From positions 1 through 33,098 of IMG/VR virus record IMGVR_UViG_3300027899_000041: a DNA stretch of 33,098 bases. One strand, 5' to 3'. A model generated the notes under the pieces. That model made no database searches, was not told the origin of the DNA, and saw only the letters and a program-made list of their open reading frames with translations. Positions 1 through 33,098 of the stretch are shown in pieces. The stretch comes from a virus. A program made the translations under genes and the position numbers. The stretch's first letter is position 1; each line of letters starts with the position of its first letter.

Positions 1-164
1 CACTTTGCTGAATTTGCAAAATGCCCTGAACGCCCCCTACGGTTCCTTTCAAATTTGCCTGGGCCTCCGCTTGTTGGCGTGCCAATTCCGTATCCATTCC
101 AAAAACATCATTAACCTCAACAATTTGTTTGGGAATATACTGGGCAAACACCGTTTGCATTTTA
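1..164. repeat. Terminal direct repeat, left copy (contig circularity)
   Basis: These bases recur at the right end of the window with a single mismatch (T at 38, A at 32972). The mismatch falls in the third base of a valine codon in the portal gene, so it is silent. The repeat lies inside a reading frame that runs through both ends. It is therefore best read as assembly redundancy of a circular or circularly permuted genome, not as a separate biological repeat. Confidence 0.95.
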
Positions 165-1804
165 ACATCCAGGGCCCTGAAAATATCCCCCAATGAATTT
201 TCCAGGAACGCCGTGCCATTTTCGGCCACCAATTCGCTCAACATTTTGTAAGCAAATAATGAGCGCAACAAATCCTCCTTTTTTATGGTTCCACTGGCCA
301 ACAATTGTTGTTTGTCGGTTGGTTTCAAATGGTAAATTGGGTCATAAGAAACCAAAACCTCAACCATGCGGCTCACACTTTTATTGCCTGAAAACCTTTT
401 GCGCGCCAAATCTTTGGTTGTTTCAACCAAAAATGCAACTGGTGCGTTTTTATCACTCAATTTGTTTATTTCGTCAACCAAATCATCCTCCGTTTTCATG
501 GAAAACGAAATTGGTTTAACAATAACGGGCGGCATGGGCTCCGCAACATTGCGTAAACCCTCAATGAATAACAAACTTTTGTAAATTATCTCATCGAAAA
601 TGTTATTGGAAATTTTGGTTAATTGCGCAAAACTATCCTCACGGTCAATTGTTTTTGCGGTTCCGCTTTGCGCCTCATCAATTGTGTTAAGGTGCAACGC
701 CTCCTCCGCTTTTTTCAATAACGTTTCCCAGGCCTTTCCACTGTATTCAATAATGTCCACGGGGGGCGAAATAAAACGCAACAATGGTTCATTGCTGGCA
801 TTGCCCGTTTCACCAAAAACACCGCTCCCCTTTTCACGTATGAAAACGCCATAAGGTGAACGGGAAATAATACGGCCCGCGCCATTACAACGCCCGCATG
901 TTTCATGCTCCTCCCTTTCCTTATTGAACACAATGCCGTGGCGGCATCCTGGGGCATCACATGTTTCCGCGGTTTCCTCACGGTAAGGGAATGCGCTGGT
1001 TGTCATTACCCCTTGCCAATCACTGTATTGCCTTATGGCCTCATTTGCAAATGGCACAAACGCACTAAAATAACTTTCAAAATAATCATCATCCGTTAAG
1101 TCACCGCCCAAAACGCAACCAGGCAAAACACCCAGGTTGTGGGGGTAAATTAACTCCGTTGTAAAATTGCGGTCACTGGCTTTGCCATATTGAACATGTT
1201 TGTAATATCCAACCTCATCCAATGTGTAATAAACCTCACCAACGTTTTCCTTTTGGTTTTTACCGCTCCCAGTCCAAACCTCGGAATGTTCCCCCTCCGC
1301 TTTCCAGGTTATCAAATTGTGTTTCAAAACCTTTATTTGGTTGCTGAAAACCAACCATGGTTCAACCTCAACTTTCACGGCTGGGTTAATTAAACCCTCA
1401 CCCGTTGGCAACCACAACAACCACCCGTTTGGGTCTTCAATCATGCGGCGCACAACGTATTTTTGAACGTATGAATAAAAGTATTGGCCCGCAAATTTGC
1501 GCTCACTCAAATACGCATTCAACTCATCACTCACCTGAATGCTGAAATTGGCACCCTGGAAAATGCGGTAAAGTTTATCCATGGCGCGGTTCATGCTCCC
1601 TTTTGTAATGGGTTCATAAATTTTCAAACGGTACTTTTGAACCTCGGGGTCTTCATTTGGCCGCCTTTCGGTTAAAATATACCCTGGGTTTTTTCCCCTG
1701 GTGTGCACAAACATTGTGTTGCGCACCTCCTCCCAATGTTCGTGTTTCTTTGGTTTGTAATTTGCCTCATGCAACAAACCTGGTATTTGTTCAATTGTAA
1801 CCAT
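1..1804 (-). CDS. Phage portal protein, N-terminal ~600 residues (continues across the contig joint)
   Basis: The ATG at 1804 opens a frame with no stop to the left edge. It continues at 32934 on the circle and ends at 32813, giving about 641 residues. A portal is the dodecameric ring at the capsid vertex through which DNA is packaged and ejected. The assignment rests on size, on a mixed alpha/beta body with a long helical C-terminal part, and on the MuF-like head protein, scaffold and capsid genes immediately downstream; I see no short diagnostic motif. Unusually, residues about 282-306 hold CDAPGC followed by CGRCNGAGR, a CX4C...CX2C arrangement like a zinc ribbon or DnaJ-type knuckle. The upstream tail gene ends at 1809, four bases before this start, so the two are probably co-translated. 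Confidence 0.75.
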   Translation of the reverse strand, partial: MVTIEQIPGLLHEANYKPKKHEHWEEVRNTMFVHTRGKNPGYILTERRPNEDPEVQKYRLKIYEPITKGSMNRAMDKLYRIFQGANFSIQVSDELNAYLSERKFAGQYFYSYVQKYVVRRMIEDPNGWLLWLPTGEGLINPAVKVEVEPWLVFSNQIKVLKHNLITWKAEGEHSEVWTGSGKNQKENVGEVYYTLDEVGYYKHVQYGKASDRNFTTELIYPHNLGVLPGCVLGGDLTDDDYFESYFSAFVPFANEAIRQYSDWQGVMTTSAFPYREETAETCDAPGCRHGIVFNKEREEHETCGRCNGAGRIISRSPYGVFIREKGSGVFGETGNASNEPLLRFISPPVDIIEYSGKAWETLLKKAEEALHLNTIDEAQSGTAKTIDREDSFAQLTKISNNIFDEIIYKSLLFIEGLRNVAEPMPPVIVKPISFSMKTEDDLVDEINKLSDKNAPVAFLVETTKDLARKRFSGNKSVSRMVEVLVSYDPIYHLKPTDKQQLLASGTIKKEDLLRSLFAYKMLSELVAENGTAFLENSLGDIFRALDVKMQTVFAQYIPKQIVEVNDVFGMDTELARQQAEAQANLKGTVGGVQGILQIQQS

Positions 1805-1808
1805 TTTT

Positions 1809-2903
1809 TCAATAACATGTTAAATTGTTGGAACATTCACAATGCTCAAAATTTTGCTCAATAAACCAACGGGTGCCAATTTCATTGTTTTTGGCAATTT
1901 CCCCCTGGGTTTGGTATTCAACCCCATCCACTTGCACATTGGCCCCCGCAAAAATTGTGGCCAATAATTTGACAAAACGCTGGGGCAAACCGTATGAATT
2001 TAACGCCCAGTTTTCGCAAACCTGGGAACCCGTTGTTTTGTTGCTGGTTTCAATTATTGTTTTGGTTAATTGAAAATTTGTTTGCTCAAATGCGGCTGGC
2101 ACTCTAATTGTGTTTTCATATTGGAACACCGTGCCCCAGTTTGCCGTTGCCTGGGTTCCGTAATACAACCCAAAACAATCCTGGTTGCCGTATAAACTGG
2201 AAACAACAACGCCTGGGTTTTTATTTTCGCATGGCACACGTTTGAATGGCTCACTGCAAAAACAAATTTGCGCACCAATTGGCAACGCATCCGCTCGGGT
2301 TGCAAAACAAAATTTGAAATAAAAACAATCATCCTGAATGCCCTGGTTTTGCATGGCCTCAAAAATGGCCCCCAAATCCAATTGCAATTGCTGAATGGGC
2401 ACCGTTATGCTTTCGCCATTGTAACCAGTTTGTTCAAATGAACCAACATAACCCTGGGCAACAATGGTTTTGAACAAACCCCATTCACTCACCCTCAACG
2501 GCTTATCATTACAACAACTGAAAATTTCAAATGAACATACCCCCGTTTCATACGGGCTTTCCAAACCTGGGTAAGTCCAGCCCAATGTTGGGGTTATTTC
2601 CTTAACTTTTATTTGTTGTTGGAATTGGAACGTGTACAAATCCCCATCCACATACGGCACAAAAAACGGCGTATCATTTCCGCACAAATTACAATTCCAA
2701 CTGTCGGAACATTCACATAACACCAAACCGTTGCCAACAACCAATGGGCCGCACCCACTGGTTCCGTTTGCACATGAAATTTCTAACTCCGTGCACAACA
2801 TGCGTGTGTTTGGCTCCGCACATTCCATGCGTGCGCTGGTAATATCACAAAACACCTGGTTTGGGTTAACTGGGTTTGTGTATGAATTAAACAATGCGCT
2901 CAT
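1809..2903 (-). CDS. Cysteine-rich tail protein, unknown function
   Basis: The protein has 364 residues and about 22 cysteines, dense in the first 75 residues (CEC, WNCNLC) and at the C-terminus (HCECSNNLTC). It is rich in beta-type and aromatic residues with no membrane segment or coiled coil. It follows the large tail protein at 2928-6194 and precedes the portal, so a role in the distal tail, baseplate or receptor binding is the natural inference. The cysteines may form disulfides that stiffen an extracellular fibre, or bind metal. I do not recognise a named family. The leader before the ATG is A-rich (TAAATTTGAACGC) with no Shine-Dalgarno sequence. Confidence 0.7.
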   Translation of the reverse strand: MSALFNSYTNPVNPNQVFCDITSARMECAEPNTRMLCTELEISCANGTSGCGPLVVGNGLVLCECSDSWNCNLCGNDTPFFVPYVDGDLYTFQFQQQIKVKEITPTLGWTYPGLESPYETGVCSFEIFSCCNDKPLRVSEWGLFKTIVAQGYVGSFEQTGYNGESITVPIQQLQLDLGAIFEAMQNQGIQDDCFYFKFCFATRADALPIGAQICFCSEPFKRVPCENKNPGVVVSSLYGNQDCFGLYYGTQATANWGTVFQYENTIRVPAAFEQTNFQLTKTIIETSNKTTGSQVCENWALNSYGLPQRFVKLLATIFAGANVQVDGVEYQTQGEIAKNNEIGTRWFIEQNFEHCECSNNLTCY

Positions 2904-2927
2904 GCGTTCAAATTTACGTTGTTTTTT

Positions 2928-5900
2928 TTATGGGCATGCGGCATTTCCAATTTTTATTTGCATGGTTCCAGTCCAATTAGGGTTGGCATTTGCTTTTAAT
3001 TGAAAATAAATGTAACTTGTAACTGAACCGCCCCAGGTGAATGGAATGGAACCGCTTGTTGCTCCAATTGGTATGAACCCATCCGCTGGGCGTGTTCCCG
3101 CAACAAAAAAACCGCCATCCTTTCCAGCCCAAAAATGAATTTCTTTTGTTGGCGGTGCACCGCTTATTAAATTGTATTCCAAAACATATTGGCCGCCCTG
3201 AACTGGTGTGCCCATTACGGGGTCGCTTATTGTTACATTTCGGTAACGGCCATTTGATGAATTGGTGCCAATAATGTTAAACAAACCCCCACCAACAACA
3301 CCGCATCCCAATGAACTACCGCCCTGGCAAACAATGTTTTGGAAATACTCACAAATGAAAACCGCGGGGGGAATTGAAATAAGGCCGCACAAATTGTAAA
3401 GGCCATTTGTCCAGGCGTTAATTGAAAACTCAACCGCCGCCTCATTTCCCGCTGAAAAATCCGCATCCATGTAACTCAATGCCGTTTGGCTTAATTGAGG
3501 CAATCCCAATGGGCCCGCAACTGGGTTGTTTTCAGCCAACCCCGCCATTGTTTCGGGGTTTTTGGTAACGTAAAATGAGAAATCCCCATTTTGGTTTGAA
3601 CTGTAAACAACACGCACCAATGTGTAATCCTGGGCGCATATTGCACGCCCCTCAATTTCCTCCCAAATCCCACTCAATGCATTTAATGCAAAAACACGGG
3701 CATTGTTTAACACACTGGAAAACCCTGAATTGTCGGGCTCATTTTCAATGGCCGCAACCATGAACCCCTTAACCTGGTTCAATTCAAATGGCACGCCGAA
3801 AACCGCGCCCAAATCAAATGTGTAAACATATTCAACCCATACATCCCCATCCCTCCAGTCCTTTGTAATTCCCAACGTGGAAACGTATGTTGAACCCAAA
3901 ACACCAACTGGTGTGCGCTGCATGAATGTTGCCGTGTTGGCAACTAAAACATTGGCTCCAGGAAATGGCGTTGTTTCAAAACCCACCCTGGTTGTAAAAT
4001 CCGTATCAATTAACGCGCTCCCGTTATCCGTAACGGTTAACGCTCCCAGGTTTTGCCAACCTCCAGGAAAACCAGCAACACGGTTTGAGGTGTGCGTTTC
4101 AAACATAAAAAATGTGCTTTGCCCTGGGTTTGGAAAATCGGCCTCAACACGGTAAACGTTCACGGTAATTGTTTTCAATAATTGCCTCCAGTCACTCATG
4201 TAACCCCACTCATCCAAACAATCCTTGAAATCCCCGTTTTCAATAACTGTTGTGTGCCTTATGCGTTCCTTTGCGGTTGGCTGCAAACATTCCGTTTCAT
4301 TGCTTTGAAAAAATTGCTCAAATTCACTTGAAACTGTAATTGGGCAATAATCACACCCAATTTCAGGTGTTTGCGTTACCGTTAACGGCTCACTCAAAAA
4401 CGTGTTTACGGTTTGCGTATCATCCGCGTATGCAACAACGGCCACGCGGTAAACATTACCAGGCACAACCGCCGTTGAAACGTATGCCGTAACCTCCCAA
4501 ACACCGCCACCCAATGGCACAATTGTGCTGGGGGTTTCCAAAAGGTTATCCAAAACGCTCACCCCTCCAATGTTGGTAATGGCCGCACGGCTGGAATTGT
4601 AGTTTGTAAGGAAATCCACACCCAAATTTTCAACCTGGCTTTCATCAAACACCTGGAAAATTGCACCCACCAAATTGCTGGAATATGCTGGGGGAACCTC
4701 AACCTGGAAAATAATTTTGGTTTTGAAAAGGGTTGAAAAATTGGAAACCATTGCGCCATTGCGCTCAAATTTTATGCTCCAATTTATCAATTCACTGGCC
4801 GCACCCAACAATCCCTTGTTGTAAAAACGGGCCTGGAAATTTATACAATTTTCCTCAAAACATTCAAATGGCTGGCCATCCACAATTGTATTGGGGTCAA
4901 CCAAATAAAACAATGAGGCCAATTTTTTGGTTGCGTTGTAAACGCTGGAACTGGCCATTGGGAAAGGTGCCGTTGTGCCAATGGCTGGGTTAATGTCATT
5001 AACTGAACCGCGCCGCCATTTTGGAATGTTGGCAATGTATGCGTTTTGCATCCAGTTTGCCAAATCTTCAATCATGAAAAACTGAAACAAAATTTGAAAC
5101 TCACCCGTTGCCGCATCAATTGGCTCAAAATAAACCTCCCAATTTTTGTTCACCAATTCATTGGAACCCATGCCAAACATTTGCATGGGGTATGTGCCGC
5201 CAACTGGTGTTGAAAATTCATTGAACTCAATGAAATAACCCGCTGGGGGTTGTGTTATTATTCCGTTGGGGTATTTGCTGGAAAAATTGCACTGGTTTGA
5301 AAATAACCATGGGTTAAAAAACAATTCAACCCCATCCGTTAACCCCGTGTTGTAAGTAAAATTGAATTTCACAAATTTTTTCTCAACAATGGCCGCGGCT
5401 TTGAACACCTTGGTGTTACCACAAAACCCGTTTTGGTCACGCAAATAACCGTTTTCATCCCCAATTGTTACATCATTGCAGCACAAACATGAGCAATCTT
5501 GTATTGCGGTTCCCAACAATTCATAACGTATATCGGGCTTACCGCTGCAAAAACCAGCATAAATGTAACATTGCAAAAATTCCCCAATGCTCATTGGTGT
5601 CCAGTTAACCGTAACCCCCGCGCTCATCAATGCGGGTATTGTTATGCCATTGGGTGAAAACGTAATATCATGGCCCTCACACAAACCAACATCCCCGTTA
5701 AATTCAATATCATGATAACAAACATTGTTTACCGTTGTGAGCACTGAACCCGTGCCTGGAAATGGAACCAAACCAAAATCAATTGGGCTGGGCGCAATCA
5801 ATGTAAATGGGTCAACAAATTCCAAAGGCAAATAATATCCTGGGTCCTGGCCATGCTCAATTGTGTAAAGGTACATTTTCCATTCCTCAACTGGTTGTGA

Positions 5901-6194
5901 GTTTACCATTGTGCAAATGCGCAATGTTATGGTTAATGATGCCCCAGGTGCTAACAAATAAGTAAACGAGGGCGGCGCGCCATTTACGGCAACCAACGTT
6001 ATTGTTGTTGTTGTTGCTGGCGGGCTAAATGTTACGTTGCTAAAACGCAAGTTTGAGTTATGTACGTTTTGCAGCGTAACAACCACATCATTGCAAAAGT
6101 TATCCCCGCATTGCATGTGGTAATTGTGCAACGTGCTGGGTGTATTATCATCCCAAACCAATGGGCCGCTGGTTATTGCTAAATGTCTTGGCAT
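2928..6194 (-). CDS. Large tail protein with tandem beta-sandwich domains, probable fibre or baseplate component
   Basis: At 1088 residues this is the second longest protein in the genome. The N-terminal ~240 residues read like two Ig-like or abnormal-spindle-type beta domains (LQNVHNSNLRFSNV, then PIDFGLVPFPGTGSV). A CSCLCC cysteine cluster follows near residue 235. The middle and C-terminal parts are rich in Gly, Asn, Thr and aromatics, as in carbohydrate-binding or fibre domains, and the last ~90 residues look like a separate jelly-roll or fibronectin-like unit. No enzyme motif is evident. It sits between the tail hub gene, which ends at 6211, and another cysteine-rich tail protein. It probably contributes to the tail tip that contacts the host surface. 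The exact role is an inference from position and composition. Confidence 0.7.
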   Translation of the reverse strand: MPRHLAITSGPLVWDDNTPSTLHNYHMQCGDNFCNDVVVTLQNVHNSNLRFSNVTFSPPATTTTITLVAVNGAPPSFTYLLAPGASLTITLRICTMVNSQPVEEWKMYLYTIEHGQDPGYYLPLEFVDPFTLIAPSPIDFGLVPFPGTGSVLTTVNNVCYHDIEFNGDVGLCEGHDITFSPNGITIPALMSAGVTVNWTPMSIGEFLQCYIYAGFCSGKPDIRYELLGTAIQDCSCLCCNDVTIGDENGYLRDQNGFCGNTKVFKAAAIVEKKFVKFNFTYNTGLTDGVELFFNPWLFSNQCNFSSKYPNGIITQPPAGYFIEFNEFSTPVGGTYPMQMFGMGSNELVNKNWEVYFEPIDAATGEFQILFQFFMIEDLANWMQNAYIANIPKWRRGSVNDINPAIGTTAPFPMASSSVYNATKKLASLFYLVDPNTIVDGQPFECFEENCINFQARFYNKGLLGAASELINWSIKFERNGAMVSNFSTLFKTKIIFQVEVPPAYSSNLVGAIFQVFDESQVENLGVDFLTNYNSSRAAITNIGGVSVLDNLLETPSTIVPLGGGVWEVTAYVSTAVVPGNVYRVAVVAYADDTQTVNTFLSEPLTVTQTPEIGCDYCPITVSSEFEQFFQSNETECLQPTAKERIRHTTVIENGDFKDCLDEWGYMSDWRQLLKTITVNVYRVEADFPNPGQSTFFMFETHTSNRVAGFPGGWQNLGALTVTDNGSALIDTDFTTRVGFETTPFPGANVLVANTATFMQRTPVGVLGSTYVSTLGITKDWRDGDVWVEYVYTFDLGAVFGVPFELNQVKGFMVAAIENEPDNSGFSSVLNNARVFALNALSGIWEEIEGRAICAQDYTLVRVVYSSNQNGDFSFYVTKNPETMAGLAENNPVAGPLGLPQLSQTALSYMDADFSAGNEAAVEFSINAWTNGLYNLCGLISIPPAVFICEYFQNIVCQGGSSLGCGVVGGGLFNIIGTNSSNGRYRNVTISDPVMGTPVQGGQYVLEYNLISGAPPTKEIHFWAGKDGGFFVAGTRPADGFIPIGATSGSIPFTWGGSVTSYIYFQLKANANPNWTGTMQIKIGNAACP

Positions 6195-6210
6195 TATTTC
6201 AAATTTTTAA

Positions 6211-7965
6211 TTAAACCACACCCTCAACGCTGGCGGTTCGGTTTGTAAAATTAAACTTTATTTCCTCAATTTGCCCAAATTTTTGAACTCCTCCCTTTAA
6301 CATTTCAACCGTTTTGCTCCAGTCAAAATTTTGGTAATCATCACATGTAAATTGAAACGTAAAACTGAAATCCCATTGGGTTGCGCTGGGCAACCTGGGG
6401 TTATCAATGTAATGAAACAATGAATAAAGGTTGTTATCAAACCCAGGCAAAAACCAAAATGGGTAATTTACGCGGTTTGTTGCTGAAATGTACCCACTCC
6501 CGTAACTCACATTTCCCCCCGTAAACGTGTCGGGGTAAAAACTTTGCACCGCCCCATCCGTTGTGCTTTGCCCATCCCAAATGAGCAATTTGTAGTTAAA
6601 CGCCGTATCATTGTTAATTAACATGGCTTTGCCGTAATTGGAAAACGCATTGAAAAACGCCATGTTAACCGCGCCGCCCAACCAGGTTTCAAAAAATTCA
6701 TAAACGTTTGTTCTTATGGCATCTTCACGGGTGCGCACTGGGGAAAGGGGCAATGAAAGGTTATATTGGCCGCTTTGGCTGGGGTTAAATGGGTTATTCC
6801 ATTCAACAATGCGGTTAAAACGGTTCCTGGCCTCATTTCCAATTGTATCCTGGGCATCCAACTGGTATTCAAAACGGGCAAACGCCCACCGTTCTTTGTC
6901 AATCCAGGAAAAACACACCTCATTGTTTTCAATGCGGTTTTGCTCCAGCAAATCCCCCGTGTTTACCCAAACGCTGGTTCCCTGGAAATAATCTTTGCGC
7001 TCAAAAACCAGGGTATTGCCAAAAATTCGCCATTGGGCGTTAAATGTTGGGTTCAAAATGTTATCCAATAACGTTTGCAATGTTTCCACTGGCAAATTTT
7101 CACTGGTTAACGTGTAATTCACATCATTTTTTTTGCGGCCATCCTTAACCTGGGCGGCCCACAACACCGTGTTCCAATAAGGTGAGGCGGGGTTGTTCAA
7201 AATGGAACTTTGAAAGGTTAACCCACATTTGCCGCAAACGTTTTTAATGTAATCCCTTACCAATGCGCTGGGGTGAAAATACCCGCATGGAATAACACGC
7301 TCGGCAATTTCACTGTTTATATCCTCCAGCAATTCAAATGCGTTTCCTGGGTCATAATCTGAATTGCAATCTTGTTGGGTGCAATCGGTTCCAGGAATGG
7401 CACACGCAATTGTACAAACCAACCATAAAATGGCCAAAATTGCGGCAAATGCAATGGCAAACGTAACCAAAAGGGGTGTTAAAACATTGATTAACATGTA
7501 GGCCAAAAACACAATAACATATTGAATAAACAACGGGCGGTGTTCAATACAGTAACGCATTGCAATGCGGTTTTGGTTCAAAAACCCGTTCCAATTATCC
7601 CAAATAACGGTGCTTTCAATACAGTTTATTTCAGGCGTTGTTTCAATGGCGTTTGCGCTTATCCAACAACCTGGCTCACACCAGTCAATGGCATCCCCCT
7701 GAATTACACCCTCAAACACTGGTGCCGCACAACATGCATCAAAAACTTTAATGGGCACCTCATTGGCAAACCCGTTTGGGTCATCAATTAACTGGGTTTT
7801 CAAAATTTGGTAACCATCATCATAAAACGTTAACTCACTGGAAAATGTTTTTGCCGTTTGCCCCGCATTTCCTGAACGGCGCATTGTAACCTCAAAATTT
7901 TGGGTTCCCTCAATGCGGCCCGTTACCAAAACCCCATTTAACTCAATCCTCATTGAACTGTCCAT
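6211..7965 (-). CDS. Tail hub/tip protein with a long hydrophobic insertion
   Basis: This 584-residue gene directly follows the tape measure gene (stop at 7970), where distal tail and tail-associated hub proteins usually lie. Residues 1-110 look like a distal-tail-type beta domain. Residues about 144-190 form an almost uninterrupted hydrophobic stretch (LFIQYVIVFLAYMLINV, then LLVTFAIAFAAILAIL), enough for two membrane spans. Cysteines flank it (residues 139, 184, 188, 195, 200). The remaining ~380 residues are polar and aromatic, resembling tail-associated hub domains. Hub proteins do not normally carry membrane segments, so this part may insert into the host membrane during ejection. A second in-frame ATG lies 12 bases downstream at 7953 and could be the real start. 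Confidence 0.7.
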   Translation of the reverse strand: MDSSMRIELNGVLVTGRIEGTQNFEVTMRRSGNAGQTAKTFSSELTFYDDGYQILKTQLIDDPNGFANEVPIKVFDACCAAPVFEGVIQGDAIDWCEPGCWISANAIETTPEINCIESTVIWDNWNGFLNQNRIAMRYCIEHRPLFIQYVIVFLAYMLINVLTPLLVTFAIAFAAILAILWLVCTIACAIPGTDCTQQDCNSDYDPGNAFELLEDINSEIAERVIPCGYFHPSALVRDYIKNVCGKCGLTFQSSILNNPASPYWNTVLWAAQVKDGRKKNDVNYTLTSENLPVETLQTLLDNILNPTFNAQWRIFGNTLVFERKDYFQGTSVWVNTGDLLEQNRIENNEVCFSWIDKERWAFARFEYQLDAQDTIGNEARNRFNRIVEWNNPFNPSQSGQYNLSLPLSPVRTREDAIRTNVYEFFETWLGGAVNMAFFNAFSNYGKAMLINNDTAFNYKLLIWDGQSTTDGAVQSFYPDTFTGGNVSYGSGYISATNRVNYPFWFLPGFDNNLYSLFHYIDNPRLPSATQWDFSFTFQFTCDDYQNFDWSKTVEMLKGGVQKFGQIEEIKFNFTNRTASVEGVV

Positions 7966-7969
7966 TGCC

Positions 7970-10900
7970 TTACTTTGTTTTGTTTCTTATCCGTTCATTT
8001 TTATACTGAATGCGGGAAACCATGCCGTGCACTCCCTTTTCATCAATGCTCAACTGCATGCCTTTTTGTTCCCTAATTGCACGCTCAATGCGGCCCAATT
8101 GTTTTTCCATGTTGGCACTTTGGAACGTGGCCATGCGCTCATTTAATCCTTTGGTCATGAATGGGTCACGCCCTCCATGTATGGCCTCCAAAACGGGCCT
8201 CCATTGGCGTGTTTTTTCTTTGGTAATAACAAACTCACCTTTGTGAACCACACCAGCGGGTTCATATTTCCCACCGTCACCAGTATAACCCCCAACCGCG
8301 AAACTGGCGGCGGCTTTTGCCTGGGCACGTGCAGCAACCAACCCCGCGGCCAATGCAATTAACGTGGCGGCAATTGTAAACGGTGCGGCGGCCCCACCCT
8401 CGGCGGCGGCTTTGGCAATGGCCACACTGGAATTGGCAACCAACTCAATGGCGGCCAACGCTTGTTGTGCCCTAACAAATTTTTCTTTTTGCTCATTTAA
8501 CTTTTGCAAACGCTCCTCCTCAATGGCCAACAAATTGGCGTTCCCCTTTTCAGCAATTTGGGCGGCTGCATCCACGCGCTTTTGTTGCTGGCTTATTTGC
8601 GCATCCGTTTGGTCAATTTGCGCCTGAATTATTGTGTTAACCAAATCCAACGTTGCCTTTGCAACCTCCTCAATGCCTTTTTTAATGGCCTCCTTTCGCT
8701 TTTCGTTTTCCTCATTGGTTTTATCCGTTTCCTCTTTTTGCAACTCAATGTTTTTATCCGCATACTGGCGGCGTATTTTGAGTATTTCCAATTCACTGTT
8801 TAACACAATCAATTGGCGTTCCTCCTCCGTTAACTCCTCATTTGTTAACTCAAATTCGGTTTGTTTGTTTATTGCAGCAACCTCAATGGCTTCCTGAACC
8901 TTTAATTGTTGGCGAATTAAACCCAGGTTTGCATTCAATTTTTCCTTTAACCCGTTACGCTCGGCAACGGTTGTGGAACGGCTCAACTCCTCAATTAACT
9001 GGGCACGTGTGCGCTCCAATTTGGCCAATTCCTGGGCCTCAATTTCGCCCTGGGTTTCATACTGGGTTTGTAGAATTTCCGCATTGGTTTCCGCGCGCTT
9101 TTCGGCGGCATCCTCCAAAATTGTGTTCACCTGGTTTTGGGTTTCCGTTTCCAAAAACAAAATTTCCTTTGCTTTCAACTGGGCAAACTGGGCCGCAATT
9201 TCGGTTGTGTATGTGCCCTCCTTTTTGGCATCATCAATGCGCTGGTCAAACTCCGCATCCAAAATTTCCCTTTGCTTTTGGGCCAATAACTGGGTGCGCT
9301 TAACCGCCTCATCCACGTTTTTGGGGTCACCAAACAAATCAATTTGGTATTTTAACTCCAAATCTTGTTTTGCCAAATCCCTGGTTAAACTCAACCGCAA
9401 TTTTTCAATTGCATTTTGGGCCTTTTGCAATTCCTTTTGGTCAACTTGCACCTTTAATGGCGGGCCCGTTTTGGTGAATTTTTCCACGCTGCTGCGCACC
9501 TGGTTAATGGCGTTATCCGCTTGCACGCTTTGGTTCAGGAAAAAACGAAATGCACCGCCTCCAAACTCCTCAATTTTTTTGTTTTCCTCCTCATTTAATT
9601 GCAAAAATGGGTTGTTACTTTCAAACTGACTGTAAACCTCATCCTGGGTTTGTTGCAAGTTATTCAATGCGCCATTGGCACCCTCCGTTTGGTCACGGTA
9701 ATCCTTTATTGCCGCGCTTTGTTGGTTGTAAAGGGTTTCCCCCCTGGTTGCCAAACGCTCACCCTCAACCGCCAATTTTTCGTTTGCATTTATGGTTTCA
9801 ACAACCAATGCATCCACGGCCTTTTTTTGTTCCGCACTTAATCCCTGGTAAATTTCCGCGGCCTTTTTAACCTCCCCGCTCAATGCGTTCAAATTGGTGC
9901 TCAACACCAATGGGTTTTCAACCGCATATTTGGCCAAATCATTTATTGAATTTTCAACAAACGCCTGGGCCCTTATTTGTTGCTTTACAACATTTTTAAT
10001 AACCTCCTCACCCGCCTCCGCGGCGGCCTTTGCTTTAATTTGCTGAACCAGGTTTGCATAAGCAACATCCAATTGCTCAACAAATTTTTTCTCATCGGAA
10101 AGGTTTTTTAACGTGGTTCCATACTTTCCATTTATTTCAGTAATCAATTTGGAACGCTCCGCACTCCCAGCATTTGTTTTGCGCAATGCTCCAAACAAGG
10201 CATCCAATTCCGCCTTTTCCTCACTCATTTTTTGCGCGGTCAAATCCGTAAAATCCGCCAACGCTTGTTGCTCCAGGTTCAATTGTTTGGTTTCCGCGGC
10301 TGCATCCTCAACCCCAAAAATGTAATCACTGAACAACGCCAATGCCGTGGTTAACAAACCAACAATGAGGCCAATGGGGTTGCTTTTGAGCACGGTGTTG
10401 AATGTGCGGGTTGCGGCGGTTGCGGCACTGGTTGCAACGGCCTGGGCACTGGTTGCCCCAGTTAAAACATTGGTTGCCGTGGCGGCTGCACGTGTAAAAA
10501 ATGCCTTTGCTTTGGTTAATGCCAAACCCAATTGTTCACGCACCAACAAAAGGCGAAAACGGGCTTCATAAATTATTTCCGCTTGCAATGCGGCTTTGCG
10601 CTGGCCAATGTAAAACGCAACCACTCCAGCCAACAACAACAATGTGCGGCGGTTTTCCTCAATGAATTGCGGCAACTTTTGAAAACCAGCAATTACCGCA
10701 TTGGCCCCATCCACTAACAACTCAAAAATTGGCAACAAACCCTCACCAACGGCACGTTTCAATTGGTCAAAATTACCCTCCAGGGTGCTCAAACGGCCCG
10801 CGGTTGACTGGGCCAACTTTTCGGTTAACCCAAAAAAACTGTTTTCCGCACCTTTGGCGGTTAATTGCTCAAACGCCTTTTCAAAAACTTGAAATGAAAT

Positions 10901-11521
10901 TTTGCCCTCTGAACCCAGTTTTTTAACCTGGTTTTCACTCACACCCAATTGTTCCGCGAATTTGGCAATAATGGGCACGCCCGCCTCCGTTAACTGGTTA
11001 ATGTCCTCCGCATACAATGTGCCCTGAACCCTGGCCTTTCCGTAAATTGTGGCCAACTCATTAAAATCCTTTCCCGTGGCGGCTGAAACATCCCCAATTT
11101 GGCGCAATTTGGTTTGTAACTGGTCAACTGGTTCACCAAATGCCAACAATGCCTTTGCCGCGTTATTAACCTGGGCGGGTGTAAACGGTGTTTCAATGCT
11201 GAATTTTTCCAAATCCGCAAAAACCTCCTTTGCCTTTTCGGCTGAACCCAAAAATGTTTCCAGGGAAATTTGCACCGTTTCGTAATCCGCAACGGCCTGA
11301 ATGGCACCCTTTCCAAAATCCAGGGCACTGGCCGCAATCGAAATTCCCCCAAATGCGGCGGCGGCTCCAGCCAATGTTTTTTTCAACCCGCCAACTTGGG
11401 CCTCAACTTGCTTTGTGGCCGTTCCAACTGAACCCATGCCCGTTTTAATGGCATCCAATTCCTTGCGCAATTGCGCGGTGTCCGCTTGAATGCGGAACAA
11501 AACATTTTTAACATCCGCCAT
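7970..11521 (-). CDS. Tape measure protein
   Basis: The 1183-residue product sets tail length and is thought to be ejected ahead of the DNA. The N-terminal third matches the conserved tape measure domain: ALDFGKGAIQAVADYETV, then TPFTPAQVNNAAKALLAFG, GKDFNELATIYGKARVQG and EDINQLTEAGVPI. Hydrophobic segments lie near residues 290-305, 385-410 and 1080-1100. Between about 420 and 1070 the protein is dominated by charged coiled-coil sequence. The end carries FAVGGYTGDGGKYEPAGVV, a glycine-rich C-terminal motif common in tape measures. At roughly 1.5 angstroms per residue a tail of about 150-180 nm would be expected. The start lies 22 bases after the chaperone reading frame, the classic order chaperone then tape measure. 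Confidence 0.95.
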   Translation of the reverse strand: MADVKNVLFRIQADTAQLRKELDAIKTGMGSVGTATKQVEAQVGGLKKTLAGAAAAFGGISIAASALDFGKGAIQAVADYETVQISLETFLGSAEKAKEVFADLEKFSIETPFTPAQVNNAAKALLAFGEPVDQLQTKLRQIGDVSAATGKDFNELATIYGKARVQGTLYAEDINQLTEAGVPIIAKFAEQLGVSENQVKKLGSEGKISFQVFEKAFEQLTAKGAENSFFGLTEKLAQSTAGRLSTLEGNFDQLKRAVGEGLLPIFELLVDGANAVIAGFQKLPQFIEENRRTLLLLAGVVAFYIGQRKAALQAEIIYEARFRLLLVREQLGLALTKAKAFFTRAAATATNVLTGATSAQAVATSAATAATRTFNTVLKSNPIGLIVGLLTTALALFSDYIFGVEDAAAETKQLNLEQQALADFTDLTAQKMSEEKAELDALFGALRKTNAGSAERSKLITEINGKYGTTLKNLSDEKKFVEQLDVAYANLVQQIKAKAAAEAGEEVIKNVVKQQIRAQAFVENSINDLAKYAVENPLVLSTNLNALSGEVKKAAEIYQGLSAEQKKAVDALVVETINANEKLAVEGERLATRGETLYNQQSAAIKDYRDQTEGANGALNNLQQTQDEVYSQFESNNPFLQLNEEENKKIEEFGGGAFRFFLNQSVQADNAINQVRSSVEKFTKTGPPLKVQVDQKELQKAQNAIEKLRLSLTRDLAKQDLELKYQIDLFGDPKNVDEAVKRTQLLAQKQREILDAEFDQRIDDAKKEGTYTTEIAAQFAQLKAKEILFLETETQNQVNTILEDAAEKRAETNAEILQTQYETQGEIEAQELAKLERTRAQLIEELSRSTTVAERNGLKEKLNANLGLIRQQLKVQEAIEVAAINKQTEFELTNEELTEEERQLIVLNSELEILKIRRQYADKNIELQKEETDKTNEENEKRKEAIKKGIEEVAKATLDLVNTIIQAQIDQTDAQISQQQKRVDAAAQIAEKGNANLLAIEEERLQKLNEQKEKFVRAQQALAAIELVANSSVAIAKAAAEGGAAAPFTIAATLIALAAGLVAARAQAKAAASFAVGGYTGDGGKYEPAGVVHKGEFVITKEKTRQWRPVLEAIHGGRDPFMTKGLNERMATFQSANMEKQLGRIERAIREQKGMQLSIDEKGVHGMVSRIQYKNERIRNKTK

Positions 11522-11542
11522 GGCTCAATGTGTTTTAACTGT

Positions 11543-11835
11543 TTATTTCATTTTTTCCAGTGCTTCATTTCGTTCATCCGCAATGCGGAAAAATGTGCTC
11601 AATGTTTGGTAATACTCATCCACACTTAACGCCTCCATTGCTTTCATTTCCGTAACGCGGTTTTCACAAATTAACTGGTTTGTGTAATTCAACTCATCAA
11701 TGTATTTTCCAATTTCAACCGCCGCAAAAGGTTCATAAACCTTTGGTTTGCCTGGGCGTTTCGTTTCAAATAATCGTGAATATCTGTGTTTGATAATTCC
11801 GAATAATTTGTTGTTAATTGAAACGCCCTTGAAAC
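11543..11835 (-). CDS. Tail assembly chaperone, frameshift extension (T-like part of gpGT)
   Basis: This frame is open from 11893 to the stop at 11543 and overlaps the end of the short chaperone in the -1 frame. No start codon with a plausible leader is needed if ribosomes slip at the T TTT TTT site. The fused product would hold 148 residues of the short form plus about 97 residues read here, about 245 in total. The extension ends in a helical, acidic region (DEYYQTLSTFFRIADER) that would contact the tape measure protein, as the lambda T domain does. The 22-base gap to the tape measure start supports the assignment. Independent initiation at the ATG at 11893 is possible but less likely. Confidence 0.7.
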
Positions 11836-12279
11836 AAAAAAATCCTTTAACTCCCCATTTGCGCGCAACCTTTCCATTTTCTTTTGTTTCCAAATTTCGG
11901 AAAAATCCCCCTCATCCTCACCCTCCAGGACAAAGTAACACGTTGCCAAATCCAGCATTGTTTGCTCCTCACCAATGTAATCCAGGCGAAATTTCAACTC
12001 CGTTAACAAATGGAACAACTCAACAATGTTTCCACTGTTGGCCTTTTGCTCCATGTTGGTAATAAATTCAACCAACACATCCTTTGTAACATTCATTTGA
12101 GCAAACCGCGTGGCCACCTCCGCGGCAATTGCGCGGCGTGCTGGCATTTGCATGGGGTTTTGGTATTCATACCATTTAACACCGCTTTGTTCAGTAAAAA
12201 CCAAATTCAGCGGAATTTTTGAACCAGTAACAATTTGCACTGGCTCAACTGTTTGTTGTTGTTTACGTTTGAAAAACAT
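11689..12279 (-). CDS. Tail assembly chaperone, short form (gpG-like)
   Basis: The 196-residue protein lies immediately upstream of the tape measure gene. That position, plus an overlapping second frame, identifies the pair of tail assembly chaperones that in lambda are G and GT. It is mostly helical and acidic in the middle (GEEQTMLDL, LEGEDEGDF), with no catalytic motif. The start overlaps the stop of the small gene before it as TAATG. A run of seven T on the coding strand at 11842-11836 lies in the T TTT TTT phase at codons 146-148. Most ribosomes would continue in this frame and finish at 11689; a minority would slip to make the longer form. Confidence 0.8.
   Translation of the reverse strand: MFFKRKQQQTVEPVQIVTGSKIPLNLVFTEQSGVKWYEYQNPMQMPARRAIAAEVATRFAQMNVTKDVLVEFITNMEQKANSGNIVELFHLLTELKFRLDYIGEEQTMLDLATCYFVLEGEDEGDFSEIWKQKKMERLRANGELKDFFVSRAFQLTTNYSELSNTDIHDYLKRNAQANQRFMNLLRRLKLENTLMS
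11836..11842 (-). promoter_or_regulatory. Probable programmed -1 ribosomal frameshift site, T TTT TTT
   Basis: In the zero frame the codons read GAT TTT TTT GTT, so the heptamer has the ideal X XXY YYZ phase. A -1 slip moves ribosomes from the 196-residue chaperone frame into the downstream frame that ends at 11543. I see no strong stem or pseudoknot just after it, so slippage might depend on the homopolymer alone. Confidence 0.7.
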
Positions 12280-12407
12280 TATTTTTTGGGTTTTGGGTTT
12301 GCTTTTTTCGCCTGGTTTATTGAGGCATTACAAATGGCAAATGCCGCCCCTTTGGCTTTGCCCTGGGCCATTACATCCTTAACGCAACGTTCTAATTTTG
12401 TTGGCAT
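12279..12407 (-). CDS. Small conserved phage protein (42 aa), unknown function
   Basis: The ATG at 12407 gives a 42-residue protein beginning MPTKLERCVKDVM and ending in a lysine/proline tail. The core pattern, C-V-K-D-V-M followed by a glycine and A-F-A-I-C, is one I associate with short conserved phage proteins near head or tail genes, but the function is unknown to me. Two cysteines (residues 8 and 26) are spaced as if to pair. Its TAA stop shares bases with the next gene's ATG (TAATG), strong evidence that it is translated. It sits between the large terminase and the tail chaperones. A TATTTTTG box at 12440-12433 lies upstream. Confidence 0.75.
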   Translation of the reverse strand: MPTKLERCVKDVMAQGKAKGAAFAICNASINQAKKANPKPKK

Positions 12408-12446
12408 GGTTCAAATTGTTTTTTACTCATGCCAAAAATAAGAAAT

Positions 12447-13730
12447 TTAACGTTGGTATTTTATGAAATCATGGTGAAACGTAAAAAGGTAATAACGGAA
12501 ACAATCCAAAAGGTGTGTTGCCTGGGCGTTCTTTGTTTTCTCAATATCCCCCGTGGCGGTTGTTTCAACCGTTTGCAAATCATGAATTAAAAACTGGCAA
12601 CTGGCATCAATGAACAACCCAGGGTGTTTTTCCAGCATGGAATTGCACAACACCCGTGAATTTTTAATTGAGGGGTTAACGCTGGGAACCTTAAATGCGC
12701 TTTTCGGCAAACCCAACTCCTCCTTTATTATTTGGTAAAAATTCAACGCGCCCTTTGTCATGGCTGAACGGTTGCCCCCGCTGGCATCCCCCGTTACAAT
12801 AAAAAACCGTTCCCCAAATGCAACTTTAATGGCCTCACAAAGGTTGTAAATGTCCGAATTGCGCAACCTGAACTCACGCAAAATGTGTATTGTATTCCCC
12901 CAACTTTGGCCCGCCACACATGTAATGGGGTCAACGTTAAAATCAAAACTCAACAAAATGGGCTCATTGGGGTTTTCCTTTAATCCAGCCCTCACCGTTT
13001 TCATTTTATTGAACGCATAAGCAAACGGGCGTTCCACGGCCATAACATCCCAGTCACCGTTTACAAACACGGCTTTGGTTAACTCATCCAGGTTTTCCAT
13101 TGCGGCCATGTACTCGGGCGGCAAATTGGGGTTATCTTGCATGAGCGCGCGCATGTAAAAATAATCTTTGCGCAATGTGCCGTTCAATGCTGGTTCATGG
13201 AACTTTGTTTTGGTGAAATTTTGGCTGGGGTTGCAAGTCAACAAAATAATCCTGGGCGGTTGTTTGCTGGCATCCTTAAACACATGGCGGCCAACCCTCA
13301 ATTTGCACTTTTCAAATGTTTTTTCCTGGCATTCCTGGGCCTCCTCAATGAGGAAAAAATTGGTTTCCAGTCCATCAAACCGTGTGAGGTTTTTGTCTTG
13401 CACGTAATTTTCAGCGAAAAAATGCAATTCACTCCCGTTGGTAAACGTAACCACGCGGTCAGTATGGTTAAAACTTTTAATGAAACTTTTGGGGCACAAC
13501 TTGAAAAACGTGGGCATGGTTGTGCGCTTTAATGTTGGCACGCTTTCCCTCACAACATGGCTTTTGCTCCCTGGGTAAACCCTGGCCAACAAAATAAGGG
13601 TTGCCAATGCAACATAACTTTTGCCCCCGCCCGCGGCTCCTCCAAATAAAAGGCATTCATATTTTCCCGAAAAAACGGCCTCAATGAACTCCTTTTGTTT
13701 GGCGTGCGGTTCAAACGCCACAATGCTCAT
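12447..13730 (-). CDS. terL: Terminase large subunit
   Basis: The 427-residue packaging motor has an N-terminal ATPase and a C-terminal RNase H-like nuclease. Walker A is GGAAGGGKS (residues 30-38, Lys37). Walker B is FFLIEE (125-130) with catalytic glutamate. A coupling motif LLTCNPS follows at about 163-169. The nuclease acidic residues are likely Asp263 (SFDFNVDP), Asp315 (VTGDASG) and Asp409 (THLLDCFRYY). The length is typical of the family. Its start overlaps the upstream small gene as ATGA, and the small subunit lies two genes upstream, so the packaging genes form one translational unit. It hydrolyses ATP to pump DNA through the portal and cuts concatemers. Confidence 0.95.
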   Translation of the reverse strand: MSIVAFEPHAKQKEFIEAVFSGKYECLLFGGAAGGGKSYVALATLILLARVYPGSKSHVVRESVPTLKRTTMPTFFKLCPKSFIKSFNHTDRVVTFTNGSELHFFAENYVQDKNLTRFDGLETNFFLIEEAQECQEKTFEKCKLRVGRHVFKDASKQPPRIILLTCNPSQNFTKTKFHEPALNGTLRKDYFYMRALMQDNPNLPPEYMAAMENLDELTKAVFVNGDWDVMAVERPFAYAFNKMKTVRAGLKENPNEPILLSFDFNVDPITCVAGQSWGNTIHILREFRLRNSDIYNLCEAIKVAFGERFFIVTGDASGGNRSAMTKGALNFYQIIKEELGLPKSAFKVPSVNPSIKNSRVLCNSMLEKHPGLFIDASCQFLIHDLQTVETTATGDIEKTKNAQATHLLDCFRYYLFTFHHDFIKYQR

Positions 13731-13990
13731 TTCCTGGTATAACGGTTTATTGCCATGTATGAACGGTAATTGCGTTCAAAGTAATTGTAAACGCTTTCCC
13801 AGGTTTTCAGGTTTTGCCGTTCCGTTTGTTCCCCACGGCTCAACAATTCATGTTTTATTTCCGCAACCTTTCGGTTTACCCATGCAAATGCTTTTGGAAC
13901 GGTTCCCAAATCCTCAATGAGGTTTTCAATTAGCATGTTAATTTCCGTTTCACTCATTTCCACGGTTGTTGTGTTGTTGCTTTCGCTCAT
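13727..13990 (-). CDS. Small hypothetical protein between the terminase genes
   Basis: The 87-residue protein is acidic at the N-terminus and basic-aromatic at the C-terminus (YNYFERNYRSYMAINRYTRK). It is probably helical. Its stop overlaps the large terminase start as ATGA. Position suggests a packaging accessory role, but no family is recognised. A second in-frame ATG at residue 12 (MSETEINML) could be the start instead. Confidence 0.65.
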   Translation of the reverse strand: MSESNNTTTVEMSETEINMLIENLIEDLGTVPKAFAWVNRKVAEIKHELLSRGEQTERQNLKTWESVYNYFERNYRSYMAINRYTRK

Positions 13991-14004
13991 GTTTTTTGTT
14001 TTGT

Positions 14005-14232
14005 TTAATTCATTGAAATACGGTAATACAACTCATCCAGCACCTCAACCCAAAATTGAGGTTGTGCCAAATAACCCTCCAGGGTGTTGCCGTTTTTGAA
14101 CTGAATGCCTGAACTTGTTTTTTCAATGTTTTGAACGGCAATTTTAATGGCATTTTCAACACCGCCATGTTGTTCCAAAAACTCATTTACAAACTCATCA
14201 AACTCCTCCTGGGGCATGTTTATTGTATTCAT
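14005..14232 (-). CDS. Small acidic hypothetical protein
   Basis: The 75-residue, acidic, helix-rich protein (EEFDEFVNEFLEQHGG) starts in an ATGA overlap with the terminase small subunit stop. There is no membrane segment or known motif. The tight coupling on both sides places it in the packaging operon. Function unknown. Confidence 0.65.
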   Translation of the reverse strand: MNTINMPQEEFDEFVNEFLEQHGGVENAIKIAVQNIEKTSSGIQFKNGNTLEGYLAQPQFWVEVLDELYYRISMN

Positions 14233-14783
14233 GTGAATGTAATTATTTGTTCCCCAATTTTGAAAACCTGGGTTTCACCGCTTGTTTCAAATTGGTTTGT
14301 TTCCCCCCAGTTTGCTGGGTCAATTGTTTTTAATGCGAAAATAACCGCGGTTGCATTTGGCCCAATAAACCGTTTTTTGGTTTTGGTTTCAGTGCACGCC
14401 ATGGCTCCCTTTCGCACCATTGTTTCAGTTTCCTCAACCCAGTAACCCATGAGCAAACGCCCCAGGCCATCCAACGCCTTTTCTCTCAACCCCTCCTTTC
14501 CAACTTTGCCGTGTTGTTCCTTTGCTTTTTTATATCGCGCGGAAATTTCGGCATTTTCATTGGCCCAATTCCAAAATGTACGCACGGCAATGCCATGTTC
14601 CTTACAACAACTTTCAATGGTCACGTTGCCGCTTTCGTACAATTCGCAAATGGCGTTGGCCTTTGCAATTCGCTCCTCAACCTTATCCTTTTTTGGAACG
14701 GTTTTTTTTGCTGGTTGCTTTGCTGGTTTCTTTGCCGTTTTCGGCCTGGCCTGGCCCGTTTGGTTCGTTTTCATTTTGCGCAT
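14229..14783 (-). CDS. terS: Terminase small subunit-like DNA-binding protein
   Basis: The 184-residue protein has a lysine-rich disordered head (residues 1-35). A helix-turn-helix follows at about 40-85 (ESCCKEHGIAVRTFWNWAN), then a conserved small-terminase C-terminal part (PNATAVIFALKTIDPANWGE). Small subunits bind the packaging site and regulate the large subunit, which lies two genes downstream. The first 101 bases overlap the upstream gene in another frame. There is no later in-frame ATG before the DNA-binding domain, so the overlap is probably real. Starts at 14783 and 14774 are both possible. A transposase-like HTH was considered, but the C-terminal motif and neighbours favour terminase. 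Confidence 0.8.
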   Translation of the reverse strand: MRKMKTNQTGQARPKTAKKPAKQPAKKTVPKKDKVEERIAKANAICELYESGNVTIESCCKEHGIAVRTFWNWANENAEISARYKKAKEQHGKVGKEGLREKALDGLGRLLMGYWVEETETMVRKGAMACTETKTKKRFIGPNATAVIFALKTIDPANWGETNQFETSGETQVFKIGEQIITFT

Positions 14784-15096
14784 TTATTTGAACATGTGCG
14801 TGTTCCGTTGTTGTTGTTGTTTGCGCAATTTCAGGTTCCTGGGTTTCCATACCGCAAACCGTGTTCAAAAATGCCTTTGGGTGTGGTTCAACCAGGGCGC
14901 GTTTGTTTATTCGCCCCCAGTGCTTACAATACTCAACCCAAACCATGTTGAATTTATTGGTTAACAAATTGCCCCTCAATTCAGGGTTTGGCAAATCATC
15001 CCCAACGTATTGCATGAAATTCCGCACCAGGGCATTCAATTCCTGGCTTATTTTCATTTGTTGCTGGGCAACATGGCGTTTTATTCCTCGGTTCAT
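14683..15096 (-). CDS. Hypothetical protein overlapping the terminase small subunit
   Basis: The 137-residue protein has a helical N-terminal half (KISQELNALVRNFMQYVG), a basic-aromatic middle (WVEYCKHWGRINKRALVEP), and a low-complexity Thr/Asn/Lys tail from about residue 88. The tail overlaps the terminase gene by 101 bases; both frames are low-complexity there, which makes dual coding easy. A TATATTTG promoter-like box ends only 7 bases before the ATG. No family recognised. Confidence 0.6.
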   Translation of the reverse strand: MNRGIKRHVAQQQMKISQELNALVRNFMQYVGDDLPNPELRGNLLTNKFNMVWVEYCKHWGRINKRALVEPHPKAFLNTVCGMETQEPEIAQTTTTTEHAHVQINAQNENEPNGPGQAENGKETSKATSKKNRSKKG

Positions 15097-15103
15097 GGTT
15101 TTA

Positions 15104-15111
15104 CAAATATA
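15104..15111 (-). promoter_or_regulatory. Candidate Bacteroidota -7 promoter box (TATATTTG)
   Basis: The coding-strand octamer TATATTTG matches the Bacteroidota -7 consensus TAnnTTTG exactly. It ends 7 bases before the ATG at 15096, so a transcript from it would be almost leaderless. No well-spaced TTG -33 element was found, so the call rests on one box. Confidence 0.35.
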
Positions 15112-15513
15112 TTAAAAATTCAAACTGGTTTGCCCCTCGGCTGCACGGCCAATGCGGAACAATTGCAATTGTTTTTCCGCGGTTTCCCTTATGTGCCTAA
15201 TTGCATTTTCACGGCTCCTCAAACTTTCAATCCAGTCCTCCAATTCCTGGGGGGTTTCAGTTACAAAATACCCTTTGGAATTGGCAACCAAACCTGGCAC
15301 CAGGTTGTTCAACCTTATGAACTGTATCATTTTGCGCACGCGGCTTTCCTTAAACCTCACACCGTAATGTGTCGCAAGGCCCTCAATAATTTGCTCCGCG
15401 GTAACAATGTTTTCCTTTCCGCGTTTCATTTCAAAACGTTTGGCAATAATGCCAACAAATTTTTCCTCATCCCCGTTTAACTCAACGGTGAAATCTTCAA
15501 ATGTTTTTAACAT
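15112..15513 (-). CDS. Probable winged-helix DNA-binding protein
   Basis: The 133-residue protein has a central region (NIVTAEQIIEGL, then RVRKMIQFIRLNNLVPG and SKGYFV) that follows the helix-helix-wing pattern of small phage winged-helix proteins. A helical C-terminal tail (LEDWIESLRSRENAIRHI) is likely a coiled coil. Such genes often occur in phage replication modules and regulate or load replication factors. The leader is A-rich, with AAAAACCCATAAAA and a CAACAACAACC tract directly before the ATG, and no Shine-Dalgarno sequence. The fold is inferred from pattern only. Confidence 0.55.
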   Translation of the reverse strand: MLKTFEDFTVELNGDEEKFVGIIAKRFEMKRGKENIVTAEQIIEGLATHYGVRFKESRVRKMIQFIRLNNLVPGLVANSKGYFVTETPQELEDWIESLRSRENAIRHIRETAEKQLQLFRIGRAAEGQTSLNF

Positions 15514-15536
15514 GGTTGTTGTTGTTTTATGGGTTT

Positions 15537-15698
15537 TTATTGGTTTTGCATTTGGTTAACCAAATCCTCCTTTTGCTTTTGCCATTTGGTTAAAATGCGG
15601 TTCAGGGTTGCAATTTGGCTTTGCACCTGGTTAATTTGCCTTTCAACAAATTCCAACTGGGCACCCGCGTTTGGGTTTTTACGCTTAAAAATGTTCAT
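15537..15698 (-). CDS. Small coiled-coil protein (53 aa)
   Basis: The ATG at 15698 overlaps the stop of the upstream membrane protein gene as ATGA, and the frame runs 53 codons to TAA. After a short basic head (MNIFKRKNP) it is a single amphipathic helix rich in Gln and Lys (LEFVERQINQVQSQIATLN), so it probably forms a coiled coil. The translational coupling suggests that it works with the membrane protein before it. Function unknown. Confidence 0.7.
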   Translation of the reverse strand: MNIFKRKNPNAGAQLEFVERQINQVQSQIATLNRILTKWQKQKEDLVNQMQNQ

Positions 15699-15958
15699 GG
15701 GTTAAACCTCCTTTCAAATTCAGCCAATTGCGCATCCTCCTTTTTTAACCTGGCCCATTTGCTGGCTTTGTAACGGGCCTCAATTTGGCCAACAATCCAT
15801 CCCAATGCTCCAGCGGTTCCACTGTAAACCAAAACAACCTTTGCCAACCAAATGGCGGCACTCAATGCGGTTATCACAATAACCAGGGCAACGGCAATGG
15901 GTAACACCCACAACATGGCCATTTTTTCCCAAAAATTTAATTTTTCCATTTTGTTCAT
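15695..15958 (-). CDS. Small inner-membrane protein
   Basis: The 87-residue protein has two hydrophobic spans at about residues 13-35 (MAMLWVLPIAVALVIVITAL) and 40-58, then a basic cytoplasmic tail (YKASKWARLKKED). It is coupled to the coiled-coil gene downstream by ATGA. It sits between SSB and the winged-helix gene, so anchoring of replication factors is conceivable; a holin-like or superinfection role is also possible. ATGs at codons 1 and 4 are equally plausible. Its leader holds a long hairpin. Confidence 0.65.
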   Translation of the reverse strand: MNKMEKLNFWEKMAMLWVLPIAVALVIVITALSAAIWLAKVVLVYSGTAGALGWIVGQIEARYKASKWARLKKEDAQLAEFERRFNP

Positions 15959-15974
15959 TTTTTTGTTTGAATGT

Positions 15975-16014
15975 ATGCGGGCGAATTTAGCGCACTGGGT
16001 TCATTTGCCCGCAT
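15975..16014. other. Inverted repeat between SSB and the membrane protein gene
   Basis: ATGCGGGC at 15975-15982 is perfectly complementary to GCCCGCAT at 16007-16014, with a 24-base loop whose base next to the stem can extend the pairing. On the transcribed strand the stem ends 17 bases before the ATG at 15958 and is followed by A-rich sequence, not a U run. A leader structure or processing site fits better than an intrinsic terminator. Confidence 0.5.
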
Positions 16015-16046
16015 TTTACACTCAAAACATTTTCAACATTTTTTTG

Positions 16047-16463
16047 TTAAAACGGCAAATCATCCCCCTCACTGGCAACTGGCTCCGCTTTTGCGGCGGC
16101 TGGTGCTGGTTGGTTCCAATTTCCGTTTTCCTGGCCCTCATTGGGTTTGTTGCTTTCCAAAATTTCAATGTTTTCCGCAATTACCGCAATGCTTTCCCTG
16201 GCAACTCCGTTGGCATCACTCCATTTTTGAATTTCCAACTTTCCCTCAACCATTACTTTCATGCCTTTTTTCAAATAATTGGCGGCAAATTCCGCACCCT
16301 TTCCAAAACTGGTACATTTCACCCAGGTTGTTTTTTCAACCTTTTCACCGTTTTTGGTGAATTTTTCAGTAATGGCCACGGAATAACTTGCGGCGGTTGT
16401 GTTTTGCAATTGGCGGCTTTCCGCATCCTGGCCCAAACGGCCCGTGAAAATAAATTTGTTCAT
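16047..16463 (-). CDS. ssb: Single-stranded DNA-binding protein
   Basis: The 138-residue protein has a bacterial-type OB fold. It begins MNKFIFTGRLGQDAE, contains TTWVKCTSFGKGAEF and KKGMKVMVEGKLEIQKW, and ends with an acidic SEGDDLPF tip. That C-terminus is the standard docking peptide for replication and repair partners. It coats single-stranded DNA during replication and RecT-mediated annealing. The length is short, as is usual for phage SSB. Its leader has AAAAACCAAAG at 16478-16468, shared with other early genes. Confidence 0.95.
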   Translation of the reverse strand: MNKFIFTGRLGQDAESRQLQNTTAASYSVAITEKFTKNGEKVEKTTWVKCTSFGKGAEFAANYLKKGMKVMVEGKLEIQKWSDANGVARESIAVIAENIEILESNKPNEGQENGNWNQPAPAAAKAEPVASEGDDLPF

Positions 16464-16479
16464 TTTACTTTGGTTTTTA

Positions 16480-16731
16480 TTATTTCAGCAACTCCAATTT
16501 TGGCGTTGTTGGTTGAATTATTTGGGGCGTTTCCGTAACCAGGCGGTTGAATTTCAACCAGGTTTGGAATGTGTGCCCATTGGGGTGCACCGCCCTTTCA
16601 ATTGGTTCCCCGTTTTCGGCAACTTTTGGTTCCCCGTTTTCATCCAATGCGGGTTCCAACTTACATTCCCGCACGTATTCCCTTTGCAAAAGGAAAACAA
16701 TGCTGCTCATGGCATTTAATTGTTCACTCAT
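16480..16731 (-). CDS. Small hypothetical protein upstream of SSB
   Basis: The 83-residue protein is acidic in the middle, with a short internal repeat (ENGEPK and ENGEPI). It lies 16 bases upstream of SSB and 14 bases after the preceding gene, so it is part of the replication operon. No fold or motif is recognised. A second ATG at codon 8 is possible. Confidence 0.65.
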   Translation of the reverse strand: MSEQLNAMSSIVFLLQREYVRECKLEPALDENGEPKVAENGEPIERAVHPNGHTFQTWLKFNRLVTETPQIIQPTTPKLELLK

Positions 16732-16745
16732 AACTGTTTTTTTTA

Positions 16746-17639
16746 TTATTCATATTGGTTTTGCATTATTGCCTCAACTTGCGCCCTGAAATTGAATTGC
16801 TCATTTTTCATGCGTTCAAAAAACTCATTTATTGCCAACTTTTTGGCGTTGCGTTTTGCGCGTTCCTCAAATTCAGGGTTTGGGGTTTCGCTTTGTTCCA
16901 ATAATTGGCGCATGCTTTTCAATTTTTTGTAACGCTCCAAACTGGTTTGGCTTTCGCTTTTTATTTCCTCCCTGGTGTAATTCCTGGCACGCTCCAAAAT
17001 TTTCAATTTTTCCTCATTTGGAATGCTTAAAACGCCCAATTGTTTTTCCAGCACATCAAACATGTGCTCAACAAACAAAATTTGAACCTGGGGGCCTCCC
17101 TGGGCGTATTTTTCAAACGGTTCAACAATACAGTCAAACACGTAATCCCAAAACGCTTGTTTCAATTCCGCGGCGGTTTTTTCCTTTGGCGGCTCCAGGG
17201 CCTTTTGGTTGCGCTGGAACTCCAGCAATGCAAACCCGCGTTTTTCATTGTATGCTTTCATCACCGCGCTCAAATACAACGCATTGAAATTTTGGTAATG
17301 GGTCACATCAATGCTCAACTCACCAGCAATGGCCATGCGGAATGCCAATTTTAACTCCTCGGGGGTGTATTGTTTTAAGTCCGTTTGTATGAACTCCAGC
17401 AAAACCGCCTTTTGCAATTCGCTGGGTAAATTTTCGGCCTTTAATCCAATGAGGGCAAAAATATAACGCAAACTTTGTTTAATGGGTTCCATTTCGCCAT
17501 TCAGGTTGCCAATTGAGGTATCACACAATGCGGCCTCCGCAATTTCGCGGCCCTTAAAACTTTGAAATTTCATTATCCCAATTTGGTTTGGCACCCTTTC
17601 CCTGGTTGCCAATTCCGTTTTGTTGTTGTTGTTTTCCAT
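16746..17639 (-). CDS. Replication-module protein, unknown function
   Basis: The 297-residue, mainly helical protein lies directly after the replisome-organiser-like gene, where phages often encode a helicase loader. I see no Walker A motif, so it is not a DnaC-type ATPase. A central stretch (FNALYLSAVMKAYNEKRGFAL) and a charged coiled-coil C-terminus (SLERYKKLKSMRQLLEQ) are visible. The first 86 bases overlap the previous gene in another frame. The ATG at 17573 (MKFQSFKGRE) would cut the overlap to 20 bases and is a serious alternative. A role in helicase or primase recruitment is an inference from position only. Confidence 0.65.
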   Translation of the reverse strand: MENNNNKTELATRERVPNQIGIMKFQSFKGREIAEAALCDTSIGNLNGEMEPIKQSLRYIFALIGLKAENLPSELQKAVLLEFIQTDLKQYTPEELKLAFRMAIAGELSIDVTHYQNFNALYLSAVMKAYNEKRGFALLEFQRNQKALEPPKEKTAAELKQAFWDYVFDCIVEPFEKYAQGGPQVQILFVEHMFDVLEKQLGVLSIPNEEKLKILERARNYTREEIKSESQTSLERYKKLKSMRQLLEQSETPNPEFEERAKRNAKKLAINEFFERMKNEQFNFRAQVEAIMQNQYE

Positions 17640-18381
17640 GTCTTAAATTTAACCAATTTTTTGTTGTTTGATACACTGAAACGTATTTTTTTAATAAGGG
17701 TTTGAAATTATCCATTGCCTCCAAAACCTCCAAAACCTGGGCCTGGCCAAATTCCTCAACCAGTTTTTGCGCCTCCTCATTTGTGAGCGGTTTTGTTAAC
17801 TTTGAAACCTGAACCAAATTTTTTTGAATATGAACCAACACGGGGTGCAATACGGTAACACCAACACATTTTTCCTCAACCTCACCAATGGGCAAAATAA
17901 CACTGTTATTTTCTTTATTTGAATGTGAAAATGAATGTGAATGTGAAAGGGTTGGGTTTTGGTTCCCGCTTTGGTTGGTGTTTTGGTTAACCAAATTGGC
18001 ATGGGCTTTTTTCAGGTTTGGGTTGCCTCCCAACCTCCCAACCTCCCGCCGCACTTGGCGCAACGCCTCCTCATTAACCATGCGTTTGGAATAAAAACGC
18101 CCGTTTTCATCGCATTTTAACACTCCAAATTTTTGCAATTCATCCCAAACTTTTTTGAACTTTTTGGGCGCAATTTTAGCCAACTTTTGAACTCCTTTTG
18201 CATCCAAAACCTCATCCCCAATTTTCAAAACACCTGGTTCATTACTCATGAACATGATACACAACAAATCAATCCAAACGCCTTTTGTTTCGTATGAACA
18301 CATCCGCAAACCTGGGTCATTTAACCAGTCACCTGGAAAAAATAAAAATGCGGGTGCCCGCTCACTGGCGTTTTTTTTCAT
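17554..18381 (-). CDS. Replisome organiser / DnaD-like replication initiation protein
   Basis: The 275-residue protein begins with PAFLFFPGDWLNDPGLRMC and continues YETKGVWIDLLCIMF. This is the N-terminal winged-helix pattern of phage replication initiators related to DnaD and replisome organisers. A Ser/His/Asn-rich linker (about residues 140-165) separates it from a helical C-terminal domain (LTNEEAQKLVEEFGQAQV). It probably binds the origin and recruits the host helicase, because the phage has no polymerase or helicase gene of its own. I chose the ATG at 18381 because it overlaps the upstream stop as ATGA and directly follows a CAACAACAACAA tract. A longer start at 18414 is less likely. 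Confidence 0.75.
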   Translation of the reverse strand: MKKNASERAPAFLFFPGDWLNDPGLRMCSYETKGVWIDLLCIMFMSNEPGVLKIGDEVLDAKGVQKLAKIAPKKFKKVWDELQKFGVLKCDENGRFYSKRMVNEEALRQVRREVGRLGGNPNLKKAHANLVNQNTNQSGNQNPTLSHSHSFSHSNKENNSVILPIGEVEEKCVGVTVLHPVLVHIQKNLVQVSKLTKPLTNEEAQKLVEEFGQAQVLEVLEAMDNFKPLLKKYVSVYQTTKNWLNLRHGKQQQQNGIGNQGKGAKPNWDNEISKF

Positions 18382-18776
18382 TGTTGTTGTTGTTTCAGGT
18401 TTAACGCTTTGCACAAATTTAGGTAACGCCCATCCTTTTCTTTGCGTTTCCCAGCAATAACGTTGTGCACAAATGTTTGTGAAAACCCTGGGTGCGCCTC
18501 ACAAAAACTTTTCATGGTTTTCCAACGCGTTACCAACGCAATGCGCACCTTTTCACGCTCCTTTGTGTTAATACATTCCAGGCATTGCACGGGCTGCAAT
18601 TTGCCCAACTCCAATTCAATTTGCTCCAAAATCCAACTGGTTTTGGTTTCACACAAACGGTTGTTCAATGCATTGGTCACGGTGTAATAATTCAACCCGC
18701 TCAATGTGCAAAAACGTTTCACCGTTCCGCATTTGGTTTTCACCTTTTCAAAAATACTTTTTACACTTTTTGCCAT
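18378..18776 (-). CDS. Tandem helix-turn-helix DNA-binding protein
   Basis: The 132-residue protein looks like two copies of one ~50-residue unit: residues about 9-58 and 78-128. Matching positions include CGTVKRFC against WKTMKSFC, VTNALNNRL against VHNVIAGKR, and LEQIELELGKL against LNLCKALNLKQ. Each unit resembles a small Cro/C1-type helix-turn-helix. Two fused HTH units could bind a direct-repeat operator as a monomer. The gene lies between RecT and the replication initiator and is coupled to the latter by ATGA. It may regulate the early operon or bind the origin; which one cannot be told from sequence. It ends in four glutamines encoded by CAA repeats. Confidence 0.65.
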   Translation of the reverse strand: MAKSVKSIFEKVKTKCGTVKRFCTLSGLNYYTVTNALNNRLCETKTSWILEQIELELGKLQPVQCLECINTKEREKVRIALVTRWKTMKSFCEAHPGFSQTFVHNVIAGKRKEKDGRYLNLCKALNLKQQQQ

Positions 18777-18799
18777 TTTGTTAAATGTTAAAACTCCCA

Positions 18800-18816
18800 G
18801 GCGGCAATGAACCGCC
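18800..18816. other. Short hairpin between RecT and the tandem-HTH gene
   Basis: GGCGG and CCGCC pair around a 7-base loop in the 58-base gap after the HTH gene start and before the RecT stop. On the transcribed strand it is followed by GGGAGTTTTAAC, a weak T tract. It could be a leaky terminator after recT or a leader structure. Confidence 0.35.
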
Positions 18817-18834
18817 CAGGAATTTGGTTTTTAA

Positions 18835-19833
18835 TTATTCCACATCATCAAATTTGCCCAACGCCTGGCATTTGTTCATCCCAGCATCCAAAACCTCGGG
18901 GCGGGTTTCATTTGCCAATAATTCAACAACGCACTCCGCGGTTTCACATGCCTCAATTTTGGCCAACATTTCCTCCAAACTCATTTCCTCATTTGGGTCA
19001 CGTTCAGGGGTTAAAATAATTGGCTTTGGCGTTTCGCTCAATTCCGCTTTGCGTTTGTTTACCAACTTTTTGAAATCGGGGTTGCCGTGCAAATACTCGA
19101 ATTTTGTCCAAACCGCTTTCAACTCATCAATTGTTTGAACCGCTTTAACCTCATCCAGGGCCTCAACAACATTTGTTATTTCCTCCTTTAATGTTGTTGG
19201 CTGGGGTTTAACCTCAATAATGGTTTCCGCTTTTGGTTTGGCTGCACGCTTTACTGTTTTTGGTTCCTCAACAATAACCGCCGCCTCCGCTGGTTGCTCC
19301 ATTGCATTCAACTCCTCCGCGGTGTATGGCATGCCTCCCAACTCATCACTGAAACACAACCTGAACCCCTGGGCCATTGCAACCTTTTTAATCATTGTAA
19401 CGGGTTTTTCCCTCCAAAATTTATTCAATTGCCCATCCCTGGTTGTTCCAAAATACTCCGCAAATAAAACCTCATGAATAAATGGGTGTTGAAAATCGCG
19501 GCGGTGAATTGTTATTTGTGCACGCAATGTTGAATTGCCTGGTTGTTGTTTGTCAACCGTGCCATCCGTGGTAACATGCCAACCGCTCAATTTTCCAGTG
19601 CGCTCCGCACGCTTAATGTAGGTTTCATAACCCACAATTACACTGAACTGGTTGCCGTACTTATTCGCGTAAATTTCACGCTTAAACGGGTTCAACCCAA
19701 AACCCTGGGCAATTTCAACAAATTGCTGAAATTCCCCATTGGAAAGGTTGTTTGCCATACCCATTGCATTAAGGTAGGTTTTTAATTTTTCCACATCAAT
19801 TGTGTGAACCTGGTTTTTTTGTATTTCGTTCAT
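18835..19833 (-). CDS. recT: RecT/Bet-family single-strand annealing recombinase
   Basis: The 332-residue protein carries the signature of phage Bet/RecT annealases: FGLNPFKREIYANKYGN, VIVGYETYIKRAERTG, FWREKPVTMIKKVAMAQGF and LCFSDELGGMPYTAEE, all within residues 45-175. The C-terminal half is a low-complexity, charged linker and small domain rich in Glu, Lys and Pro. It anneals complementary single strands for recombination-dependent replication or repair, alongside SSB. No partner exonuclease was recognised. I chose the ATG at 19833 because it follows a TATATTTG box and an AAAAACC leader; the longer frame to 19875 would contain the promoter box. Confidence 0.92.
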   Translation of the reverse strand: MNEIQKNQVHTIDVEKLKTYLNAMGMANNLSNGEFQQFVEIAQGFGLNPFKREIYANKYGNQFSVIVGYETYIKRAERTGKLSGWHVTTDGTVDKQQPGNSTLRAQITIHRRDFQHPFIHEVLFAEYFGTTRDGQLNKFWREKPVTMIKKVAMAQGFRLCFSDELGGMPYTAEELNAMEQPAEAAVIVEEPKTVKRAAKPKAETIIEVKPQPTTLKEEITNVVEALDEVKAVQTIDELKAVWTKFEYLHGNPDFKKLVNKRKAELSETPKPIILTPERDPNEEMSLEEMLAKIEACETAECVVELLANETRPEVLDAGMNKCQALGKFDDVE

Positions 19834-19850
19834 AACATTAAAGGTTTTTG

Positions 19851-19879
19851 CAAATATAGGTTGTTTTTCTTTCAAACAA
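19851..19879 (-). promoter_or_regulatory. Candidate Bacteroidota promoter upstream of recT
   Basis: TATATTTG at 19858-19851 matches the TAnnTTTG -7 consensus. A TTG at 19879-19877 lies 18 bases upstream of it, within the usual spacing for the -33 element. The recT ATG follows 17 bases later behind an AAAAACC leader. The box overlaps the end of the intergenic space after the upstream gene, so it may be an internal promoter of the early operon. Confidence 0.5.
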
Positions 19880-19892
19880 AATTTGTTGAAAG

Positions 19893-20369
19893 TTATTTGG
19901 GCAACGTTATTTCAACACTGGTTTTTGAGGTTTTAATTGGCGGCACCAATTGGTTCAATTCGCCCGTTTCCTCATCCAAAATGGTTGTTGCTTTGCTCAA
20001 TGTTTTCAACTGGTTTTCCAGGGTTTTGCGTTGCTCCGCAACCTCATCCTCCATTTGCTTAACCTCAACCCATTTTGGCGTGTTGCTGAAATCGTAACGC
20101 ACCCCCGTTTCCTTATGCTTAAACGTAACGCCCAGGCGCACAATTCCCGTTTTGGCCTCATTGTGCAAATACATTTCATCCGTTGCATTTTCGCGCAATT
20201 TGCTTTTCACGGCATCAATAACCTGGCTCATGAACTCAACCCTGGCCAATGCGGTTAACGTGTCAACATGCCCCTCCTCATTTATTGCAATGAGCGCATT
20301 GGCGTAATGTTGAACGCGTGCCTTTGTTAAACTTGTTTCCTGGTTAATAACCTCCAAAAAATTTTCCAT
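19893..20369 (-). CDS. Recombination-module protein with coiled coil, unknown function
   Basis: The 158-residue protein lies immediately upstream of recT. A helical N-terminal half (ARVQHYANALIAI) is followed by a beta-rich segment (GIVRLGVTFKHKETGVRYDF) and a charged coiled coil (QMEDEVAEQRKTLENQL). Proteins of this shape often accompany phage annealases, as accessory or nuclease-inhibitor proteins, but I see no specific signature of Gam, Gp157 or an exonuclease. It is not an obvious nuclease. Confidence 0.65.
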   Translation of the reverse strand: MENFLEVINQETSLTKARVQHYANALIAINEEGHVDTLTALARVEFMSQVIDAVKSKLRENATDEMYLHNEAKTGIVRLGVTFKHKETGVRYDFSNTPKWVEVKQMEDEVAEQRKTLENQLKTLSKATTILDEETGELNQLVPPIKTSKTSVEITLPK

Positions 20370-20408
20370 GTTTGTAAATTTTGAAATTGAACCCGCAATT
20401 TTTAACGC

Positions 20409-20436
20409 TCCAGGTGCGCGGGCATTAACACCTGGA
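20409..20436. other. Inverted repeat in the 78-base gap before the recombination genes
   Basis: TCCAGGTG at 20409-20416 pairs perfectly with CACCTGGA at 20429-20436 around a 12-base loop. On the transcribed strand no U tract follows, so an intrinsic terminator is unlikely. Part of it (AACACCTGGAACGGTT) recurs as a direct repeat inside the upstream gene at 20523-20538. It may be an operator or leader hairpin. Confidence 0.45.
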
Positions 20437-20447
20437 ACGGTTTGTTT

Positions 20448-20807
20448 TTATTCGCCTTTAACGGCTTGCATCAATTTGGAATGCATACAACTGGCCGCCG
20501 TGGTTCCCAAATCCCCCACGGGAACACCTGGAACGGTTCCAACGGCATGTAATAAGGCCAACACAATACCCGTTTCCATTTCGGGCAAATGGTTAACCTT
20601 GAACGGTTGTTTAACCTGGGGAAAATGCGCAATGTGTTTTTTGAATTGAACGCTTAAAAATTTAATTTCCCAGTCCTGGAAAATACCAATGAAATGCGCA
20701 AATGTTGTTGTAAATTCGCCAACGTTGTTGTTGTTTACCAATTCAGGTTGGTAAACCATGGGTGAGGCGGCTGGGGAAACCTGGCCGCTTTGCTTTTTTA
20801 TGCTCAT
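20448..20807 (-). CDS. Early hypothetical protein
   Basis: The 119-residue protein starts in an ATGA overlap with the gene upstream. It has an Asn/Gln/Ser-rich head and a glycine/valine-rich C-terminal part (GTVPGVPVGDLGTTAASC). No enzymatic motif or membrane segment is seen. The coupling to the 86-residue gene before it suggests that the two products act together. Function unknown. Confidence 0.6.
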   Translation of the reverse strand: MSIKKQSGQVSPAASPMVYQPELVNNNNVGEFTTTFAHFIGIFQDWEIKFLSVQFKKHIAHFPQVKQPFKVNHLPEMETGIVLALLHAVGTVPGVPVGDLGTTAASCMHSKLMQAVKGE

Positions 20808-21064
20808 GCTCCAATAATTTGTTGGTGAATAATATGCGCATCCTTTAACTGGCTTTCCAAATTCAGGGAATGCGCAACCCCATGAACGGAAACCTTTACA
20901 TCCTTATCAAAACCGCCCTCAATTGTACACAAACCCGCGCTCACTGGAACACCAATTTGCGGGTTGGCCATTTGGGAATGTTTCAAAAATTGGCTGAACA
21001 CCAGGGCATGAAATGAAACATGCCCCACGGTGTTAACTTGAAAAATAATGTATTTGGCAACCAT
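20804..21064 (-). CDS. Early hypothetical protein
   Basis: The 86-residue protein begins MVAKYIIFQVNTVGHVSFHAL and looks like a small alpha/beta domain with several histidines (about 7). It starts three bases after the previous stop and is coupled to the next gene by ATGA. No family recognised. Confidence 0.6.
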   Translation of the reverse strand: MVAKYIIFQVNTVGHVSFHALVFSQFLKHSQMANPQIGVPVSAGLCTIEGGFDKDVKVSVHGVAHSLNLESQLKDAHIIHQQIIGA

Positions 21065-21067
21065 AAC

Positions 21068-21529
21068 TCAAAAATGCATTGTGTTAAACTCAAAATGCGC
21101 CTCCAGGGCCTCCATGGCCGTATCCAAATCCATGAAAGGAATGGAACGCCACAAACGGAAATTTTCGCCCGTATCCTCCAGCAACAACAACTCATTGTTT
21201 GTTGTGGCCCAAATTTCGGTTTTGGCCTCCATGTTGTTACCAATGCAACGCATGCGGTTATCAAATAACCAGGCGCGCAATTGCTCCAATGCGGCCTCCT
21301 TTTCGGTTGGCGTTGGCTCACCGCGCTCCATTATTGGTGCGCTGAAATATGCCGCCTCATCCAATACCAAAATGGCAACCAAATTGCCGTTGTTGAATAC
21401 ATGGGCACCGTGCGTTTCACCGCCTGGGCATTGTACTGAACCCACAACGGTTGTTGTGCCTGGTTCATTTTGCATTTCCTCCAAACGTTCAGCAAATGCG
21501 CTTTGTGTTCTAAAATAAATTGTGTTCAT
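21068..21529 (-). CDS. Early hypothetical protein
   Basis: The 153-residue acidic protein has a central stretch (NGNLVAILVLDEAAYFSAP) and an acidic C-terminus (LDTAMEALEAHFEF). It could be a compact alpha/beta fold, but no motif identifies it. The leader has AAAAACCCATAAAAA just before the ATG. Lack of basic patches argues against direct DNA binding; an inhibitor or modifier of a host protein is possible but unproven. Confidence 0.6.
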   Translation of the reverse strand: MNTIYFRTQSAFAERLEEMQNEPGTTTVVGSVQCPGGETHGAHVFNNGNLVAILVLDEAAYFSAPIMERGEPTPTEKEAALEQLRAWLFDNRMRCIGNNMEAKTEIWATTNNELLLLEDTGENFRLWRSIPFMDLDTAMEALEAHFEFNTMHF

Positions 21530-21567
21530 TTTTTATGGGTTTTTAATTTTTACAATGTTAATGCGTT

Positions 21568-21903
21568 TCAATTATTCAAACAAATTTTGTTCAATGTTTT
21601 TTCAACATTATTTTGTTCAATTATTTCATCCAACAACGCACACAACAATTCACGTGAATTGTGGCATGGCAAAACATAACGCTCAATCCATTCCTGGTTG
21701 GCTTTTTTTTCCTTTTCATTGGCTGGCTTAATTTGAAACATGCGTTGGCTCACCAACCCAGCAACCTCAACACCAATGGTTTTTTTTCCAATGTAAAAAA
21801 CAATTTCAATTTTTCCCCAGCGGTTGAAATCCATTTGGGCAATGTTTCCATAAAATTGGGTTCCCTGGGTTGTGTAACTGCTAATTTTTTTCAATGTGCT
21901 CAT
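21568..21903 (-). CDS. Early hypothetical protein
   Basis: The 111-residue protein has a beta-rich first half (KIEIVFYIGKKTIGVEVAG) and a helical second half (KEKKANQEWIERYVLP, then LLDEIIEQN). Its leader, AAAAACCAAAGCC then ATG, is identical to that of the next upstream gene, pointing to a shared translation signal. Function unknown. Confidence 0.6.
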   Translation of the reverse strand: MSTLKKISSYTTQGTQFYGNIAQMDFNRWGKIEIVFYIGKKTIGVEVAGLVSQRMFQIKPANEKEKKANQEWIERYVLPCHNSRELLCALLDEIIEQNNVEKTLNKICLNN

Positions 21904-21916
21904 GGCTTTGGTTTTT
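21904..21916 (-). promoter_or_regulatory. A-rich translation leader AAAAACCAAAGCC (copy 1)
   Basis: The coding strand reads AAAAACCAAAGCC directly before the ATG at 21903. The identical 13-mer precedes the ATG at 22100, and close relatives precede SSB and recT. It replaces a Shine-Dalgarno sequence, as expected for A-rich Bacteroidota leaders. Confidence 0.5.
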
Positions 21917-21917
21917 T

Positions 21918-22100
21918 TTAATACTTACTTTTTACAAACTCCTCAACTGTATTGAAATACCCAATTGGGTAACTTTCATTTATGTTTTCAATGCAATAAC
22001 CATTGGCGTGTGTAATGGTCAAAACAAAACTCACCTGGCCAAACGCAATGCGCTTGTTTTTCACTTTTACTTTGGCTCCGTTTTCTAATTTAATTGTCAT
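21918..22100 (-). CDS. Small early hypothetical protein
   Basis: The 60-residue protein looks like a small beta-rich domain (ENGAKVKVKNKRIAFGQVSF) with a charged C-terminus. Its start follows the 13-base AAAAACC leader and a strong GC-rich hairpin. No family recognised. Confidence 0.6.
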   Translation of the reverse strand: MTIKLENGAKVKVKNKRIAFGQVSFVLTITHANGYCIENINESYPIGYFNTVEEFVKSKY

Positions 22101-22113
22101 GGCTTTGGTTTTT
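22101..22113 (-). promoter_or_regulatory. A-rich translation leader AAAAACCAAAGCC (copy 2)
   Basis: Identical to the 13-mer before the gene starting at 21903. Here it lies between a perfect 8-bp hairpin and the ATG at 22100, so the hairpin may leave the leader single-stranded and accessible. Confidence 0.5.
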
Positions 22114-22115
22114 AT

Positions 22116-22135
22116 GGGCGGGGTTTCCCCCGCCC
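22116..22135. other. Strong GC-rich hairpin in an early-operon gap
   Basis: GGGCGGGG at 22116-22123 and CCCCGCCC at 22128-22135 form a perfect 8-bp stem with a 4-base loop. On the transcribed strand it is followed by A-rich sequence and the ATG at 22100, not by a U tract. It is more likely an mRNA stability or processing element than a standard terminator. Confidence 0.55.
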
Positions 22136-22145
22136 TGGTTGTTGT

Positions 22146-22331
22146 TTAATAACAAAAATTTTCTTTTTTCATTTGTACGCTCATGCGTTTCATTTGGGCA
22201 ATTTTTTCCATGCCTTTTTGAATGGCCATTTGCTCACTCAATCCGTGTTGCATGTGAAATTTTACGGTTGCTTTGAAAATTACTTTTTGGGCTCCAGTCA
22301 TGTTTTCCATTGTGTTTGTGTTTTTGTTCAT
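22146..22331 (-). CDS. First gene of the early operon, small hypothetical protein
   Basis: The 61-residue basic, methionine-rich protein has a probable helix (MAIQKGMEKIAQMKRMS). It is the first gene after the terminator at 22.4 kb. I prefer the ATG at 22331, because the longer frame to 22349 would run through a promoter-like box. First early genes of phages often target host functions, but nothing here shows that. Confidence 0.55.
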   Translation of the reverse strand: MNKNTNTMENMTGAQKVIFKATVKFHMQHGLSEQMAIQKGMEKIAQMKRMSVQMKKENFCY

Positions 22332-22335
22332 GGGG

Positions 22336-22365
22336 CAATAATACAACAAATTTTAATTCCAACAA
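22336..22365 (-). promoter_or_regulatory. Candidate early promoter, TTG-N19-TATTATTG
   Basis: TTG at 22365-22363, a 19-base spacer and TATTATTG at 22343-22336 match the Bacteroidota -33/-7 pattern with one mismatch in the -7 box (TAnnTTTG). It lies just downstream of the terminator and 4 bases before the first early ATG, so a transcript would be nearly leaderless. Confidence 0.45.
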
Positions 22366-22410
22366 ATTTTTTTGAAATTTTTTTTTATTTCTTTTGTTGG
22401 TTGTGTGCAC

Positions 22411-22437
22411 AAAAAAGGCCCCCCGTTGGCGGCCTCC
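22411..22437 (-). terminator. Intrinsic terminator after the structural/lysis operon
   Basis: On the transcribed strand an AGGCC/GGCCT stem, interrupted by one mismatch and extended by a CC/GG pair, is followed by six T (22416-22411). It lies about 60 bases after the stop of the membrane protein gene and before the first early gene, separating the late and early operons. Confidence 0.65.
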
Positions 22438-22477
22438 TTTGTTAGTCAAACAAAAACCTTTAAGATAATGAACGTTT

Positions 22478-22508
22478 CAAAGGTACAAAAACACCTTTAA
22501 CCGTTCAA
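22478..22508 (-). promoter_or_regulatory. Candidate promoter TTG-N20-TACCTTTG upstream of the terminator
   Basis: TACCTTTG at 22485-22478 is an exact TAnnTTTG match, and TTG at 22508-22506 lies 20 bases upstream. The element overlaps the end of the membrane protein gene. A transcript would reach the terminator at 22411-22437 within about 40 bases, suggesting attenuation. TTAAAGGT occurs twice here (22500-22493 and 22463-22456). Confidence 0.45.
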
Positions 22509-22910
22509 ATGTTTATCCGTTAAATTGAGCACCGTGTGTGCAATGGCTCCAATGGGGAACATATACCACAACGCCAAATTGTGTGTGCTCCAGGTCATTA
22601 AAAACAACGCAAACACAACCCAAACATTCATGCAATAAAGGCAACCGCCCAGGGGTTTGTATAAAAGGCGCAACGGGTTTTTTGGTTTATTGAACCAGGC
22701 CAAAACCCTGGTATCCCACCAGCCAAAAATGTTGCCTGGTGAAATGAGAAAATCCAAAAAAAATGTGCAAAGGCCTCCAATGAACCCCAGGCCTCCCAGC
22801 CAAAACACGGGCCCCAATTCATTTGCCGCGTTCAAAAATTGCATAAATGCCGCACCTAAAATGCAGCCAATGAAAACAAAAAAAATGTTATCAATTGTTG
22901 TTTTTTTCAT
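22497..22910 (-). CDS. Integral membrane protein with four predicted spans
   Basis: The 137-residue protein has hydrophobic segments at about 8-26, 32-52, 85-104 and 108-128. A glycine-rich loop and a cysteine pair in LGGCLYCMNVW suggest similarity to small bacterial membrane proteins with a C-x-C/W signature, but I cannot name a family. It is the last gene before the terminator. Possible roles are superinfection exclusion or lysis support. I chose the ATG at 22910 (MKKTTIDN) because the longer frame overlaps the previous gene. Confidence 0.65.
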   Translation of the reverse strand: MKKTTIDNIFFVFIGCILGAAFMQFLNAANELGPVFWLGGLGFIGGLCTFFLDFLISPGNIFGWWDTRVLAWFNKPKNPLRLLYKPLGGCLYCMNVWVVFALFLMTWSTHNLALWYMFPIGAIAHTVLNLTDKHLNG

Positions 22911-22929
22911 GGTATGTTGTTTTTTATGG

Positions 22930-23241
22930 TTATGAACAAACTGGCAAAACTCCATTCACGGCCCATGTACATGCGCCATCCTGGGTTGTGAAATAATGCC
23001 ATCCAGGAACCGCCGCACATTCAGGCACCTGAATTTTAATAAGGGTTTCCCCCGTTTCGCTAAATGTAAACGGCAACACCAATGGCGCGCCCTCCTCAAA
23101 TGGCAAAACAACCGTTGTGAATGCTCCCGTGTTGGTGAACACCTCAAATGTGTAATCCCCAGCGCATGGGGCGTTTATTCCAAACTCAATTGGCATGTTA
23201 GGTGCGTAACACCCCAAATTTTTTATGCAACCGCAATTCAT
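22930..23241 (-). CDS. Small cysteine-containing virion-like protein
   Basis: The 103-residue, beta-rich protein starts MNCGCIKNLGCYAPNMPIEF, with four further cysteines later (residues 26, 74, 89 and 102). The pattern (FTFSETGETLIKIQV) resembles an Ig-like or jelly-roll domain. Several structural genes of this phage share the cysteine-rich, beta-rich character, so a capsid decoration or tail accessory role is plausible. Its leader contains TAAATTTG, which may be a promoter box or just an A/T leader. Confidence 0.6.
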   Translation of the reverse strand: MNCGCIKNLGCYAPNMPIEFGINAPCAGDYTFEVFTNTGAFTTVVLPFEEGAPLVLPFTFSETGETLIKIQVPECAAVPGWHYFTTQDGACTWAVNGVLPVCS

Positions 23242-23266
23242 GTTTTCAATGTTTTTTCAAATTTAC

Positions 23267-23368
23267 TCAAAATTTTCCAAACGGCATTTTGTTTTGTATG
23301 GCCTCAACCTGGTTGAAAACCTCCAGGGCCCATTTCCATGCGCGTTTTAACATGCTGAACCAGTACAT
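23267..23368 (-). CDS. Possible small protein (33 aa) in the gap after the tail completion genes
   Basis: An ATG at 23368, overlapping the end of the previous gene, opens a 33-codon frame (MYWFSMLKRAWKWALEVF...). A second ATG lies at 23353. It is amphipathic, with three tryptophans and basic residues. It fills most of an otherwise empty 105-base gap, but there is no other evidence of translation. Confidence 0.35.
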   Translation of the reverse strand: MYWFSMLKRAWKWALEVFNQVEAIQNKMPFGKF

Positions 23369-23913
23369 GGGGCCTCACAAAACACTGGCAAATTAACATC
23401 CACATCCACAACCAAATCAAAATCCAGGGCCACAAAACTCATGTTAACATCAAACGGCCTTTCCTTTTCACCTGGTGTTTCCTTTCGCAATACATTCATT
23501 GCATTCAAATAACTGGTAACGGGTTCAACCGTTGGGTTGGCATGCGTTGCGGTTTGGGGCAAACTGGCCGTTAAAATTGCGGCCCTCAATTTTTCCTCCA
23601 AACATTGCGGCTCCGCATTTCGCAAAACGGCAACAACACGCAATTCATAACGCGCACGGAAAAATTGTTGCATGCTGGCAAATTTTTTGGCGTTTGGGGT
23701 TTCGGAATGTGAAACCTGGCCCTCATCTCTGAACCTTATGTAAAAATATGCATCATCCAAATCCTCAATGCCCGCAAATGCGTATTCATTTTGGCCTGGT
23801 TGTTTATGCAACACCCGCCCGTTTTTATCCAAAAACGCCAACCAAACGCCGCGTTTCATTTCAGGCATGCGTTTCAAAATGTTGTTTCCAATAATATCAA
23901 TGTATGTATTCAT
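23347..23913 (-). CDS. Probable tail terminator or head-tail joining protein
   Basis: The 188-residue protein follows the gp10-like gene in an ATGA overlap, the usual place for a tail terminator. Its mixed alpha/beta sequence (AYFYIRFRDEGQ, RARYELRVVAVLRNAEP) and a beta-rich C-terminus (SFVALDFDLVVDVDV) fit the general look of that family. I see no diagnostic motif, so the call depends on order. Confidence 0.5.
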   Translation of the reverse strand: MNTYIDIIGNNILKRMPEMKRGVWLAFLDKNGRVLHKQPGQNEYAFAGIEDLDDAYFYIRFRDEGQVSHSETPNAKKFASMQQFFRARYELRVVAVLRNAEPQCLEEKLRAAILTASLPQTATHANPTVEPVTSYLNAMNVLRKETPGEKERPFDVNMSFVALDFDLVVDVDVNLPVFCEAPCTGSAC

Positions 23914-24365
23914 AAACTCAAAAAATTTTTGGTGAAATCCTCAACAATCAAATCCGAAATGTACGCCTCAACACTGGCCCGCTCCTCATCCGTTGGCAAA
24001 AAAATGGTTTCCTTTCGGCGTTCCTCATTGCCTTTGGCCTTTTTGTAATCCAAATCCGTTACAATGGCCAAAACAACCTCATCCTTTCCAGTTTTTACAA
24101 CTTGCATTGAATTGCGCAACTGGCCCGTGTATTCCAAATCCACGTAATCCGTTTGGCGGCCCGTTTCGGCACGCTTTTTTTCCCACTGTTTGGCTTTGTA
24201 CTTTCCAATTTTGGTTGCCTTTGAATTGAGGCCCTGGTTGAAAATACGTTGTTTCATTTCGCCCTCCAGTAATTTGCCGCCCAATAACAAATAACGGGGC
24301 GTGCTTTGGCTAATTATTTGGCCCAGCAAATTTATGCGGCCCAAAACCTTGTTTATATCCTCCAT
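23910..24365 (-). CDS. HK97 gp10-like head-tail completion protein
   Basis: The 151-residue protein has an N-terminal helix, then a conserved-looking segment (YVDLEYTGQLRNSMQVV) preceded by a basic stretch (IGKYKAKQWEKKR). This matches the general pattern of gp10-type or virion-morphogenesis proteins that join head and tail. I chose the ATG at 24365 because it overlaps the spanin stop as TAATG. The longer frame (to 24452) would run deep into the spanin gene. It lies apart from the other connector genes, right after lysis. Confidence 0.6.
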   Translation of the reverse strand: MEDINKVLGRINLLGQIISQSTPRYLLLGGKLLEGEMKQRIFNQGLNSKATKIGKYKAKQWEKKRAETGRQTDYVDLEYTGQLRNSMQVVKTGKDEVVLAIVTDLDYKKAKGNEERRKETIFLPTDEERASVEAYISDLIVEDFTKNFLSL

Positions 24366-24814
24366 TACTTTTTGGCCTTTATTGAATTGAACAAATAACC
24401 CAAACCAAACAAGGCCACAACGGCCAAAACTCCCCACAATAACGCTTGCCAATTGGCTTTTTTTTCAATTTCCTGGGTGTTGGCGGTTGTGGTTTGTATT
24501 ATTTTTTCAACCCTTACCGTATCAGGCGGGCATTTTGTTTGCACAAAAAATGTGTCCCCAGGCATGCGCACAATTTTTGTTTCAATGCGGGTTTTCAAAT
24601 CCCTCAAAAAAATTGTATCCCTGGAACTCACACGCACCAGGGTATCAAATGAAAGGGTTTTGGTAACAATTACCGTGTCCTTTATGCGCGTTATGGTTTC
24701 CCTGGCCACCAATTCGGGGCATGGGTAACGTGCAGCGCATTTTTCACTGGTAATGCAACCCTCACTCAACACCATGGCCACCAGGCCCAGCATTATCATT
24801 GTTTTTAATTTCAT
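24365..24814 (-). CDS. Candidate unimolecular spanin (lipoprotein with C-terminal membrane anchor)
   Basis: The 149-residue protein starts with a lipoprotein-type signal, MKLKTMIMLGLVAMVLSEGC (Cys20). It continues as a periplasmic, beta-strand-rich region of alternating charged and hydrophobic residues (residues about 35-105). It ends with one transmembrane helix (about 120-142, LLWGVLAVVALFGLGYLF) and a short basic tail. An outer-membrane lipid anchor plus an inner-membrane C-terminal helix is the u-spanin plan known from phage T1. It lies after the holin (53-base overlap) and two genes after the amidase, completing a lysis cassette for a Gram-negative host. The lipobox (L-S-E-G-C) is imperfect, as in many Bacteroidota. 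Confidence 0.75.
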   Translation of the reverse strand: MKLKTMIMLGLVAMVLSEGCITSEKCAARYPCPELVARETITRIKDTVIVTKTLSFDTLVRVSSRDTIFLRDLKTRIETKIVRMPGDTFFVQTKCPPDTVRVEKIIQTTTANTQEIEKKANWQALLWGVLAVVALFGLGYLFNSIKAKK

Positions 24815-25313
24815 CCTTTTCAATGAATTGGTTTTTGTATGCATCAATTTTTTTGTAAAAAAACCGTGCAAAATCGTTTTTAATGAAACCCAACAATGCC
24901 AAATTTTTAACCAGTGAAATGAGGTTTACCAAAACCAGGGGAACAAACACCCCCTCATTTAACCAAAACAATGCGCTGGAACCTTTGGAAAGGTTGGTTG
25001 CAAATAACAACAAACCCGTGTGGCTTAACAATGTCCAAAAAATGCGCAATGCTTTCCTGGTTTCAAATCGGTTGTGTTTTAATGCCAACCAAACACCCGT
25101 TGCATGGTCACACGCAATAAGGCCAATGAGGGCAAAAAAACTTTCCGCGGGTTCAAAAATCCAGTCACCCACCAAACCAGTGAATGCCCCCATGCTGAAA
25201 CCACCCATGAGGGTAACAAATAAAATTTGTGCTTTCAATTTCAATGAACAAATTGAGGTTATTATTTCCATCATTTCATTGCTGGCATGGGTATGGCTCC
25301 AAACATTTTTCAT
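24762..25313 (-). CDS. Phage holin, holin-4 / toxin-secretion type
   Basis: The 183-residue membrane protein has hydrophobic spans at about 28-48, 57-77, 90-106 and 118-142. The signature CDHATGVWLALKHNRF after the second span matches the D-x-x-TG motif of the holin-4 family. A polar, charged tail follows. Holins open the inner membrane at a set time, freeing the endolysin or triggering lysis. It sits between the amidase region and the spanin candidate. It overlaps the spanin by 53 bases. Confidence 0.85.
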   Translation of the reverse strand: MKNVWSHTHASNEMMEIITSICSLKLKAQILFVTLMGGFSMGAFTGLVGDWIFEPAESFFALIGLIACDHATGVWLALKHNRFETRKALRIFWTLLSHTGLLLFATNLSKGSSALFWLNEGVFVPLVLVNLISLVKNLALLGFIKNDFARFFYKKIDAYKNQFIEKDEIKNNDNAGPGGHGVE

Positions 25314-25330
25314 GGCGGTTTAATTAAGGT

Positions 25331-25393
25331 TTAACGGCGTGGGCGGCTTTGTGGCCGTGGGCGCGGTTTGTTTCCGCAATTACATCCTTTCAT
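25331..25393 (-). CDS. Possible micro-protein (20 aa) beginning MKGCNCG
   Basis: The ATG at 25393 opens a 20-codon frame ending at TAA (25331): two cysteines in C-N-C, then an Arg/Pro-rich tail. It occupies most of the 91-base gap between the holin and the gene at 25405. The N-terminus resembles that of the larger MNCGC protein at 22930-23241. Translation is unproven. Confidence 0.35.
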   Translation of the reverse strand: MKGCNCGNKPRPRPQSRPRR

Positions 25394-25404
25394 ATTTGTA
25401 AAAT

Positions 25405-26346
25405 TTAAGGGGTTCCAAAAACATAACGGCTTTGTGCGCATACCACACAAACATCATCAAGGCGGCTGAACAAAACGGGCAATGTTTTAACGGTGTTTTC
25501 CATTTCCGCATTGTAACGCTTTTCAAATTCAGCCAAAAGGAAATCAATTTTTTCCTCATCCAGTAACGTTACGGAATTGAGGCGGCCCGTTGTTTTGGCC
25601 TCCTTTATTATTTCCAACCCCGCACGGTATAAAACCGCAAACCTCAACTCATTGGCCAATATACATGCCAATTCAGTTTGCGCGCACTCGGCTAAAACAT
25701 CCGCTGAAATTCCAAAACTGGTGCTGGCAACGCTGGAACCATTCCAACCGTTGGCAACTAAAAACTCCGTTTTTTTGCTGAAACATTTACAACCGCCTTT
25801 CACCTCCGTTTCATTTGGGTTTATTGCGGTGTTATCCATCACAATGTAAAGCAAATCCGTTTCACTCAAATAATTTGGGTAAATGGTTGCCTCACCGTTT
25901 GCATCCGTTGTAAATGGGTAAACCGTTGTTTTCAATCCATCCACAATTGTAATGGCATGCAGCAAATTGGCCTCCATTATTTTCACCTGAATTTTGGGCA
26001 CCCGTATGCGCAACATGCGGCTTTCCCTGGTTTCAATTCGCAAACCTTTATTCAATGCCTCGGGGGCCACAACGGTTGTGGTAAATTCACCAGCGCGCAT
26101 TTCGCTCACAACTGAATTGAGGCGAAAAAATGGGGCCGCAAATTTGGCAATGTCATTTAATACCAATTGCGTTGCAAAGGCAATTTTGCGCTCAATGAAT
26201 TGAACGCCTGAAATGTAATTTACATCCGCGGTGTTGGCCGCAAATCGTAAATTTAACCCCTCCAAATCATCAATGTAAAGGCCCGAAACGGGGGGCGTTT
26301 GCGAAACGCAACGCAACCCAATAAAATTTTCAAAACAGTTTGCCAT
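25405..26346 (-). CDS. Probable structural protein, unknown role
   Basis: The 313-residue protein starts MANCFENFIGLRCVSQTPPV and continues with SGLYIDDLEGLNL, a phrase I associate with uncharacterised Bacteroidota phage structural proteins. The middle is beta-rich with a TDANGEATIYPNYLS turn region, and the C-terminal part is helical. About ten cysteines include GGCKCF. It overlaps the amidase end by 17 bases. Neck, connector or tail accessory roles are possible. I chose the ATG at 26346 because upstream sequence would overlap the amidase catalytic region. Confidence 0.6.
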   Translation of the reverse strand: MANCFENFIGLRCVSQTPPVSGLYIDDLEGLNLRFAANTADVNYISGVQFIERKIAFATQLVLNDIAKFAAPFFRLNSVVSEMRAGEFTTTVVAPEALNKGLRIETRESRMLRIRVPKIQVKIMEANLLHAITIVDGLKTTVYPFTTDANGEATIYPNYLSETDLLYIVMDNTAINPNETEVKGGCKCFSKKTEFLVANGWNGSSVASTSFGISADVLAECAQTELACILANELRFAVLYRAGLEIIKEAKTTGRLNSVTLLDEEKIDFLLAEFEKRYNAEMENTVKTLPVLFSRLDDVCVVCAQSRYVFGTP

Positions 26347-26836
26347 ATCCAAATGGGTCTTTTGTATAAATGTTTTTTTCCTCAACTCCAATTGAACGCA
26401 AAAACGTTGGCACCCAAAAACTGGGGCACGCTTTATTATCAAATTGGTTATGCCCTCCAATTACAACATTGGGGGCATATTTCAACACCTCAAAAATTAT
26501 TTGTTTTAACGTTTCGGCCTGGGCCTCCGTTAATGTGTTTTTTGCTTTAACGTTTTTATCCACGCCACCAACATAACAAACATGCCTGGAAACGGAATTT
26601 TGACCCGCCACGCCGTTGGTTATTTCGCTGGCATCAATGAACTGGTCACCGTTATGCTGAACAAATTTGTGCCTGGCTCCATTCAATAAAATCAAATCGG
26701 AATAACCCACAACGCGCCAACCCCTCCCTTTTGGTTTGGGTGAGGTGTGCCAACTTTTTATGGTTGCGGCTGAAATATCCACGCCCTCCCTGGTTGCCGT
26801 GCAATGAATTACCAATTGTTTGAATGGTTTACTCAT
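26330..26836 (-). CDS. Endolysin: T7-lysozyme-type N-acetylmuramoyl-L-alanine amidase
   Basis: The 168-residue protein matches the amidase-2/PGRP fold. The zinc ligands are His11 (LVIHCTATREG), His129 (GGHNQFDN) and Cys137 (KACPSF), with Lys135 two residues before the cysteine and Tyr45 (GYSDLI). This is the same set and spacing as in T7 lysozyme. It cleaves the amide bond between MurNAc and the stem peptide. No signal peptide or cell-wall-binding domain is present, so it needs the holin for release. I chose the ATG at 26836, which overlaps the previous gene by 8 bases. T7 lysozyme also regulates its polymerase; no phage RNA polymerase is seen here, so only lysis is likely. Confidence 0.92.
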   Translation of the reverse strand: MSKPFKQLVIHCTATREGVDISAATIKSWHTSPKPKGRGWRVVGYSDLILLNGARHKFVQHNGDQFIDASEITNGVAGQNSVSRHVCYVGGVDKNVKAKNTLTEAQAETLKQIIFEVLKYAPNVVIGGHNQFDNKACPSFWVPTFLRSIGVEEKNIYTKDPFGYGKLF

Positions 26837-27275
26837 GGTTTTGCTCCTCCGCTGGTGTTTCGTTTGAAATTTGGGCCGTTTCCTCCGCAATTTCAGGTTG
26901 TTTTTCCTTTTTTGCTTTGGCTCCAATGAAAAAAACAACATGCTCACCGTTAATTTCCATCAATTCAAAACTCAACTCACCAAATTTTTGTTTGGCGGTT
27001 TCCCAGGCATTGGCAATTGTTGGGTTTAACGGGCGGCGTTTTTGGTTTGTGGTAACAACAAAAACAACTCCCTGGTTTTTGGCAACCATTTTGCCCCAGG
27101 CGTTTTTGCAATAAACCTTGTTTTTTGCCTTTCCAGTTTTTTCCAGGGCCTCAAATTCCCCCTCATTGCTGGCAACAACCAACACATCAAATGGAGAAAC
27201 TTTTGAATGCATGAAAAAAACCGCATCCGCAACCATTTCAGGCGCAACCGTTAATTTTTTTTCGTGTAATATCAT
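26829..27275 (-). CDS. Hypothetical protein upstream of the endolysin
   Basis: The 148-residue alpha/beta protein (FDVLVVASNEGEFEALE, GVVFVVTTNQKRRPLNP) has a C-terminal charged tail (EKQPEIAEETAQ). There is no signal peptide. It lies between a structural-looking gene and the endolysin and overlaps the latter by 8 bases. Function unknown. The ATG at 27275 was preferred because the longer frame would run into the previous gene. Confidence 0.6.
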   Translation of the reverse strand: MILHEKKLTVAPEMVADAVFFMHSKVSPFDVLVVASNEGEFEALEKTGKAKNKVYCKNAWGKMVAKNQGVVFVVTTNQKRRPLNPTIANAWETAKQKFGELSFELMEINGEHVVFFIGAKAKKEKQPEIAEETAQISNETPAEEQNHE

Positions 27276-27282
27276 GGGTTTA

Positions 27283-27789
27283 TTATTTGCGTTTCTTAAA
27301 ATCCACACCAGCACCGCCACCCTTTGAACCCTGGCCAATTATTGCAATGCTTTTTTGGGTTGCTCCGCGCATGTCCACACGTTGGCCCCTGGCATTAACC
27401 ATGGTTTGCGGAATGTTGGAACCCTGGGCAACGCGTTGTTGCGCTTTACCCACAATTTGGGTTTCAGTAACAAAACCATTTCCTCCATTATCCGTTGGCG
27501 TTTTTTCCCCGCCATCCGTTGGGGTTTTATCCCCTGGGGTTTTGGTTGGTGCATACGGTTTGCCGTTAATTAAAATTTCACCCGTTTTTGGGTCAAATGA
27601 AACACGTGCTGGGTTCCCCTCGGCATCAAAAAACTCCCCATCCCTGGAAACAACAAACACCGTTTCACCCGTGTTTGGTTCAACAACGTTTCCATCCTGA
27701 ACCCTTAACGCCTCAATTGGTGTTAATGTTTCCGCATCAATTAAAACGGTGTTTCCCGCCTCATCAATTTTTGCAATAATTTCAGCCAT
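27283..27789 (-). CDS. Hypothetical low-complexity protein after the capsid operon terminator
   Basis: The 168-residue protein has a beta-rich N-terminal half (NTGETVFVVSRDGEFFDAEG) with two strand-turn repeats. A Thr/Pro/Gly linker follows (about 80-105), then a basic C-terminus with GSKGGGAGVDFKKRK. It is the first gene after a strong terminator, so it needs its own promoter; TACTTTTG at 27810-27803 fits the TAnnTTTG box but lacks a clear -33 partner. It may be a minor structural or scaffold-related protein. Confidence 0.6.
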   Translation of the reverse strand: MAEIIAKIDEAGNTVLIDAETLTPIEALRVQDGNVVEPNTGETVFVVSRDGEFFDAEGNPARVSFDPKTGEILINGKPYAPTKTPGDKTPTDGGEKTPTDNGGNGFVTETQIVGKAQQRVAQGSNIPQTMVNARGQRVDMRGATQKSIAIIGQGSKGGGAGVDFKKRK

Positions 27790-27810
27790 AAATTTGTTTT
27801 TTCAAAAGTA

Positions 27811-27849
27811 AAAAAAAAACCCGCTCAAATAACTTGAACGGGTTTTTTT
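27811..27849 (-). terminator. Strong intrinsic terminator after the capsid operon
   Basis: AAACCCGCTCAA (27817-27828) pairs with TTGAACGGGTTT (27834-27845) around a 5-base loop with one mismatch (a G-U wobble on one strand), flanked by A and T runs that extend the stem. Nine T follow on the transcribed strand (27819-27811). The symmetry means it could stop transcription in both directions. It ends the portal-to-capsid operon. Confidence 0.85.
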
Positions 27850-27870
27850 ACAAACATGGTTTGAATGGTA

Positions 27871-28413
27871 TTAAATGCCATCCAAATTAACCGCAACACC
27901 GCACTCAACTTGCGTGGCGTTCCATGTAATGGTTCCATCCCAAAAAATTGAACCCGTGTTATTATCTTCAATAACTTGGTCAACTTCAACCTGGAAATTG
28001 TCAATTGGGCCATAAAAATACCCATCACATGTGTAATAACCAAAACGGTAATTGGTTGCATTCAACTGTATTGCATTCCAAAAATCCACATCCGCGCAAT
28101 CCGCTGCATCACTGTTGAAATCCTGGAATGTAACGGTTTTTTCACCGCCAACAATTGCCTCGGGGCCACAACTTGTAATGCGCTTTTTGGTAAATGAACC
28201 CTTTGGCTTTTGGCCAACCAACAAACCCGTTAAAACAACGTTTTTGCTGGCAATTGCGGCCTCCCATTCGGTACGGCTTGCAATATCCGTAAACTCGTAA
28301 TCGCATTTTATGAATGCCAATTTGGAAATCCCCCCGTTTCGTAGGGTAACGCCGCACCCGCCCGTATAACTTACGGGCAAATCAGGTGCGCATTCTGTAA
28401 CACATAGTGCCAT
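27871..28413 (-). CDS. Abundant structural protein, candidate tail tube
   Basis: The 180-residue, beta-rich protein lies directly after the major capsid gene and before the strong terminator, a place typical for a highly expressed virion protein. Its sequence (KTVTFQDFNSDAADCADV, FGYYTCDGYFYGPIDNF, GSIFWDGTITWNATQ) could form the beta-sandwich of a tail tube subunit. A head decoration protein is the main alternative. Eight cysteines are present. No other gene in the window is a better tube candidate. Confidence 0.5.
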   Translation of the reverse strand: MALCVTECAPDLPVSYTGGCGVTLRNGGISKLAFIKCDYEFTDIASRTEWEAAIASKNVVLTGLLVGQKPKGSFTKKRITSCGPEAIVGGEKTVTFQDFNSDAADCADVDFWNAIQLNATNYRFGYYTCDGYFYGPIDNFQVEVDQVIEDNNTGSIFWDGTITWNATQVECGVAVNLDGI

Positions 28414-28451
28414 TTTTTCAAATTTTTATTGGTTAAACTTCATTTCATTTA

Positions 28452-29468
28452 TTACACAATTGTGCTGGTGTCTTTCCAGTTAAATGTGTAATTAACACCA
28501 AACAAATCATCCGTTGCCTTAAACGCGGCTTGTGGAATAAAGAACACGCCCCAGTTTAAGAACAATTTAATGCTCCATGCATCCGCGCAATCATCGTAAT
28601 GTACTTTCAAATCATACGTTAACCCCGTGAATGGGTCTGTAATTGTGCCATGCTCAAACACATCATTGCGTTTTGCATAGTCACCAACGTAATTATTCCA
28701 TGTCAACAACTGAACCGCTCCAGGTGCCAAAACAATGAACTCATCCACTCCAATTACACCCTCAACAAAACGGTCATTGAAATACATGTAATCAGTCCAG
28801 CGGGCCAAATCCGTGCCCGTGGTTGAATTGCAGCATGCAATTTGTTGCGTTTTTGCAAACAAATCCAAATGGCCGCCACCAATTAACATTGGCGCGCCGC
28901 TGGCTCCAGTCAAATCATACTCATGGCGAATTTTTGCCGTTGCAATTGCACGCGGTGCGTTGCTTACGTTTTCAAACAATTGAACGGTTTTTTGTGCCGT
29001 GCCATCCTCGAACTTACCGAAATTGGCCAATTGTTGCGCCAAAAGTAATTTGTCTAATTTCACGTTAATTGCGTTCATTTGCGCCATGATAACATTGGAA
29101 ACGTAAACCGCATCCGCTTCACACAATTTGCGCATTTCGCTTTCATTGAACAACATGCCTTTTGTTTCCAAACAATTGGGAACATCAACAATTGTTTCAA
29201 AAGGTGCTGGTTCAACTGCGGTATCACATGAGGCGGTGCATGTTGTTAAAACATCCGCATCCACTCCGCGTTGAATGTAGTTAATTTGAACCTTTCGGTT
29301 TTTGCCGTTTGTTGGAATTGGAATTGCCTCAAAACCTTGGCGGTTTTCCTGGCTCATCAATGCATCCAAATATCCAACGCGGTCACGTTTTAGGGCTGGG
29401 GCGTTAATTCCCGCAACCATGTTTAGGTCAGTTTGTATTTTCTGACACAATCCAACTGTAAATGCCAT
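28452..29468 (-). CDS. Major capsid protein
   Basis: The 338-residue protein follows the scaffold gene. The layout fits an HK97-type capsid subunit: an N-terminal arm, a flexible loop region near residues 45-75, a long spine helix about 106-150 (ESEMRKLCEADAVYVSNVI), and a beta/alpha body with a conserved-looking GVDEFIVLAPGAVQLL. No protease motif is present. The HK97 fold is an inference from size, order and pattern. Leader AAAAAATTAAAGAA, no Shine-Dalgarno. A 195-base gap separates it from the scaffold gene, the largest in the head module. Confidence 0.8.
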   Translation of the reverse strand: MAFTVGLCQKIQTDLNMVAGINAPALKRDRVGYLDALMSQENRQGFEAIPIPTNGKNRKVQINYIQRGVDADVLTTCTASCDTAVEPAPFETIVDVPNCLETKGMLFNESEMRKLCEADAVYVSNVIMAQMNAINVKLDKLLLAQQLANFGKFEDGTAQKTVQLFENVSNAPRAIATAKIRHEYDLTGASGAPMLIGGGHLDLFAKTQQIACCNSTTGTDLARWTDYMYFNDRFVEGVIGVDEFIVLAPGAVQLLTWNNYVGDYAKRNDVFEHGTITDPFTGLTYDLKVHYDDCADAWSIKLFLNWGVFFIPQAAFKATDDLFGVNYTFNWKDTSTIV

Positions 29469-29663
29469 TTCTTTAATTTTTTAGGCGTTAAACTTTTTTT
29501 TAATTGTGGGGGGTGTATTCAACACAAAACCCAATAAGAAACAAGGCGCACAAAAAAATTGTGTTTATGTTCCAAATTGGGTTTGGCTCCCCGTTTTTGT
29601 GGTTTTCGGTTCCACTAAAACCCAGGAATGCGTTTTGAGGCCCGCGCGGCCCGTGTTTTTTTA
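29469..29663. other. 195-base non-coding gap between scaffold and capsid genes
   Basis: The longest gap in the late region. It contains no ORF with a start longer than about 20 codons. Near the scaffold end there is a small GC-rich hairpin (GGCC-CGCGC-GGCC, 29639-29651) without a U tract. No TAnnTTTG box was found. It may hold a promoter or processing site that raises capsid expression, but I see no clear signal. Confidence 0.5.
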
Positions 29664-30503
29664 TTATTGCCCTGGCCCAAATGTGCGCATTTTCGCCAAA
29701 CTTTCGGCGTTTTGTTGCGCTTTTTGCAACCCTGGCAAATTAAATTTTGTTTCCCCTGGCGTTGCCGCTGGCGGTGTTGCCGCTGGCGGTGTTCCTGGTG
29801 CTGGTGCTTTCCCCGCTGGTGCTGCATTGCTTTGCTTTACAACTCCCAAACTGGTTAAATGCCCATCCAAAATTTCCTCAAATGTAACAATTTTTGTTCC
29901 ATCCTGGTTTAATGGGTTCAAATTTTGTTTGGTTTTCACCAAAATATCCCCATTTTCATCCAAATCAATGTTGTAATTGCTTTCCAAAAACGTTTTCACG
30001 GCTGGCATCACAACATCACTTGAAACAATCAATTGGCGTTTTGCCAAAATGCTTTGCAATGCGGTTTCCTTTTTGAACTGGGCAATGGTTTGTTTGGCCT
30101 CCATTTCCTTTGTTGGCAAAACCTCCTCCAGTAAACGTTTGTTTTCTTTGCTCATTTCAACCAGTTTGTTTTGCAACTCCTCCGCACCCACGGCACTGGC
30201 TTTGGTTGCCTTTTCATGGGCAATGCCAATAATTTCATCAAACTTTTTATCCTTTATTTCCTCGGCTCCCAGGTTAAAGGTTTTTTTCAATTTGTGTTCA
30301 ATTTTGCTCAACTCCGCGCCCCTTATTTCATCCTTAATTGGTTGTATAAATTCCGCATTGTTTCGCAAAACCTCCCTTTGGGTTTGCTGAAATGAGGTTG
30401 CAATTTCCTCAACAATTGTTTCGGGCGCATCCTCCTTTGTTAGTTTTTCAATTTGCTCATTGGTTAAACCAATTTTGCGCAATAATTTTTCCGCGTTGCT
30501 CAT
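29664..30503 (-). CDS. Probable capsid scaffolding protein
   Basis: The 279-residue protein lies immediately before the major capsid gene. Residues about 1-165 are helical and charged, with coiled-coil character (IEHKLKKTFNLGAEEI, LVEMSKENKRLLEEVLP). A Pro/Ala-rich linker follows at 225-250 (APAPGTPPAATPPAATPG), then a helical, basic C-terminus (KAQQNAESLAKMRTF) suited to binding the capsid shell. This composition is typical of phage scaffolds that are removed at maturation. No protease active site is seen. The frame ends in tandem stops (TAATAA). Confidence 0.8.
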   Translation of the reverse strand: MSNAEKLLRKIGLTNEQIEKLTKEDAPETIVEEIATSFQQTQREVLRNNAEFIQPIKDEIRGAELSKIEHKLKKTFNLGAEEIKDKKFDEIIGIAHEKATKASAVGAEELQNKLVEMSKENKRLLEEVLPTKEMEAKQTIAQFKKETALQSILAKRQLIVSSDVVMPAVKTFLESNYNIDLDENGDILVKTKQNLNPLNQDGTKIVTFEEILDGHLTSLGVVKQSNAAPAGKAPAPGTPPAATPPAATPGETKFNLPGLQKAQQNAESLAKMRTFGPGQ

Positions 30504-30514
30504 GGGGTTTTATT

Positions 30515-30844
30515 TTATTTGTTGCTTTTGCTTTTTTTGGCCTTTGGCTCAATTTCCTCAACTGGCTCCTCAACTACATCCTGAAACTCAACCGCACTTG
30601 GTGTTTGTTCCATTTCGGTTTGTGGCTCATCCATTTGCGGCATTTCAACATCCAACACCTCATGCGCTGGCTCCATTGCTGGCAATACACCAGGCACATC
30701 AAATTTCAATTTGGCCTCAATTGCCTGGCCATCCATTTTTTCCCACAAATGCATTTCACGCATTTCCTGGGTTAACTTAATCCATTGAGCGGTTGCCCAA
30801 ATTACTTTGCCCGTTTTAACGTGGCGAAATTGTGTTTTTTCCAT
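30515..30844 (-). CDS. Small acidic head-module protein
   Basis: The 109-residue protein has a basic N-terminal domain (RHVKTGKVIWATAQWIKL) and a long acidic, Pro/Glu/Met-rich tail ending in a lysine cluster. I chose the ATG at 30844; a longer frame needs a TTG start and would run through a TATATTTG box. It lies between a small gene and the scaffold, and its acidic tail suggests a head-assembly accessory. No family recognised. Confidence 0.6.
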   Translation of the reverse strand: MEKTQFRHVKTGKVIWATAQWIKLTQEMREMHLWEKMDGQAIEAKLKFDVPGVLPAMEPAHEVLDVEMPQMDEPQTEMEQTPSAVEFQDVVEEPVEEIEPKAKKSKSNK

Positions 30845-30858
30845 GTTGTGAATTTTTA

Positions 30859-30866
30859 CAAATATA
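30859..30866 (-). promoter_or_regulatory. Candidate -7 box TATATTTG before a head-module gene
   Basis: An exact TAnnTTTG match, ending 15 bases before the ATG at 30844. No TTG element at the expected distance was found. It could be an internal late promoter for scaffold and capsid, or a chance match in A/T-rich sequence. Confidence 0.3.
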
Positions 30867-30873
30867 CCAATTT

Positions 30874-31107
30874 TCAATCAATTTCACGGTCACCAATAAA
30901 AACGCGGTATCCATCCAAAACAATGGTTTGTTCACTGGGTTCAATTTGTTCAAACCTTAATGGCTCACCCTCCTCCAATGCCTGGTTCATGTAATCCAAC
31001 AACGGTTCCATGCCAACAACCTCAAACCACATTACTGGGTTTTGCCCCATTGGAAATTTCAACATGTACTCATTGTAAACCTTTTCAAATGTTTTTGCCG
31101 TTGCCAT
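30874..31107 (-). CDS. Small hypothetical head-module protein
   Basis: The 77-residue acidic protein (MWFEVVGMEPLLDYMNQALE) starts in a TAATG overlap with the upstream head protein gene, so it is translationally coupled to it. If that protein carries a peptidase or toxin domain, a small coupled partner could be its regulator, but that is speculation. No motif recognised. Confidence 0.6.
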   Translation of the reverse strand: MATAKTFEKVYNEYMLKFPMGQNPVMWFEVVGMEPLLDYMNQALEEGEPLRFEQIEPSEQTIVLDGYRVFIGDREID

Positions 31108-32765
31108 TATTTCAATAAATTTTTTGGTGTGTTGGGTTTAATAATATCCTCAAAAACATATTCATTCATTAACTCGTATAACTCGGGAAACTCCAATTGA
31201 AAAATGGGGTTTCCAGTAAAGTAGTTTTCAAAGGCATGCGCAAACCATTCACATTTGGCCAACCCCTGGTTGTAATCCAGCATATATTTCACATCATGCC
31301 CCGAACCAAAACGGCATTTGCTAACCGCTTGTATTGTGTCCGAATACGCCCCCGCAAATTCGCCCAACTCCTTTTGGGTAAACTGGGGGAATTTATCTTT
31401 GTAATCAAACACCAATGAGGAGGGCATTGTTTTCCTTTTGCCCGCCTTAAAATCATCCAATTTATCCTCAAACAATTTAACGCTTTTTTCCCAGTAATCA
31501 TTTGTTTTTGCATCCACATCAAAAACCCAGGTTCCATTTGCACGGCGTTCAACAATTTTGTTAAGGGTGTAATGTGTACGGTGCGCATATTCATGAACGG
31601 CAACCTTTAATTTGCCCGCCTCATTGCCCATTGCGTAACGTGTACCCTTGTAACCCAGGCGCACAATTCCATCACTTTCTTTGTAATAACTTTGGGTTAT
31701 TTCTTTCATTTTGCCGTTATCGGAATACTCAAACAAAATTTCGGGCAATCCTGGCATGCCTTTCAATTGCCTTGGTGTTTTTGAACTTTGAAACCCAAAC
31801 AAGTTATTGAAATCCTGAACCGCCCGCGGCGTTCCAATTTCCGCGCTCCCCTTTTCGGCCTTTGCCTCAATTTTTTGTTGTTCCTCGGGCATGTTTAATT
31901 TTTCCCGCTGGCTTTTGGTTAACTTGAACGGAATGGCTGCATGGCGGCAATTGTAACCCCCACGGTAAACGGCAAAATTTTCCGCATTGGTTCCTGGTAT
32001 CATCCCCGTGCCATTGTTTTGGGCCCATGCAATTTGCGCGGGCAAATCATCCTTTTGCAAAACGCCCATGCTCACCCAACGGCGGCATTGTGGCCTGGAA
32101 TCATCAATTAAGGAACCAACATAACGGAACGCATCCAAACCGTTTTCCTCCGCAATGCGGGCATTCACCTGGCCATCAAATTGGTTTAACGCATCGCGGC
32201 TCACTTGTTTCACATAACGGGAAAACAACCCATTAACATTTGGGTTTCCTAAAATGTAGGTTTGCAATGCGTTTTCCAAATCCGCAATTGTGGCCCCCGC
32301 AACAATGTTTTTGTAAATTCCCTCCCGTACTGGTTCAATAAAATTGGTGCTCACACCCGTGCCCGTTAAACCTTGCAATGTTTGTTCAACAATGGCCTTT
32401 TGAATGGGGTTAACCAGTTTATCCAATTCCTTTGCATCCAGGCCGTTTAATTCAGTGTGCAATTTCACGTTGTTTTCCTTTAACGTTTCAAAATTGCGCA
32501 AATAACCCGCCGCCGCTTTACTGTATTGGGTTGCCTTTATGGCTTTTTTAATGCGTTCATCCACCTGGTTAACAATGTCCACATTGGTTGCATCAAACTC
32601 AATTTTGCCATCCTTTGTGTTGAAATCCTTAAACAGTTTTTTCAACTCATCATAAACCATTTTTTCAACCGCTGGCAACTCATTGTAAAACGCATTTTCC
32701 GCACTTATTGCCGTGCGTTCATTGCGTTCAATTATTTTCAAAATTTCGGGCGTAAATTCAGCCAT
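31107..32765 (-). CDS. MuF-like minor head protein fused to an HEXXH metallopeptidase-like domain
   Basis: The 552-residue protein follows the portal gene. Residues about 150-285 carry the minor head (SPP1 gp7 / Mu F) signature: VSRDALNQFDGQVN, SRPQCRRWVSMG (Cys227) and GGYNCRHAAIPF (Cys273, His275). These proteins line the portal vertex and may enter the host. After a charged linker, residues about 380-540 contain VAVHEYAHRTHY (His391, Glu392, His395), an HEXXH zinc site. Glu506 in KCEWFAHAFENYF is a candidate third ligand. The domain resembles effector or toxin-type metallopeptidases appended to MuF proteins. Activity and the third ligand are inferred. Confidence 0.75.
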   Translation of the reverse strand: MAEFTPEILKIIERNERTAISAENAFYNELPAVEKMVYDELKKLFKDFNTKDGKIEFDATNVDIVNQVDERIKKAIKATQYSKAAAGYLRNFETLKENNVKLHTELNGLDAKELDKLVNPIQKAIVEQTLQGLTGTGVSTNFIEPVREGIYKNIVAGATIADLENALQTYILGNPNVNGLFSRYVKQVSRDALNQFDGQVNARIAEENGLDAFRYVGSLIDDSRPQCRRWVSMGVLQKDDLPAQIAWAQNNGTGMIPGTNAENFAVYRGGYNCRHAAIPFKLTKSQREKLNMPEEQQKIEAKAEKGSAEIGTPRAVQDFNNLFGFQSSKTPRQLKGMPGLPEILFEYSDNGKMKEITQSYYKESDGIVRLGYKGTRYAMGNEAGKLKVAVHEYAHRTHYTLNKIVERRANGTWVFDVDAKTNDYWEKSVKLFEDKLDDFKAGKRKTMPSSLVFDYKDKFPQFTQKELGEFAGAYSDTIQAVSKCRFGSGHDVKYMLDYNQGLAKCEWFAHAFENYFTGNPIFQLEFPELYELMNEYVFEDIIKPNTPKNLLK

Positions 32766-32812
32766 GCGCGTGTTGTTGTGTTGTTATCATGTTGTTGGCA
32801 CCAACAAAATGT

Positions 32813-33098
32813 TTATGCCGTTGGTGGAACCTCAATTGGTTGGCCCAAAATTTCCTCCGCTTTGGCCTGGTCAAAACCGTAAATTGTGCCCAACAATGCA
32901 ATTGCCGCCTCCCTTTGGGTTATTCCCTGGCTCACACTTTGCTGAATTTGCAAAATGCCCTGAACGCCCCCAACGGTTCCTTTCAAATTTGCCTGGGCCT
33001 CCGCTTGTTGGCGTGCCAATTCCGTATCCATTCCAAAAACATCATTAACCTCAACAATTTGTTTGGGAATATACTGGGCAAACACCGTTTGCATTTTA
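32813..33098 (-). CDS. Phage portal protein, C-terminal part (continuation of the frame at 1-1804)
   Basis: This is the C-terminal end of the portal gene that starts at 1804 and wraps round the joint. Residues from about 548 to 641 are encoded here, including the part duplicated at the left end. The segment is helical and glutamine/alanine-rich (for example QQAEAQANLKG), as expected for the crown or clip end of a portal. An internal ATG at 33094 is not the true start, because the frame is open upstream through the circular junction. The stop lies 47 bases before the head protein gene that starts at 32765. Confidence 0.75.
   Translation of the reverse strand, partial: KMQTVFAQYIPKQIVEVNDVFGMDTELARQQAEAQANLKGTVGGVQGILQIQQSVSQGITQREAAIALLGTIYGFDQAKAEEILGQPIEVPPTA
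32935..33098. repeat. Terminal direct repeat, right copy (contig circularity)
   Basis: This is the second copy of the first 164 bases. Joining the two copies makes the portal reading frame continuous and gives a circle of about 32,934 bp. A physical terminal repeat of this length cannot be excluded from sequence alone, but an assembler overlap is the simpler explanation. Confidence 0.95.

Follow-up and report, generated by a model that had tools for sequence, protein, structure and literature searches.

It is not yet settled how tailed phages that lack a contractile sheath get across the bacterial outer membrane. In phage lambda, the tail-tip protein gpI carries hydrophobic helices, with Kyte-Doolittle means over 19 residues (KD19) at or above a threshold of 1.6 at residues 101 to 124 and 130 to 156 and a 45-residue mean (KD45) of 1.55. 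Its helices H1 and H2 were proposed, in extracts of PMC11101478, to enter the outer membrane upon receptor binding. Extracts of two GTA studies describe residues 1 to 46 of the RcGTA megatron (PMC7296036) and residues 1 to 45 of the R4C megatron (PMC10276861) as an iris that closes the tail tube and as a proposed pore. In these extracts, the outer membrane helices of lambda, RcGTA, and R4C have the status of proposals only (PMC11101478, PMC7296036, PMC10276861).

Phage T5 offers a different arrangement. According to extracts of PMC10038345, a plug domain belonging to the hub closes the T5 tube, and next to it, in the hub cup, 35 residues from the C terminus of the tape measure are resolved. 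The plug of the hub protein pb3 refolds into hairpin legs, which are stated to enter the outer membrane, and 46 hydrophobic residues of pb2 were read as two membrane helices (PMC10038345, extracts). In phi29, the L-loop of gp9 exits the lumen and becomes a barrel of helices whose outer surface is hydrophobic (PMC6542822, extract).

Here, we describe a strongly hydrophobic segment inside the chain of a predicted tail hub protein, which may help a phage breach the bacterial envelope. The protein is encoded in a 33-kb viral sequence, referred to below as the window (positions 1 to 33,098 of IMG/VR record IMGVR_UViG_3300027899_000041).

Tail gene cluster and hub identity

The genes of the tail region are arranged as follows.

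2928 to 6194, minus strand: open reading frame (ORF) of a 1088-aa protein without a PHROG match
6211 to 7965, minus strand: hub ORF, 584 aa
7970 to 11521, minus strand: tape measure ORF, 1183 aa (TMP_3, PF20155, E value of 9.8e-26; phrog_9959, E value of 7.7e-61)
12447 to 13730 and 14229 to 14783, minus strand: terminase genes, adjoining the tail genes

The preliminary description of this DNA placed a tail hub protein directly after the tape measure gene. The gene order bears this out, as only 4 bases separate the tape measure ORF from the hub ORF, and both lie on the minus strand. Such a gene, next to the tape measure and on the same strand, has the position of one encoding a gp27-like baseplate hub (BHP). 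The 1088-aa ORF and then a 364-aa ORF follow downstream. The only Pfam signal of the 1088-aa protein was a subthreshold ASH (Ig-like) domain (E value of 0.088); from its gene place alone, a role in the tail tip or a fiber may be suggested. Among the 70 related loci examined, 55 encoded a relative of the 1088-aa protein and 69 had a tape measure match.

Elsewhere in the window, an ORF similar to head proteins is found away from the terminase genes, at the far end (31107 to 32765; phrog_595, weak Phage_min_cap2). RecT-like (18835 to 19875) and replisome organizer-like (17554 to 18414) genes stand between the two. Two small ORFs (22497 to 22955, 152 aa; 24762 to 25313, 183 aa) each encode several hydrophobic stretches; no PHROG match was found for either at an E value of ≤0.01, and they are possibly membrane proteins such as holins.

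The nearest phages to the hub in the phage records were Flavobacterium phages, and the host probably belongs to the Bacteroidota, judging from these nearest relatives. For the N-terminal part of the tape measure, the first match was Cellulophaga phage phi39:1, and many phages of Actinobacteria were matched as well.

Sequence comparison gave few clues to the identity of the 584-aa protein. No Pfam match was obtained at an E value of ≤0.1, and the single PHROG match within the same limit was phrog_12387 (E value of 9.9e-11), a group of unknown function. Likewise, a comparison of its sequence profile with solved structures yielded no relative and only one unrelated match (E value of 2.1). Structure was more informative. 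An AlphaFold2 model was built from an alignment of 60 sequences (A2; the window protein plus 59 from viral contigs) and reached a mean pLDDT of 86.6 and a pTM of 0.80; it superseded an earlier model from 15 sequences (pLDDT of 69.3).

Compared with the PDB, the model matched best to diffocin (Z of 10.9; 282 aligned residues, root mean square deviation [rmsd] of 4.4), followed by cyanophage A-1(L) (Z of 10.1), phiCD508 (Z of 10.1), the T5 tip chain 7zhj_b (Z of 9.9; 268 aligned, rmsd of 5.0), and Milano (Z of 9.6). Mu gp44 (1wru; Z of 8.1) and the T4 cell-puncturing device (1k28_D; Z of 7.0) were also recovered. By title, all 50 PDB entries listed were phage tail, baseplate, injection system, VgrG, or GTA structures; the same classes made up the 25 matches that Foldseek gave at E values of ≤0.001. 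The Foldseek TM-scores normalized by query length were low (0.26 to 0.35), because most matched chains are shorter than the hub model. Matches to the earlier, poorer model were also led by hub and baseplate proteins. The structure comparison thus recovered a hub fold with two tail-tube domains, and the label of the preliminary description is supported by both models: by its predicted fold, the 584-aa protein is a tail hub (baseplate hub). By analogy with this fold family, the hub would be a trimer.

The hydrophobic segment and its conservation

Three features of the hub, the last two predicted by AlphaFold2, define the region of interest.

7381 to 7539, minus strand: hydrophobic segment, hub residues 143 to 195, KD19 of ≥1.6 throughout
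7399 to 7533, minus strand: predicted single helix of 45 residues, hub residues 145 to 189 (pLDDT of 81 to 88 in 10-residue blocks)
7294 to 7377, minus strand: predicted return arm with helices at hub residues 197 to 204 and 207 to 224

About 45 hydrophobic residues had originally been noted at positions 144 to 190, bracketed by cysteines and with two possible membrane spans. KD19 values were at or above the threshold without a break over 53 residues (143 to 195), an extent that none of 10,000 shuffles of the hub sequence matched. The best KD45 was 2.35, starting at residue 146, and was likewise matched by 0 of 10,000 shuffles of the protein. The KD19 peak of 2.84, taken by itself, was matched in 9 of 10,000 shuffles, so it is the length of the segment rather than its peak that is unusual. 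Residues 144 to 193 contain no Asp, Glu, Lys, Arg, or His, which gives an uncharged run of 50 residues, versus 41 for the longest such run in the 23 other window ORFs measured. Among these 23, KD19 rose above 1.6 only in the tape measure (three stretches, peak of 2.02) and in the two small ORFs (peaks of 2.08 and 2.14). The hub thus carries what would be sought in a penetration helix, namely a hydrophobic helical stretch of about 45 residues in a tail-tip protein.

An alignment of related hubs, which the preliminary description had proposed as a check, showed that the segment is kept. Related proteins were found at 70 viral loci, of which two (L020 and L070) end before the segment. A stretch with KD19 of ≥1.6 was present at the same place in 67 of the remaining 68 loci. 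Over the window and these 68 loci, KD45 had a median of 2.41 and a maximum of 3.22, and the lowest values were those of L059 (0.93), L056 (1.36), and L071 (1.51). The exception, L059 (L059:5001-6359), has a shorter, more amphipathic stretch with a KD19 maximum of 1.15, below the threshold. As some of the 70 loci are nearly identical, locus counts overstate independence, and distinct variants are given for that reason.

In 59 distinct variants, residues 146 to 189 contained 1.1% Asp, Glu, Lys, or Arg, while their mean pairwise identity was 32%, versus 48 to 61% in five other parts of the hub. Across 13 consecutive blocks of 44 residues in 61 long sequences, the proportion of charged residues ranged from 9.4 to 28.5%, and the two least charged blocks were those overlapping the segment. 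Hydrophobicity is therefore retained while the sequence drifts; it is conserved as a property and not as a sequence. Chance or a translation artifact as the origin of the segment was ruled out by its length relative to the shuffles and by its conservation across relatives.

More distant hubs carry a comparable region. A search of the phage records with the window hub returned Flavobacterium phages only (29 records at E values of ≤1). The cultured Flavobacterium phages FpV9, tant8-1, and 1/32 encode a related hypothetical protein (phrog_12387) after the tape measure, in the same gene order and with a hydrophobic region at the same place as in the window hub. Profile comparison of the window and FpV9-type families gave a probability of 98.6% (E value of 8.1e-16 for the pair), and the hydrophobic regions were aligned with gaps. 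A stretch with KD19 of ≥1.6 occurred in all three cultured phages and in 11 of 11 FpV9-type contigs, two of which are near-copies (L086, 99% identical to FpV9, and L089, of the same length as tant8-1). The FpV9-type segment is longer and broken: five of the 11 contigs have two separate stretches, and the three cultured phages share an invariant Gly-rich turn. A third family, found via L071 (25% identity to the window protein), has one stretch of 32 to 34 residues in 7 of 7 loci, one of which is on L071's own contig and three of which have the same segment. No match to the L071 protein was found in the phage records. Among the open-license PMC papers listed in literature searches, no title or abstract opening described a segment of this kind in the hubs of Flavobacterium-type phages.

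Not all hubs share this feature. The presumed hub of Polaribacter phage P12002L (P12002L_0027, 742 aa, equated with a BFVD match by equal length and by its place after the tape measure) has no such stretch (KD45 maximum of 0.37), and this one case ruled out a feature of all Bacteroidota hubs. In six other phages, which were 6 of 60 matches listed, of 869 records, no KD45 value above 1.04 was found in 12 proteins encoded after the tape measure; these proteins were chosen by gene position alone, and two of them are incomplete at the edge of the sequence examined. A short peak (KD19 of 2.17) was observed in gp22 of phi39:1. A pattern scan of bacterial genomes for prophages gave seven pattern matches and no relatives.

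Both AlphaFold2 models contain one 45-residue helix. In the model from 60 sequences, a strand (residues 134 to 140) precedes it, and a second strand (residues 227 to 235) follows the return arm. The refuting outcome named in the preliminary description, a confident model that buries this stretch in the core of a soluble domain, did not emerge; the model from 60 sequences shows one long helix within an insertion. Column polarity followed an alpha-helical period of 100 degrees, matched by 15 of 10,000 permutations for residues 146 to 164 and by none of 10,000 for residues 169 to 190 (the moment at 100 degrees in two other frames tried was matched by 48 and 127 of 10,000), which implies a narrow polar stripe along an otherwise greasy helix. 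One position in the middle of the helix stands out.

7462 to 7464, minus strand: hub residue 168, Thr in the window and Pro in 43 of the 60 distinct rows with a residue there

Within residues 163 to 171, 52 of 61 distinct rows have a Pro, the window's own being at 164, and the region around residue 168 is possibly a kink or turn. The two spans envisaged earlier are not retained as a firm feature, given one helix in both models and one shorter stretch in the L071 family.

The bracketing cysteines held up in the alignment. Cys was found at C139 in 69 of 69 aligned rows, at C184 in 62 of 64, at C200 in 62 of 62, and at C227 in 68 of 68, and Cys residues 78, 79, 96, 100, 115, 139, 200, 227, and 247 were invariant where aligned. 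Most of these cysteines are missing from the FpV9 family, so they are not essential to the segment. After the arm, a C227-x3-H231 motif is followed by C244-x2-C247, with C244 present in 66 of 67 rows. The cysteine cluster is a candidate metal or iron-sulfur site; its residues could form disulfides or bind zinc or an iron-sulfur cluster. Iron-sulfur clusters are described, in extracts, for the lambda gpL C domain (PMC13243795) and for the hubs of R4C (PMC10276861) and RcGTA (PMC7296036).

Placement of the arm and comparison with known tail tips

The predicted arm seems to lie between two parts of the hub that can be read as counterparts of separate lambda proteins.

7642 to 7965, minus strand: first tail-tube domain, hub residues 1 to 108, read as lambda gpL-like
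6214 to 7272, minus strand: second half, hub residues 232 to 584, read as lambda gpJ-like

Residues 1 to 108 or 109 matched the Chi tail-tip chain 8vjh_D (Z of 6.6; 93 aligned, rmsd of 3.6) and the JBD30 baseplate chain 8rk3_O (Z of 6.4; 93 aligned, rmsd of 3.3; model residues 1 to 109), chains of 271 to 272 residues that we read as gpL-like. The second half matched residues 241 to 590 of lambda chain 8iyk_F (Z of 6.2; 213 aligned, rmsd of 4.3), and the Ur-lambda chain 9e7m_Ja and the T1 chain 9l9p_S align from hub residue 233. The border between these two parts is blurred by lambda chain 8k35_A (Z of 6.8), whose alignment begins at residue 135, and the matches to T5 and to the megatron chains span the joint. 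With Z scores of 6.2 to 6.8 (9.9 for T5), the comparison of the model suggests, but does not firmly establish, that the segment lies between a gpL-like and a gpJ-like part. In lambda, gene L is separated from gene J by genes K and I.

Lambda gpI is a separate protein, whereas the window segment is part of the hub chain and is more hydrophobic; no homology to gpI is claimed. Lambda gpJ lacks such a segment. The megatrons of RcGTA and R4C are a parallel in that helices within a stretch of about 45 residues of a hub complex protein narrow the tail channel and were proposed, in extracts, to form an outer membrane pore (PMC7296036, PMC10276861). The presumed megatron chains matched the hub model (8gtc_M, Z of 6.9; 6tba_8A, Z of 6.4, rmsd of 9.2). 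However, in these GTAs two proteins make up the hub and the helices stand at an N terminus, while in the window hub and arm form one chain and the segment is internal.

T5 pb3 shares the hub fold with the window hub, but the hydrophobic stretch of T5 belongs to the tape measure pb2 (KD45 of 1.32), and pb3 has none (KD45 maximum of 0.72). phi29 gp9 resembles the window hub as a tail-end protein with an internal hydrophobic segment. It differs in coming from a short-tailed Bacillus phage, in being a hexamer, and in having a KD45 of only 0.97 (residues 430 to 474), never exceeding the KD19 threshold. The phages in which a single chain combines hub and arm are apparently phages of the Bacteroidota.

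Possible functions of the segment

In the preliminary description, opening a channel in the envelope was seen as normally the task of the tape measure, with the hub as a possible alternative. This view needs to be amended, as the tape measures of the window and its relatives have hydrophobic stretches too, and as extracts of the literature already propose membrane entry for proteins other than the tape measure, namely lambda gpI (PMC11101478), the RcGTA and R4C megatrons (PMC7296036, PMC10276861), and phi29 gp9 (PMC6542822). In the window's tape measure, KD19 was ≥1.6 at residues 262 to 280, 383 to 404, and 1043 to 1068, and stretches near residues 380 to 410 and about 115 to 140 residues before the C terminus recur in most relatives. 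Sharing of the task between hub and tape measure is likelier than replacement, because the tape measure has hydrophobic stretches of its own; a hub that replaces the tape measure as the membrane protein was unsupported for the same reason. The tape measure of Cellulophaga phage phi39:1 (L080:7848-10028) had a KD45 of 2.01 from residue 279, near that of the hub segment.

On balance, and with modest confidence, we lean towards a reading in which the arm of the hub is a part of the closed tail tip that becomes an anchor and first breach in the outer membrane. The tail is probably non-contractile (siphovirus-type), and the hub would close its end as a trimer. Inserted between the first tail-tube domain and the second half, its arm would comprise the helix of about 45 residues and the two-helix return arm, with the conserved cysteines at its foot and, in relatives, often a Pro in the middle of the helix. 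In the free virion, the arms of the three subunits would be kept together within the tail lumen or close to it and would help to close the tube there. Binding of the receptor by the tail tip would open the hub and let the arms swing out; their hydrophobic helices would then enter the outer membrane, anchor the tube, and start a hole, and the tape measure, which also contains hydrophobic stretches, would complete the conduit. A barrel of three or six helices is too narrow for duplex DNA, so the segment would not be the whole conduit, and sharing with the tape measure is to be expected. Entry into lipid is favored because the sequence drifts with almost no charge. The hydrophobic stretches of the tape measure count against this reading, since the hub segment then need not be the membrane part. 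L059 has no stretch at the threshold, L056 and L071 are well below the median, and T5 pb3 and lambda gpJ lack the segment; the presumed hub of P12002L, which has none, indicates that not every such hub needs one. The blurred border of the gpL-like part and the caution of the T5 authors given below likewise count against it.

Hydrophobic helices packed on each other or on the tape measure would be indistinguishable here. In the main alternative, which we consider less likely, three helices would close the tube as a lumen plug, form a socket that grips the C terminus of the tape measure, and part but stay in the hub when it opens. A single predicted 45-residue helix would suit a three-helix bundle, the weak polar stripe could face any partner, and extracts of PMC10038345 provide a precedent in T5, with a tube-closing hub plug and the tape measure C terminus beside it. 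The single helix keeps this alternative alive, as membrane entry is itself something we infer. However, T5 pb3 plugs its tube without such hydrophobicity. A sequence that drifts while staying almost free of charge is more in keeping with lipid than with a single specific interface between proteins, in which contact residues are usually kept. The same drift weighs against an assembly core buried inside the hub trimer or in contact with the 1088-aa protein and serving folding rather than entry: the segment was the least conserved of the six hub parts measured, which is unusual for a buried core. Only helices of 8 and 18 residues stand beside the 45-residue helix, so that most of its faces are unlikely to be covered within the chain. 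The trimer expected from the fold family and the conserved cysteines at the foot of the arm, which suggest a rigid stem, speak for such a core, which we nevertheless consider improbable.

An arm that reaches the cytoplasmic membrane and forms a channel there with the tape measure is the least probable of these alternatives and would surprise us. At 1.5 Å per residue, the helix would measure about 67 Å, longer than one bilayer needs, and the mid-segment Pro of many relatives might give two spans. However, the tape measure is the usual inner membrane candidate, and the hub acts at the outer membrane in the T5, lambda, and RcGTA models (PMC10038345, PMC11101478, PMC7296036, extracts).

Within the favored reading of an arm that enters the outer membrane, a broader proposal can be made only tentatively. 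One chain would combine the hub and an outer membrane penetration helix, opening of the trimer would drive three arms into the membrane, and the junction of the gpL-like with the gpJ-like part would be a general slot for membrane-entry helices in siphovirus-type tails. If the joint were such a common slot, lambda gpI, the GTA megatron, and the hubs described here would fall into one scheme. A general slot is made less likely by the alignment of 8k35_A and by the caution of the T5 authors, who state in extracts of PMC10038345 that the helix proposed to form an outer membrane pore in the GTA megatron cannot be general in Siphoviridae.

We put forward one strongly hydrophobic segment as the candidate; it occupies a fixed place within a single protein and is present in three distant hub families. 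As it also occurs in cultured Flavobacterium phages, it could be removed or replaced and the effect on DNA entry measured. L059, with its shorter and more amphipathic stretch, is a natural variant that bears on what the segment does. In another relative, contig IMGVR_UViG_3300020017_000024, the tape measure-hub region is present twice at 98% identity (L030 and L068), which is either a real duplication or an assembly error; the L068 hub ORF diverges from that of L030 after about residue 536 and continues into repeats that look fiber-like by eye.
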